A DNA stretch of 64,000 bases from Scytonematopsis contorta HA4267-MV1 (GTDB lineage: Bacteria > Cyanobacteriota > Cyanobacteriia > Cyanobacteriales > Nostocaceae): the NCBI GenBank assembly GCA_019359035.1, contig JAHHIC010000050.1:62001-126000 (forward strand), given 5' to 3'. Below, one piece after another: positions 1 through 64,000 of the stretch; position 1 is the stretch's first letter; each line of letters opens with the position of its first letter. The notes below the pieces were generated by a model. The model saw nothing but the letters and a program-made list of their open reading frames with translations, did not search any database and was not told the origin of the DNA. A program made the position numbers and the translations under genes.

Positions 1-375
1 GCTCAAGGGATATTAGATGCAGCTTTATTTAACCAAACAGAAGAACTTATCCAGACAATTTTAGATTACATCGAAGCTTACAACCAAGGAACACCTCCAC
101 AATCCACTTCGACCCTCACCTTTTATGAAACTAGTAAGACAGTAGACTTTCCTAGAAATGAGTTAGGAGAAATTCAAGCAATGATTCATCCTCGACTGCA
201 ATTTCAGGATTATCAACCACTACATCCTGGTGACCCCATCTTTTTAACTTTTGATGGAGAGGAAATTATTTATAAAGGTGACTCAACCGTTTACCCAGTT
301 TTTATTAACGAGGCTGCATATTATGAAAAAGGGGTTGCAATGTGCATCACCCAAATGAAACAAGAAGTTTTGTGA
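1..375 (+). CDS. Aspartoacylase-like metallohydrolase, C-terminal part (5' end outside window)
   Basis: The reading frame is open from the first base and stops at 373-375, so this is the last 124 residues of a longer protein. The tail, with [15 protein letters not shown] and [15 protein letters not shown], is recalled as the C-terminal beta domain of the AstE/AspA aspartoacylase family found in cyanobacteria, which hydrolyses N-acyl-aspartate or related N-acyl amino acids. The zinc ligands lie upstream of the window and cannot be checked. The substrate is inferred from the family only. Confidence 0.75.
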
Positions 376-1816
376 CAACTCCGTACCGTAAAGATTATGC
401 GTCCAAAATACAAATAGCAATCGTATTTTTTAAATTTTTGCATAACTTCCGAAAGCTGAGAAGTAAATAGAATTGAACAAGCAATTCAATATACTCACTT
501 AGCTCCATTCTTTATGCCTCAATTAAAGTATAATGTACCACAATACAATATAATTATCTCTGACAGACGAATAAATATTTAAACTCTCATTAACGAAAAA
601 TATTGAACAGCATTGAGAAAGATATGTGGATTATTCATCAGGGTGCTACTGCATAGGTAAATAAATTCTAGGGTACATTTCCTTGTAGGAGTGTGTCTCT
701 AGAATTTTTTTATTTAGGTTAAAATAGCATTATTGATATCACTGGGACAAGTTACAAGAAGCTAATGGTGTAGATAGTGAATAATTGAAAAATCAAGGTA
801 AAAATATTCGCATCACTACACAAATTCCTGGCAGAGAAGAAGGCTTAGTGATTAATTTTTTCTACTTTTGTGGTTACGTTAACTTGCATTAAAGAGACTA
901 TTGCTTCAATAATACTAAGTTTTCTGTCTGAGTATAATTTTTGTAAAAATTGTCAATCTTATAAATCCGCTATCCATAAGATAGTAGGTTTCTTTGTGTT
1001 CATCAATTATTTATGACTCCTATATCAAACAAATATATAAATAAATTTATATCTGTTACTCCCACGTCCTGCAAATTATCTTATTTCCAGCTAACATTAT
1101 ATACATTAGTTATCAGTGTTATTACTCTGCTAAAGCATCTACCAGTTGTATTTAAAACTACAAACGAGGTATGTCAATTGAAAACTACAACACTGAGATG
1201 CTGGCCAGTTTGTCCCCACCATAACTATGGTGATAGCCGTGGTTCCGGCCGCTAGGAAAATAGTTATGACGAGATTGGTTTGGACTAAGCAGGGTGCGAT
1301 GTCGATTACGTTTGAATTTGTATCGCTGTTAACAAAATAATTCGTAATTAATCTGGTTCCAAGTTCTGGCCAAATAACTACCAATTACGAATTATCTTAA
1401 CTTTTTTTGCTGTTCGCTAATTTACTTGAAGCCAATTGACGGAACGTGATATGAGATACCTTAAATGGTGATGACAATTTCTCATAAATATTACAGTCTG
1501 AAAAAAGACTATCAACCAGCCAAAGCAGAGTTCTCAAAACTGTAGGCTGGTGTCTTTTTGCTTATTAAATTCTTTTGTGATCCTGAGTAGTATGTATCGA
1601 AATGTAACAATTTTACTGTTTTCTTAAGATTTGTTGCAGAGAGCTGATCCCATTGCTAGCGTATGCGAGTAGGGTTACATGATTACCTGAAAATCCGCAC
1701 CAAATAATCTAGCTCAACTTTACCCGAATTTACGGGTGAAATATTGTCTCATTGTTAGTCTCTTAACCAATAGGTATAAGTACGCAAGTGAGATATTAAC
1801 TCAGGAGATTTTCGCA
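376..1816. other. Long intergenic region, 1.4 kb, AT-rich
   Basis: No convincing gene is seen. The short open frames here (for example 1013-1255 and the opposite strand 1139-1384) have no recognisable composition or ribosome binding site. The region contains a terminator-like hairpin at 1502-1559 and presumably the promoter of the dehydrogenase gene that follows. Confidence 0.5.
1502..1559 (+). terminator. Terminator-like hairpin or small-RNA end
   Basis: Arms AAAAAGAC (1502-1509) and GTCTTTTT (1552-1559) pair perfectly. Inside them ACCAGCC (1515-1521) pairs with GGCTGGT (1545-1551), and the plus-strand arm ends in a T run. No gene ends just upstream, so it may terminate an unannotated transcript or belong to a small RNA. 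Confidence 0.45.
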
Positions 1817-2641
1817 ATGGATATTCAAGGAAAAACAGCTTTAATTACCGGAGCTTCTCGTGGTATTGGAAGAGCAATCGCTCTTGAATTAGCAAAACAG
1901 AAAGTAAAAAGATTGCTGTTAGTCGCTCGAAATTGTCAACGTTTAGCTGAAGTAGCTAAAGAAATAGAAGCATTTGATACAGAAGTTATACTTCTACCTT
2001 TAGATTTGACACAAACGGTAGAGGTAAATATTGCCATTGCTAAGGCTTGGAGAGATTACGGCCCAATTCACTTACTTGTTAACTGTGCTGGAGTCGCACA
2101 CCAATCAACATTTTTAGATTCCAAACCATCTAACGTGCAAGAAGAACTAGAAACTAATTTAGTCAGCATGTATACCATCACTCGTCTCGTTGCTCGACGT
2201 ATGGTTACCCAACAACAAGGAATCATCGTCAATGTTTCTAGCTTAATGGGGAAAGTCGCAGCTCCAACAATGGCAACCTATTCAGCCACAAAATTCGCGA
2301 TTGTAGGATTCACTCAAGCTTTGCGTGGAGAGTTAGCAGAACATAACATTCAGGTTACAGCCTTACTACCATCCCTAACTGACACTGACATGGTGAAAGA
2401 TTTACAATTATTTCGCTGGGTCTTACCCATGACCTCCCAAAAGGTAGCTACAGCACTTATCAATGGGTTACAACAAGAATCAACCGAAATCTTAGTAGGA
2501 TGGCAAAGTCATCTAGCAGTTTGGTGTAACCGTATTGCTCCTTGGTTATTAGAGAAGATTCTACTAATAGCTGCTCCTTTACCTAAAAATCAGCCAAGAT
2601 ACTATCCACAACTGAGACGAGCGGATGCGACCTCAAGATAG
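1817..2641 (+). CDS. Short-chain dehydrogenase/reductase (SDR)
   Basis: A 274-residue classical SDR. The N-terminus has the NAD(P)-binding motif TGASRGIGRA, followed by the NCAG-type motif LVNCAGVA, the catalytic serine segment NVSSLMGK, and the active-site YSATK (Tyr-x3-Lys). The open frame extends upstream to 1736, but ATG 1817 is preferred because it has CAGGAG about 10 bases upstream and begins directly with the MDIQGKTALITG Rossmann strand. The substrate cannot be told. The C-terminus is basic with hydrophobic stretches. It is a single gene, convergent with the next gene across a C-rich hairpin repeat. Confidence 0.85.
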   Translation: MDIQGKTALITGASRGIGRAIALELAKQKVKRLLLVARNCQRLAEVAKEIEAFDTEVILLPLDLTQTVEVNIAIAKAWRDYGPIHLLVNCAGVAHQSTFLDSKPSNVQEELETNLVSMYTITRLVARRMVTQQQGIIVNVSSLMGKVAAPTMATYSATKFAIVGFTQALRGELAEHNIQVTALLPSLTDTDMVKDLQLFRWVLPMTSQKVATALINGLQQESTEILVGWQSHLAVWCNRIAPWLLEKILLIAAPLPKNQPRYYPQLRRADATSR

Positions 2642-2656
2642 TTTTTGAGTAACGGA

Positions 2657-2700
2657 GACCTAACCCCCCTACCCCCCTTCCCTACAAGGGAAGGGGGGAA
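2657..2700 (+). repeat. C-rich dispersed hairpin repeat, copy 1
   Basis: Starts GACCTAACCCCCCTACCCCC, continues as CTTCCCTACAAGGGAAG and ends in GGGGGGAA. The centre forms a hairpin (CCCCCCTTCCCT with AGGGAAGGGGGG). Near-identical copies are at 11421, 35578, 39329 and 40497, and an inverted one is at 2762. It sits after the SDR stop codon, so it could also act in transcript ending. Confidence 0.85.
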
Positions 2701-2761
2701 TAAAAGACATGAAAATTGCTGCGAGCAGAAAAAAAACCATTACCAAACTTCTTCGCTTCTT

Positions 2762-2807
2762 TTCCCCCCTTCCCTAGCAGGGAAGGGGGGTTAGGGGGGT
2801 TAGGTCT
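2762..2807 (-). repeat. C-rich dispersed hairpin repeat, inverted copy 2
   Basis: Reverse complement of the copy at 2657, with extra TTAGGGGGG. The two copies face each other across about 60 bases, giving a large inverted repeat between two convergent genes. It abuts the stop codon of the minus-strand gene. Confidence 0.85.
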
Positions 2808-3241
2808 TATCTATATGTCCTACGTAAAATTTCTAACTCTTGCAAATTTTGCTGAGCTTCGCTAATTTTTCCCATGACGTTGTTTCTAGCTTGCTCCAAG
2901 CCATATTCATTTACTCTAACTTTTAAAGATGACTGGTAATTATCTACTGCTGCGCGAAATAATTTGTATGCTAATTCGTAATCTTTGCCTTCCAATGCCT
3001 TATAACCTTGCATCTTATTGCTATCACCAACAGATTCCAAGTGATAGAATGTTTCCTCGGTAGTTGTACAGCTATTACATTCATAAGTTTGTACTACCAT
3101 GATGCGAGAGGTTGCTGATGGCCGTGAACCGAATTGTGAACTAAATGTTTTTGCTTCAACAGCTTTCGCACTTAACCCGAAGGAATTAGGTAATAAAAAT
3201 CCTAGAATTGAAGCCCCAATACACCACAATTTGCTTGACAT
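2807..3241 (-). CDS. Hypothetical secreted protein
   Basis: A 144-residue protein with an N-terminal hydrophobic segment (about residues 5-30, ending near AKAVEA) that looks like a Sec signal peptide. The mature part has a CNSC motif near residue 55 and a helical charged second half (residues 75-140: LAYKLFRAAVDNY, a TPR-like helix). I do not recognise a family. Its start ATG lies at 3239-3241, and the 160-base gap to the divergent epimerase gene would hold both promoters. Confidence 0.6.
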   Translation of the reverse strand: MSSKLWCIGASILGFLLPNSFGLSAKAVEAKTFSSQFGSRPSATSRIMVVQTYECNSCTTTEETFYHLESVGDSNKMQGYKALEGKDYELAYKLFRAAVDNYQSSLKVRVNEYGLEQARNNVMGKISEAQQNLQELEILRRTYR

Positions 3242-3426
3242 ATGGTATGTAACAATTTGTTAAATACACTACATTTGTCATTATAATTCGATTTTAAAGA
3301 TTTACCGCGTTTTCTTCGTAGTTACTCGTAACTATACGTTTCCGTGCTTACTTATCTTTTGATGTTTTCTAAGTAATAATAGTTTACTCTAACCGTTTTG
3401 ACATGCAAGGAAGGGGGAGAAAATAT

Positions 3427-4593
3427 ATGGAGCAGGATTTTAAAGCGCTAGCAGAACTGTACAAAAATGCGCTTCTGAAAGATGTACTCCCGTTTTGGGA
3501 AAAAAACTCAGTTGACTGGGAAAAAGGGGGATACTTTACATGCCTTAATCGAGAAGGTAAAGTTTATGACACCGACAAATTTATCTGGCTACAAAATCGC
3601 CAGGTGTGGATGTTTTCTACGTTGTACAATCAGCTAGAAAAACGCGAACAATGGCTTTCTATCGCTCGTAATGGAGCTAATTTTCTCGCTGAACATGGTC
3701 GAGATAATGAAGGTAACTGGTATTTTGCTCTCACCCGTGAAGGTCAGCCACTGGTAGAACCTTATAATATATTTTCTGATTGTTTTGCTGCAATGGCTTT
3801 TAGTCAATACGCACTCGCTTCTGGGGATGAACAAGCTAAGGAAGTGGCGATGCAGGCTTATAATAATGTTTTACGTCGTAAAGATAATCCCAAAGGCAAA
3901 TATAACAAAACTTATGCCGGTACTCGTCCTATGAAATCGTTGGCTGTACCGATGATTTTAGCCAATCTCACTTTGGAGATGGAATGGTTGCTACCGAAGG
4001 AAACCCTGGAAAGCGTATTAAATATGACTGTTCGAGAAGTAATGACCGATTTTCTCGACCAAGAACGGGGATTAATGTATGAAAATATTGCTCCTGATAG
4101 TTCCCATTTGGATTGTTTTGAAGGACGATTAATTAACCCTGGTCATGGTATCGAAGCGATGTGGTTTATTATGGATATTGCTCGCCGCAGTAACGATACT
4201 AAAACGATAAACCAAGCTGTTGATGTAGTATTAAATATCCTCGATTTTGCTTGGGATAAAGAGTATGGCGGGTTGTATTATTTTATGGATGCAGAAGGTC
4301 ATCCTCCACAGCAATTGGAATGGGACCAAAAACTCTGGTGGGTACATTTAGAGTCTTTAGTTGCACTGGCTATGGGTTACCGTTTAACCGGACGAGAAAA
4401 GTCTTGGGAATGGTATAAAAAATTGCACGATTATTCTTGGTCTCACTTTGCAGATGCACAATACGGTGAGTGGTTTGGATATCTCAATCGTCGTGGGGAA
4501 GTACTGTTAAACCTTAAGGGTGGTAAATGGAAGGGCTGTTTTCATGTACCACGCGCATTGTATCTTTGTTGGCAACAGTTTGAGAAGTTTTAG
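3427..4593 (+). CDS. N-acylglucosamine 2-epimerase (AGE, renin-binding-protein family)
   Basis: Interconverts N-acetylglucosamine and N-acetylmannosamine. From ATG 3427 the protein has 388 residues, the length known for cyanobacterial AGE enzymes; the frame is open from 3403, but a strong purine-rich site (GGAAGGGGGAG) sits just before 3427. Visible features are an alpha/alpha-barrel protein rich in Trp and Tyr, [11 protein letters not shown] in the middle (conserved active-site His) and KGCFHVPR near the end (second conserved His). Downstream on the same strand, beyond one opposing gene, lies a kinase resembling N-acetylhexosamine 1-kinase, so amino-sugar salvage is plausible. Confidence 0.9.
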
Positions 4594-4764
4594 CTCTGAT
4601 TATTGATTGTGGGATGGCATTTTAGCCCGTCCTCTGCTCTAATTATTGATTGTGGGATAGGCTGGAAGCCTGTCCTCTGCTCTGATTATTGATTGTGGGA
4701 TAGGCTGGAAGCCTGTCCTCTGCTCTGATTATTGATTGTGGGATAGGCTGGAAGCCTGTCCTCT
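4593..4764. repeat. Four tandem 43-bp repeats
   Basis: Units begin at 4593, 4636, 4679 and 4722 with exact 43-base spacing. Each starts GCTCTGATTATTGATTGTGG and ends in GCCTGTCCTCT; units 2-4 carry the small palindrome AGGCTGGAAGCCT. The first unit is more diverged. The array follows the epimerase stop codon directly and is followed by another dispersed repeat (GGGCGGGCAAGGATGCCCAC, 4769-4788). Confidence 0.9.
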
Positions 4765-4824
4765 GCTCTGGGCGGGCAAGGATGCCCACCCCACAAGAAA
4801 TTAGTATTTATTTTTTGGGAGTCC

Positions 4825-7233
4825 TTAAATCTCCACAAATATACCACTGCGGGCAAACTGTTCCTCATCAGGGGTGAAATATGGAGCTTGGTCTACTAGG
4901 TCATCGTCAAAGTAGTACGTATCTTGCAAGAAGTTACCACGAACGACAGCTTCTTCCAATTCATGGATATAATCTTGTGCCAGATGGCAAGCCTCTTGAA
5001 TACCCTGCATATCATCCTTCTCCAACAGCTTTTGCAATGTTGCTCTTACCCCTGCTAGTCGTGATGCTGGTTTGAGCATACCATAAAGACGATAGATACG
5101 GTCAACGGCTATACTGACATGATTGAGCGCTTTGGCTCGTGCAAGTTCAGAATCAAGGCTAGGCCAATAGCGGGTGGTGTAGAAGGCTTTTTCATCCTTT
5201 TGATACCAATCTTCTGAGCGAGCAATGGATGAGGAGACTGTATTGTGCAGTTTCCAAAAAAATAAGCGCAGTGAAGTACCATCCACCACAGTAGACAGTT
5301 TAGCATCCATTGATACATCAAACTCAGCAATCCGCTGGTCGCGTCCAAGCAAAAGATACTCTACAGGGTACATATCCACCTCCTTGTTTTGCACGACATA
5401 AGCGTTGAGGTGATGGCGGCAGTAAGGACAGGGATACATACTAGCAAAAAGTTTGAAGAAATCCCTAAAACATTCTACCAGGGCTTTCTGTTCTTCTATT
5501 GTCTTAGTACATACAATTTCTGGGGTGGTGTGGAAGAAACGCCACACTGCTGGACCAATGTAGTATGGGAAACTAACACGCATCTGGGCGTCTTTGACAT
5601 GGCTTCGATTTAAATATATGTCGATGAATGAGACGTACTGCGAAAGTTCACCTGACTCCCGGCCAAACTCTTGGCGTTCGCGCCGTTTCTGTACTCCATT
5701 CAAGTAGTAGTGTGTCAATCGCCATGCTTGCTTGAGCATCAGCTTCTGTTTTGGAGTACATTTGAGAAAGAACTCTGCAACATCTGCTCCATAGCGTTTA
5801 AACTCTCCTATTGCTTGGGTAGACTCGTACCAATTGTTTAAAGCCGCCTCGTCTGGTACTGTATTACTATGAATATCTTCGGCGGTGTTGACACTAAACG
5901 CCACTAGCAGCTTTGGCATAAACTCCTCATACCAATATGCGACTGGCATCATTGCACCATCTATTTCTTCGGAAGCGTCTGTGAGGATAACGCGGTTCCA
6001 GTTGTTAAGATACTCTTTGGGGTCTCCTGCCGATTTGGCTGGTGGTGCAGCCATTTCCGAACTAATATCCATCTGTCTGAGACGGTTGAGTTCGTTAATA
6101 GCAAGAACGCCTTCGGCGATATCACGCAAGCCCAAATGTTTCTTCTTCATTGTTATTGCGAACTCAACACCCGCCGCAAATTTTTCTTTGACAGTGGCAG
6201 ACTTTGTACGTACCTCAAGCATTTTTTTTGCTTCTGCCTGCATTTGGGGCGTTTTGTCTAGCGTTTGCCAGTTCTCTATCCGCGACTCTAGTCGAGCATA
6301 CTCATCCGTGATTGATTCCACTACTGCATCTAGCAAAGGATAGCAAGCTGAGGGTATTAAATCTAACCCTTTGTAAAGTTTCATCGCCGTCTTTACAAAC
6401 ATTACAAAGTCAGTAATTCTATAAGGTAGGTTTCTCACGCGCAGGTGGGTTTCGTGGTTGGCGGAAAAACTCTCGCGGAAGCAACGGTAAGCGGCTCCTT
6501 GAATAAGACGAAACAGACCTATTTGCATTTGTAGACGGGATGTACCGCGCTTTGTCTCGCCCTGTGGGTGTTGAGAAAGTAATTCTTTTAACCGTGTGAC
6601 TTCCGTATCTATTTCGCTCGGTGCTGCTTGGGGAGTCGATTCTGTGGTGGCTCTGGCTACTTGGGGGGTGGCGGCAACTGTACTATCGGTAGGAGCCGAA
6701 GTGCTGGTTGAAGTTGCGGTTGGCTTGAACTCGCGAGTAGGAGAAATTGGCGAGTCTTTATAACCTGTTTTTACTTCTGATTCCTCTGGCACCAGGCTGC
6801 AAAATTCCTCAAAGTCAATTGAGGCATCCCCATCACCATCAACTTCTTGCACTATATCATCCAGTTCTTTGTCTGTTAACCCAAACTGACTCATCACACC
6901 GCGCAATTCTTGGGCTGTAATTAGACCACTACCGTCTTCATCAAACACGCTGAATGCTAACTTGAGACGGCTTTTTCGGTCTCCTTTTTGGGCTATCAAA
7001 AGCGCTTTGAACTCCTCAAAATCGATATTACCTGATAAGTCAACGTCCACTTCCTTAATCATGTCGCGCAGTTCTGTCTCATTTGGACTCTGACCTAATG
7101 AATGCATTACCTGGCCTAGTTCCTGGGCTGAGATACAACCGCTAGTGTCCCCATCAAATACTTTGAACGCTTCCCATAATTTTTGCACTTCTTGTTCGCT
7201 CAGTGCTGTTTTTTCCAATTCTGTAGATGTCAT
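4825..7233 (-). CDS. Calmodulin-like EF-hand protein fused to an Erv/ALR-type sulfhydryl oxidase-like domain
   Basis: About 802 residues; ATG 7233 has GGAAGGAA six bases upstream (a TTG precedes it in frame). Residues 10-150 hold four EF-hands in calmodulin order, with loops near 28-39, 64-75, 99-110 and 133-144 and calmodulin-like linkers (ELGQVMHSLGQSPNETEL). A Thr/Ser/Pro-rich linker (160-205) and a long helical region follow. Around 560-670 the pattern is WRFFH, then YPCPYC (CxxC near 603-606), then FFWKLHNTV (His-Asn near 664-665), matching the Trp/His, redox CxxC and HNxVN elements of FAD-dependent Erv/ALR thiol oxidases. The CxxC-HN spacing is longer than usual. No signal peptide is visible. 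Calcium-controlled thiol oxidation is an inference. Confidence 0.75.
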   Translation of the reverse strand: MTSTELEKTALSEQEVQKLWEAFKVFDGDTSGCISAQELGQVMHSLGQSPNETELRDMIKEVDVDLSGNIDFEEFKALLIAQKGDRKSRLKLAFSVFDEDGSGLITAQELRGVMSQFGLTDKELDDIVQEVDGDGDASIDFEEFCSLVPEESEVKTGYKDSPISPTREFKPTATSTSTSAPTDSTVAATPQVARATTESTPQAAPSEIDTEVTRLKELLSQHPQGETKRGTSRLQMQIGLFRLIQGAAYRCFRESFSANHETHLRVRNLPYRITDFVMFVKTAMKLYKGLDLIPSACYPLLDAVVESITDEYARLESRIENWQTLDKTPQMQAEAKKMLEVRTKSATVKEKFAAGVEFAITMKKKHLGLRDIAEGVLAINELNRLRQMDISSEMAAPPAKSAGDPKEYLNNWNRVILTDASEEIDGAMMPVAYWYEEFMPKLLVAFSVNTAEDIHSNTVPDEAALNNWYESTQAIGEFKRYGADVAEFFLKCTPKQKLMLKQAWRLTHYYLNGVQKRRERQEFGRESGELSQYVSFIDIYLNRSHVKDAQMRVSFPYYIGPAVWRFFHTTPEIVCTKTIEEQKALVECFRDFFKLFASMYPCPYCRHHLNAYVVQNKEVDMYPVEYLLLGRDQRIAEFDVSMDAKLSTVVDGTSLRLFFWKLHNTVSSSIARSEDWYQKDEKAFYTTRYWPSLDSELARAKALNHVSIAVDRIYRLYGMLKPASRLAGVRATLQKLLEKDDMQGIQEACHLAQDYIHELEEAVVRGNFLQDTYYFDDDLVDQAPYFTPDEEQFARSGIFVEI

Positions 7234-7456
7234 CAATATTTCCTTCCAACATATTGGTTAACAATTAACCAATACACTAATACACGATATAAAAACATTT
7301 AAGATAACTAAGTATTTTTTTAACACTTATCCTATATTATCTGGCTTGCGATTAAGATAAATCGACTGATTTATACATCACAAAAGTAAAACATGCGCTA
7401 CCATATCCCCTATTGCTTAGTGTAATTGCGAGGGGAGTAGCATAAAATCAACAAAC

Positions 7457-8587
7457 ATGACGGAAAATCTCACGGAAAATCTTCAAATACTGGGCACGGA
7501 TAACCTTATTGCCATAGCCAATCAATTCGCCCTTCAAGGTAAAATTATAGACGTTCGAGCTTTTGGGAGTGGTAATATTAACGACACCTTCCTAGTAACT
7601 CTCGACTCTTCTAAGGATAATAATTTTATCTTGCAACGTATTAACACTCAGGTATTTCGTCAACCGGATATGGTGATGAACAATATGCGTATTTTTACAG
7701 AGCATATTCAAAAAAGATTACAAACTACTCCTCTCGAACGTCGCTGGGAAGTACCTCGCGTACTGTTGACTGAGGATGCTGAAAACCATTTGCAAGATGC
7801 TGAAGGGTCTTTTTGGCGAGCGATTAGTTTTATTAAAGACTCGCAGTCCTTTGATGTTATGCACGATACCGAACATGCCAAAGAAATTGGTTATGCCCTC
7901 GGTATGTTCCATAACCTCATCAGCGACTTGCAAAGCGAAAAACTCGCCGATACCCTCGAAGGGTTTCATATTACACCCCTTTACATACGACACTATGAAG
8001 AAGTCGCAGCTAAAGCCAGTCAAGAGCAATCTAGCGAGGTCAATTATTGCTCACAATTTGTTGAAAGTCGTAAAACTTGGGCACATGTTTTAGAAAATGC
8101 TAAAGCAGAAGGTCGGCTACCACTACGACTGATGCATGGCGACCCTAAAATTAATAACGTAATGTTTGATACTGCAACTGGGAAAGCTGTCAGTGTGATA
8201 GACTTAGACACTGTTAAGCCCGGTCTGGTACATTATGATATTGGTGATTGCCTGCGGTCGGGTTGCAATCCTCTTGGCGAAGAAACAGATGAATGGGAAA
8301 GGGTTCATTTTGATACTGACTTGTGTCAAGGTATTTTACAGGGTTACCTTTCTGTAGCAAAAGAATTTCTCACAGAAAACGACTACGCTTACATCTACGA
8401 CGCAATTAGACTCATCACCTTTGAGTTGGGACTTCGGTTTTTTGCAGACTATTTAGCGGGAAATGTCTACTTCAAAGTAAAAAACCCTGAACATAACCTT
8501 AAAAGGGCACTAGTTCAGTTTAAGTTAACCGAGAGCATTGAATCTCAGGAAACTACTATTCGCAATATTATCCAAGATATCAAGTAA
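7457..8587 (+). CDS. APH-fold sugar kinase resembling N-acetylhexosamine 1-kinase (NahK)
   Basis: 376 residues of the aminoglycoside-phosphotransferase fold. It contains GSGNINDTF (glycine-rich nucleotide region, about residue 38), FILQRINTQVF, the catalytic loop LMHGDPKINNVMFD (HGD..N) and VIDLDTVKPG (second metal Asp). The tail GLRFFADYLAGNVYFKV is strongly reminiscent of NahK, which makes N-acetylhexosamine-1-phosphate. The next gene starts 9 bases after the stop, so the two are probably one operon. The nearby N-acylglucosamine 2-epimerase supports an amino-sugar substrate. Choline/homoserine kinases share the fold and are the alternative. Confidence 0.75.
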   Translation: MTENLTENLQILGTDNLIAIANQFALQGKIIDVRAFGSGNINDTFLVTLDSSKDNNFILQRINTQVFRQPDMVMNNMRIFTEHIQKRLQTTPLERRWEVPRVLLTEDAENHLQDAEGSFWRAISFIKDSQSFDVMHDTEHAKEIGYALGMFHNLISDLQSEKLADTLEGFHITPLYIRHYEEVAAKASQEQSSEVNYCSQFVESRKTWAHVLENAKAEGRLPLRLMHGDPKINNVMFDTATGKAVSVIDLDTVKPGLVHYDIGDCLRSGCNPLGEETDEWERVHFDTDLCQGILQGYLSVAKEFLTENDYAYIYDAIRLITFELGLRFFADYLAGNVYFKVKNPEHNLKRALVQFKLTESIESQETTIRNIIQDIK

Positions 8588-8596
8588 TAGATAAAA

Positions 8597-9148
8597 ATGA
8601 ACGAGCAGACATTTTCTTTAAAACCTTTTCCTGATAATCAAGTACAACCTGATTTAAGAATTTCAGGTAATATCATTCGTTATGTAAATGAACTTACCAT
8701 TACTTATGCACTTTTTGGTGACCTGAAAGACGTATTAATAGCTGCGGATTCAAATGTATCATCTGACACGGCAGCTAGAAAACATGGATTATGGGAAGAA
8801 ACCTGCTTTGAGTTTTTTCTAGGTATTAAAGATTCACCATCTTACTGGGAATTTAACCTTTCTCCTTCTGGACATTGGAATGTATATAGCTTTGAAGGCT
8901 ATCGTCAGGGGATGCAAGAAGAAATTCTGTTTACAGAACTCCCTTTTACCGTCCAGTTTCCAACCGATGGTTTGGTCACTGCTGTAAGTATTAATTTGGA
9001 TAAGTTTGCTCCCCCAGACCAAATTATCGAAGTAGGTATTGCTACAGTAATTAAACAAAAAAATGGTAATTTTAGCTATTGGGCTTTAGCCCACAGAGGA
9101 GAAGAACCGAACTTTCATCTGCGAAAGAGTTTTGTTATTGAATTGTAA
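8597..9148 (+). CDS. DOMON-like domain protein
   Basis: 183 residues. The segment LWEETCFEFFLG followed by YWEFNLSPSGHWNVYSFEGY is characteristic of the cyanobacterial DOMON-like family, a beta-sandwich related to haem- or sugar-binding DOMON and carbohydrate-binding domains. No signal peptide is seen, so it is probably cytoplasmic. It follows the sugar-kinase-like gene by 9 bases and is likely co-transcribed, which hints at sugar binding, but the function is not established. Confidence 0.7.
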   Translation: MNEQTFSLKPFPDNQVQPDLRISGNIIRYVNELTITYALFGDLKDVLIAADSNVSSDTAARKHGLWEETCFEFFLGIKDSPSYWEFNLSPSGHWNVYSFEGYRQGMQEEILFTELPFTVQFPTDGLVTAVSINLDKFAPPDQIIEVGIATVIKQKNGNFSYWALAHRGEEPNFHLRKSFVIEL

Positions 9149-9153
9149 GCAGG

Positions 9154-9247
9154 GCAATACTGCTCGGTTAAGCAAATCGCGAAGGGTGAAACCCCTGTAG
9201 AGACGTTACATGTAACGTCTCTACATACCTTAAGCGAGCAGTATTGG
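9154..9247. repeat. Nested inverted repeat containing a 28-bp palindrome
   Basis: Outer arms: AATACTGCTCGGTTAAG near 9156 and its near reverse complement CTTAAGCGAGCAGTATT near 9229. The centre (9197-9224) is a perfect 28-bp palindrome with arms GTAGAGACGTTACA and TGTAACGTCTCTAC. It is one member of the GTAGAGAC palindrome family scattered through the window and lies between convergent genes. Confidence 0.85.
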
Positions 9248-9258
9248 TAAGTGGGGAG

Positions 9259-9870
9259 TCATGAAGCAACATTAAATATTTGTTGTGCGGTTAGGTTTAG
9301 CTCTGGAAACTGATTAGAAATAATACGCTCTTCCCCCCTAAACTGACTAATTTGGTATTCATCATCAATCAATTGACAGATAGAAAGCGTAGGCTGTTTA
9401 GGATTCCCGGTAAACCTTTTAGCTCCAAGCCCTAGGTAATCAACAATCCAGTACTCGGTAATTCCAATGCTTTGATATTTACCAAATTTCATGTAGTAAT
9501 CATCATCCCAATTTGTGGAAACAACTTCTACAATTAACGGAACTGAAGCGCCTTGAATTACTGTAGATTTTTTTTTCCATAATGGCTCATTCACAAGATT
9601 TGTGCGGTTTAACAATAATATATCAGGTGAGTAGCTTGCTTCACTTGTGGGAGATTTTACCAGTGCTGTTTTTGGGATAAAGTAAGGCAAATTTAATCGA
9701 ATATATTCATAGCTTATCTGACCCGCTATAAAACCTACAACATCTTCATGGTCACCTGTTGGCTGTGGCATTTCAACTATTACCCCATCGTGTAGTTCAT
9801 AACGTCCATCCTCTGGACGCCATTCTGTAAATTCATCAAAAGTTACTAGTTTAGGTAATGCTTGAGTCAT
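9259..9870 (-). CDS. Uma2 family protein (DUF820, PD-(D/E)XK nuclease fold)
   Basis: 203 residues. Features are TFDEFTEWRPEDGRYELHDG at the start, SPDILLLN (metal-binding Asp) and VPLIVEVVSTNW (E-x-V of the PD-(D/E)XK core), then YWIVDYLGLG. This is the very common cyanobacterial Uma2 family, of uncertain role and often described as a putative restriction endonuclease-like protein. Its start overlaps the end of the upstream gene by four bases (ATGA), so the two are translationally coupled. Confidence 0.85.
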   Translation of the reverse strand: MTQALPKLVTFDEFTEWRPEDGRYELHDGVIVEMPQPTGDHEDVVGFIAGQISYEYIRLNLPYFIPKTALVKSPTSEASYSPDILLLNRTNLVNEPLWKKKSTVIQGASVPLIVEVVSTNWDDDYYMKFGKYQSIGITEYWIVDYLGLGAKRFTGNPKQPTLSICQLIDDEYQISQFRGEERIISNQFPELNLTAQQIFNVAS

Positions 9871-10307
9871 TTTGCCCTCTCATTTTTATCACTTTTCTGG
9901 TCTCCTCCGCGTGTCTCACCTAGCCGCTCGACATCTTCGACGCTAAAAGGTAGGGTATTAAAACCTAAATTTGCCAAAGCTATAATTGAGTTTTCAACTA
10001 TCGTATTATCAATTGTTTCCTGATTAACTAAAGACAAAAATAAATTATAAGCACCTTGATACTGTTCTCCAGTATAGTCAAGCCACAAATTTTGATGTGC
10101 TAGTGCATCATGTAGTGCTACCACCACCTCTGTATATGGGTCACCCATACATTTATCAACCATCTCGCGCATTTTCCGCAGTATACTATCAGCAAAAACA
10201 GCAGAGGAAGGCTCTCCCGCACATCTTGATAGTTCTTCTAGGTCTGATAACAAAGATTCGGTAATTTGGACTGCACTTATTTCTTTGACTTTTTGTTCTA
10301 TACTCAT
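9867..10307 (-). CDS. Hypothetical protein coupled to Uma2
   Basis: 146 residues, acidic and mostly helical, with no recognised domain. Its stop overlaps the start of the downstream Uma2 gene by ATGA, so they form a two-gene unit. The C-terminus is charged (RGGDQKSDKNERAK). Such a partner could be an accessory or antitoxin-like protein, but nothing in the sequence shows this. Confidence 0.6.
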   Translation of the reverse strand: MSIEQKVKEISAVQITESLLSDLEELSRCAGEPSSAVFADSILRKMREMVDKCMGDPYTEVVVALHDALAHQNLWLDYTGEQYQGAYNLFLSLVNQETIDNTIVENSIIALANLGFNTLPFSVEDVERLGETRGGDQKSDKNERAK

Positions 10308-10350
10308 AAAAAATCTCTTATTTTAAATAATTGAGTAGATGGCTGGAATG

Positions 10351-10777
10351 TTATTCAAAGCCCGGTAGTTTTAATTGTATTGCTTCTACACAGTCCTGTT
10401 GCATTTTTTTGTTGGGTTTTTTAGCTGTTTTGGTTTCTAGTTTGCTAGTGTCTGCGGGGATATTTTCGAGAAGCTTGGATTCATCGTCCCCCATCTACCA
10501 ACAAATGCATGATGAGTACTAGGAATAAATCCGCAGTTTCCCTAGTGCGTAAAGTCGCTGGAAAGTTTGATTCGATACCGTCTTCTTCCATCCCACCAAA
10601 AGGAGGATTAGTGAGGATAACATCTACCTTATCTCCTGGTTTATAATCTCGTAGCGGTCGAGCTAAGGTGTTATCGTGACGAACATCTGGTACGTCTACC
10701 TCATGCAAAAGCATATTTGTGATACAAAGTAAATGAGGTAAAGGCTTTTTTTCTACTCCCATACAATATTTTAACAA
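10351..10777 (-). pseudogene. Remnant of a type I restriction-modification methylase locus (HsdM-like, plus an out-of-frame tail)
   Basis: The minus-strand frame 10481-10777 contains GVEKKPLPHLLCITNMLLH and the N6-adenine methyltransferase motif DVILTNPPFGG, then ETADLFLVLIMHLLVDGGR, a block typical of the centre of HsdM. It lacks the AdoMet-binding N-terminus and stops right after DGGR. A second frame continues to a stop at 10351-10353 (DDESKLLENIPADTSKLE then LKLPGFE), which looks like the C-terminus of another protein of such a locus. Both ends are missing, so it is a deletion remnant rather than a gene. Confidence 0.75.
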
Positions 10778-10961
10778 CGTTCGCTCCCGAAAGGAATGTT
10801 ACAACCTACAGCAGCTCTCTTGAGTGAGATACAAAAAAAAATAACACTCACACCCTCACTCTTGTGGGGTAGGCCGCCCGCCCGCCCCCAATACCGAAAA
10901 TTCAATAACCCAAAAACCTTGTAGAGACCGAATTAATTCGGTCTCTACATTTCGTCCGTTA
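10778..10961. repeat. Short spacer with dispersed repeats (palindrome at 10921-10948)
   Basis: Contains a CTTGTGGGGTAGGCCGCCCG element near 10862 and a perfect 28-bp palindrome at 10921-10948 with arms GTAGAGACCGAATT and AATTCGGTCTCTAC. The leader AACCCAAAAACCTT just before it recurs before the palindrome at 28584. Confidence 0.8.
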
Positions 10962-11357
10962 CTAACTAGCTTGTTTATAGGCTACCCACCCACCATAATG
11001 GGAAATATCTGGCCAGTTATATTTTTCCACTAGTTCTCGTGGGTATAAAATTGCTGTTACTATTTCCCCATCTTCCAGCACCACATCATCTGGATACATG
11101 TTGGGTGGCTCTGTTGATACTAAGTAATCATATTCTGAAAGTGTTAATTCGTATACTTCTCCAGGAATACTGATTCCACCTGACTCAACTTGGTAAATTG
11201 CTGGATGCCATCCGTCTGCCGCTGCGTGTAGTTTATATATTGGTTTTGTTTTTGTGGATTTCAGGAATTTGGCTGATTGGAGATTTCCGTGGTCTGGTTG
11301 TCCCCTGAGTGCGGAACCACAGATGAAAACTTTTTTGGTAGATGCTGTTGTTGTCAT
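10962..11357 (-). CDS. AtzF C-terminal-like / gamma-glutamylcyclotransferase-like protein
   Basis: 131 residues. VFICGSALRGQPDHGNL at the N-terminus, then ADGWHPAIYQV, GGISIPGEVYEL and a PRELVEKYNWPDIS-type tail, are recalled as the C-terminal domain of allophanate hydrolase found as a stand-alone protein (allophanate-hydrolase-related, with a gamma-glutamylcyclotransferase-like fold). It sits at the left edge of a urate-degradation cluster, divergent from the urate hydroxylase gene, which fits a role in ureide nitrogen metabolism. The exact reaction is unknown. Confidence 0.65.
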   Translation of the reverse strand: MTTTASTKKVFICGSALRGQPDHGNLQSAKFLKSTKTKPIYKLHAAADGWHPAIYQVESGGISIPGEVYELTLSEYDYLVSTEPPNMYPDDVVLEDGEIVTAILYPRELVEKYNWPDISHYGGWVAYKQAS

Positions 11358-11420
11358 ACTTATTACCTAATTAGAGATACAAATGGATACAATTTCGGTT
11401 ATACCAAACTAAGACATATT

Positions 11421-11464
11421 GACCTAACCCCCCTACCCCCTTCCCTACTAGGGAAGGGGGGGAA
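11421..11464 (+). repeat. C-rich dispersed hairpin repeat, copy 3
   Basis: Same element as at 2657: GACCTAACCCCCCTACCCCC, then TTCCCTACTAGGGAAGGGGG. It lies in the divergent spacer upstream of the urate hydroxylase gene, so here it is in a leader rather than after a gene. Confidence 0.8.
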
Positions 11465-11539
11465 TAAAAGAAAGAAAGTCTATCTTAGTTTTGGAGGGGT
11501 CTTTTTGTTATGTCTTTTTTTATATGTAAGCTAAAAGCT

Positions 11540-12700
11540 ATGAATAATTTGAAAGTGGTGATTATTGGAGCTGGTATTGGTGGTTTGACTACTGCGATTG
11601 CAATGAGTAAAGCGGGTTATGATGTAGAAGTTTATGACCGTGTAAGGGAATTGCGTCCTGCTGGTGCGGGTATTTCTGTTTGGTCTAATGGGGTAAAGGT
11701 TCTTAATAGTTTGGGTTTGAGCGAGAATATTACTAAAATTGGCGGGTTGATGGCTAAAATGCAGTACCTCAACCACACAGGTGAGCTGCTTAATGATATT
11801 GATATTCAGCCTTTAGTTGAGGAAGTTGGACAAAGACCCTATCCTGTAGCAAGAACCGATTTACAACAGGTTTTATTAGATGCCTTTCCTGGTGAGGTTA
11901 AGCTTGGTTATAAGTGCATTGGGGTTGAAGAGCAGGGAGATAAAGTAACTGCGATTTTTGAGGATGGGAGTACTGCTACTGGAGATTTATTGGTTGCTGC
12001 TGATGGGATTCGTTCTATTCTCCGTACCTACGTTTTGGGTGAGGAGGTGTACCCTGGTTACCGTGGTTATGTTAATTGGAATGGTTTGGTTGCTGCAAGT
12101 GAGGATTTAGCACCGAAGGATAATTGGGTAATTTATGTGGGGGAGCATAAACGAGCTTCCATGATGCCAGTTGCAGATAATCGCTTTTACTTTTTCTTTG
12201 ATGTACCTATGTCGAAGGAAAAAGCGCAGGAATTGGGAGATATTAAATCTGACCTAATACATTTTTTTCAAGGTTGGGCTAAACCTGTACAGCAATTGAT
12301 TCAAAGACTCGATTCAGCTGAAACAAACCGGGTGTTAATTCATGATGTTGGCCCAATTGATAAAATGGTAAGCCGTAGAGTTGCGCTTTTGGGAGATTCT
12401 GCCCATGCTACATGTCCTGATTTGGGACAAGGTGGTTGCCAAGCAATGGAAGATGGGTATGTTTTGACCCATTATTTGCTGACTACAAACATTGGTGTGC
12501 AATACGCTTTGCAACGTTATGAAAGCGAACGAAAGGAACGTACTAGTAGTATAGTACTAAAAGCCCGTAAGCGTTCTGACCAAATCCATGGAGTAGACCC
12601 CGAAGTCACAGAACTTTGGTACAAACAGCTTCTTGACGAAAATCCCATCGATGTTACGAGTGCAATCGCTAAAGTAATTATGGGGGCCCCTTTGAAATAA
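11540..12700 (+). CDS. hpxO: FAD-dependent urate hydroxylase (HpxO type)
   Basis: 386 residues from ATG 11540, chosen because the Rossmann motif VVIIGAGIGGLTTAIAMSKA then starts at residue 5, as in HpxO; the frame extends to 11510. Group A flavin monooxygenase features: GxGxxG near residue 10, the DG motif GDLLVAADGIRS, and the GD motif RVALLGDSAHATCPDLGQGG. Segments GYVNWNGLV and NRFYFFFDVP closely follow HpxO, which oxidises urate to 5-hydroxyisourate with NADH and oxygen. Downstream enzymes of the same pathway lie in this cluster, which supports the specific call over a generic monooxygenase. Confidence 0.85.
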   Translation: MNNLKVVIIGAGIGGLTTAIAMSKAGYDVEVYDRVRELRPAGAGISVWSNGVKVLNSLGLSENITKIGGLMAKMQYLNHTGELLNDIDIQPLVEEVGQRPYPVARTDLQQVLLDAFPGEVKLGYKCIGVEEQGDKVTAIFEDGSTATGDLLVAADGIRSILRTYVLGEEVYPGYRGYVNWNGLVAASEDLAPKDNWVIYVGEHKRASMMPVADNRFYFFFDVPMSKEKAQELGDIKSDLIHFFQGWAKPVQQLIQRLDSAETNRVLIHDVGPIDKMVSRRVALLGDSAHATCPDLGQGGCQAMEDGYVLTHYLLTTNIGVQYALQRYESERKERTSSIVLKARKRSDQIHGVDPEVTELWYKQLLDENPIDVTSAIAKVIMGAPLK

Positions 12701-12737
12701 AAGTAAAATATAAATCTATTAACCCACCTCCGTGGGT

Positions 12738-13244
12738 TTAAGAATTGACATTGGATAAATCCAGCAGTCGAAACTTGGCGATTTCCGTAATTTCGACTAT
12801 TGCTTTTTGAATTTCGGCTTCCTTTTGATTTCGCAAACGCAATTCAAAAGCCTCTAAAATGCTGGATTTATTATGATTTTTGACGGCAATAATAAAGGGA
12901 AAGCCAAATTTATTTTTGTATTCTTGGTTAAGTTGATGGAAGCGCTCGTATTCTTCTTGGCTTAATTCGTTTAAACCCGCTCCCCTTTGTTCCTTTACCG
13001 ACGCTTCCGCCATTTTTGCTTTACTTCCCAAATCTGGGTGGGCTTGAATTAATGCTAACTGTTCCGCTTTGCTCATTGCATTTACAACTGCTACCATTTT
13101 TTCATGCAAATCCATGACGCTAGCAAAAGGACGCTGAATCCAAGCTTGATGAGCTATTTGTGGGGTCTGCTCAAATACAAACCCGACGGTTGCGACGAAT
13201 TCGTCTTGACTCATTTGATTTACTTGGGCGATTGAATAAATCAT
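12738..13244 (-). CDS. uraD: 2-oxo-4-hydroxy-4-carboxy-5-ureidoimidazoline (OHCU) decarboxylase
   Basis: 168 residues from ATG 13244 (the frame opens at 13277, but MIYSIAQVNQMSQDEF is the usual start). Diagnostic features are AHPDLG with the catalytic His, EQRGAGLNELS, and FGFPFIIAVKNHNKSSIL near the end. The enzyme decarboxylates OHCU to S-allantoin, the third step of urate breakdown. It is convergent with the urate hydroxylase gene (37-base gap) and divergent from the guanine deaminase gene, which puts it inside the pathway cluster although on the opposite strand. Confidence 0.92.
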   Translation of the reverse strand: MIYSIAQVNQMSQDEFVATVGFVFEQTPQIAHQAWIQRPFASVMDLHEKMVAVVNAMSKAEQLALIQAHPDLGSKAKMAEASVKEQRGAGLNELSQEEYERFHQLNQEYKNKFGFPFIIAVKNHNKSSILEAFELRLRNQKEAEIQKAIVEITEIAKFRLLDLSNVNS

Positions 13245-13337
13245 AGCTTTAAATATAATAGATATCGTTTGAATCAAATATATATTGCACAGGTCTACAT
13301 ATGGTTGTGGGTCGTATAACTTAATGGGGGTTTCAAA

Positions 13338-14663
13338 ATGGCTGTATCAAAATCTCTCCAAGCTTATCGTGGTGACCTATTAGACTTTGTGGACGACCCA
13401 TTTTATGTTTCCCCTGAGGAAAGCTTACGTTACATCCCTGACGGTTTATTGATTATCGAAAATGGTGTTGTTAAAGAACTCGGAACTTACGAAAACCTAA
13501 AAGATAAATACATAGATATACCTGTAACTTCTTATCCTGGTATGTTAATTATGCCGGGATTTGTTGATACTCATATTCATTTTCCCCAGACCGAAATTAT
13601 CGCTTCCTATGGGGAACAACTTTTGGAATGGTTAGAAAAATATACATTTCCCACAGAAGCTAAATTCCAGGATAAAATTTATGCTCGGAAAGTAGCTGGA
13701 ATTTTTCTTGACGAACTACTCCGCAATGGTACAACCACAGCACTAGTATTAGCAGCAGTTTATCCAGAATCTGTAGACGCATTTTTTGAGGAAGCACAAG
13801 CACGCAATTTACGGATGATTGCGGGTAAGGTGATGATGGATAGAAATGCACCCGATTTTCTTTTGGATACTGCTGAAAGTTCATATGTGCAAAGTAAGGA
13901 TTTAATCGAAAGATGGCATAATAAAGGACGTTTGCTATATGCTGTTACTCCCAGGTTTGCGATTACATCCACCAACGAGCAATTACATTTGACTGGAAAG
14001 CTTTTAGAAGAATTCTCTGATGTTTATCTACATACCCACCTATCTGAAAATATCGATGAGGTGGAATGGGTGAAGCAGCTTTTCCCTGATTGTCGAGACT
14101 ATTTAGACGTTTATGATAAATTTGGCTTAGTCAGAGAGCGTTCCATATTTGCTCATGGGGTGCAACTCTCGGACGATGAATTTAAACGTATGTCTGAGGC
14201 TAATGCTACTATTGCTTTTTGCCCAACATCTAATTTCTTTTTGGGTAGCGGACTATTCAAAATTGAAAAAGCTAAGTCTTTAGATACCCCTATTAAAGTT
14301 GGACTCGCTACAGATGTAGGTGGGGGTACTAGTTTTTCTATGCTGCAAACAGCTAGTGAGGCTTATAAAGTAGCTCAGTTACAACGGCAAAAACTTTCTC
14401 CTTTTCAAGCTCTCTTTTTAGCAACTTTGGGTGGTGCTAGAGCGCTGTCCTTGGAAAATAAAATTGGCAATTTTGATGTGGGTAAGGAAGCCGATTTTAT
14501 TGTTGTGGATTCTCAAGCTACCCCTATTATGGCATTTAGAAACCCGGAGGCAACAGCTAAATCTTTGGATGAGTTGGGAGACAAATTATTTAGTCTGATT
14601 ATTATGGGTGATGACCGAGCGATTCGTGCTACTTATGTTGGGGGGGTAATAGCTAATGGGTAA
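13338..14663 (+). CDS. guaD: Guanine deaminase
   Basis: 441 residues of the amidohydrolase superfamily. PGFVDTHIHFPQ gives the HxH metal pair and YGEQLLEWLEKYTFPTE is the guanine-deaminase signature. Later metal and catalytic residues are visible in VYLHTHLSEN, IFAHGVQL and LATDVGGGTSFSML. It converts guanine to xanthine and ammonia. It sits next to uraD and hpxO, feeding purines into the urate pathway. ATG 13338 follows a GGGGG-containing leader. Xanthine dehydrogenase, needed to reach urate, is not in this window. Confidence 0.93.
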   Translation: MAVSKSLQAYRGDLLDFVDDPFYVSPEESLRYIPDGLLIIENGVVKELGTYENLKDKYIDIPVTSYPGMLIMPGFVDTHIHFPQTEIIASYGEQLLEWLEKYTFPTEAKFQDKIYARKVAGIFLDELLRNGTTTALVLAAVYPESVDAFFEEAQARNLRMIAGKVMMDRNAPDFLLDTAESSYVQSKDLIERWHNKGRLLYAVTPRFAITSTNEQLHLTGKLLEEFSDVYLHTHLSENIDEVEWVKQLFPDCRDYLDVYDKFGLVRERSIFAHGVQLSDDEFKRMSEANATIAFCPTSNFFLGSGLFKIEKAKSLDTPIKVGLATDVGGGTSFSMLQTASEAYKVAQLQRQKLSPFQALFLATLGGARALSLENKIGNFDVGKEADFIVVDSQATPIMAFRNPEATAKSLDELGDKLFSLIIMGDDRAIRATYVGGVIANG

Positions 14664-14784
14664 TTGCTAATTGCTAACCGCTAATTCCTAATTGCTGTTT
14701 CCTCTCATCGCATTTTCTGTCATTGCGCTCCGGAACGACGAAGCAATCCCCTTTTTCACACACTTAGGGGCTAAAAATCTACAT

Positions 14785-14837
14785 GAGACGCGATAAATGA
14801 GACGCGATAAATGAGACGCGATAAATCGCGTCTCTAC
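14785..14837. repeat. Triplicated 14-bp unit ending in a GTAGAGAC-family palindrome
   Basis: GAGACGCGATAAAT is repeated three times (14785, 14799, 14813) and then closed by CGCGTCTCTAC, so the last unit forms the usual palindrome while the first two look like slipped copies of its left arm. It lies at the edge of the duplicated DUF4351 segment. Confidence 0.85.
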
Positions 14838-14851
14838 AGTTATGTGCGAAT

Positions 14852-15769
14852 TTATGTTTGTTGGTTTAACCAGGTTTCAAAATCATTTATGGCTGAAAAA
14901 TCTAACAATGCTTCTCCTAACGCTTCCAATTGCTCAACCGATAATTGCCGAACACGGTCAGTTAATGATGAATCAATTTCACCAAAGCGTCGATTAAGTT
15001 GACGTATAATTAGATTTTGTTCTCCTTTTTTTTCTCCTTGTTGCTCTCCCTCTCTTCTCCCCTCCTCTCTTGCTAGCTCTTGGTCTTGTTGGTAAAGTGG
15101 TTGTAACCGCATAACTAATCTCCTGTCTTCCTCTGTTTTATTTTCGTCCAAGTCTAAGTTTCGGTAAAAGTTTTTAACTAACTGTAGTACCACTTTTCTA
15201 TATGGGTAATTTGATGGTAGCGCTTCCAACTCGTCAATTGCTTGGTTTTGGACTGCTCCTTTACCCATAAGCCTTAACCATAAGCTTTCCTCGGTCTTAG
15301 GTAATTTGTGAACTACGACGATAGCCGTACGTAAAGACTCTCCCAGAAAATATACTCCTGGTAACCAATCTGATTTTTCGGATACATTAAACCCCGACAA
15401 TCTCGGTAGGGATGCTGTGGGAGTTATTATCCATAGTTTTGGTATTGTTGACCTGTCGAGAGTTGTGTCATTCCGGTTTGCTTCTCTGGTCAATTCCCCT
15501 TTGATTAGCAAGAGTTTAGAAAGACAGTCTGTTGCTTCGTCTTCTGTTACTGGATTACGATATGGCTCTATCAAAGCTGGAAATTCTAAGAACCTTCCTA
15601 ATAATCCTAATGGCTTTAAGTTTGTATTTGGTGGTGTTATAGGAGAAAATAAAACATCTATTCTTGTTACTTCTCCTATTACTCTTTTATCTGGCTCTAC
15701 TGTTCCATAATCTTTTAATAATTCTTCCAGTAAATCCTTGGCAAATTTATCGTGGATAAATCGAGTCAT
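14852..15769 (-). CDS. DUF4351-containing protein, Rpn/transposase-nuclease-like, copy A
   Basis: 305 residues. The N-terminal two thirds contain IGEVTRIDVLFSP and LLLIKGELTRE, which suggest a PD-(D/E)XK-like nuclease core of the kind carried by cyanobacterial DUF4351 proteins. A charged low-complexity hinge follows (REEGRREGEQQGEKKGEQ), then a DUF4351 tail (RRFGEIDSSLTDRVRQLSVE, LDFSAINDFETWLNQQ). It is almost identical to the gene at 26890-27795, the clearest difference being four extra residues in the hinge. It interrupts the purine cluster. A biochemical role is not established; DNA nuclease or recombination is a family-level guess. Confidence 0.7.
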   Translation of the reverse strand: MTRFIHDKFAKDLLEELLKDYGTVEPDKRVIGEVTRIDVLFSPITPPNTNLKPLGLLGRFLEFPALIEPYRNPVTEDEATDCLSKLLLIKGELTREANRNDTTLDRSTIPKLWIITPTASLPRLSGFNVSEKSDWLPGVYFLGESLRTAIVVVHKLPKTEESLWLRLMGKGAVQNQAIDELEALPSNYPYRKVVLQLVKNFYRNLDLDENKTEEDRRLVMRLQPLYQQDQELAREEGRREGEQQGEKKGEQNLIIRQLNRRFGEIDSSLTDRVRQLSVEQLEALGEALLDFSAINDFETWLNQQT

Positions 15770-16013
15770 TGCATGAGATATGTTGATATTAGGTTTGATG
15801 ATGCATCTGAAGGGTATTTTAACTGTTTTGTTTAAAAAATAATATATTTTTTGCTAACTTCTTAAAAATATTTTATTTGTACATAACTAATGATAAATAA
15901 TTTACTTCTATTTGATAAATAAGGAATCAGTTAAAACTCGAAAAGCTTAATTTATAAATAGTAAAACTGATAATCAAAAAATAGCTTCAGGTATAAAATT
16001 TGTTTGCTTTTGT

Positions 16014-16596
16014 AGCACAAATTGTAGCAAGCGGTCGATTAACTCACTGGATGTAACAAAATGTAAAGCTATCGAAACTCTTATGATTGCTTCGTCCCCC
16101 TAAACAAATGATTACAATACTAATTATTTGGATGTGATATGACAAAGCCATGAATATCAAACTGATTGATTCTCTGGTACAAATTATCGAATCCCTCACC
16201 GCTTATAAAAACCTGGTAAAATCTAGTTCTCCCCGTCCAAGTCGGCGGTATAACTTACTTTGACTGAATAGAAGCGCTACTTCGTAGACTTGGAAACTGC
16301 CCGACGTTCGCTATTACTAGCTACTGGCTCGACAACATCCTTGACCACTATCCCCCTGTTAGGGTTACTGAAATAGTCGCACCGTGGCTTGACTATGGCA
16401 GTATTCAAAGTCATATTATTTAATTAAAACATTCCTCTCTATACGTACTTGATTGGATTCACTCCAAACTAGGCGGACATAGATGAGGTAATAATTATTA
16501 AATAACAAACGATGACTATATAGCTTTTTATTTAATTATATTTAACATGAACATGAGCTACCTTTATTACTAAGCCTTATTTTTTCAGACCAAGCA
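16014..16596. other. Spacer with decayed coding traces
   Basis: No intact gene. A 37-codon frame at 16150-16263 begins MNIKLIDSLVQIIESLTAYK, which resembles the N-terminus of small cyanobacterial proteins found beside toxin-antitoxin-like genes and then breaks off. A later stretch near 16330-16420 reads as a short frame with no start. Both look like remnants left between the two duplicated blocks. Confidence 0.35.
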
Positions 16597-16959
16597 GTGT
16601 TTTTTAGCTCATACACAAGATTTCAGCAACCAAATCTGACCTTAAATCCTAGGAAGTACTATGATTTAGGGCTACTGCTATTAGCCCCAGAAGAAAACGC
16701 CTTTCTGCAAGAAAAATTACAAAATTTAACCATCCAAAGCACACCGGGAATTTGTGGTAGTCATGCTCGTATTCGCAACACCCGTATACCTGTCTGGACA
16801 ATCATTTCCTTAAGTCAACAGGGCGATGATACAAATGAATTACTCCGCAATTACCCAAGCCTTATGCTATCTGACCTCAGTGCTACTTGGGTTTATTACA
16901 ATACCCATAAAGAAGAGATTGATAATCTTATAGCCTCACACAATGAGGACGATGAATAA
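16597..16959 (+). CDS. DUF433 family protein (antitoxin-like)
   Basis: 120 residues, apparently starting at GTG 16597. The second half shows GICGSHARIRNTRIPVWTII, then LLRNYPSLMLSDLSATWVYY, the signature of DUF433, a small winged-helix family that usually precedes a DUF5615 PIN-like gene in cyanobacteria. That partner begins at 16959 with a one-base overlap (TAATG) but is truncated. The N-terminal 45 residues are longer than in many homologues and the start is uncertain. Confidence 0.8.
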   Translation: MFFSSYTRFQQPNLTLNPRKYYDLGLLLLAPEENAFLQEKLQNLTIQSTPGICGSHARIRNTRIPVWTIISLSQQGDDTNELLRNYPSLMLSDLSATWVYYNTHKEEIDNLIASHNEDDE

Positions 16960-17033
16960 TGTTTAGTCTCTATTCTAACGAAAATTTTCCTCTACCGATA
17001 CGGGTAGAAGCTCGGAGAGGAGGGTTTTTGTAA
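16959..17033 (+). pseudogene. Truncated DUF5615 PIN-like toxin gene
   Basis: ATG 16959 overlaps the DUF433 stop. The frame reads MFSLYSNENFPLPIRVEAR and then runs into RGGFL and a stop at 17031. The first 18 residues match the usual start of DUF5615 PIN-like proteins, including the acidic residue after YSN. From about 17010 the DNA is the downstream flank of the Rpn-like gene, as also seen near 29680, so the toxin gene was cut off where the duplicated block was joined. Confidence 0.65.
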
Positions 17034-17071
17034 TTCGGTCGAGTAAGAATGCGTCTTCACATTTTTCTCAG

Positions 17072-17923
17072 TTAAATATTTTCTTGCTGGTTTAACCAGT
17101 TCACCAAATCAGAAACTTGAGTAAAATCAATAAATTCTTCTCCCAAAGCTTCTAATTGTTCGGTCGATAATACTTGAATGCGCTCAATTATTGATGAGTC
17201 TATCTCACCAAAGCGTTTGTTTAACAGACGACTTAAAAAACGAACAGCTTCTTCCTGTCTCCCTTCCTGTCTTCCTTGTCTCTCTCCCTTTTGTAATATA
17301 TCCTGATAAATCACCGATTCTTGCATAATATCCTCGCTAAGTAATTGACGAATAACGTTTTTCTCAAACCGCAAACCGGCTAGAATTTCTGTATAAGCAG
17401 CAGTATCCTGCCTAGTATTTCTATCGGAAATTCTAGCAATATTTTGGGCAACCTGGGATAACAAGGCTTGAGGTGAGTTTGTTCTGCTTAACGACGCTAG
17501 TGGTAATAACCCATCATTATTGAGAAATAGGCTTGGATTTTGCTCCCACATTCGTAAAGAACGGTAGTTATGGGTGGTTGTCTCATTTATATATTGTTCA
17601 GTAAAAGCAATTTCGTTGCTGGTTTCTTGCAAAAAAATTACTACTTGCGTAACGGGTAGCTCGTATCTACGTATCAACCTGACTGAGTAGTCCAACATCC
17701 GAAAAGGAATTGATGGTTCAGAGGTTGTTATAGTCTGAAACTCGATATGCAAAATGCGGTTGTCTATTTTGATGAAGAGAACTGAGTCTGCACGAATTGG
17801 TTCGATGCTTAACTCGGATTTGAGAATTTCAATTTCTCCCGGTTCCTGATTTAATAACCAACGGGAGAAATCGCGGGGATATTTTTCTGCAATTATTTTG
17901 CACAGGTTATCGTATTCTGCCAT
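17072..17923 (-). CDS. Rpn-family recombination-promoting nuclease/putative transposase with DUF4351, copy A
   Basis: 283 residues. PRDFSRWLLNQ at the start, RADSVLFIK and ILHIEFQTI (D...E-x-Q of the PD-(D/E)XK core, about residues 41-62), then IPFRMLDYSVRLIRRY and VTQVVIFLQET, are typical of the Rpn/PDDEXK transposase-like family. A hinge of repeated GRQE units leads to a DUF4351 tail (NKRFGEIDSSIIERIQVLST). It is paralogous to 29736-30611. Rpn proteins of the RpnA group are known DNA nucleases that raise RecA-independent recombination; activity here is inferred. Confidence 0.8.
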   Translation of the reverse strand: MAEYDNLCKIIAEKYPRDFSRWLLNQEPGEIEILKSELSIEPIRADSVLFIKIDNRILHIEFQTITTSEPSIPFRMLDYSVRLIRRYELPVTQVVIFLQETSNEIAFTEQYINETTTHNYRSLRMWEQNPSLFLNNDGLLPLASLSRTNSPQALLSQVAQNIARISDRNTRQDTAAYTEILAGLRFEKNVIRQLLSEDIMQESVIYQDILQKGERQGRQEGRQEEAVRFLSRLLNKRFGEIDSSIIERIQVLSTEQLEALGEEFIDFTQVSDLVNWLNQQENI

Positions 17924-18107
17924 TTTAGCTAATAAACTAAACTACACCCTTTTGATACAAAAGTATTTAGTACATTAGCTTCTTAGAATTTATTAGACAA
18001 GAACTAGTAATTTTATTTAATATGAACTTCAACGAACGTTTTATTTAATACATCGATGAGTCATATCAATTGGGGACATCTCAAATGTATAAATTTATCT
18101 TATTTTG

Positions 18108-18317
18108 TAGTGCGGGCTTCCAGCCCGCTTCCTGTCTAGAAGGAAGCAAGATTATTTTAAGGTGTTTTCAGTATAAGAGCTTTTGTCAATCAGCCAATCG
18201 TCCTCAACTAACCGATATTCCGTACCTTTATTTTTTGTACCCGCAATTCGTTTGTTGTCCGATAGACTTAGAATCGGGTGCTATAGCCTCATCAATTAAC
18301 CATTCTTGCTGAGTCAT
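18108..18317 (-). pseudogene. Frameshifted remnant of a small protein, with a GC-rich hairpin at one end
   Basis: On the minus strand ATG 18317 opens MTQQEWLIDEAIAPDSKSIG then stops, while a frame one base off continues KGTEYRLVEDDWLIDKSSYT to a stop at 18152. The two halves read together as one decayed small gene of unknown family. Next to it, GTAGTGCGGGCTTCCAGCCC (18107-18126) is another dispersed hairpin repeat. Confidence 0.35.
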
Positions 18318-18460
18318 ACATAGCTCCTTCGCTGGATTATCAATTAAATTTTACCACTTGGTATCAATGACCAGCCCTGTTTTGCCACTTTTATATCTTA
18401 TTGATACAGTAGTTTTAATCCCATAAATCTTTTCCCTTCACAATCTTCAGGAGCTCATGT

Positions 18461-19711
18461 ATGGTCACCTCTCCCACCCTTCACAAACTATTCGTGAATG
18501 GCGAGCGCCTTCATAATAAAATAAACGAACTGGCAAAAATTGGCTTACAACCAAACGGTGCTATTCGTCGATTAGCCTTTAGTCCCGAAGACATACAAGC
18601 TCGAAAATTAGTGCAGCAGTGGATGCTGGAAGCGGGGATGAAAGTAAGTACTGATGCAGCAGGGAATTTAATTGGTATTTACCCAGGTCTAATAGAAAAC
18701 GCACCAACACTCGCAACTGGTTCCCATATTGATACGGTTCCCAGTGGTGGAAGATTTGATGGAGTATTAGGCGTTTTAGCGGGAATTGAAATTGTGCAGA
18801 CATTGCGAGATAACAATACACTCTTAAATTATCCCATCGAAGTGATTGTATTTGCCGATGAAGAAAGCACAATGATTGGTTGTCAAGCGATGGCTGGGAC
18901 TGTGCTTTTGGATGCTCCCGAACGTTATCAAACCAAAATTGGGGAGTCGATTCAAACATGTTTGGAAAAAATTGGTGGTAATTGGCAAGATTTGATTACA
19001 GCTAAGCGGTCACGTGGGGATATGGCTGCATTTGTGGAACTTCATGTAGAACAGGGTATGGTATTAGAGAGAATGTCTAAAGAAATTGGTATTGTTGAAG
19101 GCGTGGTAGGAATGCGTCGTATGGCAATAACTATTACTGGACAGTCTAACCATGCTGGGACAACACCTATGAATATGCGTCAGGATGCACTTGTTGCAGC
19201 CGCAAAATTGGTGTTAGCTGTGCAGGAAATTGCTTTGGGAATACCGAGTCAACCTGTAGCGACGGTTGGTTATTTAAATGTTGTGCCTAATGCGGTTAAT
19301 ATTGTTCCTGGACTGGTTGAGCTTTCCGTCGATATGCGGGATTTGTCTTTGGGTTGTTTGGATGAAATGCAACAGCAGTTGGAACGGGTAATAATAGAAA
19401 TAGCTGGGCAAACAGACACTCAAATAAGTATGAAACCTCTATTATGCGTTGAACCTACACCCGCTGCTGATACAGTTCAATTAGCGATTGAAACTGTTTG
19501 TCAGGAAATGGGACTATCCTACTGCCATTTACCCAGTCGCGCTGGACATGATGCTTTGGAAGTGGGTAGAATTACAGATATGGGGATGATTTTTGTACCT
19601 AGTCAAGCTGGTGTTAGTCATTCTGAAAATGAGTATACCACACCTGAGCAATGCACGCAAGGAGCAAGTGTGCTGTTTAATACTTTTATAGGATTAGATA
19701 AACATAAATGA
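18461..19711 (+). CDS. M20-family Zn amidohydrolase, probably allantoate amidohydrolase
   Basis: 416 residues of the hydantoinase/carbamoylase branch of M20 peptidases. Metal and catalytic segments are GSHIDTVPSGGRFDGVLGVL (His, Asp), FADEESTMIGCQAMAG (Glu-Glu), and ELHVEQGMVLE (His). The dimerisation region GQSNHAGTTPMNMRQD and the final SRAGHDALEVG are also present. Family members cleave allantoate, ureidoglycolate or N-carbamoyl amino acids; the surrounding urate-degradation genes make allantoate the best guess. The start ATG 18461 has CAGGAG upstream. Confidence in the family is high, in the substrate moderate. Confidence 0.85.
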   Translation: MVTSPTLHKLFVNGERLHNKINELAKIGLQPNGAIRRLAFSPEDIQARKLVQQWMLEAGMKVSTDAAGNLIGIYPGLIENAPTLATGSHIDTVPSGGRFDGVLGVLAGIEIVQTLRDNNTLLNYPIEVIVFADEESTMIGCQAMAGTVLLDAPERYQTKIGESIQTCLEKIGGNWQDLITAKRSRGDMAAFVELHVEQGMVLERMSKEIGIVEGVVGMRRMAITITGQSNHAGTTPMNMRQDALVAAAKLVLAVQEIALGIPSQPVATVGYLNVVPNAVNIVPGLVELSVDMRDLSLGCLDEMQQQLERVIIEIAGQTDTQISMKPLLCVEPTPAADTVQLAIETVCQEMGLSYCHLPSRAGHDALEVGRITDMGMIFVPSQAGVSHSENEYTTPEQCTQGASVLFNTFIGLDKHK

Positions 19712-20040
19712 TTATTTTTGAGTACGGGTATTTATAAGCACGCTAGCGGCATCAGAATATAGTTATAATCAAGACATATCAGGGTTATTAAGAGATAGTA
19801 TTACCCTAGTTAAGGCATAATATCGTTTCCGGTGGTATCGGAATTATTACCTCACGCATAAACCGGAGGTTTTCCCGCAGGGTAGCCGCAAAGACGCAAA
19901 GGAAGAATAATTTCAATACAAACGGATTTGGTTTAAGTTGCCTAAGCGAAATTACGCAAATACAAACACACGCAAAGTTAATAACGATACTTTTATTTTG
20001 GTGATTAACCAGGAATAGAACAACTATATAACCTTGCACT
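19712..20040. other. Intergenic region
   Basis: About 330 bases with no gene seen. The stretch AAACCGGAGGTTTTCCCG (19861-19878) recurs almost unchanged at about 50465 (AAACCGGAGGTCTTCCCG) and may be a small dispersed motif. Confidence 0.4.
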
Positions 20041-20667
20041 ATGCTTTTAACTTATGCTTATGTCGCTCTGGTGTTCTTTAGTTGTTTGACTATAACGTGG
20101 GCTGGTGCTTTAGTTGAGGTGATGTTAGGAGGCTTATTAGGTGTAATTTTTGGTGCTGTTGTTGGAGTTTTATTTTCATCTACGAGTATGGGTGCAAATT
20201 TTGGGGGTTTGATTCTCGTCGCGGTTATTATTTTGACTTTGATTAAGTTTGTTTTGTTCGCTAAATCTTTTTTACCTATCACAATGCTTTTGCTTGCAGC
20301 TGGTGTCGGAACTTTAATGGCTGCTGTGATAGTTGCAAACTTGGCTAATTTTTACAGGTATCATTCTCAATCTAATTTTAAATTTGGGGTTAAGCAAGGA
20401 ACTGCTCTGGGAGCGGTAATCGCGGGGATTTTTGGAACTGGATATTGGGCTGTGATAACAACTGCTGTCTTTACTGCTTCTATAAAAGTAATCAAATATG
20501 TTGGTATATACTCTGCTGTTCCGCTTCTGGTTTTGAGTCTGGTATCTGGAATCACCTTAGGAATGGTGTTTAATTTAACGGGATTTTATAATGTCTATGC
20601 GGTTTACACGGTTGCATTTGCAGATTTCATTTTAATTGCTATACTCTTATATTCAACTAAAAAATAA
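20041..20667 (+). CDS. Hypothetical integral membrane protein
   Basis: 208 residues, almost entirely hydrophobic, with about six predicted membrane spans rich in Gly, Ala and Val (for example VMLGGLLGVIFGAVVGVLFS near residue 28). Lysine follows the last span at the C-terminus. No family is recognised. It sits inside the purine cluster between the amidohydrolase and allantoinase genes on the same strand, so a transport-related role is imaginable, but nothing in the sequence specifies a substrate. Confidence 0.6.
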   Translation: MLLTYAYVALVFFSCLTITWAGALVEVMLGGLLGVIFGAVVGVLFSSTSMGANFGGLILVAVIILTLIKFVLFAKSFLPITMLLLAAGVGTLMAAVIVANLANFYRYHSQSNFKFGVKQGTALGAVIAGIFGTGYWAVITTAVFTASIKVIKYVGIYSAVPLLVLSLVSGITLGMVFNLTGFYNVYAVYTVAFADFILIAILLYSTKK

Positions 20668-20779
20668 ATACAAAACTCTTGTGGGGTGGGCATCCTTGCC
20701 CGCCCGATTATATATTTATATTTAATAATCCTGATTGTACATTTATATTAATAATTAGGTGCAGAACATTAAAATCTTT

Positions 20780-21697
20780 ATGAGTTACCCACGCGATTTA
20801 GTCGGCTACGGACGCAACACACCTGACCCAAAGTGGCCCAACGAGGCTCGTGTTGCAGTTCAATTTGTGATTAACTATGAGGAAGGTGGGGAAAGTTGTA
20901 TTCTCCACGGTGACCAAGCATCTGAGGCTTTTTTGTCAGAAATTGTCGGTGCTTCACCTTTTATGGGTTTACGGCACATGAATATGGAATCCTGTTATGA
21001 GTATGGTAGTCGAGCAGGATTTTGGAGATTACATCGGTTGTTTGGGGAGAGAAATATTCCCGTGACTGTTTATGGGATAGCGATGGCTTTGGAACGAAAT
21101 CCTGAAGTTGTGGCTGCAATGTTAGGGTTGGACTGGGAAATTGCTAGTCACGGTTACCGCTGGATTGACTATAAATATTTTGGTGAAGCCGAAGAACGGG
21201 AGCATTTACAAAAGGCAATAGAAATTCACACTCGTGTCACAGGGAGTCGTCCTTTGGGTTGGTACACCGGACGCAATAGTCCCCACACTCGTAAATTGGT
21301 TGTGGTGGAGGGAGGTTTTCTTTACGATTCCGATAGTTATGCGGACGATTTGCCTTATTGGGTTTACGATTATGTTCACTATAATGGAAAGCCTCATTTA
21401 GTTATTCCCTATACTCTAGATAATAACGATATGCGGTTTGCGACTAATCAAGGCTTTAATAGCGGGGAACAATTTTTTACTTATTTACGGGATGCTTTTG
21501 ATTTTCTGTATGCTGAGGGTGAAACTGCTCCAAAGATGATGAGTGTGGGATTGCACTGTCGTTTGGTAGGGAGACCTGGACGTGCTGCTGCTTTAGCAAG
21601 GTTTTTGGATTATGTGCAAAAACACGAGAACGTTTGGCTTTGCCGTAGAGTTGATATTGCACGACATTGGCATGAATTTCATCCACCTAAAGTATAA
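20780..21697 (+). CDS. puuE: Allantoinase of the polysaccharide-deacetylase fold (PuuE)
   Basis: 305 residues from ATG 20780; GTG 20759 is an alternative start. The sequence follows PuuE throughout: YPRDLVGYGRNTPDPKWP at the start, NYEEGGESCILHGD, MNMESCYEYGSRAGFWRLHR, IASHGYRW, GWYTGRNSPHTR, LPYWVYDY and IPYTLDNNDMRF. PuuE is a metal-independent allantoinase that opens S-allantoin to allantoate, and the deacetylase-like core lacks the usual metal triad. It precedes the hydroxyisourate hydrolase gene by 52 bases on the same strand, consistent with an operon. Confidence 0.92.
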   Translation: MSYPRDLVGYGRNTPDPKWPNEARVAVQFVINYEEGGESCILHGDQASEAFLSEIVGASPFMGLRHMNMESCYEYGSRAGFWRLHRLFGERNIPVTVYGIAMALERNPEVVAAMLGLDWEIASHGYRWIDYKYFGEAEEREHLQKAIEIHTRVTGSRPLGWYTGRNSPHTRKLVVVEGGFLYDSDSYADDLPYWVYDYVHYNGKPHLVIPYTLDNNDMRFATNQGFNSGEQFFTYLRDAFDFLYAEGETAPKMMSVGLHCRLVGRPGRAAALARFLDYVQKHENVWLCRRVDIARHWHEFHPPKV

Positions 21698-21749
21698 TAG
21701 TTTATTAACTCTTAAAGACTCAGAGTGATAAATAAAAAAGGGATTTGAT

Positions 21750-22106
21750 ATGAAGGGTAGATTAACAACTCATATTCTGGATACTGCTAGGGGTTGTCCT
21801 GGTGCTAATATCCCTATTACTTTATGGTCTGCGAATAATGGTGAGAAAATTCTGATCAAAACTGTTCGCACAAATTCTGATGGTCGTACTGATGCTCCTT
21901 TGTTAGCAAATGAAGAACTTGTTGTACAAGTTTACGAACTCGTGTTTCATGTGGGTGAGTATTTCGTTGAGCATTTTGAAAATCTCCCCCGTCCTATATT
22001 TTTAGACCAAATTCCTATTTGTTTTGCTGTGGCTGATTCTAATGCTCATTACCACATTCCTCTGTTGGTTTCTCCTTGGTCTTATAGTATTTATCGGGGA
22101 AGTTAA
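21750..22106 (+). CDS. uraH: 5-hydroxyisourate hydrolase (transthyretin-like)
   Basis: 118 residues, the normal length. The N-terminus LTTHILDTARGCPGANIPI and the C-terminal tetrapeptide YRGS are the two signatures of the family; the catalytic His in THILD, Arg in TVRTNSDGR and the His in YHIPLLVSPWSYS are present. It hydrolyses 5-hydroxyisourate to OHCU, the step between urate hydroxylase and OHCU decarboxylase, both of which lie in this cluster. ATG 21750 has AAAAAAGGGA upstream. Confidence 0.95.
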   Translation: MKGRLTTHILDTARGCPGANIPITLWSANNGEKILIKTVRTNSDGRTDAPLLANEELVVQVYELVFHVGEYFVEHFENLPRPIFLDQIPICFAVADSNAHYHIPLLVSPWSYSIYRGS

Positions 22107-22132
22107 TTATTAAATTACAAAACCGTTGGCGG

Positions 22133-22400
22133 TGATGGGGAATACCCGGCGATTGGGAAAAATCGGTAATTGAAAATACCTGGTGATGCAAATACCCGGT
22201 GATGGGGAATACCCGGTGATGGGGAATACCCGGTGATGGGGAATACCTGGTGATGGCAATAGGGAATATCCGGTGATGGGGAATACCTGGTGATGGCAAT
22301 AGGGAATATCCGGTGATGGCAATAGGGAATATCCGGTGATGGGGAATACCCGGTGATGGCAATAGGGAATATCCGGTGATTGGGAATACCCGGCGATTGG
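22133..22400. repeat. REP array of about 13 short units beside the RAYT gene
   Basis: The core AATACCCGGTGAT (variants AATACCTGGTGAT, AATATCCGGTGAT) occurs about 13 times, spaced by GGGG or by GGCAATAGGG, giving periods near 17 and 23 bases. The last unit merges into the inverted repeat that brackets the transposase gene. All three minus-strand frames through it are open, giving Pro-Ser-rich pseudo-proteins that are artefacts. Confidence 0.9.
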
Positions 22401-23055
22401 AAATCGCGGCTACACAAGGAAAACCCGCCTTCGCGGGTTGAAGAGATGTTTTAAGTATTTTTTATTTATCAGAGAAAATACTCAAGCCGATATGTTTGAA
22501 TCAATGTAAAATCGAATTGTTAAAGATTCAACACTTATAATTCATTAACCAATCTATTTATTTATTAAGAGTACAATGCGCTCCAATTTTACTCAGTTAT
22601 ATTTGCATTTTATTTGGGGAAGCTGGGATAGGCTACCATTAATTACACCTGATATTCAAAAGAAAGTTTATGCCACAATAATTCATCATTGTGAAAAATT
22701 AGGAGGAACCGTAATTGCAGTTGGTGGTATAGAAGACCACGTACATTTATTGATGGGTATGCCACCAACATTAAGCGTATCTGATTTAATAAAAAATATT
22801 AAAGGTGGTTCATCCCATTTTATTACCCATGAAATTAAACCAGGTCATTTTTTTAAATGGCAGGGGAGCTATGGAGCTTTTACAGTAAGCCATGAAGGCA
22901 TAAATGATGTAGCTAAGTATATTAGAAATCAAGCCATCCACCATCAACAACAATCTATTTTTTCTAACTGGGAATTGAATGATAATTAATAAACACAACC
23001 CGCGAAGGCGGGTTTTCCTTGTGTAGCCGCGATTTCCAATCGCCGGGTATTTCCA
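22385..23055. mobile_element. RAYT/REP element with long inverted repeats
   Basis: The left arm 22385-22440 and right arm 22996-23052 are reverse complements over about 56 bases. Each contains the REP unit, GAAATCGCGGCTACACAAGG and a small hairpin (AACCCGCC-TTC-GCGGGTT). Between them lies one IS200-like single-strand transposase gene. More REP units extend left (22133) and a few right (to about 23070). This is the arrangement of a RAYT gene with flanking inverted REPs. Confidence 0.85.
22576..22989 (+). CDS. REP-associated tyrosine transposase (RAYT, IS200/TnpA-like)
   Basis: 137 residues of the Y1 HUH transposase family. LYLHFIWGSWDRLPLI is the usual first strand, EDHVHLLMGMPP carries the His-x-His metal motif, and AKYIRNQAIHHQQQ holds the candidate catalytic Tyr. 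GSYGAFTVS is the short conserved strand before it. Such proteins nick and join single-stranded DNA at REP hairpins, which here lie on both sides. The gene appears intact, unlike much of the mobile material in this window. Confidence 0.88.
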   Translation: MRSNFTQLYLHFIWGSWDRLPLITPDIQKKVYATIIHHCEKLGGTVIAVGGIEDHVHLLMGMPPTLSVSDLIKNIKGGSSHFITHEIKPGHFFKWQGSYGAFTVSHEGINDVAKYIRNQAIHHQQQSIFSNWELNDN

Positions 23056-23214
23056 ATCGCCAGGTATTTCCAATCCAACAATCAGTAATTTTATTATTGA
23101 AGTGAATTGTATAAAATTAATCCTGTATAAAAGTTATACTTACTAGCACGATTTACAAATCCAAATTATCAATGTATAATCACGCAATTAAATCAGAAGT
23201 GTCTAGTGAATTTA

Positions 23215-23955
23215 ATGAATCCGATAAAAACTATAGCCGCGACTGCTTTTTTTGTTTTCTCCACTTGCTTGTTGACTACTTCAGTGAACGCACAAGTACC
23301 AATACCAAGAGAACGTACTCGACCACGTACTTCTGGAATTTCTGACCAAAGAACAAGAGTGAGAGTTGATTTTGAAATAGATGAATCTGTTTTAGATGTA
23401 AATCCTGATAGTAATCTAGGCTTTTTCCCAGGAACAGTTCGAGATTTTAGAAGGCTTGGCAATCCAGATGCTCTATTGCCTTCGGAAACTCTTTCAATTG
23501 CGTCTGGAAATATAACAGCATCTAGGGTAACCCCACAACAGCTAGAAAGAAACTTTGGTTTTGATGTTTTTCAGTCTCTGCGAACAGATACACGAGACTT
23601 AAATGCAAATAGATTTACTAGTAATAATATTGTTCAGTATGAATTGACCTTCAACGAAAACCCTGGTCAATTTTTCTTATTTACCCCATCTACTGATTCT
23701 AATTTCGTTAATTCCTTATCAGCATTTACCCAAATTACAACATCTCAAGGGCTATTCAGACGCCAGATAGGTAACAATGAGAACATTGAACGATATGGCT
23801 TGAGTAATCCGCTTTCAACCATACTGTTAAATCCTTCCATAACACCTCAAACTGACCAAGCTAGAACTGTTCCTGAACCTACATCTGTTTTGGGTATGCT
23901 GATTGTTGGAACTGGTGTTACATCGCTGCGGAGAAAAAGTAAGGCGAAAGTTTAA
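23215..23955 (+). CDS. PEP-CTERM-anchored secreted protein
   Basis: About 246 residues. Residues 1-25 form a Sec signal peptide ending near TTSVNA. The C-terminus has VPEPTSVLGMLIVGTGV followed by SLRRKSK: a PEP motif, a membrane span and a basic tail, as recognised by exosortase sorting. The middle has no recognised domain and has Arg/Thr-rich and Asn-rich stretches. GTG 23206 is an alternative start. It probably ends up at the cell envelope; its function is unknown. Confidence 0.75.
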   Translation: MNPIKTIAATAFFVFSTCLLTTSVNAQVPIPRERTRPRTSGISDQRTRVRVDFEIDESVLDVNPDSNLGFFPGTVRDFRRLGNPDALLPSETLSIASGNITASRVTPQQLERNFGFDVFQSLRTDTRDLNANRFTSNNIVQYELTFNENPGQFFLFTPSTDSNFVNSLSAFTQITTSQGLFRRQIGNNENIERYGLSNPLSTILLNPSITPQTDQARTVPEPTSVLGMLIVGTGVTSLRRKSKAKV

Positions 23956-24082
23956 TATTTAACTATGTATATCTAGGATGCTGCTTTCGACAACATCCTA
24001 TTGTAAATATTTGTTTGTTATGAATTCATCCTAATGAGAAGCGTTATATTAATTTGAGAGCATCTTAAATTATATAAAGTAT

Positions 24083-26785
24083 TTGTGGGGTGTAACCAAA
24101 TTGAGCTTTACTTCAATCTGTAAGCAAAATATTTGCAGCGTATTTTTAATTGCTGGAGTAATTATTTCTAACAGTAGCAGGGTTTTTGCTCAAATCACTC
24201 CGGATGAAACTTTACCTAATAATTCTAATGTCACACCAGACGGTAATATTACTGGGGGAACTCAAGAAGGAAGTAATCTGTTTCACAGTTTCAAAGAATT
24301 TTCTGTTCCTACAGGTAGCTCGGCTGACTTTAATAACGCTGTTGATATTAAAAATATTATTACTCGTGTAATAGGCAATAATATTTCTAATATTGATGGT
24401 TTAATTAAAGCGAACGGAGAAGCAAACGTATTTTTGCTCAATCCTAATGGTATTTTTTTTGGTAGAAACGCTCGGTTAGAAGTTGGTGGTTCGTTTGTAG
24501 CGAGTACTGCGAATAGTCTGAAGTTTGCTGATGGTAAAGAATTTAGTGCAACTCCTCGTGAGGGTCTTCCTTTATTAACAGTCAGCGTTCCTGTTGGATT
24601 GCAATTTGGAGTCAATCCTGGTGATATTACGTCTCAAGGTTCTTTTATGCGAGTTTCCCCAGGAAAAACCCTAGCTTTGGTAGGAAGTAATCTCGCTCTA
24701 CAAGGAGGCACGTTGGAAGGAGGACGAATTGAGTTAGGTAGCGTCGCTCCTGCTACGTTAGTCCAGTTGAATCAGCCAGAAAATGGCTATGCTCTCGGTT
24801 ATATAGGCGTTCAAGATTTTAAGGATATTAATATTTTTCAAGAAGCGTTTATTTTTAGTGCTGGTGGAGCCGATATCAAACTACAGGGTCGCAATGTAAC
24901 ACTTAAAGAAAAATCCCAAATTGAGTCTTTAACTGAAGACTCACGACGAGGTGGGGATATAGTAGTCAACGCTAATAACTTAAATGTTGAAGATGTTTCA
25001 GTAATAACAACAGCAACTAAGGATAACGGTACAGCAGGAAATATTATAGTCAATGCTTTTGAGTCAGTCAGACTAACTGGAGCTACCCCCTCAGATAGTC
25101 CAGGTGGTATATTTTCTCAAAGCCCTGGTAACGGTGGGAATATAATTATTGAAACAGGACAACTCTTAATTGAAGATGGTGCTGCTGTAGATGCTTCTAC
25201 CTTTGGAGTGGGTCAAGCAGGAAATGTAAAAATAACTGCTAGGGATTCTATCACACTTGTTGGTAGTAGTAGTAATAGTAACTTAGAAGGTACTACTGGT
25301 ATTTTTGCTCAAGTCGCAGAAGTAACCTCAGAAAATATCGAAAAACTAGGTGATGCAGGCAATATTGATATAAAAACAGAGAAGCTAACTGTCTTGGATG
25401 GTGCCCAGATATCATCTTCAGCGCGAAAAACTGGAAATGGGGGGAATGTTACCATAGAAGCTAATTCGATAGAACTAAGCGGGACTTTACCAAACGCAAA
25501 TTTAACTAAGGGTAGTAGTGGTATTTTTGTTACTGCGGAGCCGAGAGACAGAAAGACAGGTATTATAACTACAGGCAAAGCAGGGAGCTTGCAAATTAAC
25601 ACCAATAGAGGACCAGTCACTGTTGAAAACGGGGCAAAAATATCAGCTAACAATTATGGTACAGGTGAAGGCGGTAGTTTGAATTTGAATGTCGGACAGT
25701 TGCTGATTCAGAATGGAGGATTGGTAACAAGTACCTCTTTTGATGGAGCTAAGGGTGGAAATATTGAGGTAACAGCGAGCGACGTGCGGGTAATTGGTAA
25801 AGGAAATATAGGTTTAACTCCTGTTAAAAGCGCTTTGTTAACTGAGGCAGCATTTTCTCCGAACCAGGACAACAGCAACAATTTAACCTCAGTTAACAAT
25901 AATGCAATTGCAGGTAATTTAACTCTTAATGCTAACAGCTTAACTGTTAAAGATAGCGCTAGAATTTCAGTCAGTAACAAATATCCAAGTGGTAGCGCAG
26001 GTAATTTAACAATACAAGCTCAATCAATCACTTTGGATAACCAAGCTTCTTTGATAGGAACAACTGAATCAGGAAATGGTGGTGATATTACGCTGTCGCA
26101 GCTAGGCTTACTCGATATGACACGTGGGAGCCTAATTTCCACTACCGCAGGTAATAATAATAACCCTGGGAATGGTGGTAACATCACAATCGATGCTCCT
26201 AATGGATTTATAGTTGCAACACCATTGCAAAATAATGATATTACCGCCAATGCTTTTGAAGGCAAGGGAGGTAAAGTTACTATCAACGCAACAAGTCTTT
26301 TTGGGATAGAATTACGGAGTAGCCAAGAAGACCCGCGTACACTCCCAACAAATGATATCACTGCTATTTCTATACAAGACCCGTCACTTAGTGGTGTGGT
26401 ACAAATCAATACTCCTGATGTAGACCCCAGTCGTGGCTTGGTCGAACTTCCCACTGGTCTAGTTGACATTACAAGACAAATTGCCACAGCTTGCGCTCCC
26501 CAAGACGAAAATAGACGAAATTCCTTTACAGTTACAGGCCGTGGGGGTTTACCAGAGAGTCCTACAGACGGATTACAAGATTTTAGTGTCATTGCAGAAT
26601 GGGTAGAGCGTCCTGAACAAGAACAAAATAAACCCGGAAAATTTTCTCTGTCTGTCTCCACTCAGCCTTCTATTGTGGAAGCTTCTGGTTGGATGGTTGA
26701 TGCTGGTGGTAAAATACATCTTGTAGCAAAAAATACTCCAATCAATAGTCAAAGTTCTTGGCAAAATCCCAGGCTTTGTTATTAA
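24083..26785 (+). CDS. Large TpsA-like exoprotein (filamentous haemagglutinin N-terminal domain)
   Basis: About 900 residues. After a signal peptide (cut near RVFA), QITPDETLPNN leads into the two-partner-secretion domain with GTQEGSNLFHSFKEFSV and LLNPNGIFFG, the NPNGI signature of TpsA proteins. The rest is a long right-handed beta-helix of degenerate repeats rich in GN, GG and INA (GNGGNVTIEANSIELSG). The C-terminus has the conserved cyanobacterial segment DPSRGLVELP and a Cys pair. It would be exported by a TpsB-type Omp85 pore not seen here. The start codon is uncertain (TTG 24083 or 24101). A related gene at 58083 is broken. Confidence 0.85.
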   Translation: MWGVTKLSFTSICKQNICSVFLIAGVIISNSSRVFAQITPDETLPNNSNVTPDGNITGGTQEGSNLFHSFKEFSVPTGSSADFNNAVDIKNIITRVIGNNISNIDGLIKANGEANVFLLNPNGIFFGRNARLEVGGSFVASTANSLKFADGKEFSATPREGLPLLTVSVPVGLQFGVNPGDITSQGSFMRVSPGKTLALVGSNLALQGGTLEGGRIELGSVAPATLVQLNQPENGYALGYIGVQDFKDINIFQEAFIFSAGGADIKLQGRNVTLKEKSQIESLTEDSRRGGDIVVNANNLNVEDVSVITTATKDNGTAGNIIVNAFESVRLTGATPSDSPGGIFSQSPGNGGNIIIETGQLLIEDGAAVDASTFGVGQAGNVKITARDSITLVGSSSNSNLEGTTGIFAQVAEVTSENIEKLGDAGNIDIKTEKLTVLDGAQISSSARKTGNGGNVTIEANSIELSGTLPNANLTKGSSGIFVTAEPRDRKTGIITTGKAGSLQINTNRGPVTVENGAKISANNYGTGEGGSLNLNVGQLLIQNGGLVTSTSFDGAKGGNIEVTASDVRVIGKGNIGLTPVKSALLTEAAFSPNQDNSNNLTSVNNNAIAGNLTLNANSLTVKDSARISVSNKYPSGSAGNLTIQAQSITLDNQASLIGTTESGNGGDITLSQLGLLDMTRGSLISTTAGNNNNPGNGGNITIDAPNGFIVATPLQNNDITANAFEGKGGKVTINATSLFGIELRSSQEDPRTLPTNDITAISIQDPSLSGVVQINTPDVDPSRGLVELPTGLVDITRQIATACAPQDENRRNSFTVTGRGGLPESPTDGLQDFSVIAEWVERPEQEQNKPGKFSLSVSTQPSIVEASGWMVDAGGKIHLVAKNTPINSQSSWQNPRLCY

Positions 26786-26847
26786 GCTCAATAAATAGGC
26801 TTTATTAGACATCTCCGGAAATTAATTATGCGCTGTTTGAAACCCTT

Positions 26848-26875
26848 GTAGAGACCGAATATATTCGGTCTCTAC
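26848..26875. repeat. GTAGAGAC-family palindrome
   Basis: 28-bp perfect palindrome with arms GTAGAGACCGAATA and TATTCGGTCTCTAC. It lies between the TpsA gene and the downstream end of DUF4351 copy B, at the edge of the segmental duplication. Confidence 0.85.
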
Positions 26876-26889
26876 AGTTATGTGTGAAT

Positions 26890-27795
26890 TTATCTGTGTT
26901 GATTTAACCAGGTTTCAAAATCATTTATGGCTGAAAAATCTAACAATGCTTCTCCTAACGTCTCCAATTGCTCAACCGATAATTGCCGAACACGGTCAGT
27001 TAAGGATGAATCAATTTCACCAAAGCGTCGATTAAGTTGACGTATAATTAGATTTTGTTCTCCTTGTTGTTCTCCCTCTCTTCTTCCCTCCTCTCTTGCC
27101 AGCTCTTGGTCTTGTTGGTAAAGTGGTTGTAACCGCATAACTAATCTCCTGTCTTCCTCTGTTTTATTTTCGTCCAAGTCTAAGTTTCGGTAAAAGTTTT
27201 TAACTAACTGTAGTACCACTTTTCTATATGGGTAATTTGATGGTAGCGCTTCCAACTCGTCAATTGCTTGGTTTTGGACTGCTCCTTTACCCATAAGCCT
27301 TAACCATAAGCTTTCCTCGGTCTTAGGTAATTTGTGAACTACGACGATAGCCGTACGTAAAGACTCTCCCAGAAAATATACTCCTGGTAACCAATCTGAT
27401 TTTTCGGATACATTAAACCCCGACAATCTCGGTAGGGATGCTGTGGGAGTTATTATCCATAGTTTTGGTATTGTTGACCTGTCGAGAGTTGTGTCATTCC
27501 GGTTTGCTTCTCTGGTCAATTCCCCTTTGATTAGCAAGAGTTTAGAAAGACAGTCTGTTGCTTCGTCTTCTGTTACTGGATTACGATATGGCTCTATCAA
27601 AGCTGGAAATTCTAAGAACCTTCCTAATAATCCTAATGGCTTTAAGTTTGTATTTGGTGGTGTTATAGGAGAAAATAAAACATCTATTCTTGTTACTTCT
27701 CCTATTACTCTTTTATCTGGCTCTACTGTTCCATAATCTTTTAATAATTCTTCCAGTAAATCCTTGGCAAATTTATCGTGGATAAATCGAGTCAT
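26890..27795 (-). CDS. DUF4351-containing protein, Rpn/transposase-nuclease-like, copy B
   Basis: 301 residues from the ATG matching copy A (the frame opens to 27861). Apart from a four-residue deletion in the charged hinge (REGEQQGEQ instead of REGEQQGEKKGEQ), a few substitutions (for example VEQLETLGEAL) and a changed last residue, it is the same protein as copy A at 14852-15769. The DNA of the coding part is nearly identical while the leader differs more, which suggests recent duplication or gene conversion limited to the gene. Confidence 0.7.
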   Translation of the reverse strand: MTRFIHDKFAKDLLEELLKDYGTVEPDKRVIGEVTRIDVLFSPITPPNTNLKPLGLLGRFLEFPALIEPYRNPVTEDEATDCLSKLLLIKGELTREANRNDTTLDRSTIPKLWIITPTASLPRLSGFNVSEKSDWLPGVYFLGESLRTAIVVVHKLPKTEESLWLRLMGKGAVQNQAIDELEALPSNYPYRKVVLQLVKNFYRNLDLDENKTEEDRRLVMRLQPLYQQDQELAREEGRREGEQQGEQNLIIRQLNRRFGEIDSSLTDRVRQLSVEQLETLGEALLDFSAINDFETWLNQHR

Positions 27796-28200
27796 TGCAT
27801 GAGATATGTTGATATTAGGTTTGATGATGCATCTGAAGGGTATTTTAACTGTTCTTTTCACAAAATAATACGTTTTTTGCTAACAGCTTAAAAATATTTT
27901 ATTTGTACATAACAAATGATAAATAAATAACTTACATTTGATAAGTAAGGAATTAGTTAAAACTCGAAAGGCTTAATTTATAAGTAGTAAAACTGATAAT
28001 CAAAAAATAGCTTCAGGTATAAAATTTGTTTTCTTTGGTAATTTATAGCAGTCCTAAATTAGTTTGGACAAAATTTTACAACAACCCTGAAATAAATTTC
28101 ATGGGTATCGGGTAGCTTTTCTTATATTGAGACGAAAAATATATTTGTAGTTCATATTTATACTTGTCAAACATTTTCAAATATCTTGTTTAAAAATAAT

Positions 28201-28310
28201 AAAAAGCCCTCTTGACTTGGATGAACAAGAGAGCTTTAAAAGGGTGTAAGAAGCAAACTGATTGTTTATGTTATTTTTAATATAAATTGTAAATATGACA
28301 TCATCATGAC
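28201..28310 (+). repeat. Hairpin unit 1 of a tandem pair
   Basis: Stem AAAGCCCTCTTG (28203-28214) with CAAGAGAGCTTT (28226-28237), then GGTGTAAGAAGC, TTATGTTATTTTTAAT and AATATGACATCATCATGACA. The same order recurs in unit 2 about 175 bases later. Confidence 0.7.
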
Positions 28311-28376
28311 AAAAACATTATTATGGCTATGTTATTGAAAATTTGAGTATTTATAAATTATTTCACAGAGAAATAA

Positions 28377-28487
28377 AAAAGCTCTCTTATGCTTAGACTG
28401 ATAAGAGAGCTTTTGTGTGGTGTAAGGAGCTAATTGAAGCTTGTGTTATTTTTAATGTAAAAGTTGAATATGACACCATTATGACAA
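28377..28487 (+). repeat. Hairpin unit 2 of a tandem pair
   Basis: Perfect 13-bp stem AAAAGCTCTCTTA (28377-28389) with TAAGAGAGCTTTT (28402-28414), then GGTGTAAGGAGC, TTATTTTTAATGTAAAA and ATATGACACCATTATGACA. The stem alone would make a terminator on either strand. Confidence 0.7.
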
Positions 28488-28583
28488 AGGTATAAATACA
28501 GCAAATTTTGTCTTAAGGGGACACGCTTCGCGAACAACTTACAATACTTGTCGGTTAAGAAAATTTGATAACCCAAAAACCTT

Positions 28584-28611
28584 GTAGAGACCGTATTAAT
28601 CCGGTCTCTAC
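28584..28611. repeat. GTAGAGAC-family palindrome
   Basis: 28 bp with arms GTAGAGACCGTATT and AATCCGGTCTCTAC, preceded by the same AACCCAAAAACCTT leader as the copy at 10921. It immediately follows, and apparently cuts, an FGE-like coding remnant. Confidence 0.8.
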
Positions 28612-28612
28612 T

Positions 28613-28729
28613 CATAAATTTACCACCAGGGATAGCCACCATTTCTAGATTAATATTATTTCCGAGGTCTTCGCTGAAATACCTTGCTCGCTGTTTTTCT
28701 CGCTTAATTTCTTCTCTTTGTCTATTTAA
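28613..28729 (-). pseudogene. Fragment of an FGE-sulfatase-domain protein
   Basis: The minus-strand frame reads LNRQREEIKREKQRARYFSE then DLGNNINLEMVAIPGGKFM. The second part is the standard opening of formylglycine-generating-enzyme-like domains, which normally continue with MGSP. It breaks off two bases before the palindrome at 28584-28611. It overlaps the stop of the SAV_2336-like gene by a few bases in another frame, as though two genes were joined by deletion. Confidence 0.6.
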
Positions 28730-29085
28730 GGACGAAGCGCTCTCCCTAAAGCTAGTGAGTTCCTTATTGCTACTGCTGCTGGTAATTTTATTGGTATTGC
28801 TTCTCGACTTTCTACGCTTTTTGAGGAACCAGACGAGGGAAGGTATGCTCCAGCGCTTGGTTCTGAAGATTCAAACGATAATTCTGGATTTTCTTCTTTG
28901 GTTTCTGGGTCAGGAGTTTCGGACTCGTTGCTTTTTTCTGGCTTTTGTTTTGGTAGAGTTAGTGATTGGGAGGGTGCCTTTTCTGGTGCATCGAGATGAA
29001 CCGCTAACCAGAGAATTTCTGCTATCTCACGAGCTGTCGGGCCAAATCCTGCTTGTTGGTGAATTGCGATCGCCCGTTGAATCAT
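28726..29085 (-). pseudogene. Truncated SAV_2336-N-terminal-like conflict protein
   Basis: 120 residues. AGFGPTAREIAEILWLAVHL at the start and SLALGRALRP at the end flank a Pro/Ser/Glu-rich linker. These blocks resemble the N-terminus of SAV_2336-related proteins that usually continue for hundreds of residues with effector domains. Here a stop follows directly after ALRP. Its start overlaps the stop of a 39-codon frame by ATGA, so it was part of an operon. It could still be expressed as a small protein. Confidence 0.55.
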
Positions 29086-29201
29086 GTTTCCTCTCTACTA
29101 TCCAAGTATTGTAGCAAGCGGTCAATTAACTTTGCTTTTGGGTCTTTCTCGGAGCTTTTTTCGGAAGCATCTCCAATATCAAGCATGGGAGAATCAGACA
29201 T
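29082..29201 (-). CDS. Small 39-residue frame, possible remnant of the preceding operon gene
   Basis: The sequence begins MSDSPMLDIGDASEKSSEKD and ends AKLIDRLLQYLDSREET, overlapping the next start by ATGA. The C-terminal DNA encoding LIDRLLQ also survives at about 16020-16035 in duplication copy A. It may be the tail of a larger gene (for example an AAA ATPase that often precedes SAV_2336 genes) or a small linker protein. Confidence 0.4.
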   Translation of the reverse strand: MSDSPMLDIGDASEKSSEKDPKAKLIDRLLQYLDSREET

Positions 29202-29233
29202 TTTGGCTGTTTACAGTAAAATATAAATTGCGT

Positions 29234-29506
29234 TTAGCAATTGGTCATTTTTTCATTTACATATTTTAAATCGCAATTACCAGGATTTTCTTTATTAGCA
29301 CCTTGAATTAATTTTATTAACTTACCCTGACTTTCCAATTCTCCGACTAACTGGAAAACAATATTTTCATACTCAGAACCGATAGTAACTCCAGATTCAT
29401 CCATAATTGATTCGTAGCATAGCATCATGACCAACTTATCTCTAGTAGGAAAAGCTGACATTAGTGCTGTGACTATTTTTTTTCTTACTCTCCCATGCAA
29501 ACCCAT
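29234..29506 (-). CDS. EAD1 (effector-associated domain 1) protein
   Basis: 90 residues. VRKKIVTALMSAFPTRDKLV, then ENIVFQLVGELESQGKLIKL and ANKENPGNCDLK, match the EAD1 helical adaptor domain, a death-fold-like module of bacterial conflict systems that links sensors such as FGE- or caspase-type proteins. As a stand-alone protein it would act as an adaptor. It lies upstream of the SAV_2336-like and FGE remnants, so it looks like the surviving part of a decayed effector operon. Confidence 0.75.
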   Translation of the reverse strand: MGLHGRVRKKIVTALMSAFPTRDKLVMMLCYESIMDESGVTIGSEYENIVFQLVGELESQGKLIKLIQGANKENPGNCDLKYVNEKMTNC

Positions 29507-29642
29507 TAATGGTTACTCCGTATATGTAACGTATAAAACAATAATTGTATTAATTAATTAATTTAAGTATATACACTTTTGTTTCATCTCGTTCCGGAAA
29601 ATCTTGGATACAAACATTGTATAAGTATCTCCAAAAATGAAT

Positions 29643-29670
29643 GTAGAGACCGTAAATTTACAGTCTCTAC
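29643..29670. repeat. GTAGAGAC-family palindrome
   Basis: 28 bp with arms GTAGAGACCGTAAA and TTTACAGTCTCTAC (one mismatch). It lies at the downstream edge of the Rpn-like copy B block. Confidence 0.8.
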
Positions 29671-29735
29671 AGGTTTGGAAGAGGGGTTTTCTTCAATTTG
29701 GTCGAGTAGGAATGCTTCTTCAGATTTTTTATCAG

Positions 29736-30611
29736 TTAAATATTTCCTTGCTGGTTTAACCAGTCAACCAAATCAGAAACCTGAGTAAAATCAATAAATT
29801 CTTCTCCCAAAGCTTCCAATTGTTCTGTCGATAATACTTGAATGCGCTCAATTATTGATGAATCCACCTCACCAAAGCGTTTGTTTAACTGACGACTTAA
29901 AAAACGAACAGCTTCTTCCTGTCTCCCTTCCTGTCTCCCTTCCTGTCTTCCTCGCTGTTCTCCTTGTCTTTCTCCCTTCTGTAATATATCCTGATAAATC
30001 ACCGATTCTTGCATAATATCCTCGCTCAGTAATTGACGAATAACATTTTTCTCAAACCGCAAACCGGCTAAAATTTCCGTATAAGCAGCAGTGTCCTGCC
30101 TAGTATTTCTATCGGAAATTCTAGCAATATTTTGGGCAACCTGGGATAATAGGGCTTGAGGTGAGTTTGTTCTGCTTAACGACGCTAGTGGTAATAACGC
30201 ATCATTATTGAGAAACAGGTTTGAATTTTGCTCCCACATTCGTAAAGAACGGTAGTTATGGGTAGTTGTCTCATTTATATATTGTTCGGTAAAAGCAATT
30301 TCGTTGTTTGTTTCTTGCAAAAAAATTACTACTTGCGTTACAGGTAGCTCATATCTACGTATTAACCTCACGGAGTAATCTAACATCCGAAAAGGAATTG
30401 ATGGTTCTGAGTTTGTTATGGTCTGAAACTCGATATGTAAAATGCGGTTATCTATTTTGATGAAGATAACTGAGTCTGCACGAATTGGTTCGATGCTTAA
30501 CTCCGATTTGAGAATTTCAATTTCTCCTGGTTCCTGATTTAATAACCAACGGGAAAAATCGCGGGGATATTTTTCTGCAATTATTTTGCACAGGTTATCG
30601 TATTCTGCCAT
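29736..30611 (-). CDS. Rpn-family nuclease/putative transposase with DUF4351, copy B
   Basis: 291 residues from the ATG equivalent to copy A (the frame opens at 30623). It has the same domain order as 17072-17923: PD-(D/E)XK core (RADSVIFIK, ILHIEFQTI) and DUF4351 tail. The hinge has additional Gly-Arg-Gln-Glu units (GEQRGRQEGRQEGRQEE), and about ten scattered substitutions separate the copies. Leaders of both copies match for over 100 bases, so the regulatory region was duplicated too. Confidence 0.8.
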   Translation of the reverse strand: MAEYDNLCKIIAEKYPRDFSRWLLNQEPGEIEILKSELSIEPIRADSVIFIKIDNRILHIEFQTITNSEPSIPFRMLDYSVRLIRRYELPVTQVVIFLQETNNEIAFTEQYINETTTHNYRSLRMWEQNSNLFLNNDALLPLASLSRTNSPQALLSQVAQNIARISDRNTRQDTAAYTEILAGLRFEKNVIRQLLSEDIMQESVIYQDILQKGERQGEQRGRQEGRQEGRQEEAVRFLSRQLNKRFGEVDSSIIERIQVLSTEQLEALGEEFIDFTQVSDLVDWLNQQGNI

Positions 30612-30800
30612 TTTTGTTAACAAGCTATGCTAATAAACTAAACTACACCCTTTTGATACAAAAGTATTTAGTACATTAGCTTCTTAAAATTTATTAGACA
30701 AGAATTAGTAATTTTATTTAATATGAACTTCAATAAAAGTTTTATTTAATACATCTATGAGTCATATCAATCAATATTGACTCTCACGGTTTTGTAGCTA

Positions 30801-30827
30801 GGAAGACGCGAAAATTCGCGTCTCTAC
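30801..30827. repeat. GTAGAGAC-family palindrome, degenerate left arm
   Basis: AGACGCGAAAATTCGCGTCT forms the core, with an intact right arm CTCTAC and a left arm changed to GGAAGAC. It lies downstream of the amidase gene (minus strand) and upstream of Rpn copy B. Confidence 0.7.
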
Positions 30828-30853
30828 AACACGCGAATTTTTATAATTTATTT

Positions 30854-31891
30854 CTAGCTTCTTCTCGCAGTTTCTTTCAACCACTGAATAATTGCTTGAC
30901 CCATCGCTATCCCTCCACGTCGTGACCAGTCCTGACGGTTGGGAACAGGTGCATCTAAGAAATATAATTCTGCAAGTACAGAGGCTCTAACATTTGTATC
31001 TTCTGCACCAGAGAGAACCAAAAGTGCTAAGTTATCTTTAACACCGCGATTACTGATATTTAACTCATCTGCCATTGCTGCAGTCATAATAGCGGCTAGA
31101 CGACGGTCGCTTGCTTCTGCTTTTGTCCTGTGAACTAATACTTCCGCACCTTGTGGGTTGCGACCACCAGGACCATCAAAAGCATTATGATGAACACTAC
31201 AAAAAACGTCAAAACCTCCTGCTTGAAGACCGATATTATACAGGTCTTGCAAGTTTGCTTGGGGGGTATCAATTACTGTACAAGGTACTCCAGCAGCCAC
31301 AATTACTTGTCGTGCAGCATTTGTAGCAATTATATTCAAATCGTATTCTGTCTCTCCTGTTGGAGCTATTGCACCGGGGTCGAATCGCGTTCCTGGCCCG
31401 TGACCAATTTCTAACATTACTCCCCGTCCGCGATAAATAGGAGTTCTATCTGGTAAATTTATAACCGTAGGAATTTTGCTACCTGCTGCTGCTATGTCAA
31501 ATCTCCTCGCGTTCGGATACTTATTCAAAAATGTAATCAAAGCATCCCTACGGTTACCAGTTAAAATTTCTACCGCTTCATCCCCCTGCATTGCTGCAAC
31601 AACAGGTTGACCATTGTCGTTACGGAAAAATTTATAAACATCTGCTGTGATTCCGAGTGTGGCATCTTCTACTAAAGAAACATCTTCTGGTAATAAATCT
31701 GTAGCTTCCAAATCATCTTTTACTCTGGCTACTAAAAAAGTCCCTGCAGCTTGAAAGCGGTTCAAAAACATAATTAATTCTGTTTTTGATGAGCTTGACA
31801 AGCGCTCGACAGCTTTACCACCAGACATTGCTGATACCTGTGGCTCATCGTTGGCAGAGCGTTCAAATAAAATCCAAGTAGCCAAAATCAC
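30854..31891 (-). CDS. N-acetylmuramoyl-L-alanine amidase (Amidase_3)
   Basis: 345 residues, starting at GTG 31891 with TAGGAGAA upstream. The C-terminal half is the zinc amidase: EIGHGPGTRFDPG (first His), a Glu in TGETEYDLN, SVHHNAFDGPGG (second His region) and ASVLAELYFLD (catalytic Glu). The N-terminal 140 residues contain two similar blocks around MSGGKAVERLSSSS and MQGDEAVEILTGNR, an internal duplication of unknown function. No signal peptide is visible. Such enzymes split septal peptidoglycan; in filamentous cyanobacteria related AmiC proteins drill cell-cell channels. Confidence 0.85.
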   Translation of the reverse strand: MILATWILFERSANDEPQVSAMSGGKAVERLSSSSKTELIMFLNRFQAAGTFLVARVKDDLEATDLLPEDVSLVEDATLGITADVYKFFRNDNGQPVVAAMQGDEAVEILTGNRRDALITFLNKYPNARRFDIAAAGSKIPTVINLPDRTPIYRGRGVMLEIGHGPGTRFDPGAIAPTGETEYDLNIIATNAARQVIVAAGVPCTVIDTPQANLQDLYNIGLQAGGFDVFCSVHHNAFDGPGGRNPQGAEVLVHRTKAEASDRRLAAIMTAAMADELNISNRGVKDNLALLVLSGAEDTNVRASVLAELYFLDAPVPNRQDWSRRGGIAMGQAIIQWLKETARRS

Positions 31892-32329
31892 TTCTCCTAG
31901 TGTTTACTCGACTTGCGATTATAGCGTTGGATTTGACGTGTTGTGTTATTTAATAATTCAGTAAATTTACTTATTTACAAAGCCCTAAGTAAGAGGTGGT
32001 CAAATTCATTAAGCTACTTTTTAAACTTAATACAATCCCAACAACACATTTAATTTTATATATTTAAATATGTTTTTAGCTTTATTTACGATAAATGTAG
32101 TTGGTATTATATAACACAAACATTATTTTGTGATTTCTAGCTTTGAAGTCAACTAATTTACCCAAAAATAAATTATAAAGTATGTAAATAAATTTAATTT
32201 CAAAATTGAAATTCTATTGAGCTATCAATCATTTGTGTTTTTTTATTATTAATTAAGTGAATAAGTATTCCCAATATTTGCTAAATAAGCTAGTTTGTTT
32301 AATAATGTAGATAGTCCGAGAAAACTCCT
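31892..32329. other. Divergent intergenic region
   Basis: About 440 very AT-rich bases between divergent genes. No coding frame or repeat was recognised; promoters for both genes are expected here. Confidence 0.5.
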
Positions 32330-33157
32330 ATGTTTCGTCCTGCTTTTGCTATCTTTGCTCAACAGTATCTCTCGGTGTTGCTCAGTGATTTTGGAACTGT
32401 TTACCTCAATGAACCAATACCTCGCAATCCAAATTTAAGAATTTATAAACATCCCTCTCGACTTGATTGGGGAACAGAGTATCTTGCGGGAATTAATGCT
32501 GGTAATGACCGGATAATGGTCAGTCCAGAGGTAATTGGGGAAGCGGAACTGGTGGATGTACTATTTGAACCCAATTCAGAAAAGCCGAAGACATCTTTAG
32601 GGTTACTAGAAAAATTCCTATCAGTTCCCTGCATTATTGATACTCTGCGCTGGGCACCAGATGAATGGGATTTACGAACCTGTATGCATCATTGGTTAAC
32701 CTGGAAATCAGAAGCCAACAATAGTATTATTCCTGTCGCTGAAAGCTCTACCAATAAAAACAAACAAAAAGATGATTCCCTGGAGAAGGATGATAAAACC
32801 TTACTAATAATTGTGCCCTCTATCGGACAACGATATCTCCAAGGATTTACCGCAAAGCCATCTGCCATCAATATACCAGGAGTTTACGAGTTTCCACCAG
32901 CATTTTGTACTACCGTTGTGGTAACCAGTGAACTTCCTCAAGACGCTTCAACTCTGTGGCTGAGAATTCTGGGACGGGGACCGACTCAAAGAGCAGCAAT
33001 CATAGAACTTTTAGCTGAGCAAGACAATTACCCACATCGCACCGCAATTTTGCAACAATTACAGCAATGGCATCGGCTTTTATCATCAGGCCAGCTAGGA
33101 AAGGAATCCATACAGCTAATGAAAACATTGGCAATGGTGAACTCAAAAGACATTTAA
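32330..33157 (+). CDS. Divergent relative of the DUF4351/Rpn-like proteins, lacking the DUF4351 tail
   Basis: 275 residues. FGTVYLNEPI, VIGEAELVDVLFEP, LGLLEKFLSVPCIID and STLWLRILGRGPTQRAAIIE align by eye with the N-terminal domain of the proteins at 14852 and 26890 (IGEVTRIDVLFSP, LGLLGRFLEFPALIE, SLWLRLMGKGAVQNQAIDE). The charged hinge and DUF4351 domain are absent. It lies close to duplication copy B, so it may be an older member of the same family. The function is unknown. Confidence 0.6.
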   Translation: MFRPAFAIFAQQYLSVLLSDFGTVYLNEPIPRNPNLRIYKHPSRLDWGTEYLAGINAGNDRIMVSPEVIGEAELVDVLFEPNSEKPKTSLGLLEKFLSVPCIIDTLRWAPDEWDLRTCMHHWLTWKSEANNSIIPVAESSTNKNKQKDDSLEKDDKTLLIIVPSIGQRYLQGFTAKPSAINIPGVYEFPPAFCTTVVVTSELPQDASTLWLRILGRGPTQRAAIIELLAEQDNYPHRTAILQQLQQWHRLLSSGQLGKESIQLMKTLAMVNSKDI

Positions 33158-33168
33158 CTAAAACTTCA

Positions 33169-33206
33169 GACGATTTCCAATTGCCAGGTATTTTCAATCT
33201 CCTGGT
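33169..33206. repeat. Solo REP-like unit
   Basis: CGATTTCCAATTGCCAGGTA followed by TTTTCAATCTCCTGG resembles the REP unit bracketing the RAYT gene at 22.4-23.1 kb (GATTTCCAATCGCCGGGTA). It sits just after a gene, typical of REP dispersal. Confidence 0.6.
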
Positions 33207-33502
33207 TTTTTTGCTGTTAAAACTTGCTTCTAACGTTTATCACTCACTTTTATTCATTCAACAGCTTCATTTTAGTTAGATTTTTCCTTTATTTTCTGAA
33301 AAATTCTCGAATATATTATTATATCTAATATCTTTATATAGATAAACTACCATAAAACTATGTACTTAAAATAAAATATAAACTATATAGTTAAACAGTT
33401 AGTAATTTTAGCATTTAGATGTTTAAAGTTTTAAACGTATTTAAATTTAAATGTTTAAATTGGTAATCTAAGAAAAATGATTGTTGCCTCAAATTTGATT
33501 AC
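33207..33502. other. Intergenic region
   Basis: About 300 very AT-rich bases between convergent genes; nothing recognised. Confidence 0.4.
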
Positions 33503-33919
33503 TTAGTAATTAACTGTCCTCTTCTCAACATGAGCTAGAACATGAACTTCACTCAACTCATTAATTAAACGCTGAGCTTGATGCTTATAAAATAAACAAG
33601 GTAAAGCATCAGGTAATTGATGCATTAACTTTTCTGCAACCTGCATACTTACACCACAAACACGAAAAACAATCAAAGCTCCTCGAATAAAACCCTCTTC
33701 CCTAATAACTTTATCAAGTTGCACAATCCATTCTCTTGGTGTAATAATTCCCTTTTCTATCCGTTGTAATCCTTCTATTGTTGCCAAAACAACCAAACGG
33801 TCATCAATAGCGTTGACTACTACCCCAAACTCTTTGAGTACCGACACGCAGTACTGACCCAAGTTTCCCAAACCACATACTAGGAAAGGGTTTGTATCCG
33901 TAGTTTTACTTTTTCGCAT
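33503..33919 (-). CDS. Hypothetical protein with an N-terminal TrkA-N-like nucleotide-binding start
   Basis: 138 residues. FLVCGLGNLGQYCVSVLKEF (Gly-x-Gly-x-x-Gly) and an acidic end of the second strand (VNAIDD) are the opening of a TrkA-N/RCK Rossmann domain, but only about 40 residues of that domain are present. The rest (GFIRGALIVFRVCGVSMQVA, then LPDALPCLFYKHQA) is not recognised. It may be a shortened regulator or the product of an internal deletion that fused two frames. Confidence 0.5.
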   Translation of the reverse strand: MRKSKTTDTNPFLVCGLGNLGQYCVSVLKEFGVVVNAIDDRLVVLATIEGLQRIEKGIITPREWIVQLDKVIREEGFIRGALIVFRVCGVSMQVAEKLMHQLPDALPCLFYKHQAQRLINELSEVHVLAHVEKRTVNY

Positions 33920-34056
33920 AGTTCGTTAGTATTAACATCTATACACAGATGTTTTGGTAGTTACAACTCAATATTAAGTAACTACTCTAGCTGAATTAGA
34001 TTTTTCGGAAAATGAACCACGAAGTGACTAAGAACGCGAAGATGCAAGGTTTATTA

Positions 34057-35529
34057 TTAGCTATTAGCCATTATCATATCCGCAACAATTGACGAAGAGC
34101 TTATTACTCCAGGAATTCCCGCTCCAGGGTGAGTTCCTGCTCCTACAAAATAGAGATTTTTTATATCTTCGCTTTGATTATGAGGACGAAAATAAGCTGA
34201 CTGGAATAAAGTCGGTTCCAGAGAAAAAGCACTTCCCAAATAGCTGTTTAATGTATCACGGAAATGTAACGGGTCAATATAATGTTCTGTAATAATATGT
34301 TTAGATAAATCTGGTAAATAATTTTCTTCTAAATATTTGACAATTGTATCCCGATATGGTTTGGCTTTAGTCTTCCAGTCTATATCTCCTTCCAAATTAG
34401 GAACAGGTGATAAAACATACCAGCAATCACAGCCATCAGGAGCAAGAGACGGGTCAGTTGCAGTTGGTCGGTGTAAATAAAGCGAAAAGTCTTCTGGGAG
34501 TTGTTTGCGTTCAAAAATATCTTCAATCCATTGTTTGTAGCGTTTACCCATAATAATTTCATGATGTGCCATATGTTCGTAGCGACGATTAGTCCCAAAG
34601 TATAATACGAACAATGACATAGAATAGCGCAAACTCTTGACTTTTTTATCACTCCATTGACAACGAAATTTTGCTGATATTAAATTTAAATAAGTTAGTG
34701 CTACATCCCCATTACTGACAACAGCATTGGCTAGTAATAATTCACCTTGGTTGATTTTTACTCCTGTAGCGAGACGAGTTTTTTCATCAATAATTATTTT
34801 CTCAACTTCCGTATTTAATAAAACCTGACCACCTATATCTTGAAATAATTTTGCCAACCCTGCTATTAATGCTCCTGTTCCACCCATTGCAAACCAAATT
34901 CGGAAGGCTTGCTCTAATTTATGAATCATGGCATAAATCGAAGTACTCTGAAAAGGATTTCCTCCTATTAATAACGGATGAAAGCTAAAAACTTGACGCA
35001 ATCTTTCGTCTTTAATGTACTGGTTAACAAAACCCGCTACCGATTTAAAGGATTGCAATTGAAACATATCAGGAGCAACCTTTAACATATCCGTAATGCT
35101 ACCAAACGGTTTCTTCATCAAAGGTAAACCTTTCTGAAAAACAGCTTCACTCGCTTGATAAAATCGCTCGTAACCTTTTACGTCTTCTGGGTTAAATTCT
35201 TTTATTTGTTTTATTAAATAATCTCTATCGCTGTTGTAATGGAAAACAGAACCATCCTGAAAACGAATATTATAGAAGGGGTCTAGGGGAACCAACTTTA
35301 CATAATCTTCTGTTTGCTTCCCACAGAGTTGAAAAAGCTCATCAATTAACCAGGGTGCTGTAATAATAGTTGGACCACCATCAAAATAGAATCCGTCTTG
35401 CTCATAAACGTATGCACGTCCCCCAAGTTTATCTCGCTTTTCAACTACCGTTACTTGGTGTCCCTCTGCTTGTAAACGAATCGCAACCGAAAGTCCACCT
35501 AAGCCACCACCTATTACTATAATGTTCAT
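34057..35529 (-). CDS. CrtI-type phytoene/carotene desaturase-like FAD oxidoreductase
   Basis: 490 residues, normal for CrtI. The N-terminus NIIVIGGGLGGLSVAIRLQA is the FAD Rossmann motif with VVEKRDKLGGRAYV following. FYFDGGPTIITAP is the CrtI-family second block, and the C-terminus LYFVGAGTHPGAGIPGVI is the bacterial-type CrtI signature. Most cyanobacteria desaturate phytoene with CrtP/CrtQ/CrtH, so a CrtI-type gene is notable; it may act on another carotenoid or be a CrtO/CrtD-like relative. No carotenoid gene is adjacent. Confidence 0.8.
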   Translation of the reverse strand: MNIIVIGGGLGGLSVAIRLQAEGHQVTVVEKRDKLGGRAYVYEQDGFYFDGGPTIITAPWLIDELFQLCGKQTEDYVKLVPLDPFYNIRFQDGSVFHYNSDRDYLIKQIKEFNPEDVKGYERFYQASEAVFQKGLPLMKKPFGSITDMLKVAPDMFQLQSFKSVAGFVNQYIKDERLRQVFSFHPLLIGGNPFQSTSIYAMIHKLEQAFRIWFAMGGTGALIAGLAKLFQDIGGQVLLNTEVEKIIIDEKTRLATGVKINQGELLLANAVVSNGDVALTYLNLISAKFRCQWSDKKVKSLRYSMSLFVLYFGTNRRYEHMAHHEIIMGKRYKQWIEDIFERKQLPEDFSLYLHRPTATDPSLAPDGCDCWYVLSPVPNLEGDIDWKTKAKPYRDTIVKYLEENYLPDLSKHIITEHYIDPLHFRDTLNSYLGSAFSLEPTLFQSAYFRPHNQSEDIKNLYFVGAGTHPGAGIPGVISSSSIVADMIMANS

Positions 35530-35576
35530 TTACAATTCCCCTGTTTTGTACCCAGAGGTATTATCTCATTAGACGC

Positions 35577-35620
35577 AGACCTAACCCCCTACCCCCCTTC
35601 CCTAGTAGGGAAGGGGGGAA
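35577..35620 (+). repeat. C-rich dispersed hairpin repeat, copy 4
   Basis: CCTAACCCCCTACCCCCCTT, then CCCTAGTAGGGAAGGGGGGAA. It lies between two minus-strand genes, in the leader of the crtI-like gene. Confidence 0.8.
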
Positions 35621-35631
35621 TACTGCAATTT

Positions 35632-35973
35632 TTAGTCTTCGTCCAGAGCAGGAAAATACATATCTTCAAATTTCCATAGTTCTTCTTTGTTTTCCATAAA
35701 CCACACACGAGACTCTTCAGTCAACTTACTCCAAATGACTTCCGGTGGAACGTTGGGTAATGAATACTGGTACTCTTTCCCCAAAGCTTTGAAGTTGCTT
35801 GCTACATAATCTGGTATGCCATAATCTTTCCAGTCAATTTGTCTGGAAATTCCCGACATCCCCCTAGCTGGGTCGTAAATTAATTGACAAGCTCTTATCA
35901 AGTCAGCAAAGTGTACTGCTTTTAGTTTGTTTATCTGTTCTATATTTAACAGTTCTTCATTCTCTTGAGACAT
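35632..35973 (-). CDS. Hypothetical cyanobacterial protein
   Basis: 113 residues from ATG 35973 (AAGGGTGATT upstream). It is soluble and rich in Glu and Trp, with ISRQIDWKDYGIPDYVASNF in the middle and a WKFEDMYFPALDED acidic tail. I recall no characterised family. It does not overlap its neighbours. Confidence 0.55.
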   Translation of the reverse strand: MSQENEELLNIEQINKLKAVHFADLIRACQLIYDPARGMSGISRQIDWKDYGIPDYVASNFKALGKEYQYSLPNVPPEVIWSKLTEESRVWFMENKEELWKFEDMYFPALDED

Positions 35974-36074
35974 AATCACCCTTGAGTGTACAGTTCGACA
36001 TCAATTGGATTTACCGCAAGAGATTTACATTCCTTAATCTCCACTAGTTTAGCGCACTTGAAAAAATTTGTAAT

Positions 36075-36461
36075 TCAGGAACGCAGTTGAGCTATCATTG
36101 CTGCGGGACTCCAGTAAGCATGAGTGGTTTGAATTTTGCCTGCTTCGTTAAATTCAAAAACAGTTATCCCCTCAAATGTCACTATTTTCCCACTTTTAGC
36201 AGTTCCTTGGGTTGTCCATTTAACTGCTGCACTGTTACCGGAAGTAAAAATATGCTCGGTTACTGTTTCTAATTTCTCAAAAACTGCTTGCAATCTTCCC
36301 AAAAATTCACTAAACCCCTCATGCACTTTTGCTGCTGGTTCTCCCACTGGGTCGTGACTGATTGCGTCTTGAGCAAAATTTTCTAGCACCCCGGATGTAT
36401 TCATCGCTGCTATATTATTGTAATAACTCGCAACGACGGCTTTCATTACTTCTGCTGACAT
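36075..36461 (-). CDS. NTF2-like/SnoaL-fold protein
   Basis: 128 residues from ATG 36461. VASYYNNIAAMNTSGVLENF, then FAQDAISHDPVGEPAAKVHE and GKIVTFEGITVFEFNEAGKI, are typical of the SnoaL/ketosteroid-isomerase-like branch of the NTF2 fold: a cone-shaped pocket protein acting as an isomerase, hydrolase or binding protein. The ligand cannot be inferred. No operon partner is clear; the minus-strand neighbours are separated by 70-100 bases. Confidence 0.75.
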   Translation of the reverse strand: MSAEVMKAVVASYYNNIAAMNTSGVLENFAQDAISHDPVGEPAAKVHEGFSEFLGRLQAVFEKLETVTEHIFTSGNSAAVKWTTQGTAKSGKIVTFEGITVFEFNEAGKIQTTHAYWSPAAMIAQLRS

Positions 36462-36512
36462 TTTTCTCTGTTTAATTATTTCCAAAATTTAATATATCAG
36501 AACAAACAAATT

Positions 36513-36539
36513 TGGAGACGTTACATGTAACGTCTCTAC
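36513..36539. repeat. GTAGAGAC-family palindrome
   Basis: Core GAGACGTTACATGTAACGTC, the same inner sequence as the copy at 9197, with the outer left bases changed (TTTG instead of GTA). It lies between two minus-strand genes. Confidence 0.8.
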
Positions 36540-36551
36540 ATAAACCGTTTG

Positions 36552-36881
36552 TTACATTCCTTTATTATCTTTTGCAGTTAATTGCTGCAAAGTCATCTGT
36601 ATTCCCAGTACAAACAAGCCAATTGCGACAATACCAAAAACGCTCATACCCAAAGCGCTTATACCAACAACTAAGGTTCGTACTGCTGAACTTATTTTCA
36701 CTACTATTTGATTATCTGAATGAATTGGCTTGCTCGCAAAACTTACTGCTATTGCCATCATCATATTATATGCTCCGAACGCCATCAACCCAGCGAGTGA
36801 CGCTCCGATGAAGCAACGTCCTGGTGTTTGAGCAACTTTTGCTGTGGGTTGTGAATTGGGTGTAATGTCTTGGTCACTCAT
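36552..36881 (-). CDS. DUF3082-like membrane protein
   Basis: 109 residues from ATG 36881. There are two membrane spans, around FIGASLAGLMAFGAYNMMMA (about residue 27) and VVGISALGMSVFGIVAIGLF, separated by an ASKPIHSDNQIVVKISSAVR loop. This pattern fits DUF3082, a small two-span family of cyanobacteria and plastids of unknown function. Confidence 0.7.
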   Translation of the reverse strand: MSDQDITPNSQPTAKVAQTPGRCFIGASLAGLMAFGAYNMMMAIAVSFASKPIHSDNQIVVKISSAVRTLVVGISALGMSVFGIVAIGLFVLGIQMTLQQLTAKDNKGM

Positions 36882-37231
36882 TTTGGTCACTTATAAAAAT
36901 TTTGATTTTATACACTTCTCTATGGTTATATAGCCATAGAGATATAGATTATTTATTTAAACAATAATATAGATATTACATTAATTGTGCGGTAGGTAGA
37001 ATAAATTTCACTCACCACAATGATTGGATTTTAAAACCTGTAACTCTTTCAGGGTAACAGATAGACTATTTTAGCCATCTTTTTCCAAAGAAAAATTTCC
37101 AATTTATCTCCAAATACTGCATAAGTTGATTTAGGTAAAACTATTTACAGACAGAAGGGAGAACAAAAAAGTTCAACCTTCTGCTCAACTTTACTCAAAT
37201 ATTACTTTCCGTTTACATTAGGAGAAAAAGG
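36882..37231. promoter_or_regulatory. Divergent spacer, likely promoter region of the first peptidoglycan-binding module
   Basis: 350 AT-rich bases. A hairpin CTCTATGG-TTATATAG-CCATAGAG lies near 36920-36943. The segment just before the first module (GACAGAAGGGAGAACAAAAA, about 37151) recurs in altered form before modules 2 and 3, so the promoter or leader was copied with the genes. Confidence 0.45.
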
Positions 37232-37489
37232 ATGACTACTGAGTCTCGTGCTTTACCAACTCTACGTCGTGGTAGCCAAGGTCAACAAGTTAAATTGCTG
37301 CAAGATTTGCTGAACCAAGCTGACCGTAAACAGAATTTTGGTAACCCTCCTCCTTTGAATATTGATGGTGATTTTGGTGCTAACACTGAAACTGCTGTCA
37401 AGAATTTCCAAAAATATTACGGTCTCACCATTGATGGAGTTGTTGGTGCTAAAACCTGGGCTAAATTGCAAGCTGTAGTTAACGGCTAA
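37232..37489 (+). CDS. Peptidoglycan-binding-domain protein, module 1 gene a
   Basis: 85 residues, consisting almost only of one PG_binding_1 domain: LPTLRRGSQGQQVKLLQDLL, DGDFGANTETAVKNFQKYYG and DGVVGAKTWAKLQAVVNG. No signal peptide. AGGAGAAAAAGG precedes the ATG. The same gene recurs at 38407 and 39520 with over 85% identity by eye. In each case a secreted SH3-like protein gene follows 100-170 bases later. Confidence 0.85.
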   Translation: MTTESRALPTLRRGSQGQQVKLLQDLLNQADRKQNFGNPPPLNIDGDFGANTETAVKNFQKYYGLTIDGVVGAKTWAKLQAVVNG

Positions 37490-37590
37490 ATATATTACTC
37501 AGGTTTTCCTCGAATATCTCTAGTCACACAAACACCTTTAGGCAACTAACATTTACATCTTCAATCAATGTAATTACGCAGGAGCTTTAA

Positions 37591-38151
37591 ATGAACTCTA
37601 CCACTAATTCTCAAGTTCGCTTCCAACTCAATTTAATCAAAACCATTAAATCTGCTCTTCTTGGTTTAGCTAGCTTAGCTGTTTTATTCACTGCTATCAG
37701 CTATACGCAACCTGCTGCTGCTGCACAACGAGCTTATGTTAGCACCAACGGTAACTGTCTGAGACTTCGTACAAGTCCCAGTTTTTACGCTCCAGTTGCG
37801 GGTTGCGTAGGTAACGGTTCTCGTTTATCTCGTGTAGTTAGATATTATCCCAACGGTTTTGCTCGACTCAGCAATGGTCTTTTTGCACATTCCACTTGGA
37901 TTAACTCTACACGACCCCGTTGGACTGGCCCCAGAGGAAACAGCAACCTTGGTGTTGGTGGTCGTGTCACTTTGAGCTATGGTTCTACAGGTCCTGTTGT
38001 ATCTGCTGTTCAAAGACGTTTGGGTGTTTCGTCTGGTACCGGATATTTTGGTTCTGCAACTCGTGATGCTGTCGTAAATTTCCAACTTAGGAATGGCTTA
38101 ACTGCTGATGGGGTTGTTGGACCTGTAACTCGTCGGTACATGGGTTTCTAA
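37591..38151 (+). CDS. Secreted SH3-like plus peptidoglycan-binding protein, module 1 gene b
   Basis: 186 residues. Signal peptide: SALLGLASLAVLFTAISYTQ then PAAAAQ (cleavage near residue 45). A bacterial SH3-like domain follows (CLRLRTSPSFYAPVAGCVGN), then a Gly/Arg/Pro linker and a C-terminal PG_binding_1 domain (VSAVQRRLGVSSGTGYFGSA, DGVVGPVTRRYMGF). It should act at the cell wall. Gene a, 101 bases upstream, carries the same binding domain without export signal. Confidence 0.85.
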   Translation: MNSTTNSQVRFQLNLIKTIKSALLGLASLAVLFTAISYTQPAAAAQRAYVSTNGNCLRLRTSPSFYAPVAGCVGNGSRLSRVVRYYPNGFARLSNGLFAHSTWINSTRPRWTGPRGNSNLGVGGRVTLSYGSTGPVVSAVQRRLGVSSGTGYFGSATRDAVVNFQLRNGLTADGVVGPVTRRYMGF

Positions 38152-38200
38152 TATAAGATACCTGATACCCTGAATTTAAAAACAGAATTTCCACCGTTGT

Positions 38201-38228
38201 GTAGAGACGCGATTAATCGCGTCTCTAC
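38201..38228. repeat. GTAGAGAC-family palindrome
   Basis: 28-bp perfect palindrome with arms GTAGAGACGCGATT and AATCGCGTCTCTAC, in the spacer after module 1. Confidence 0.85.
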
Positions 38229-38406
38229 ATTTTCGTATGTAATCATCTTTGGGAATTTTTTTTTGGGAATTTTTGAGAAATTTTTTTGGTGAACTGCATA
38301 AACCTGTTTGGTCAAATCTATTAACTGATAGAAGGGAGGATAAACAAGCTGAGCCTTTCCTTCAAATGTACTCAAATACTGCTCGCTGCTTACAAAGGAG
38401 AAAATT

Positions 38407-38664
38407 ATGACTACTGAATCTCGCGCTTTACCTACCCTACGTCGTGGTAGCAAAGGTGACCAAGTTAAGTTCCTACAAGACATGTTGAACCAAGCTGACC
38501 GTAAACAAAATTTTGGTAACCCACCTCCTTTGAAAGTGGATGGTGATTTTGGTGCTAACACTGAAACCGCTGTTAAGAGCTTCCAAAAATACTACGGTCT
38601 GAATATCGATGGTGTTGTTGGTGCTAACACTTGGGCTAAATTGCAAGCTGTTGTTAATGGCTAA
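38407..38664 (+). CDS. Peptidoglycan-binding-domain protein, module 2 gene a
   Basis: 85 residues, paralogue of 37232 (LPTLRRGSKGDQVKFLQDML; DGDFGANTETAVKSFQKYYG). AAAGGAGAAAATT precedes the ATG. The leader from about 38278 (GGTGAACTGCATAAACCT) matches the leader of module 3. Confidence 0.85.
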   Translation: MTTESRALPTLRRGSKGDQVKFLQDMLNQADRKQNFGNPPPLKVDGDFGANTETAVKSFQKYYGLNIDGVVGANTWAKLQAVVNG

Positions 38665-38763
38665 ACGATTCGTAGCTACTAACTCAAAATTAAAAAAAGT
38701 TGTTCCCTAACTAATTAATTTATTTTTACATTTTCAATCAATACAACTATTACGGAGTTTCCC

Positions 38764-39321
38764 ATGAATTCTAGCGCTGTTTCTCAAAATCAAACATCTG
38801 GTCAAGTTCGCTTCCAATTAAATTTGATGAAAAGCTTCAAGTCTGCTCTTCTTGGTTTAGCTAGTTTTGCTGTTTTGCTCACCGCTATGAGCTACACTAA
38901 GCCTGCTGCTGCTGCACAACGTCACTATGCAAGAACTAATGGTGCTTGTCTGCAAGTTAGAACCAGTCCCAGCATTTATGCTCCTGTTGTTGGTTGCGTA
39001 AGAAATGGTGCTCCTTTAGCTCGTGTGCTTAGATATCAAAACGGCTTTGCTAAACTTGCTACTGGTCGTTTTGTTAGCGCTAATTGGATTAGCACCAGAC
39101 GTCCTAGCACTAGCAACCTTGGTATTGGTGGTACTGTAACTTTGAGCTACGGTTCCAGAGGTTCTGCTGTTTCTGCTGTTCAAAGATACTTAGGTGTTCC
39201 AGCTACGGGATATTACGGTATGCAAACTCGTGATGCTGTTAGAAATTTCCAATATGCAAATGGCTTAACTGCTGATGGAGTAGTTGGTTTCAGCACTCGT
39301 AGAGCTATGGGTCTGTTGTAA
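38764..39321 (+). CDS. Secreted SH3-like plus peptidoglycan-binding protein, module 2 gene b
   Basis: 185 residues, with the same plan as 37591: signal peptide with SALLGLASFAVLLTAMSYTK then PAAAAQ, SH3-like domain (CLQVRTSPSIYAPVVGCVRN), and PG_binding_1 (VSAVQRYLGVPATGYYGMQT). The linker is shorter than in module 1. Third-position differences outnumber amino-acid changes in the conserved parts, which suggests selection to keep the protein. Confidence 0.85.
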   Translation: MNSSAVSQNQTSGQVRFQLNLMKSFKSALLGLASFAVLLTAMSYTKPAAAAQRHYARTNGACLQVRTSPSIYAPVVGCVRNGAPLARVLRYQNGFAKLATGRFVSANWISTRRPSTSNLGIGGTVTLSYGSRGSAVSAVQRYLGVPATGYYGMQTRDAVRNFQYANGLTADGVVGFSTRRAMGLL

Positions 39322-39328
39322 TTAAAGA

Positions 39329-39373
39329 GACCTAACCCCCCTACCCCCCTTCCCTCATAGGGAAGGGGGGGAA
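39329..39373 (+). repeat. C-rich dispersed hairpin repeat, copy 5
   Basis: GACCTAACCCCCCTACCCCC, then CTTCCCTCATAGGGAAGGGGGGGAA, immediately downstream of module 2 gene b. Confidence 0.85.
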
Positions 39374-39519
39374 TAAAAGAAATTTTTTTGGTGGACTGCA
39401 TAAACCTCTTTGCTCAAAACTATTAAGTGATAGAGGGAAGAGAAATAAACTTAAGCTTTCCTTTAACTTTACTCAAATCTTGATTCAAATACTGCTCATT
39501 GTTTATAAAGGAGAAAATT

Positions 39520-39777
39520 ATGACTACTGAATCCGCTGCTTTACCTGTCCTACGTCGTGGTAGTCAAGGTCAACAAGTTAAGTTTCTACAAGATTTGTTG
39601 AACCAAGCTGACCGTAAACAAAATTTTGGTAACCCCCCTCCTTTGAAAGTGGATGGTGATTTTGGTCAAAACACTGAAACCGCTGTTAAGCTCTTCCAAA
39701 AGTACTACGGTCTGAATATCGATGGTGTTGTTGGTCCTAAAACCTGGGCTAAATTACAAGCTGTAGTTAACGGCTAA
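39520..39777 (+). CDS. Peptidoglycan-binding-domain protein, module 3 gene a
   Basis: 85 residues from ATG 39520 (AAAGGAGAAAATT upstream; the frame opens at 39499). Paralogue of 37232 and 38407 (LPVLRRGSQGQQVKFLQDLL; DGDFGQNTETAVKLFQKYYG). Confidence 0.85.
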   Translation: MTTESAALPVLRRGSQGQQVKFLQDLLNQADRKQNFGNPPPLKVDGDFGQNTETAVKLFQKYYGLNIDGVVGPKTWAKLQAVVNG

Positions 39778-39947
39778 AGTAATTTGTAATTCGTAATTCG
39801 TAATTGAAATTATTAAGATTTTTATCTTTTTGATGTAAAAAAAAATCTCAAAAAAAATCTCAAATCTTTCTGGAATTACGAATTACAACTCTGTATTAAA
39901 TACTAACTATTAAAACTTAAATCTCTATAAATATAACGGAGTCCACT

Positions 39948-40490
39948 ATGAATTCTACTACTGCTAACTCTCAACCTCGCTCTTTCATGAACAGCGTTAA
40001 ATCTACTGTTCTCGGTTTAGCTGGTTTTGCTGTTTTGTTAACTGGTATGAGCTATGCTAAACCTGCGGATGCTTCTCCACGCTACAGACAATATTATGTT
40101 TCAACTAATGGTGGTTGCCTAAAAGTTAGAACAAGTCCTAGCATTTACGCTCCTGTTGTTGGTTGTGTAAGCAATGGTGCTCGTCTTGCTCCTGTGATAA
40201 GAATCCAAAACGGTTTCGCTAAGTTGACCACAGGTCGTTTTGTTAGCGCTAATTTGATTAGCACTCGTCCTCCTTATGGTAATGGTGGTACTGGTGGTTT
40301 TGTTGTTTTGGGTGTCGGTTCCAGAGGTGAAGCTGTTGCTCAACTTCAAAGTATTTTAGGCGTTCCTGTTACCGGATATTTCGGTTATAATACCAGAAGC
40401 GCTGTTGAAGATTTCCAAGAAGCTAATGGCTTAATCGTAACTGGAGTGGTTGATAATGCTACTCGCAGAGCTTTAGGATTTTACTACTAA
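39948..40490 (+). CDS. Secreted SH3-like plus peptidoglycan-binding protein, module 3 gene b
   Basis: 180 residues, the most diverged of the three: signal peptide (STVLGLAGFAVLLTGMSYAK then PADAS), SH3-like domain (CLKVRTSPSIYAPVVGCVSN), Gly-rich linker, and PG_binding_1 (VAQLQSILGVPVTGYFGYNT). The last binding motif is changed (TGVVDNATRRALGFYY instead of DGVVGP). Confidence 0.85.
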   Translation: MNSTTANSQPRSFMNSVKSTVLGLAGFAVLLTGMSYAKPADASPRYRQYYVSTNGGCLKVRTSPSIYAPVVGCVSNGARLAPVIRIQNGFAKLTTGRFVSANLISTRPPYGNGGTGGFVVLGVGSRGEAVAQLQSILGVPVTGYFGYNTRSAVEDFQEANGLIVTGVVDNATRRALGFYY

Positions 40491-40496
40491 AATAAA

Positions 40497-40540
40497 GACC
40501 TAACCCCCCTACCCCCCTTCCCTAACAGGGAAGGGGGGAA
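40497..40540 (+). repeat. C-rich dispersed hairpin repeat, copy 6
   Basis: GACCTAACCCCCCTACCCCC, then CTTCCCTAACAGGGAAGGGGGGAA, just after module 3. Copies 5 and 6 both follow a gene b, so the repeat may have helped tandem duplication or act as a terminator. Confidence 0.85.
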
Positions 40541-40659
40541 AGCTATGTTTTATTAACACTGCATAGTTCGGTTCACTGCTTCTCCATCGTTGATATCTCA
40601 ATACTGAAGGGTGCTGATATTTCTGAAAGAGATTAGTTTAATAAATCATTTGATTTACT

Positions 40660-41271
40660 CTAGATAAATAAACTTCCTTCCCCTCCACGTCCGATTCTTA
40701 AGGTTTCATCCAAGTAAGTAATGTCGAGGATGGGAACTCTATTTGGTGGATTATTTGCTGGGACTGCTTTAAATGGGTTGAGTTGAGGGGTTTTTATGCC
40801 AATTATTTTTTCTATCGATAGGTAACGTTTATCAAAATTGATACTAATGCGTTTATTGGGTAGCGTCCATGAATCGTCTTTGACTGGTTCAAAGCTAGCT
40901 GTGACTTTTACATATCCCGAAATTAATCCTAGGGGATGTTTAACATAGGCTATATTGAAAAATAATTTATTTGCTACATCAATTACTTGATAGACTTTTC
41001 CTAGCTTTAATCCTAATGGTAAGGATTCTAGAGAGCGGATTTCTCTTGCTGTTGAATATTGTAGTTGCCAATTTCCTTCAAGTAGAGAAGGTGCGTAAAC
41101 TAGGGGATAGAGGTTGGGGTTGACGCTTTCGAGCTCTGTTGTTAATTTCTCTATTTTTTCTGCTATGGTTTTGTCTAGCTTTAAGTTGGTAACGGGGGAA
41201 CCATTGCTGAAGGGTTTTATTTTATTAAGCTCGGCTTGCAGTTGCTCTTTAATTGCTTGTCTATTATCCAT
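40660..41271 (-). CDS. PAP/fibrillin family protein
   Basis: 203 residues. LLEGNWQLQYSTAREIRSLE, VYQVIDVANKLFFNIAYVKH and the C-terminal ILDITYLDETLRIGRGGEGS are the lipocalin-like signature of plastid-lipid-associated proteins (fibrillins), which in cyanobacteria associate with thylakoids and influence carotenoid and photoprotection processes. There is no signal peptide, as expected. It is convergent with the last peptidoglycan module. Confidence 0.9.
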   Translation of the reverse strand: MDNRQAIKEQLQAELNKIKPFSNGSPVTNLKLDKTIAEKIEKLTTELESVNPNLYPLVYAPSLLEGNWQLQYSTAREIRSLESLPLGLKLGKVYQVIDVANKLFFNIAYVKHPLGLISGYVKVTASFEPVKDDSWTLPNKRISINFDKRYLSIEKIIGIKTPQLNPFKAVPANNPPNRVPILDITYLDETLRIGRGGEGSLFI

Positions 41272-41380
41272 TATATTACTTCTTGATGTCTTCCCACTTG
41301 TGTTTAAATCTCTCCCCGCATAATAATTTTAGTACAGTTTATGCTAGATATGTAGTGTTAACCAAGGGAAGGACTTTTTG

Positions 41381-41602
41381 ATGACTCCTTCAACTTCGAC
41401 TAATTTTTTTACTCAGACAATTTCCACTCCTAAGTGGGAAGCTGCAACCTGGTCAGAGTATTTAAGCTATACAAAAAGTTCTAACCCGGATATTACGGGT
41501 CTGTTTTTTAACCAAGGGTATCTGCTTGTCGAAATGGGAAATGAAGGAATTGACCATGCTGCTGTCAATGAACTGTTTACTCGCAACTTTATATCAGTAT
41601 AG
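41381..41602 (+). pseudogene. Truncated Uma2-family gene
   Basis: 73 residues. WEAATWSEYLSYTKSSNPDI then LFFNQGYLLVEMGNEGIDHA is the standard N-terminal third of Uma2 proteins; the PD-(D/E)XK core that should follow is absent and the frame ends in LFTRNFISV. A functional short form cannot be excluded. It is convergent with ispE. Confidence 0.65.
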
Positions 41603-41786
41603 TAAGAGCTTATCGGCAATCTTTTGTATGAATTTCTGCATATTCTCTTAATAATTTAAAACTAATAACGTGCATTTATTTTAATTTTTTATAACACTCT
41701 TCAAGTTCATAATTATTGTCATGGACAACTTACGGCAGCAAGCAAGATGCTTCAACTACCTTAAGCAATAACATTTTTTAGTGTAT

Positions 41787-42737
41787 TTACATAGGTTTTA
41801 CGTGAATACCGTGGGAAATCATTTGCGCTACGAACAAATCTAAATCCTCATCTGGAATTATCTTACGAACACCATCCTTAACTTGGTTTGCTCTCTCAAC
41901 CGAATCACAAATTGCAAACACACTCGGACCAGAACCGGACATCATAGTCCCCAACACACCTTCAAAACTCGCAAAAGTTTCTCGTAGCTGTAACACGAGA
42001 GAATATTCTGGTAAAACAACCTTTTCCAAATCGTTATGTAACTTCTGGGAAATTTCTGCCGCGTTTTTATGTAAAATAGCTTGAACCATTGGTGCGGAAT
42101 GTACAGCTGCTGCTCGTACTGCTAAACTATCTTTATCTTTTATATAAGTATCACCAAACTGCTGACGATAGGTTTTATAAGCCCAAGGGGTGGAAACAGA
42201 TAAGCTGCGGTACTTCCCTAATACTATATATATATTGTTTAAACCCAATAAAGCAGAAAGTTGCTCCCCCCTACCAGTTGCGATCGCAGTTCCCCCAGCA
42301 ACACAAAAAGGAACGTCTGACCCCAATTGCGAACCTAACTCTTCTATTTCCGATTGAGTCAGTCCCAAGTTCCACAACAAATCTATACCGACTAAAACTG
42401 CTGCTGCGTTTGTGGAACCCCCTGCTAAACCTGCGGAAATGGGGATACGTTTGTGAATTGTTATATCTACACCACCAATTTTTGCGTAAGCTTCGGGAAA
42501 GTTTTTTACCATTAATTCTGCTGCTCGGTACGCAAGATTTGTGTTGTCTGTGGGGACATCTGGGTTTTCGCAACCTATACGGATGATTGGACTACCGTTA
42601 GATGCTATGTCTATTTGGTCTGCTAGGTCTATGCTTTGCATTACCATCGCTAGCTCGTGGTATCCATCTGGACGGTCACCGATGATTTCTAGGTATAGGT
42701 TGATTTTGGCTGGTGCTATTAAACTGTAGTGCTTCAT
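41787..42737 (-). CDS. ispE: 4-diphosphocytidyl-2-C-methyl-D-erythritol kinase
   Basis: 316 residues of the GHMP kinase family. APAKINLYLEIIGDRPDGYH is the conserved start, IPISAGLAGGSTNAAAVL is the ATP-binding glycine-rich motif and GTMMSGSGPSVFAI is motif 3. It phosphorylates CDP-methylerythritol in the MEP pathway for isoprenoids, which cyanobacteria use exclusively. rsmA, a frequent immediate neighbour in cyanobacteria, lies on the same strand but 6.3 kb upstream with accessory genes between. Confidence 0.96.
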   Translation of the reverse strand: MKHYSLIAPAKINLYLEIIGDRPDGYHELAMVMQSIDLADQIDIASNGSPIIRIGCENPDVPTDNTNLAYRAAELMVKNFPEAYAKIGGVDITIHKRIPISAGLAGGSTNAAAVLVGIDLLWNLGLTQSEIEELGSQLGSDVPFCVAGGTAIATGRGEQLSALLGLNNIYIVLGKYRSLSVSTPWAYKTYRQQFGDTYIKDKDSLAVRAAAVHSAPMVQAILHKNAAEISQKLHNDLEKVVLPEYSLVLQLRETFASFEGVLGTMMSGSGPSVFAICDSVERANQVKDGVRKIIPDEDLDLFVAQMISHGIHVKPM

Positions 42738-42913
42738 AGGAAGGAAGAAGGAAGATTATGGAGGTCTACCTTAGATACATTTACTCAGAATTTTCTCTCA
42801 TTTTGAATCGCTGTTAACAAAAATGCAATATTGGCAACCGATTGTGAATAGATGTTACGCAGGGTTTTCTTTGGGATTATTTTGTTTATGAATATGTGAT
42901 AAGCGCGAAAAGC

Positions 42914-43501
42914 TTACCAAATATACGTTAAATCCAAGACAAAGCCAGATAATATATTTTCACCAGAAATTGTAGTTGGATTTTCTAATATTTCTACATC
43001 CTGTGATGGACGATATATTTCTATTTGTCTATTTTTACGGTCAATTAACCAGCCAAGTTTAGCCCCATTTTGGATGTACTCCTGCATTTTTTCCTGTAGT
43101 GAGTTCAAAGAATCTGTACGGGAGCGTAACTCAATTACAAAGTCGGGACAAATAGGAGCAAATCCTTCTTTCTCTTCAGAACTTAAATTATCCCATCTTG
43201 CACGACTTAACCAAGAAGCATCAGGAGAACGATTTGCACCATTGGGAAGTTGAAAACCTGTCGAAGAGTCAAACACTTCTCCCAAATTACTTTGGGAATT
43301 CCAAATATCTAACTGAGTCGTTATTTTGACGTTTCGTCTACCTGTCTCGCTTCCTGTTGGTGGCATGATAAGTACTTCCCCTGATGCGGTTCGTTCAAAT
43401 TTATAATCTCGATTATTTTGACATAAATGCCAAAACTGTTCGTCTGTTAAATCGATTTTTAATTCTAAAATTGAAGATAAAGCTATGGGAAGTGTTTGCA
43501 T
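42914..43501 (-). CDS. Uma2 family protein
   Basis: 195 residues. FWHLCQNNRDYKFERTASGE at the start, then SPDASWLSRARWDNLS (metal Asp), CPDFVIELRSRTDSL (E-x-R variant of the PD-(D/E)XK core) and GAKLGWLIDRKNRQIEIYRP near the end. This is the branch of Uma2 with the NGAKLGWLID signature. It looks intact and is monocistronic. Confidence 0.88.
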   Translation of the reverse strand: MQTLPIALSSILELKIDLTDEQFWHLCQNNRDYKFERTASGEVLIMPPTGSETGRRNVKITTQLDIWNSQSNLGEVFDSSTGFQLPNGANRSPDASWLSRARWDNLSSEEKEGFAPICPDFVIELRSRTDSLNSLQEKMQEYIQNGAKLGWLIDRKNRQIEIYRPSQDVEILENPTTISGENILSGFVLDLTYIW

Positions 43502-43542
43502 AAGTTTGCTATAGCAGTCCTAAATGATTCGTAAAAATATAT

Positions 43543-43690
43543 GTAGTGCAAGCATCTTGCTTGCTACTAGAGACCTGTATGCTACTAGAGGTGGGTAGGC
43601 TACTAGAGACCTGTATGCTACTAGAGGTGGGTAGGCTACTAGAGGACTGTATGTTACTAGAGGCGGGCAAGATGCCCGCACTACAATTGT
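43543..43690. repeat. Tandem repeats in a hairpin-bounded block
   Basis: CTACTAGAGACCTGTATG and CTACTAGAGGTGGGTAGG alternate twice with a 36-base period. The block is bounded by TAGTGCAAGCATCTTGCTTGC on the left and GGCGGGCAAGATGCCCGCAC on the right, each a small hairpin of the kind also seen at 18107 and 45102. Confidence 0.8.
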
Positions 43691-43955
43691 ACATATTAAT
43701 AAGTTTAGTTTTTTACAAATGGATTAGAATTGCTATATAATATTAATTATTCTAATATTAAGTATCTTAGCATCAAGGTGTCATTTTAATTTTAGCTGAA
43801 TAAACAACTTTTAGACTTATATTTTATAGTTAAGTTGATGCTCATCTACTGATAAACCGCGAAAACCCCGATTATGTTTAGGAGTTTCAAAAATCGTCAA
43901 TCTCCAAATCTTAATTTGATGGCTTATAACCAGTTAGAGTATCAAATTTTTATCT

Positions 43956-44903
43956 ATGCCCAAAAGTCAAAAGTCAGAAACAAAATCTGATGTTGTTGTT
44001 CTGTCAACTTTTAAATTTGACGTAGCAATAGTTGAAGTCATATCCTCACAAAGCCCTTCTCAAAAGTCCACAATTAATATAATTAAACATTCCCACCAAG
44101 CTGAATTCTTTACAGAAAATCTACCAGGTAACATCATTCTAGAAATGGTATCTATCCCTGGAGGTCAATTTATAATGGGTTCCCCAAAAACTGACGAAGA
44201 AAGTACCGATGATGAGCGTCCCCAGCATGAGGTAAGCGTTCAACCTTTTTTTATGGGAAAATATCCTGTGACTCAAGCGCAATGGCGTGCGGTTGCAAAA
44301 CTTCCACAAGTAAATTGCGAATTAAATCCCGACCCTTCTGATTTTAAAGAGGATAATTTACCAGTAGAAAGTATTTCGTGGGATGAAGCTATAGAATTTT
44401 GTGATAGAACATCAAAATATACGGGAAAAAAATATAGACTCCCCAGCGAAGCTGAGTGGGAGTTTGCTTGCAGAGGTGGCACGACAACACCATTTCACTT
44501 TGGTGAGAAGATTACGGCAGAATTGGCTAATCACGACGGTGAGTGTATTTATGCCTCTAGGACTAATAGAGTAGATAGAAATAAGACTACCCCTGTTGGT
44601 GGCTTTGAAGTTGCTAATGCTTTTGGGCTATATGATATGCATGGCAATGTTTGGGAATGGTGTGCTGATGATTGGCATAGTAATTATGGCAATGCTCCGA
44701 ATAACGGAAATGCCTGGATAATTAATAATGTCGATGATAATGATAAACAATTCAAAATACTGCGTGGTGGTTCCTGGGTTAATTACCCAGAGTTCTGTCG
44801 TTCTGCGTCTCGCGGCAGCAGCAACCTCAGTGACTTTTGCTACAACGTTGGTTTCCGGGTTGTGTTTGCGTCGGTTGCAAGCACTCTTCTTTACCAGAGC
44901 TAG
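43956..44903 (+). CDS. FGE-sulfatase/SUMF1-like protein with C-type-lectin fold, putative DGR target
   Basis: 315 residues. After an unassigned N-terminus, ILEMVSIPGGQFIMGSPKTD begins a formylglycine-generating-enzyme-like domain: PQHEVSVQPFFMGKYPVTQA, NLPVESISWDEAIEFCDRTS, YRLPSEAEWEFACRGGTTTP and ANAFGLYDMHGNVWEWCADD. The C-terminus RGGSWVNYPEFCRSASRGSS and GFRVVFA is the ligand-binding surface that diversity-generating retroelements mutate in related proteins. Alone, such proteins usually act as binding or sensor proteins rather than true FGEs. No operon partner is evident. Confidence 0.8.
   Translation: MPKSQKSETKSDVVVLSTFKFDVAIVEVISSQSPSQKSTINIIKHSHQAEFFTENLPGNIILEMVSIPGGQFIMGSPKTDEESTDDERPQHEVSVQPFFMGKYPVTQAQWRAVAKLPQVNCELNPDPSDFKEDNLPVESISWDEAIEFCDRTSKYTGKKYRLPSEAEWEFACRGGTTTPFHFGEKITAELANHDGECIYASRTNRVDRNKTTPVGGFEVANAFGLYDMHGNVWEWCADDWHSNYGNAPNNGNAWIINNVDDNDKQFKILRGGSWVNYPEFCRSASRGSSNLSDFCYNVGFRVVFASVASTLLYQS
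44778..44849 (+). other. Candidate DGR variable region
   Basis: Between conserved RGGSW and GFRVV the codons are GTT AAT TAC, then TTC, TCT, and a run GGC AGC AGC AAC CTC, AGT GAC TTT TGC TAC AAC. Most end in C and vary at the first two positions, as expected if AAC codons of a template were mutated at adenines. The rest of the gene prefers A or T at third positions. No reverse transcriptase or template repeat is in the window. Confidence 0.55.
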
Positions 44904-45101
44904 TGGATGAGGAATCCCTAGGAGTGTAAATTGAAGAGTCCAGACCTAACTCCAGTGATGTCGGTAACGATTTCCAAAAATTAAACCTAGTCGGGTAGCC
45001 TAGTAAGTGTTTCACTGGACAGTTATCCGACTTAATCATTTTTATGTCTGTTGGTTATCACTGTTAGATATTAAATTTCAAATAAAAAATATCCAACCAC
45101 T

Positions 45102-45170
45102 CTTGTGGGGTGGGCATCCTTGCCCGCCGTGGTTGCAATGGACGGGATAGAAGCTCATCCCACAAAATTG
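45102..45170. repeat. Dispersed GC-rich hairpins
   Basis: CTTGTGGGGTGGGCATCCTT then GCCCGCC (copies also at 20683 and, inverted, at 4769), followed by GGGATAGAAGCTCATCCCAC. Both halves form small hairpins. Confidence 0.7.
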
Positions 45171-45370
45171 AATAATTTATTTCTGGAACTACTCTAAATA
45201 ATTGTCAAAACTCTTCTTATAATTATTATGTCTGACCTATATAGAAAGAACTTACGCAAGCTCGACGAAATCTTGGCTTTCTTGGCTTCTTGGCGGTTCG
45301 ATAATTCAAGCTTTCTGACGGTTTTTGCGTAAGTCCTGCTATAAATAAATTTTAGAATAATATGACAAAA

Positions 45371-45409
45371 AAGAACTCCCATAATTACTAACTGGGAGTT
45401 CTTCTTTTT
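45371..45409. terminator. Bidirectional intrinsic terminator
   Basis: Perfect stem AAGAACTCCC (45371-45380) with GGGAGTTCTT (45394-45403) followed by CTTTTT; an A run precedes it. It lies between convergent genes: the FGE-like gene (plus) and the DUF4351 gene (minus). Confidence 0.75.
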
Positions 45410-45487
45410 GAAATTATAAACATTCAAAGCGTAAAGGTCATTTTATAAGCTTTTATTTTTTAGCTACGACCAAAATCTCACAAATTT

Positions 45488-46441
45488 TTACTCTGGTTGA
45501 TTTGCTTGTAGCCAAGTTTGTAAACCCTCAATTCCTGTAAAATCTAGTAAAGCCTCCCCAAGCGACTCTAATTGAGTTAAATTCAAAGATTGAATCTGGG
45601 ATTTTAGCGATTCTGGTAACTCTCCCACTCGTTTTTGTAGTAGTCGTAAAATAAGGTTTAGTGCTTCTTCTTGTCTACCTTTCCTGTAGTCAATACGTTC
45701 ACCTGTTGTCATGTATCTCATAGTACGCTCCTGTTCAAATTGTTGAAACTCCTGCCAAAACTCTTCTTCTAGTCCCTCTGGCAACATCATAACCCAACCT
45801 ATAAATCGATACAGGTTACGAATATCTTTTTCTTCCAAACCCACTTCATACAGTCGTCGAATTAAGTTAAATTTAGATGTTTTGCGCTCCTGTGGTTTTG
45901 TCTTTGTTTGAAGTGTCCTTAAATGTGCCATTACAATTGTCGCAAATGGATTATCGCTCGCTTCTAGTTCTGCCCAACGATTTTGATAATCCAACAACTT
46001 GACGGTTCCAAACCTAAAGTTCATTTGAGTATCTGGATAACTGTAGCTGTAGCTATTTGGTCTCCATTTACGGTTTCCATCGCACAAAATTGCTAAACTA
46101 ATTACTGGTTGATGGAAATGACTGTATATTCGTAAGTGGTATTCAAACATTCTTTCTTCAAAGCCATCTTCTTTTTGTGCTTGTATTTCTACGTGTATTA
46201 ATAGAAAAACTTCTTCTCCTCCCTTGAGCCAAACTTTTACTAATTTGTCTGCGTATCTTTTTCCTTGCTCTGAATTTGGTGCTATTTTTTGAAATTCTTT
46301 ATCTAGAAACTCGTGTTGACGCTCCCAATCTATTATTGCTGCTGTTTGAGGAAAAAAGAATTGTATTGCTTGAGGAAAATAAGCCTCTAAAACTTCTTTC
46401 CACGGACTATCGTAATCAGCATATTGAATGTTATCAGTCAT
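45488..46441 (-). CDS. Rpn-like PD-(D/E)XK nuclease/putative transposase with DUF4351
   Basis: 317 residues of a different branch from the duplicated pairs. YADYDSPWKEVLEAYFPQAI at the start, then ADKLVKVWLKGGEEVFLLIH and VEIQAQKEDGFEERMFEYHL give the nuclease core (D...E-x-Q). FGTVKLLDYQNRWAELEASD, a YRKGRQEEAL hinge and a DUF4351 tail (KRVGELPESLKSQIQSLN, LLDFTGIEGLQTWLQ) follow. It is common in cyanobacteria in many copies. It appears intact. A role in DNA cleavage or recombination is inferred from family. Confidence 0.8.
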   Translation of the reverse strand: MTDNIQYADYDSPWKEVLEAYFPQAIQFFFPQTAAIIDWERQHEFLDKEFQKIAPNSEQGKRYADKLVKVWLKGGEEVFLLIHVEIQAQKEDGFEERMFEYHLRIYSHFHQPVISLAILCDGNRKWRPNSYSYSYPDTQMNFRFGTVKLLDYQNRWAELEASDNPFATIVMAHLRTLQTKTKPQERKTSKFNLIRRLYEVGLEEKDIRNLYRFIGWVMMLPEGLEEEFWQEFQQFEQERTMRYMTTGERIDYRKGRQEEALNLILRLLQKRVGELPESLKSQIQSLNLTQLESLGEALLDFTGIEGLQTWLQANQPE

Positions 46442-46664
46442 AATTTTCTCTGGAGATACGATATTTTTTATGATTATTTAAATCACTTAATTTCACAATC
46501 TCTCATGTGCCACTTTCTCCAGATGAGCGCAAATTTAGTAATTAATTTTACATCGATAATTAACATTAATTTATATATATTTAAATTCAACTTTAAGTTA
46601 AGATTGAGTTACTATATATTTTTTTAGTGCTAAAATAACGAAAAGCGCTGAGGTTAGGATAACA

Positions 46665-47234
46665 ATGGTTCAAACACCCTGTAAAACATTGACCCTGGAA
46701 GAATTTCTCGCGCTACCAGAAACTGAACCTGCTTACGAGTATGTTGACGGTCAAATAATCCAAAAACCTATGCCCCAAGGAAAACATAGTAGTATTCAAG
46801 GAGAGCTTTGCACAACAATCAATTCTGTTGTGAAAGTACAAAAAAATGGCTGGGCTTTTCCTGAATTACGTTGTACTTTTGGTGGACGTTCTATAGTTCC
46901 TGATGTCGCTGTATTTTCCTGGACAAGAATTCCTATAGACGCAAATGGTTATATTGCTAATACATTTGCCATAGCACCTGACTGGATAATTGAAATTCTT
47001 TCTCCTGAACAAAGTCATACAAAAGTTGTAAAAAAGATTTTACATGCTCTTAACCACGGAACTCAAATGGGTTGGTTAATTGACCCAGACGAGCGATTTA
47101 TTGCTGCTTATCCTGCTGGACAACAACCGTTAGCTTTTGAAGAAAATGAGGCTATTTTACCTGTACCGGAGTTTTGTCAAGGATTACAATTGACGGTAGG
47201 TGATATTTTTGGATGGTTAAAGGTAACTTTGTAA
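46665..47234 (+). CDS. Uma2 family protein
   Basis: 189 residues. LTLEEFLALPETEPAYEYVD at the start, IVPDVAVFSW (metal Asp), PDWIIEILSPEQSHTKVVKK (E-x-L of the core) and GTQMGWLIDPDERFIAAYPA. It looks complete. The next small gene begins 42 bases later on the same strand. Confidence 0.88.
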   Translation: MVQTPCKTLTLEEFLALPETEPAYEYVDGQIIQKPMPQGKHSSIQGELCTTINSVVKVQKNGWAFPELRCTFGGRSIVPDVAVFSWTRIPIDANGYIANTFAIAPDWIIEILSPEQSHTKVVKKILHALNHGTQMGWLIDPDERFIAAYPAGQQPLAFEENEAILPVPEFCQGLQLTVGDIFGWLKVTL

Positions 47235-47276
47235 CTAACTTTTAATATGGGGGGTTTCTTAATAGGAGTAAACATC

Positions 47277-47504
47277 ATGTCAACTGTTGTACATCCTCTT
47301 TGCTGGCGAATTATTACAAGGGAAGTAAGCAACAATAAACTAGGTTGGGCAAGCAAATCAGCGGTAGTTACAGAGCTATTCCGAATTAAAGGTGGAAAAC
47401 TTGGGCATTATTTAGTAAATCTAGCAGAGCGTAAATACTACTACTGTGGTGAGACTTGGGAAGACGTGAAGGCTAAATTCTTGGATTTGGGTATTGGAAG
47501 ATAA
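47277..47504 (+). CDS. Hypothetical small protein
   Basis: 75 residues from ATG 47277, preceded by AATAGGAG. LCWRIITREVSNNKLGWASK and a YYYCGETWEDVKAKFLDLG tail; soluble, no recognised family. It follows the Uma2 gene and slightly overlaps the open frame of the methyltransferase gene, suggesting a small operon. Confidence 0.5.
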   Translation: MSTVVHPLCWRIITREVSNNKLGWASKSAVVTELFRIKGGKLGHYLVNLAERKYYYCGETWEDVKAKFLDLGIGR

Positions 47505-47535
47505 ATCAAATTATCTCGCAATTCTATTAGTCATG

Positions 47536-48297
47536 ATGAATTACTTTGCTTCAAACTCAGCAGCAGAACGTTATGCTAAGGGAAGACCTTACTTTCATCC
47601 AATGATTGTCGGACACATCAAAGAATTTATGAAGCTCACAAAACCATTATCCTCTGTCCTTGACGTTGGTTGTGGTACTGGTCTTTCCACTATTGCTCTG
47701 AAAGAAATAGCTCAAAATATTATTGCTGTGGATGCTTCGTTCGAGATGATTGCGTTAGCTCCCAAAGAAAATCGCATTAAATATGTTGTTGCTCCTGCTG
47801 AAAATCTTCCTTTTGAGGAGAACGAATTTGACTTGATAACCCTCTCACAAGTATTTCACTGGCTTAACAGGGATAAATTTCTTTCAAAAGCCAACAAAAT
47901 TCTTCGTTCAAATGGCTGGCTTATTACCTATGATAACTATTTTTTAGGTCAGATGGTAAAAAATCCAGAATTCCACAAATGGTTTAAAGAAGAATATCTT
48001 GTAAGGTATTCGTCCCCTCCGAGAGGGAAGCTTACATTCACAGCAGAAAATACTCATCCCTATGGATTCCGTTTAATCAAAGAAGTACAGTACGAAAATA
48101 ACATAACGTTTTCTCTTGAAGGATTGGTAGATTATTTAGTCACACAAAGTAATGTTATCGCTGTAGTAGAAGGGGGTAGAGAAAACATCGAAGAAGCTAG
48201 AAATTGGTTAACGGGAGTCATCAAACCTATGTTTATAAATCCTAAAGAGGAGGAATTTTTATTTAGCGTGTTTATGTGGTATCTGCAATGCTTCTGA
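47536..48297 (+). CDS. Class I SAM-dependent methyltransferase
   Basis: About 253 residues from ATG 47536 (ATG 47533 and TTG 47494 are alternatives). SSVLDVGCGTGLSTIALKEI is motif I, IIAVDASFEMIALA motif II and APAENLPFEENEFDLITLSQ motif III/IV, followed by the HWLNRDKF segment typical of the UbiE-like methyltransferases of small molecules. The substrate is unknown; the N-terminal NSAAERYAKGRPYFHP is common in this branch. Confidence 0.85.
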   Translation: MNYFASNSAAERYAKGRPYFHPMIVGHIKEFMKLTKPLSSVLDVGCGTGLSTIALKEIAQNIIAVDASFEMIALAPKENRIKYVVAPAENLPFEENEFDLITLSQVFHWLNRDKFLSKANKILRSNGWLITYDNYFLGQMVKNPEFHKWFKEEYLVRYSSPPRGKLTFTAENTHPYGFRLIKEVQYENNITFSLEGLVDYLVTQSNVIAVVEGGRENIEEARNWLTGVIKPMFINPKEEEFLFSVFMWYLQCF

Positions 48298-48577
48298 TTA
48301 TTCCAAATGTTTGCAGGTAGATTGGTTAATTCTTGTAGTTTATTCGCAACATCGACTCTGTGATATTTTGATAAATTTAACTCAGCAATCAAAAGCGTCC
48401 TTTGCGTTCACAGACTCGTTCGGAGTTCCTGTGGTAATTTGAGAACTGTTCATAAACCCCACCTCTGTCTACAATGGGAACCATTGGTTCCTATGCTTTG
48501 AAATTCAAAGTCTTAAATGATTTATATATATCCCAAACGCTAAAATTAAAGCAAGTTCTAATCAATCTTATTATTTT
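48298..48577. other. Intergenic region
   Basis: 280 bases. Contains the palindrome GGAACCATTGGTTCC near 48478 and a minus-strand open frame without convincing features; no gene is called. Confidence 0.4.
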
Positions 48578-48904
48578 ATGACTCTCAAAGAATTACAAAA
48601 TCAGATTTCCGCACTACCCCCAACCGAAAAAGCAGCAATTATCCAAAATCTAACTCAGACCACTAGTATTGGTGCTAAAGGTATCACTAAAACAAGTGGT
48701 GTTTGTGGTGGAGAAGCTTGTATTGCTGGAACTCGGATTGCTGTCTGGCTTTTGATTGAAGCGTGTCGTTTGGGTATTACTGAAGCTCAACTTTTGCAAG
48801 ACTACCCCCATATTAATGCAGCTGATTTAGTTAATGCTTGGGCTTATGCGGATGCTCATCCTGAAGAAATAGAAGCAGCTATCAATACAAATGAGGTTGC
48901 TTAA
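48578..48904 (+). CDS. DUF433 family protein (antitoxin-like)
   Basis: 108 residues. An N-terminal helix (LKELQNQISALPPTEKAAII) precedes the DUF433 core KTSGVCGGEACIAGTRIAVW, then LLQDYPHINAADLVNAWAYA. The family is a small DNA-binding-like module normally followed by a DUF5615 PIN-like toxin gene. Here no such partner follows; the next gene is rsmA on the other strand. It is therefore an orphan. Confidence 0.85.
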   Translation: MTLKELQNQISALPPTEKAAIIQNLTQTTSIGAKGITKTSGVCGGEACIAGTRIAVWLLIEACRLGITEAQLLQDYPHINAADLVNAWAYADAHPEEIEAAINTNEVA

Positions 48905-49041
48905 TCGAAGACCCCTAAATTCGGATAAATTCCAGCAAAAATTTTCTTTGTTAAATTATAACCAGGGATTGGAATGAACATAACTCAAAACCGTCTCCTT
49001 AAAATCGTCATCCCACATCACCTAACCCAACTCCAATCAAC

Positions 49042-49914
49042 TTAATCCTCTTCCTCTTCTTCTTCAGCAAAATATTCCAACCTCGAATCTACCACTCCCA
49101 CCCCAGAATTATAAAGATAATTAGCTAAACTAACCCATTGCTCAACACTTAAATTTTCAGCACGAGACAGAGGATTAATATCTAATTGCTCCAATAAACT
49201 ATTCAATCGGTCACTCTCAATAACCGACTGCAAATTATTTTTCAGCATTTTTCTCTTAGAACTAAACCCCAACTTAACCAAAGTCTCCAAAAACTTTGGA
49301 CTCTCAGCAACATCTTTTATCTGACGTGGAATAATCCTAATTATCGCAGAATCAACCTTAGGTGGTGGATAAAACTCACCAGCTTTAACAACCGAAATCA
49401 TCTCACAACTTGCTAAATATTGTACCTTCACAGATAACGCACCAAAAGCTTTCGTCCCTGGAACAGCAACCAACCTTTCCGCTACTTCTTTCTGCACCAA
49501 CAAAACCATCAAATCATATGGATTATTGTTTGGCTTACTAATAGTACCCAAAAGCCTCTCAATAATCGGACCAGTAATATTATAAGGAATATTAGCCACT
49601 ACTTTATTCTGCCTTTGAAACGCAGGAAACCCCGTCAACAACCCCTGTAAATCCACTGATAAAAAATCTGCATTCAAAAGTAAAAAATTACTCCTCTTAC
49701 CAAACTCCTTCGTCAACACCCTACACAAATCCCTATCTATCTCCACAGCAAGCAACGTCTGTACTATCGGTAACAAACGACGAGTTAAAACCCCCATCCC
49801 TGGACCAACCTCCAACACACAATCGCTACTATCAAGCTTTGCGGCTGAAACGATGTCAGATAAAGCCTTTTCACTCCTTAACCAATGCTGAGCAAAGTGC
49901 CTACGTGGTTTCAC
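49042..49914 (-). CDS. rsmA: 16S rRNA dimethyladenosine transferase
   Basis: 290 residues. RRHFAQHWLRSEKALSDIV at the start is the conserved RNA-binding opening, LEVGPGMGVLTRRLLPI binds AdoMet, VVANIPYNITGPIIERLL is the catalytic NIPY motif, and FSSKRKMLKNNL is the C-terminal signature. It dimethylates the two adjacent adenosines at the 3' end of 16S rRNA. The acidic tail EEEEEED is unusual but plausible. ispE lies downstream on the same strand after 6.3 kb of accessory genes. Confidence 0.96.
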   Translation of the reverse strand: MKPRRHFAQHWLRSEKALSDIVSAAKLDSSDCVLEVGPGMGVLTRRLLPIVQTLLAVEIDRDLCRVLTKEFGKRSNFLLLNADFLSVDLQGLLTGFPAFQRQNKVVANIPYNITGPIIERLLGTISKPNNNPYDLMVLLVQKEVAERLVAVPGTKAFGALSVKVQYLASCEMISVVKAGEFYPPPKVDSAIIRIIPRQIKDVAESPKFLETLVKLGFSSKRKMLKNNLQSVIESDRLNSLLEQLDINPLSRAENLSVEQWVSLANYLYNSGVGVVDSRLEYFAEEEEEED

Positions 49915-50580
49915 AATTTATCACCCTTTCTACGTATACATCCTACAAGTTATCAAAAATACCATTTCTTATTTTCTTCTTACTTTTTAATACCTCTTTT
50001 TTACTCATTTTACTAGCTAATCTATTGACATTTAATACTGAAAGTGCTATATAATAAGGGTTTTATTGATTTAGAGTAATAGTATAAGATATAACATAAG
50101 CTTTTTCCAGTAGTTGATACAAGGACTATTGATTATAAGAAAGATTTTACCGTAAAGGAGTCGTTAAAGTAGATTATAAAATTGTCGTCATAGGATGAAA
50201 TTTTCAGTTACTCCTTAGAAGGTTGTATATCTATAAGGGTTTTATTATATATTTATGTTGATGATTGTTTCCCTATCTTGGTCACGTATTTTGTCAGTAT
50301 TTATGAAAACTGGGGATTTGTTCATATCAAGTTTTTTTGAGGGATTATTTTAATTGTCCAATTTTTTCTGTGGAAGATACTTTTACTCAGTTGTTTATAT
50401 TGTGACTGTTGCAAATGAATAAAAGCACAATCAAGATAATTAGGGGTTTTACTCTAATTTTGCAAACCGGAGGTCTTCCCGGAAAGTATTTTGAATTGCA
50501 TAGAGTTTTATTAATGTAAAAAATTATTGAGATGAATGTTATCTACGATAATATGGTACTAAAGTCCTGTAAATTATTGA
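49915..50580. other. Intergenic region, 0.67 kb
   Basis: AT-rich and without a supported gene. AAACCGGAGGTCTTCCCG near 50465 is a second copy of the motif seen near 19861. The region should hold the rsmA promoter and that of the Uma2-like gene to the right. Confidence 0.45.
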
Positions 50581-50595
50581 TTGAGAGTGGACTGG

Positions 50596-51385
50596 ATGTC
50601 ACCAGAAACAACCCAATTACCACCCGATATTGCAACCGACTCCTTGGATTGGCAACCCCCAATGCCACCAAAAGATTTAATTTTTGATGACGGAGAACCT
50701 TTGGAAAGCAATCGGCACCGTGTCGCTATGAACCTGCTGATTTGTTCGCTCAAGTATCACTGGAGTGAACGTAGTGATTTTTTCGTTGGTGGGAACATGT
50801 TCGTTTACTATAGTAGTAAGCAAGCTAGAAATAGAGATTTTAAGGGGCCTGATTTTTTCGTGGTCTTGGATGTGGAAAAAGACCCAACACGCTTGGGTTG
50901 GGTCGTATGGGAAGAAAATGGTCGTTATCCAGATACAATTATTGAGTTATTATCTGACACCACAGAAGAGCAGGACTTGGGTGAAAAAAAAACGCCTTTA
51001 CGAAAAAGTATTTAAGACCAAAGATTATTTTGTATTTCATCCCTTCAAAGAAAAGTCACTTCAAGGGTGGCATTTAGATAGTGATAAAGGCTACCAACCA
51101 ATAGCAGAAAATTCTCAGGGATGGTTATGGTGTGAAAGCTTGGGATTGTGGCTAGGAACATGGAATGGCACAGTAGAAGATGATAGTACGAATTGGCTCA
51201 GATTTTATGATGAAGCAAGTAATGTAGTTTTGTTACCAGAGGAAGCCGAAAGACAACGTGCTAATCAAGAACGAGAAGCGAGATTAAATGCTGTATCTCG
51301 ACTATTGGATATGGGACTGAGTCTGGAACAAGTTGCACAAGCGCTTAGTTTATCATTAGCAGAGGTTGAAGCTTCGTATCATTAG
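50596..51385 (+). pseudogene. Uma2-family gene with a frameshift at an A9 tract
   Basis: The first frame (ATG 50596) runs MSPETTQLPPDIATDSLDWQ to TTEEQDLGEKK, then leaves the family sequence and stops at 51015. The second frame resumes with RLYEKVFKTKDYFVFHPFKE and ends at 51385. The switch falls exactly at nine A residues (50984-50992); eight would restore one 260-residue Uma2 protein with the usual C-terminal helix (RLLDMGLSLEQVAQALSLSL). It is either a real or sequencing frameshift, or a slippage site. The stop codon lies inside the start of a repeat array. Confidence 0.8.
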
Positions 51386-52345
51386 CTGAGTAATACGATT
51401 AAATTCGGGGATGAACAGAGTTGAGTCTGCAAGTGTCAAGCTAATATCTAGCTAGCGCATATTATCTCAGGTAACTAAAAGCGGTCATGTGAAATTTTGG
51501 TTCATTAGCTGGGTAATACGATTAAATTCGGGGATGAACAGACTCAAGTCTACAAGTATCAAGCTAATATCTAGCTAGTGCATGTTATCTCAGGTAACTA
51601 AAAGCGGTCATGTGAAATTTTGGTTCATTAGCTGGGTAATACGATTAAATTCGGGGATGAACAGAGTTGAGTCTACAAGTATCAAGCTAATATCTAGCTA
51701 GCGCATATTATCTCAGGTAACTAAAAGTGGTGATGTGAAATTTTGGTTCATTAGCTGGGTAATACGATTAAATTCGGGGATGAACAGAGTTGAGTCTACA
51801 AGTATCAAGCTAATATCTAGCTAGCGCATATTATCTCGGTTAACTAAAAGTGGTGATGTGAAATTTTGGTTCGTTAGCTGGAAATTCAATTAAGTTCTGG
51901 GACTGATGTCATCAAGAAATTTTGGGTGTTGGGTCTCTGTAATTTAGCTTCGATGAATGAAATGCTAAAAAAATTTTGATTAAAGCTTGGGGAATTGACA
52001 GCTTATACCTTTCACTACGAAACCAGTTAAATTTTCTTGGACTTTCAAACTCAACAAGCTTCGGAAACTCCTCAATCAAGCAACATCATTTTGCGATCGC
52101 ACCTTACTTAAAGCAGCCGAAAAATCAGCCTGATGTCCTAGATTATGATAGGTGATGAAGCTCAAGCAAATTAGGGATGAAAAATCGAATCATGCAAACG
52201 GAACAATTTTCTTGCTGAGTCCCTGGTTATGTCCCTGAACTTTATTACATCACCCAGCTAAGGAAGCAAAATTTTACATGACTGATTTTAGTCAATTGAG
52301 ATAATATATGCTAGCTAGATAGTAGCTTGATAGTTGTAACCTAAA
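51381..52345. repeat. Inverted-repeat element A, with amplified left terminal repeat
   Basis: Four full 123-bp direct repeats start at 51381, 51504, 51627 and 51750, with a partial fifth at 51873. Each contains ATTAGCTGGGTAATACGATT and AAGCTAATATCTAGCTAGCG. A core follows (about 52065-52250, starting CCTCAATCAAGCAACATC, with a GCGATCGC site), then one inverted repeat (about 52252-52345, CACCCAGCTAAGGAAGCAAA). The order is left repeat amplified, core, single right repeat. Confidence 0.85.
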
Positions 52346-52740
52346 CTCCCTTTGTCCTCCTTACATAAGATTATTTTTGGTTTGACCCAGAGAGCTTAGA
52401 ATTAGCTGACTTTCATTTCGTAGACGGAAAATATGAACCTTTACAAGCAAATACTGAAGGACATCCCCAAAATTATTTTGGGTTCCAGCACCTGAAGACA
52501 AAAGGAAACTGAGAGCATTGAGTGAAATTTGAATATTCATTGAGTAAAAAAGGTTTACTTGGCATTTAGATGCTCAAACATCTAGACATCGAAATATTTA
52601 AATTCTGTTTATCAGCAGAAAAGAGTTAACGTCTCTACAACTATAAATTTATCTGACAGGTTTATTGTCAGTGTTTCCAGATGACCTGAACAATTAAAAA
52701 TTTAAGAATGAGGTAATTTTGAATTTTGAATTGATGTGAC
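52346..52740. other. Spacer between element A and the TPR remnant
   Basis: About 400 bases; no gene recognised. A partial GTCTCTAC palindrome arm occurs near 52630. Confidence 0.4.
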
Positions 52741-52960
52741 GGAGATTCAATAATCAAAGCGGAATTAAAAATATTATCTTTACTAAGCTTAACAAAATTA
52801 CTGCTAACCCAACCCTCAGTTCCAGACTGGTTTCCCCTTGCTGTCTTGTTTCTCATCAAGAATTTTAACTGAATCACCAGTAAAACCATAATGTTTAGCT
52901 TTAGCATTTAACTTATATAAGCTCATGTACGAGTAAAAAGCTAAAAGCTTTAAAAGCCTA
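52741..52960 (-). pseudogene. Decayed SH3-like domain fragment
   Basis: On the minus strand one frame reads KLNAKAKHYGFTGDSVKILD then EKQDSKGKPVWN and stops; another frame continues SGTEGWVSSNFVKLSK. Joined, they look like a bacterial SH3 domain split by a frameshift. It lies directly downstream of the TPR gene and may once have belonged to a neighbouring or fused gene. Confidence 0.4.
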
Positions 52961-52969
52961 TGCGTTTCG

Positions 52970-54298
52970 TCAATCTTTGAAACCAATAATTTCTTCGACA
53001 TTAGCAGAGGTAATAGTAGAACGAAGACTAGCAAGATTTTCACGACAGGTAATTGTGTTAGGATGGTTATGACCTAATTTTATTTCAAAAATATCCAAAG
53101 CTAGGATACACAAGGGTTCAGCTTCCCTATAGCGTCCTTGCGATGTGTAGAGTAGTGCGAGGTTATTCAGGCTAGTAGCGACATCCGGGTGTTGTTCTCC
53201 TAGAAGACGTTTTCTCATGTCTAAAGCCTGAATATACAAGGGTTCGGCTTGACTATAGCATCCTTGGGATTTGTAGAGTACAGCGAGGTTGTTAAGGCTA
53301 GTAGCGACATCCGGGTGTTGTTCTCCTAGAAGGCGTTTTTTCATGCCCAAAGCCTGGATATACAAGGGTTCGGCTTGACTATAGCATCCTTGGGATTTGT
53401 AGAGTCCAGCGAGGTTGTTAAGGGTAGTAGCAACATCCGAGTGTTGTTCTCCCAGGAGGCGTTTTCTCATGTCCAAAGCCTTGATATACAAGGGTTCAGC
53501 CTCGCTATAGCGTCTTTGGGAATGGTAAAGTAGTGCAAGGTTGTTGAGGCTAGTAGCGACATCCAGGTGCTGTTCTCCCACGAGGTGTTTTCTCGCGTCC
53601 AAAGCCTTGATATACAAGGTTTCAGCCTCGCTATAGTGTCCTTGGGATGTGTAGAGTAGTGCGAGGTTGTTGAGACTATTAGCAACATCTGGGTGTTGTT
53701 CTCCTAAGCGCTCCTGAGTGACAGATAAACTTTGTTCTAGCCAGAATAGTGCTTGTTTGTAACTTCCTTGTCCTTTGTAAAATCTACTATTAGCAACAAA
53801 AGGGCAGATTAAATCTTCATCACTAAGCCAATGAGAATAAACCGTAGCAGCTTCCGCAATATGAGGTATAGCGGGGCTAAGCTCTAGTATCTGTTGTAAA
53901 GTGGGTCTTTGGTCAATAGTTTTCGCTACTGCTACTATTGCTTGACAAAAACCACGCTTTAGTTGGGCAGAAAAAGATAATTCCTCAAGTTTATTATTTA
54001 AAATTCTCTTGATATTTTCGTGTATTTCATAGACATTTTCTTCAACCTTTTGCAATATATAGTATTTGGTCAAAACGTCACGGTTTGCTTGCATATCAAA
54101 ATTTAAACCACAAGCATTTACTGCTAGTTCGACTAAATACCAAGGAATGGGAGCAAGTGCAAACAAACTTAATAAGCAAGCTAACTGCTTTGCTTCAGGT
54201 TCTAAAGCTTTCCAATTAAATTCAAAGGTTGCATCTATGGATGAAAAGTCTTTCACTGATTTAAGTTGCTGTAATTTAGCAAGAATATCTTCTAACAT
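52970..54298 (-). CDS. TPR-repeat protein, C-terminal part of an NB-ARC/STAND-type NTPase
   Basis: 442 residues. Residues 30-130 (KALEPEAKQLACLLSLFALA, APIPWYLVELAV) resemble the winged-helix segment that follows an NB-ARC domain. Six near-identical 42-residue TPR units follow (LGEQHPDVATSLNNLALLYT, SQGRYREAEPL). The P-loop NTPase domain expected upstream is missing; a frameshifted trace (ELVNCIPQALYMIASYVKG, about 54310-54400) remains. STAND proteins are signalling or defence switches. The product could be stable, but as an NTPase it is broken. Confidence 0.7.
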   Translation of the reverse strand: MLEDILAKLQQLKSVKDFSSIDATFEFNWKALEPEAKQLACLLSLFALAPIPWYLVELAVNACGLNFDMQANRDVLTKYYILQKVEENVYEIHENIKRILNNKLEELSFSAQLKRGFCQAIVAVAKTIDQRPTLQQILELSPAIPHIAEAATVYSHWLSDEDLICPFVANSRFYKGQGSYKQALFWLEQSLSVTQERLGEQHPDVANSLNNLALLYTSQGHYSEAETLYIKALDARKHLVGEQHLDVATSLNNLALLYHSQRRYSEAEPLYIKALDMRKRLLGEQHSDVATTLNNLAGLYKSQGCYSQAEPLYIQALGMKKRLLGEQHPDVATSLNNLAVLYKSQGCYSQAEPLYIQALDMRKRLLGEQHPDVATSLNNLALLYTSQGRYREAEPLCILALDIFEIKLGHNHPNTITCRENLASLRSTITSANVEEIIGFKD

Positions 54299-54600
54299 AA
54301 TACTCCTTAACCTTTAACGTATGAAGCTATCATGTATAAAGCTTGGGGTATACAATTAACTAACTCACACCCTGCTTTAAGTTTATCCAATTCTTCTATT
54401 GCCAACTGTTTTCCGATTAAGTATAATTTCTATTAACAAATTCTTTAATTTCATCTTGAGGGATATTATGAACGATATCAAAAGGATTTAAATAACTTCT
54501 TTCAATATCTCCATCTCTGTCACCCCTAAATTTCGCAATTTCACCAAACGGGAAACAATGGTTCCCACCAACAATCCTCGTTCTTATTCATTTACCAATC
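54299..54600 (-). pseudogene. Decayed 5' part of the NB-ARC/STAND gene
   Basis: On the minus strand, short frames interrupted by stops encode LIGKQLAIEELDKLKAGCEL and VNCIPQALYMIASYVKG, the end of an NB-ARC domain (equivalent to the GLPLAL motif). A one-base shift separates this from the ATG of the TPR frame. Further upstream FRGDRDGDIERSYLNPFDIV is an unassigned frame. Confidence 0.45.
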
Positions 54601-54709
54601 AAAACACAAGATTATTTTTCAAATTTCGTTTAACATTAAAATAAAATATTGTTTTTAACGACTTAATAAATATCTATATCGCTATATAGTTATATGGCTT
54701 TAAACTAGG

Positions 54710-55620
54710 ATTAGCTGAGTAATGCAATCAAGTTGGGGAAGAGAAGTTAAGTCTACAAGTATCAAGCTAATATCTAGCTAGCGCATATTATCTCAGGTAA
54801 CTAAAAGTGGTCATGTGAAATTTCGGTTCATTAGCTGAGTAATACGATTAAGTTTGGTACTGAGGTCATCCTCAATCAAGCAACATCGTTTCGCGATCGC
54901 ACCTTAAAGCAGCCGAAAAATCAGCCCGGTGTCCTAGATATAATAACGTAGATAACATAGCTGATGAAGCTCAAGCAAATTAGGGATGAAAAATCGAACC
55001 ATGCAAACTGAATAATTTTCTTGCTGAATCCCTGGTTATGTCCCTGAACTTAATTACATTACCCAGCTAACGAAGCAAAATTTCACATGAGTGGTTTTAA
55101 TCAGCTGAGATAATATGCACTAGCTAGATATTAGCTTGATACTTGCAGGCTAAAATTTCTTGGTTCTGAATTCAATGAGATATCCAGCTAACGAAGCAAA
55201 ATTTCACATGAATGGTTTTAATCAGCTGAGATAATATGCACTAGCTAGATATTAGCTTGATACTTGCAGGCTAAAATTTCTTGGTTCTGAATTCAATGAG
55301 ATATCCAGCTAACGAAGCAAAATTTCACATGAATGGTTTTAATCAGCTGAGATAATATGCGCTAGCTAGATATTAGCTTGATACTTGCAGGCTAAAATTT
55401 CTTGGTTCTGAATTCAATGAGATATCCAGCTAACGAAGCAAAATTTCACATGAATGGTTTTAATCAGCTGAGATAATATGCGCTAGCTAGATATTAGCTT
55501 GATACTTGCAGGCTAAAATTTCTTGGTTCTGAATTCAATCAGATATCCAGTTAATGAAGCAAATTTTACCCAATTGCAAAATTCGTGGAACTTTCTCTAT
55601 ATATAGTAGTGAAGCAAAAA
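54710..55620. repeat. Inverted-repeat element B, with amplified right terminal repeat
   Basis: One forward unit (about 54712-54850, with AAGCTAATATCTAGCTAGCG) is followed by the same core as element A (about 54862-55060, CCTCAATCAAGCAACATCGT) in the same orientation. Then come four inverted units of 121 bp (about 55056, then 55177, 55298 and 55419) and a partial fifth from 55540, each with ATCCAGCTAACGAAGCAAAA and CTAGCTAGATATTAGCTTGA. This is the mirror of element A: the right end is amplified instead of the left. Confidence 0.85.
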
Positions 55621-55771
55621 GATGACGAAAAGCGATATTTCAAGAGTATTGTATTTTAAATTTTATCCAGAATGCATAATTTTATTTTGACTACCCCAAC
55701 AGGTAAAACAGAAGGAAAAAAACAATAACCTTCTAGAAACAACAACAAACAACACAAAAAAGGAAAAGCAA

Positions 55772-55948
55772 ATGTCTACCAACAATCAAGAAACACAATT
55801 AAATCTAGCAGTAGCATCAGAAGTAGTTGAGTTGAATGATAACGATTTAGAAGAAGTAGCGGGTGGCTGTGGATATCACCATCCTCGTCCTCAACCCAAA
55901 AAACGTACTTGCGTTGTATATCGTCCATATTATTATAGCTGTCATTAA
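55772..55948 (+). CDS. Double-glycine-leader peptide, putative RiPP/bacteriocin precursor 1
   Basis: 58 residues, preceded by AAAAAAGGAAAAGCAA. The leader LAVASEVVELNDNDLEEVAG ends in Gly-Gly (residues 31-32), the cleavage site of peptidase-containing ABC transporters. The core has 26 residues: Cys33, then HHPRPQPKKR, Cys39+8 (TCVVYRPYYY) and a final SCH, that is three Cys and many Tyr, His, Pro and basic residues. A near-identical copy follows 150 bases later and a subtilisin-like protease gene after that. No modification enzyme is seen nearby, so modification is unproven. Confidence 0.75.
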   Translation: MSTNNQETQLNLAVASEVVELNDNDLEEVAGGCGYHHPRPQPKKRTCVVYRPYYYSCH

Positions 55949-56097
55949 TGATAGCGTCAAAAGATTTGAAGAGTTTTTCGTTTAAGGTTTAGTCCAAAAT
56001 TGCATAATCAGATTCGGACTACTCCAATAGGAAAAACAAAAGGGAAAAGAAAACCTTCGACAGCAAAAAACAAACAACACAACAAAGGGAAAAGCAA

Positions 56098-56274
56098 ATG
56101 TCTATTAACAATCAAGAAACAAAAATGAATCTAGCAGTAGCATCAGAAGTAGTTGAGTTAAACGATAACGATTTGGAAGAAGTAGCAGGTGGCTGTGGAT
56201 ATCACCATCCTCGTCCTCAACCTAAAAAACGTACTTGCGTTGTATATCGTCCGTATCATTATAGCTGTCATTAA
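56098..56274 (+). CDS. Double-glycine-leader peptide, putative RiPP/bacteriocin precursor 2
   Basis: 58 residues, preceded by ACAAAGGGAAAAGCAA. It differs from precursor 1 by only four residues: Thr to Ile at position 3, two changes around positions 9-10, and Tyr to His near the end of the core (RPYHYSCH). The leader, the Gly-Gly site and all three core cysteines are kept. The upstream leader DNA, including TGCATAAT and ACTACTCCAA blocks, is also duplicated, so each copy has its own promoter region. Confidence 0.75.
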   Translation: MSINNQETKMNLAVASEVVELNDNDLEEVAGGCGYHHPRPQPKKRTCVVYRPYHYSCH

Positions 56275-56364
56275 TGATAGCGTAAGACGAATTGATTTGT
56301 ACTTGTTAAAAGGTTTTCAGGCAATAGTCTAACTATAAATTGGCTGAGTACCAAATGATATACA

Positions 56365-56392
56365 GTAGAGACTAAATATTTTTAGTCTCTAC
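56365..56392. repeat. GTAGAGAC-family palindrome
   Basis: 28 bp with arms GTAGAGACTAAATA and TTTTTAGTCTCTAC (nearly perfect), between the peptide genes and the protease gene. If transcribed it could attenuate read-through. Confidence 0.8.
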
Positions 56393-56426
56393 AAAAATTC
56401 TATTATAATTATCTAGAAATAAATCG

Positions 56427-57923
56427 ATGATATTAGATAATACTTTAGGTAGAGCTAGAGATATAAATAATCTTAATTCTAGTATTCAAACATTTAGAGA
56501 TTCGATTGACTCAACGGGAATAAATAATTTTTATAAATTCAATTTGAGTAATCGTAGTAGTTTAAATTTAAACATAAATGGAAAGATTTCAGAAACTGAA
56601 GTACAAATAATTAAAGATTATAATTGTAATAACCTAGTAGATAAAAATGAAATCATTGCTACTTCTTATTCTAACGATTCACAGTCTAAATCAATCAGTA
56701 CAACATTAGATAGTGGTAATTATTTCGTGAGAGTTTACAGTTTTTTAGGAAATAATAATATCAACTATAATCTACATATATCAGCCACACCTCTAACAAC
56801 AAAAGATTTTGCAGCTAATACTTTAAATAATGCGCGTCAGAAAACCGTTGATTCTACTAAAAACAATTTTACAGAATGGTTTAACAGTCTTGATATAAAC
56901 AACTATTGCCAGTCTACCTCTAACGAACACCTCAACATCAACTTGACACCAAACAATTTAACTGATGAAAAATTTAACTCTACGTACGGCTATGGTCTAG
57001 TGGATGCAAGTGCAGCTGTTGCTAGAGCAATAGGTTTAACAAGAAGGTTTGCAGATGTTGCAACTACGGGAGGTAACAGTTGGAGTAACGATATGGTAAA
57101 AGCAGGTGCTGCTTGGGCAAAAGGATTCACTGGACAAGGTGTTACAGTAGCAGTAATTGATAGTGGGGTTGATATTAACCACGAAGATTTAAGAGATAAT
57201 ATTTGGCATAACACTGGAGAAATAGCAGGTAATGGTATTGATGATGATGGAAATGGTTATATAGATGATGTGAACGGCTGGAACTTTGCTTTAAATAATA
57301 ACAATGTCGCAGATACCAGTGGTCATGGAACTCACATAGCAGGAACAATAGCAGCATCTAATAACGGTTTCGGTATCACTGGTGTAGCTTATGACTCCAA
57401 AATAATGCCAATTAGAATATCAAATAATGAAGATAAGTTCACTGGAAGATTAAGCAGAGCGATTCGCTATGCTGTGGATAATGGTGCTAGTGTGATTAAT
57501 ATGAGTTTAAGTTACCCCGAAGACTCAGTTCCAAGTGACGTAGAAAATGCAATAGCTTATGCAGCTAATCGAAATGTGATTGTGGTTGGTGCTGCTGGTA
57601 ACCAAAAACAACCTTTACCTAAAAATCCTGCTAGATTTGCGACCCAATACGGATTCTCAGTGGGAGCGCTTGACCGTAACGAATTTATAGCGAGCTTTTC
57701 TAATTTAGCTGGTGATGATAGTCAAATGCATCACGTAATGGCTCCTGGTAAAGAAATTTTATCTACTCTTGCTGGTAACAACGCATATGGATTAAAAAAC
57801 GGAACATCTATGGCTACTCCTCACGTTGCTGGTGTTGTCGCTTTGATGTTAAGCGCTAATCCTTATTTAACTCACGCTCAGGTAAGGCAAATTTTAATAG
57901 AAACTGCTACCGCTATTACCTAA
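56427..57923 (+). CDS. Subtilisin-like serine protease (S8) with N-terminal PPC-like domain
   Basis: 498 residues. Residues 20-120 resemble a pre-peptidase C-terminal (PPC) beta domain (NNFYKFNLSNRSSLNLNI; SGNYFVRVYS). The S8 domain has all catalytic residues: Asp245 in VAVIDSGVDINHED, His300 in DTSGHGTHIAGT, the oxyanion Asn in AAGNQ and Ser461 in NGTSMATPHVAG. GNGIDDDGNGYIDDVNGWNF is the calcium-binding insertion common in cyanobacterial S8 enzymes. No signal peptide is visible. It lies 150 bases downstream of the two peptide genes, so it might process or activate them, by inference. Confidence 0.85.
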   Translation: MILDNTLGRARDINNLNSSIQTFRDSIDSTGINNFYKFNLSNRSSLNLNINGKISETEVQIIKDYNCNNLVDKNEIIATSYSNDSQSKSISTTLDSGNYFVRVYSFLGNNNINYNLHISATPLTTKDFAANTLNNARQKTVDSTKNNFTEWFNSLDINNYCQSTSNEHLNINLTPNNLTDEKFNSTYGYGLVDASAAVARAIGLTRRFADVATTGGNSWSNDMVKAGAAWAKGFTGQGVTVAVIDSGVDINHEDLRDNIWHNTGEIAGNGIDDDGNGYIDDVNGWNFALNNNNVADTSGHGTHIAGTIAASNNGFGITGVAYDSKIMPIRISNNEDKFTGRLSRAIRYAVDNGASVINMSLSYPEDSVPSDVENAIAYAANRNVIVVGAAGNQKQPLPKNPARFATQYGFSVGALDRNEFIASFSNLAGDDSQMHHVMAPGKEILSTLAGNNAYGLKNGTSMATPHVAGVVALMLSANPYLTHAQVRQILIETATAIT

Positions 57924-58082
57924 AAATTCTAATTATCATCAAAAATAAACAAGTATCTATGTATTAACATGACAATAGGTACTCATATTACTGTGAGAAA
58001 ATATGAGAGAAATTATTTTTTCTCTGTAAAATAGCATAATCTGGTTTCAACTGTTCCAATATGTAACGGTAGCGTTTATGGG

Positions 58083-59736
58083 GTGTCTATGAAATCGGGA
58101 TTTTTCCTTTTAATTAGAATTACCATAAGCGGTGGGATTCTTTTTAGTCATAATAGTACATTAGCTCAGATTACACCAGACACTACATTACCTAATAATT
58201 CTCAAATTAGATTAGAAGACAATATTCGATTTATTGAAGGTGGGACTCAAGCAGGGGGTAATTTATTTCATAGTTTTAAAGATTTTTCTGTACCAACAAA
58301 TAGCATAGTTGATTTTAAACATGCCACAGGTATTCAAAATATATTAACAAGAGTAACGGGTGGGGCTATATCTAATATAGATGGGTTAATTCGTGTGTCG
58401 GAGAATGTTAATTTGTTTTTGATTAACCCAAGTGGGATTATATTTGGACAAAATGCGCGTTTAGATATAGGTGGTTCGTTTATTGGAAGCACAGCAAACA
58501 GTTCAGAATGGGGGATTGGTTAGTGCTAGTACAAGTGCTGTAGGTAACGCAGGGGATTTAAACATCAATGCAAATCAATTTATAAAATTAAGTGGTACTT
58601 CCCCAGATGGTAATTCTCGTAGTGGTTTATTAGCAGTAGCTTTTCCTGATGCAAAAGGAACAGCAGGGAATATCACAATTAATACAGGGGAGTTATTGGT
58701 TGAGGGTGGTGCAGAAGTTAGCGCTAAGACTTTTAGTCCTGGTAATGGGGGAAATTTGACTGTAATTGCCACAAAAAAAGTTGAATTAGTTGGTCGTTCG
58801 GTCAAAAACAATCGGGATACCAGTGGTTTGTTTATTGAAACAGGTAGAGGTCAAACAGGGAATGGGGGAGAATTAAAAATAGAGACCCCGAAGTTATCGG
58901 TACAAGACGGAGCAGAAATCAGTACTAAAACAAGTGGAGAAGGTAATGCAGGAAATTTAACTATCAATGCTGACTCTATCCAGTTAAACAGCAATACTAT
59001 TTTCAATGCTAACACTCAAAGCATCAACAAAGACCCCAACAAACCCCAAGCGACTATTACATTAAATTCAACAGATTTAATCTTACGTGAAGGTAGCAAA
59101 ATAACCACTAATGCAACAGGACGAAACGTCATTGGGGGTAATATTAATATTAATACTGAAGTATTAGCAGTATTGGATAATAGCAGCATCAATGCTAACT
59201 CCACTGACTTCCGTGGGGGTAGAGTAACGATTAAATCTGAAGGTGTTTTTGGTAGACAGTCTTGGTATCCAGAAATTCTTAAAGGTGAAATCACTGCTAA
59301 TGGTAGAACATCAGAGCTAAGCGGTACTGTAGAAATTAGTACACTTAATGTAGACCCCAGCAGAGGGATAGCTGAATTACCAGGATATGTAGTAAATGCA
59401 GCAGCTTTAATTAACCAAAACTTTTGTGCTCGTGCTTATGCGAGCAGTTTTATTATTACAGGACGTGGAGGTATAGCATCATCTCCTTTTGATGTGTTTG
59501 CGGGAGAAACCACTTGGGAAGATTGGAGAATTAACCCAGTGATTAGAGAAAGAGGTCAACAGGAGAGAGTGTTACCAAGGGAGAGTAAAGAAACTTCACC
59601 CAGGACTCCCATAATAGAAGCACAGGGATGGATAGTTAATGACAAAGGACAAGTAGAACTTGTTGCTTCTACACAAAATGTTATACCTCACAGGTTGCAA
59701 AGTCTTCCAGTTGAATTTTTATCACTCCCTCGCTAA
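58083..59736 (+). pseudogene. TpsA-like exoprotein gene with internal deletion and frameshift
   Basis: The first frame (to 58523) holds a signal peptide and the TPS domain: GTQAGGNLFHSFKDFSVPTN, LFLINPSGIIFGQNARLDIG and FIGSTANS, then it leaves the family and stops. A second frame (in use from about 58500) carries VQNGGLVSASTSAVGNAGDL, beta-helix repeats and the conserved C-terminal DPSRGIAELP. The jump from the STANS block to the late QNGGLV block, which in the intact gene at 24083 are over 350 codons apart, shows an out-of-frame deletion at about 58500. Confidence 0.8.
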
Positions 59737-59973
59737 AGAAAGGCAATTTTTGCTCCCGCTCTGGGTTATACAAAAAGGCGATTAGCTAGCATACCCCTAC
59801 CCCTAAATCGCGATGATATCCGGGTACAAAGATTAATTTTGAAGCTGAATGAAAAGGCGTCTTTTACTCCAGAGCTTGCATAATCTGAAATCAGTATTCC
59901 TATAGAAGTTATATAGTGATTTGCGGTATCACAGCAATATCAAGAAAGTAAAACTAACATCAAGGAGATAAAT

Positions 59974-60246
59974 ATGTCTAAGATTTACGTCCCAGCTACT
60001 CTGCGTCGTTTTACTGATGGTCGTAGCAGTATAGAAATAAACGGTAACACCGTAGCAGAAATTTTTAAACAAATGGATAAACTGTTTCCCAAGCTTCAGG
60101 GACAGCTATATAACGAAAATGGTCAGATAAAATCCCATCTTGCTATTTTTGTAAACGATGTACATATTAACGAATTAGACAAAGAGAATACTGTATTGGG
60201 AGAACGTGACGAAGTTTATATTATTCCTGCAATAGCAGGGGGCTAA
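59974..60246 (+). CDS. MoaD/ThiS-like ubiquitin-fold sulfur carrier
   Basis: 90 residues ending in Gly-Gly (IIPAIAGG), as required for adenylation and thiocarboxylation by a MoeB/ThiF partner, which is the next gene. IYVPATLRRFTDGRSSIEIN and LGERDEVYIIPAIAG match the MoaD branch. It probably passes sulfur to molybdopterin or to another acceptor such as cysteine or thiosugar synthesis. AAGGAGATAAAT precedes the ATG. Nearby ModA and ModBC genes favour molybdenum cofactor. Confidence 0.9.
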   Translation: MSKIYVPATLRRFTDGRSSIEINGNTVAEIFKQMDKLFPKLQGQLYNENGQIKSHLAIFVNDVHINELDKENTVLGERDEVYIIPAIAGG

Positions 60247-60351
60247 TGAATTTAGGATTTTGGATTGGAGAAATTAGCAATATAAAATCCAAAATCCTTA
60301 GTCAATCACTTCGCTCAAATTAACAAACATACAGTATTGGGATAATTAAAA

Positions 60352-61116
60352 ATGGTCGTACAATTGGATTTTAATCAATTTGAGTTAGAACGTTATTCAC
60401 GTCAAATTCGCATGTCTGGATTTGGTTTAGAATCTCAACGTAAACTCAAAGCTTCCACCGTTATGATTTCTCGGGTTGGTGGAGTGGGTGGAACAGTCGC
60501 AATGAATTTGGCTCGTGCTGGAGTTGGCAGATTAGTAATAGCACACGGTGGTCATATTGTACCAGAATATTTAAACCGAATGCAATTAGCTCTACCTTCA
60601 GATTTAGATAGACCCTGTACTGAAGTATTTGTTGAGAAATTGCAAGCAATTAATCCTGAGATGGAAGTTATTGCAGTTCCAGAAAATGTCAACGAAAAAA
60701 ATATTACTTCCTTAGTATCTCAAGCAGACTTAATTGTAGATGGGGCACCTTTATTTGAAGAACGTTATTTGATGAATCAGGAAGCAGTAAAACAAGGTAA
60801 GCCATTAGTAATGGCAGCAATGTATAGCACAGAAGGTTATGTAACTACATTTATACCCGGTAAAACACCTTGTTTAGCTTGTATTTATCCAGAAAAACCA
60901 GACTGGTGGACTAACATCAAAGTTTTCCCAGCAATTGGACCAGGACCAGTAATTGTTGGTTCAATGGCTGCGATGGAAGCGATAAAAACTATCACAGGTT
61001 TTGGAACACCTCTACTAAATAAACTTTGGTTCTTTGATTTAGAAAACAATATTTTTAAGCATTTGCGTATCCAACATCAAAAAAACTGCCCAATTTGCGG
61101 TCATATCCATAATTAA
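60352..61116 (+). CDS. MoeB/HesA/ThiF family adenylyltransferase-like protein
   Basis: 254 residues. RYSRQIRMSGFGLESQRKLK is the family start, VGGVGGTVAMNLARAGVG the nucleotide-binding glycine loop, and the paired CLACIYPEK and CPICGH cysteines the zinc site. In place of the usual Asp-rich VDGDVVELSNLNRQ, the sequence is AHGGHIVPEYLNRM, so the metal-binding Asp is not obvious; Asn-x-x-x-Arg is partly kept. It should activate the MoaD-like protein encoded just upstream, if active. Confidence 0.82.
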   Translation: MVVQLDFNQFELERYSRQIRMSGFGLESQRKLKASTVMISRVGGVGGTVAMNLARAGVGRLVIAHGGHIVPEYLNRMQLALPSDLDRPCTEVFVEKLQAINPEMEVIAVPENVNEKNITSLVSQADLIVDGAPLFEERYLMNQEAVKQGKPLVMAAMYSTEGYVTTFIPGKTPCLACIYPEKPDWWTNIKVFPAIGPGPVIVGSMAAMEAIKTITGFGTPLLNKLWFFDLENNIFKHLRIQHQKNCPICGHIHN

Positions 61117-61143
61117 ATAAAAGTATGGAGGTAAATATTAAAG

Positions 61144-61719
61144 ATGACTAATAAATACAAAATACAGTATTTATTTCAAATAGCAGTTACATTTTTGAAA
61201 CTTGGAAGTATCGCGTTTGGTGGTATGCCAGTTATGATATCGATGCTAGAACAAGAATTTGTGTTTAATCCAAATATAGAAATTCAAGCTATCGGTGAAA
61301 ATATCTCACCCGATAATGCTGAAAGGTTAGTGGGAATGGTTGATTTAGTTGTAGATTGCGCTCCACTGTTTCAAGAACGTTATTCTATGAACGCAGAAGC
61401 AGTCCGTCAGCGAAAACCAATTATTGAGTGCGCTATGTACGAACTAGAAGCTCAAATCACCACTATTATCCCCGGAGAAACACCATGCTTATCTTGCTTA
61501 TATCCAGAACCTTCAAGCGTTTGGAAGCGACAGTTTCCTGTTTTTGGAGCTGTTTCCGGAATGGTTGGTTGTTTAGGAGCAATGGAAGCAATTAAGGTTC
61601 TTTCTCAAATTGGTGAACCTCTTAAAGGAAGTTTATTGACTTGCAATCTACGTGAAATGACTTTCCGCAAATTTAAGATTTATCGTGACCACAATTGTTC
61701 TGTTTGCGGACATATATAA
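61144..61719 (+). CDS. Chimeric frame: ChrA-like N-terminus fused to a ThiF/HesA C-terminal half
   Basis: 191 residues. The first 40 (FLKLGSIAFGGMPVMISMLE) are the opening of a CHR chromate transporter. From about residue 43 the sequence switches to the second half of a MoeB/HesA protein: VDLVVDCAPLFQERYSMNAE, GETPCLSCLYPEP and CSVCGH. The adenylation loop is absent, so neither parent activity is expected. It probably arose by a deletion joining two neighbouring genes; the frame and RBS (ATGGAGGTAAATATTAAAG) survived. It could bind the partner as a decoy, but that is speculative. Confidence 0.7.
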   Translation: MTNKYKIQYLFQIAVTFLKLGSIAFGGMPVMISMLEQEFVFNPNIEIQAIGENISPDNAERLVGMVDLVVDCAPLFQERYSMNAEAVRQRKPIIECAMYELEAQITTIIPGETPCLSCLYPEPSSVWKRQFPVFGAVSGMVGCLGAMEAIKVLSQIGEPLKGSLLTCNLREMTFRKFKIYRDHNCSVCGHI

Positions 61720-61753
61720 AAAAATACATGTAAACAATACACTTTTTACTAAT

Positions 61754-62572
61754 ATGCAAATTTCTAATTACGTAAAATTACTGCCATTATTATGTTTGTT
61801 TGTAGTTGGTTGTGGTCAAGCAAACTCATTTTCTAGTTCAGCAACACCACCGCAAACAAATTTAACGATATCCGCTGCTACTAGTCTCAAAGAATCAATG
61901 ACGGATATCCAGAAAATCTATCAGCAAGAAAAACCGAACGTTAATATTACTTACAATTTTGGTTCAGCTGGAGCATTACAACAACAAATTCAACAAGGTG
62001 TACCAGTTGATGTTTTTATCTCTGCTGCTTCTAAACAAGTTGATGCTTTGCAAAAGCAAGGACTTTTGTTAGACGATAGCCGAAAAAATTTGCTGCAAAA
62101 CAAAGTTGTGTTGATAGTACCTAAGACAGCTACCAATATTTCTAACTTTCAAGATTTACTAAAAGCAGATGTCAAAAAAGTCGCTTTAGGTGAACCTGGT
62201 AGCGTACCTGTAGGTAAATATGCTGAGGAAACTTTGAATTTTTTGGGTATTTCCCAACTTATTAAACAAAAAGCAGTCTTCGCAAAAGATGTTCGTCAGG
62301 TTGTAACTTATGTGGAAACAGGTAATGTAGATGCTGGGATAGTTTACGAAACAGAAGCTAAACAATCAGATAAAGTTAAAATTGTCGCTACAGCACCAGA
62401 AAATTCTCACTCTCCTATTATCTATCCGGTAGCAGTACTAAAAAATAGTAAAGACGCAGCAGCAGCAAAAGAATTTGTTGAATTTCTGAGAAGTGAGAAA
62501 GCGGGGAATGTGTTTGAAAAATATGGGTTTATTCTAACTAAAAAATCTCCCAATAGTTCGACATCTTATTAA
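61754..62572 (+). CDS. modA: Molybdate-binding lipoprotein
   Basis: 272 residues from ATG 61754 (the frame opens at 61685). Lipoprotein signal with lipobox (LLCLFVVGCGQ). Conserved ligand segments: LTISAATSLKESMTDIQKIY, FGSAGALQQQIQQGVPVDVF, and DVRQVVTYVETGNVDAGIVY. It binds molybdate or tungstate outside the inner membrane and delivers it to the ModBC transporter encoded 21 bases downstream. Confidence 0.93.
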   Translation: MQISNYVKLLPLLCLFVVGCGQANSFSSSATPPQTNLTISAATSLKESMTDIQKIYQQEKPNVNITYNFGSAGALQQQIQQGVPVDVFISAASKQVDALQKQGLLLDDSRKNLLQNKVVLIVPKTATNISNFQDLLKADVKKVALGEPGSVPVGKYAEETLNFLGISQLIKQKAVFAKDVRQVVTYVETGNVDAGIVYETEAKQSDKVKIVATAPENSHSPIIYPVAVLKNSKDAAAAKEFVEFLRSEKAGNVFEKYGFILTKKSPNSSTSY

Positions 62573-62593
62573 TTATTAATAAGGAATTATCTC

Positions 62594-64000
62594 ATGAATG
62601 ATTTTGATTTATCTCCTTTATGGATATCTTTAAAAACTTCTTTTGCAGCAACTTTTATTACTTTCTTTTTAGGAATTGCAGTTGCTTACTGGATGGCTAA
62701 TTACAAAGGAAATAAGAGAGGATTGGTTGACGGTTTGTTAACTTTACCGATGGTTTTACCTCCAACAGTATTGGGATTCTTTTTACTGGTAATATTTGGT
62801 CAACATAGTTTAATTGGAAAGATATTGCGACAGTTAGGAATAAGCATCATCTTTTCTTGGACAGCGACGGTAATTGCATCAACAGTTGTTGCTTTTCCGT
62901 TAATGTATAAAACGGTAATGGGAGCTTTTCAACAAATTGACCAAAATCTGTTGTGTGCTGCTAGGACTTTAGGTGCTTCTGAATGGACTGTATTTTGGAG
63001 AGTTTCCCTCCCTTTGGCAATGCCTGGAATTGTTGCTGGAACTATTCTAGCTTTCGCTCGCGCTTTAGGGGAGTTTGGTGCTACCTTAATGTTAGCAGGA
63101 AATATCCCAGGAAAAACTCAAACTATTCCTATTGCTATATTTTTTGCATCAGAAGGTGGTCAGATGCATCAAGCATATGCTTGGGTGATAATAATTGTAG
63201 CAATTTCCTTAGGGGTCATGGTTGCTGTAGATTATTTATCTAACCAACAACAATGGAGGTTTCATAAAAGAGTTAATAAGCGTAATTTATCTTTTTTGAA
63301 CAAATTACTGAACTTAAAATTTTGGAGTTTTCTGCAATCTAAAATAAATATTTTTTTTAAGTATTGTTATCAGCTTATTTATCCAAAATCTAGAGCCAAA
63401 AAAATTATATATAAAAAAACATCTTCTTGCTTGGAGATGGATATAGAAAAGCAAAACACAGGTTTTACACTTGGTGTTGCGTTCAATACCAATAACGACC
63501 CCTTAGGGCTTTTGGGAGCATCTGGTTCTGGTAAAAGTATGACTCTTCGTTGTCTTGCTGGTTTAGAAACTCCCACCAAGGGTAAAATTGTTTTAAATGG
63601 ACGAGTGTTATTCGACTCCGAACAAAATATAAATCTACCTTCTAGATTTCGCAGAGTAGGCTTTGTATTTCAGAATTACGCTCTGTTTCCTCACATGACA
63701 GTAGTTGAAAATATTGCTTTTGGATTGGAGTATGGACAACTATCTAAACAACAACTTTTATCAAGAACAGATAAACAACTACGAGTAGCAAATAAAATCG
63801 TCACCTTTCATTTAGAAGGTTTAGAAAATCGCTATCCTCATCAACTTTCGGGTGGTCAACAGCAACGAGTCGCTTTGGCTAGAGCTTTAGCAATTGAACC
63901 AGAAGCTCTCCTCCTGGATGAACCTTTTTCCGCTCTTGATGCCTATTTGCGTAGCTGTATCCAAAATCAGTTATTAGAAATTCTTTCAACTTACCAAGGT
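62594..64000 (+). CDS. modBC: ModBC fusion: molybdate ABC transporter permease plus ATPase (3' end outside window)
   Basis: At least 469 residues, still open at the window end. Residues 1-215 are the permease, with membrane spans and the EAA-like loop AARTLGASEWTVFWRVSLPL, then ALGEFGATLMLAGN typical of ModB. From about residue 280 the ATPase begins: LLGASGSGKSMTLRCLAGLE (Walker A), FVFQNYALFPHMTV (Q-loop), LSGGQQQRVALARAL (signature) and ALLLDEPFSALD (Walker B). The permease-ATPase fusion is usual in cyanobacteria. An ATG at 62594 follows AAGGAATTATCTC. Confidence 0.95.
   Translation, partial: MNDFDLSPLWISLKTSFAATFITFFLGIAVAYWMANYKGNKRGLVDGLLTLPMVLPPTVLGFFLLVIFGQHSLIGKILRQLGISIIFSWTATVIASTVVAFPLMYKTVMGAFQQIDQNLLCAARTLGASEWTVFWRVSLPLAMPGIVAGTILAFARALGEFGATLMLAGNIPGKTQTIPIAIFFASEGGQMHQAYAWVIIIVAISLGVMVAVDYLSNQQQWRFHKRVNKRNLSFLNKLLNLKFWSFLQSKINIFFKYCYQLIYPKSRAKKIIYKKTSSCLEMDIEKQNTGFTLGVAFNTNNDPLGLLGASGSGKSMTLRCLAGLETPTKGKIVLNGRVLFDSEQNINLPSRFRRVGFVFQNYALFPHMTVVENIAFGLEYGQLSKQQLLSRTDKQLRVANKIVTFHLEGLENRYPHQLSGGQQQRVALARALAIEPEALLLDEPFSALDAYLRSCIQNQLLEILSTYQG

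Follow-up and report, generated by a model that had tools for sequence, protein, structure and literature searches.

A calmodulin-like EF-hand module joined to an Erv/ALR-type domain with a predicted QSOX-like core in a family of cyanobacterial proteins

Sulfhydryl oxidases are usually regarded as eukaryotic, compartment-bound enzymes. The Erv/ALR superfamily carries WxxxH, CxxC and His-Asn elements, which we take to be its signature set. QSOX and Erv1 have second (shuttle) cysteine pairs, the extra cysteines of Erv1/ALR comprising a structural C-x16-C as well as the shuttle pair, and QSOX carries secretory targeting. To our knowledge, few clear effectors of bacterial calcium signalling have been described. 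The region of QSOX between the thioredoxin and Erv domains is a pseudo-Erv with an Erv fold, according to the accessible text of PMC3616962. The Erv/ALR family PF04777 has already been published from Nostocales, Oscillatoriophycideae, Rhizobiales and Rhodobacterales, and also from Pirellula, Verrucomicrobiaceae and Euryarchaeota (PMC10598087, accessible part). Erv1 works in the cytoplasm of E. coli, as the accessible parts of PMC3022669 and PMC2946281 describe, and a cytosolic oxidase is therefore feasible.

The protein described here is encoded in a 64,000-nucleotide stretch of the Scytonematopsis contorta HA4267-MV1 genome (the window). Its gene, of 802 codons, occupies positions 4825..7233 on the minus strand, with an ATG at 7233, an in-frame TTG beside it at 7236 and the stop at 4825-4827, and these limits are supported by full-length relatives. 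The initial annotation had given no strand; the open reading frame is real, and a plus-strand reading of the same interval contains 37 stops. The gene is solitary; the nearest open reading frames of at least 110 codons are encoded on the other strand, at distances of 220 and 231 bases. It is present in a single copy in the genome (10.66 Mb, 109 contigs), where both matches to PF13499 at E ≤ 0.001 fall within the 802-residue protein; no other protein with PF13499 EF-hand pairs was found there at this threshold. Our analysis confirms the gene and the fusion of both domains and excludes chance. The calmodulin-like module is followed by a variable linker rich in Ser, Thr and Pro, a middle helical domain, the Erv/ALR-type domain and a C-terminal helical extension, an architecture of which we are practically certain. 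The initial annotation had recognized both ends correctly and had overlooked the 300-residue middle domain (229-534) and the family-wide architecture.

The N-terminal module (residues 11-148; 6790..7203, minus strand) is calmodulin-like with four EF-hands, as first proposed. Two Pfam EF-hand families exceed their cut-offs here, PF13499 at E 1.5e-25 and PF00036, in four stretches, at E 3.5e-26. The module scores about 122 bits against calmodulins in a PDB sequence search and shares 43-50% identity with calmodulins across about 140 residues among the 50 Foldseek matches listed. In the model, its N-lobe superposes on the calmodulin N-lobe 3uct with Z 13.3 over 72 residues at 1.3 A. All four 12-residue loops, at residues 27-38 (7120..7155), 63-74 (7012..7047), 98-109 (6907..6942) and 132-143 (6805..6840; all minus strand), match the canonical ligand pattern, which we wrote ourselves for loops of this length. 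Unlike calmodulin, the module is joined to an enzyme, and in the alignment it lacks four residues, of which two fall in the central linker and the others between hands 3 and 4. The XopAW family (NF041410) did not reach its cut-off, matching residues 12-222 only with 57.3 bits against the 120 required.

Within the family, the predicted calcium sites are distributed unevenly. In the main clade, whose 28 members are those of the 32-row alignment A2 without L048, L061, L062 and L064, conservation is 0.945 at the ligand positions and 0.802 elsewhere in the module, a value equalled by random sets of 20 module positions in 2 of 10,000 draws. All four canonical loops are present in 25 of these 28 members and three in the others (L008, L039 and L060). 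Outside the main clade, L048, L061 and L062 have one canonical loop each and L064 has none; a relative encoded on a plasmid of Gemmobacter aquarius has degenerate EF-hands, with only loop 4 canonical-looking by eye. EF-hand profiles matched all 32 members of alignment A1 (L048 and the Gemmobacter protein included) and, weakly, L062 and L064. L061 gave no EF-hand match at E ≤ 0.1, though it keeps the oxidase core, and a fusion universal to the family is rejected on this account. Because the core persists in L048, L061, L062, L064 and the Gemmobacter protein with at most one canonical loop, it can exist without a calcium sensor. Judged from the loops, the main cyanobacterial clade keeps the calcium ligands, whereas small-genome cyanobacteria (2.3-3.0 Mb for L061 to L064) and proteobacteria have lost most of them, and we favour an EF-hand-bearing ancestor followed by decay over a gain in one clade. 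By their genome size, L061 to L064 are probably picocyanobacteria.

Does the module then respond to calcium, or does it only hold the enzyme in place? It could be a constitutive, Ca2+-stabilised structural or docking arm without any switch, the rate of the oxidase being set by thiols and oxygen only. The members that keep the core with degenerate EF-hands, in small-genome cyanobacteria and proteobacteria, would fit such an arm, and it is hard to see how the module would couple to the core through a long linker (residues 155-228; 6550..6771, minus strand) that is poorly ordered in the model, with pLDDT below 50 at residues 160-207. We nevertheless consider a purely structural role unlikely, given the elevated conservation of the ligand positions in the main clade and the four sensor-like loops in most of its members, where a structural arm would need fewer than four. 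We prefer to see in the module a calcium-responsive part that switches or targets the oxidase. A candidate internal calmodulin target, the basic and largely invariant stretch near residues 504-525, was rejected; a core element is the likelier reading, because the stretch is as invariant once the EF-degenerate members are included.

The C-terminal half contains the Erv/ALR-type domain (residues 550-700; 5134..5586, minus strand), an assignment of the initial annotation that is upheld by several lines of evidence. PF04777 (Evr1_Alr) matches residues 562-618 with E 3e-9 and 37.6 bits, where the cut-off is 27.6. With E up to 0.1 allowed, it was found throughout alignment A1 (32 of 32), and six of six further members exceeded the cut-off. 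A profile of the Erv region (residues 535-715 from 17 members) retrieved from the PDB the Erv1 structures 2hj3 (5.1e-6), 4e0h and 3w4y (both about 2e-5), Erv2 (1.6e-4) and ALR (2.4e-3), so that 13 of 14 rows were sulfhydryl oxidases of the Erv/ALR kind, the remaining one being a weak match to WDR24. The Trp/His, CxxC and His-Asn elements pointed out at first are invariant: W564 and H568 of WxxxH (residues 564-568; 5530..5544), C602 and C605 of the redox motif CPYC (602-605; 5419..5430) and the His-Asn pair H663 and N664 (5242..5247; all minus strand) occur in 32 of 32 A2 members, among them the window protein, and in the Gemmobacter relative as well. The family thus resembles Erv1/ALR and Erv2 in exceeding the Pfam cut-off and in having the three motifs in register, its HNTV aligning with HNTVN of 2hj3. 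It differs in that the domain lies inside an 802-residue protein and has HNTVS for the canonical HNxVN, position 667 being Ser in 31 of 32 members and Asn in one. Four helices (561-574, 579-598, 603-614 and 652-673) are modelled in this half and would form a four-helix FAD-binding bundle, as a prediction only. No unrelated family claims the C-terminal part, and on its sequence the protein is a member of the Erv/ALR superfamily. FAD binding, oxidase activity and H2O2 production are predicted from these similarities, and an active FAD thiol oxidase is highly probable. Over the main-clade members (medians over the usable pairs of 378), dN/dS is lowest in the Erv part (0.05, 133 pairs), followed by the middle domain (0.085, 187 pairs), the EF module (0.10, 167 pairs), the tail (0.14, 206 pairs) and the linker (0.38, 222 pairs).

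C602 and C605 are the only cysteines universal to the 32 members; C297 is found in 29 of them, and C492 and C749 in 28 each. A second universal cysteine pair is absent across A2, and neither the structural C-x16-C nor the shuttle pair of Erv1/ALR is conserved in the family. L062 and L064 hold a single cysteine apart from the CPYC pair; hence, a built-in shuttle disulfide is no constant feature of the design. The missing shuttle pair, the Ser in place of the second Asn of HNxVN and the lack of a conserved neighbour gene as a candidate partner at the loci compared would all suit a flavoprotein that makes no disulfides and acts as a sensor or electron-transfer partner, the redox state of its CPYC being conveyed to a Ca2+-dependent target-binding arm. 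We regard this as quite improbable, since the invariance of the whole WxxxH/CxxC/HN set is what an active oxidase would show, and an oxidase without a shuttle could draw its electrons from a separate carrier. The reading as an oxidase is the one we retain.

The middle helical domain (residues 229-534; 5632..6549, minus strand) could not be placed by sequence. Its Pfam rows were weak and inconsistent (best E 0.0016, in two of 17 members), a sequence search of the PDB gave no credible match (best E 0.094), and hhalign of the middle profile against the Erv profile returned a probability of 0.1 on a percent scale with E 0.5, on which a duplicate of the Erv domain recognizable by sequence was rejected. 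The predicted fold was more informative. The AlphaFold models, built from 32 aligned rows, are of middling confidence (pLDDT 71.6 and 76.8); the latter is the core model, which covers residues 228-802 (pTM 0.83). Two helices, 710-738 and 742-766, are modelled in the C-terminal extension (residues 701-802; 4828..5133, minus strand). The core model was compared with 372 chains, the highest-ranked by Foldseek, a set in which the absence of other folds proves nothing. The best of these was an oxidase fragment of human QSOX1, 3lli (Z 11.8, rmsd 4.7, 245 of 251 residues, 14% identity), together with mouse QSOX1 3t59 (Z 11.4, 229 residues aligned), and the next unrelated row had Z 3.8. With this aligner helical models without relatives can reach a best Z of about 14, and a Z under about 13 is flagged for helical folds; because Z alone proves little, the value of 11.8 gains its weight from the coverage, from its distance to the next row and from the Erv match, which is independent. 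Foldseek alone found nothing for the core in the PDB at E ≤ 0.001. At the level of predicted fold, which is no proof by sequence, we conclude that the middle domain takes the part of the pseudo-Erv, and the core looks like a two-part pseudo-Erv and Erv unit as in QSOX and not like a lone Erv domain.

The protein itself is not a QSOX. No thioredoxin family matched it in Pfam at E ≤ 1, and the N-terminus consists of EF-hands. Since the predicted core superposes on human and mouse QSOX1, we hypothesize that the protein is built like QSOX, with the calmodulin-like module in place of the thioredoxin domain. In contrast to QSOX, it has no hydrophobic targeting segment and no second universal CxxC, the identity is only 14%, and the middle domain has no sequence-level match; the likeness of the core is one of predicted fold. 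Among predicted viral structures, the core matched a single protein, A0A5K0UAY3 of Yasminevirus GU-2018 (E 5.5e-18, TM 0.56 by query, 735 columns), and the next row stood at 0.44. The viral protein differs in its length of 1140 residues, twice that of the core, in its 19% identity and in its name, 'Histidine kinase'. This structural match makes it likely that the core occurs more widely than in bacteria.

The initial annotation did not recognize the fusion, and a search in other genomes revealed an established family and not a one-off. Eight of the nearest 60 genomes carry the core, the own genome counted, and one of these copies (G018) is interrupted in EF loop 1 by an insertion. A scan of GTDB contigs yielded 37 loci, one of them (L044) cut by a contig end; 36 are cyanobacterial and one belongs to a Hyphomicrobiales metagenome-assembled genome. 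Among 72,556 plasmid records a single one, that of Gemmobacter aquarius, has a member (WP_159082576.1; 37% identity over 92% of the query), which is of the same family, is annotated as 'ERV1/ALR-related protein' and differs by its degenerate EF-hands; no relative was found among 50,697 phage records. A set of 386 cyanobacterial genomes includes 15 that encode the core in one frame. G209 contains a broken copy, its residues ~6-196 and 523-790 almost adjoining with a stop inside; two further genomes have C-terminal scraps only, and the remaining rows of the table are EF-hand matches elsewhere. Two genes joined by a frameshift or an assembly error could in principle mimic a fusion, but nothing was found in favour of this and its probability is next to nil: the architecture is seen again, free of inner stops, in 8 of the 60 relatives (the insertion-split copy among them), in open frames across the GTDB loci and in the 15 cyanobacterial genomes, and the idea is already refuted by this conservation.

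The rarity in bacteria that had been claimed for such domains agrees with our counts, which come from samples only. PF04777 was detected in 11 of 292 cyanobacterial genomes, in every case within loci of the calmodulin-Erv family (the broken copy in G209 included), and no other Erv/ALR protein was found among these 292. One of 299 Pseudomonadota genomes contained PF04777, namely the search centre, within the family; one in 385 genomes of the class matched the Erv profile and one in 398 the full profile, again the search centre in both searches.

In a quick tree built on 36 rows of the core without L061, several forks are open and long branches are flagged; the tree mixes the orders: Oscillatoriales rows stand with Iningainema, Tychonema amid Nostocales, and Nostoc forms two clades. 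The mixed tree, the patchy presence and the unrelated neighbours point to horizontal transfer and loss as having shaped the distribution. In the window, the gene lies near a GlcNAc 2-epimerase (PF07221) and an APH-type kinase (PF01636), and a conserved operon was rejected, as these neighbours stand beside none of 45 other loci (E 1e-8; flanks of about 1.5-12 kb, in part truncated where a contig ended). When the neighbouring open reading frames were clustered all against all, with five duplicate loci left out, links arose chiefly within a close Nostoc clade, besides scattered common families such as histidine kinases. An AGE epimerase is also found near the Gemmobacter gene; the epimerase of the window does not match it at E 1e-8, and we treat this as coincidence. 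A viral origin was rejected by sequence, since IMG/VR scans (46, 24 and 2 pattern matches) and the phage collection held no relative, the giant-virus relative having been found by predicted fold only. A role in anti-phage defence was likewise rejected, with no PADLOC match at E 0.01.

Where would such an enzyme work? Of the two locations first suggested, export is not borne out: there is no hydrophobic targeting or membrane segment (highest 19-residue hydropathy mean 1.16) and the N-terminus is hydrophilic. With neither a signal peptide nor a membrane segment seen by hydropathy, the protein is therefore most likely cytosolic. We consider it probable, taking the reading as a whole, that the protein is a soluble, calcium-modulated FAD thiol oxidase of the cytosol. 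In a single chain, the C-terminal Erv domain, with CPYC beside FAD, would pass two electrons from thiols to O2, with formation of H2O2, or to another acceptor, and the QSOX-like pseudo-Erv half would complete a two-fold Erv 'dimer'. The steps from substrate to CPYC, FAD and O2 are proposed because of the biochemistry of Erv enzymes and the invariant residues. The calmodulin-like module, on its flexible linker, would sit where QSOX has thioredoxin and most likely switches or targets the oxidase; upon a rise in Ca2+ it might clear access to CPYC or recruit a thiol substrate. Substrate thiols may come to CPYC without an intermediary; alternatively, the electrons may be delivered by a separate carrier, for example thioredoxin or glutathione. 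From the position of the module, the conservation of its ligands and the fusion itself, we infer that modulation of the oxidase by Ca2+ is rather likely. A more specific version is tentative, namely that Ca2+-dependent capture of a target brings its thiols directly to the CPYC next to FAD, and that a rise in calcium would in this way be turned into cytosolic disulfides and H2O2.

The presence of PF04777 in these cyanobacterial groups (PMC10598087, accessible part) and the name of the Gemmobacter member were already known. Among the matches listed, titles and abstract openings of open-licence PubMed Central articles held no description of a calmodulin/Erv fusion or of a QSOX-like core in such proteins. 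If oxidation of a Ca2+-captured target is true, the protein would be, within that literature, the first sulfhydryl oxidase gated by calcium.

In summary, many filamentous cyanobacteria have a calmodulin-grade Ca2+ sensor and a predicted disulfide generator, the latter of a type familiar in animals and plants, in one, apparently cytosolic, protein. The occurrence of a QSOX-like two-part core beyond eukaryotes, and by predicted fold also in a giant virus, bears on the origin of QSOX. The family suggests that bacteria may have calcium-controlled disulfide chemistry, and the question of calcium control of bacterial disulfide formation becomes a one-protein experiment.

Three genomes carry members of this family that are broken or relics, at L088 (G209, contig C3, 6051500-6055200), in G168 (contig C1, 123041-123172), and in G410 (contig C202, 42164-42241), a pattern consistent with gain and loss. 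In one relative, L087 (G018, contig C1, 1430000-1437000), an insertion of approximately 2.2 kb, at about positions 2916 to 5095 of the locus, interrupts the gene within EF loop 1. The reading frame is otherwise open outside the insertion. The inserted DNA contains an ORF of 468 amino acids that is transposase-like by appearance, and an Rfam search of the insertion region returned no match.

A separate ORF of 108 amino acids in Scytonema sp. NIES-4073 (L041, 2846-3172) shares 74% identity with residues 1 to 89 of the window protein; it is a stand-alone first EF-hand pair located approximately 5 kb ahead of the full gene.

In the window, the gene is flanked by a GlcNAc 2-epimerase (PF07221; 3403-4593) and an APH-type phosphotransferase (PF01636; 7457-8587), both encoded on the strand opposite to it. 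Together, the two enzymes could function in amino-sugar salvage. Neither was found adjoining the gene in the other loci searched.

The Yasminevirus protein A0A5K0UAY3 (BFVD entry) is named "Histidine kinase", and its predicted core is the same as that of the cyanobacterial oxidase. The label may be incomplete or wrong.

Cyanobacterial members from genomes of 2.3 to 3.0 Mb retain the oxidase core and have at most one canonical EF loop each, as scored in L061, L062, and L064 (L063, from the same search, was left out of the scoring). These three proteins represent a natural, near calcium-free version of the protein that can serve as a comparison.
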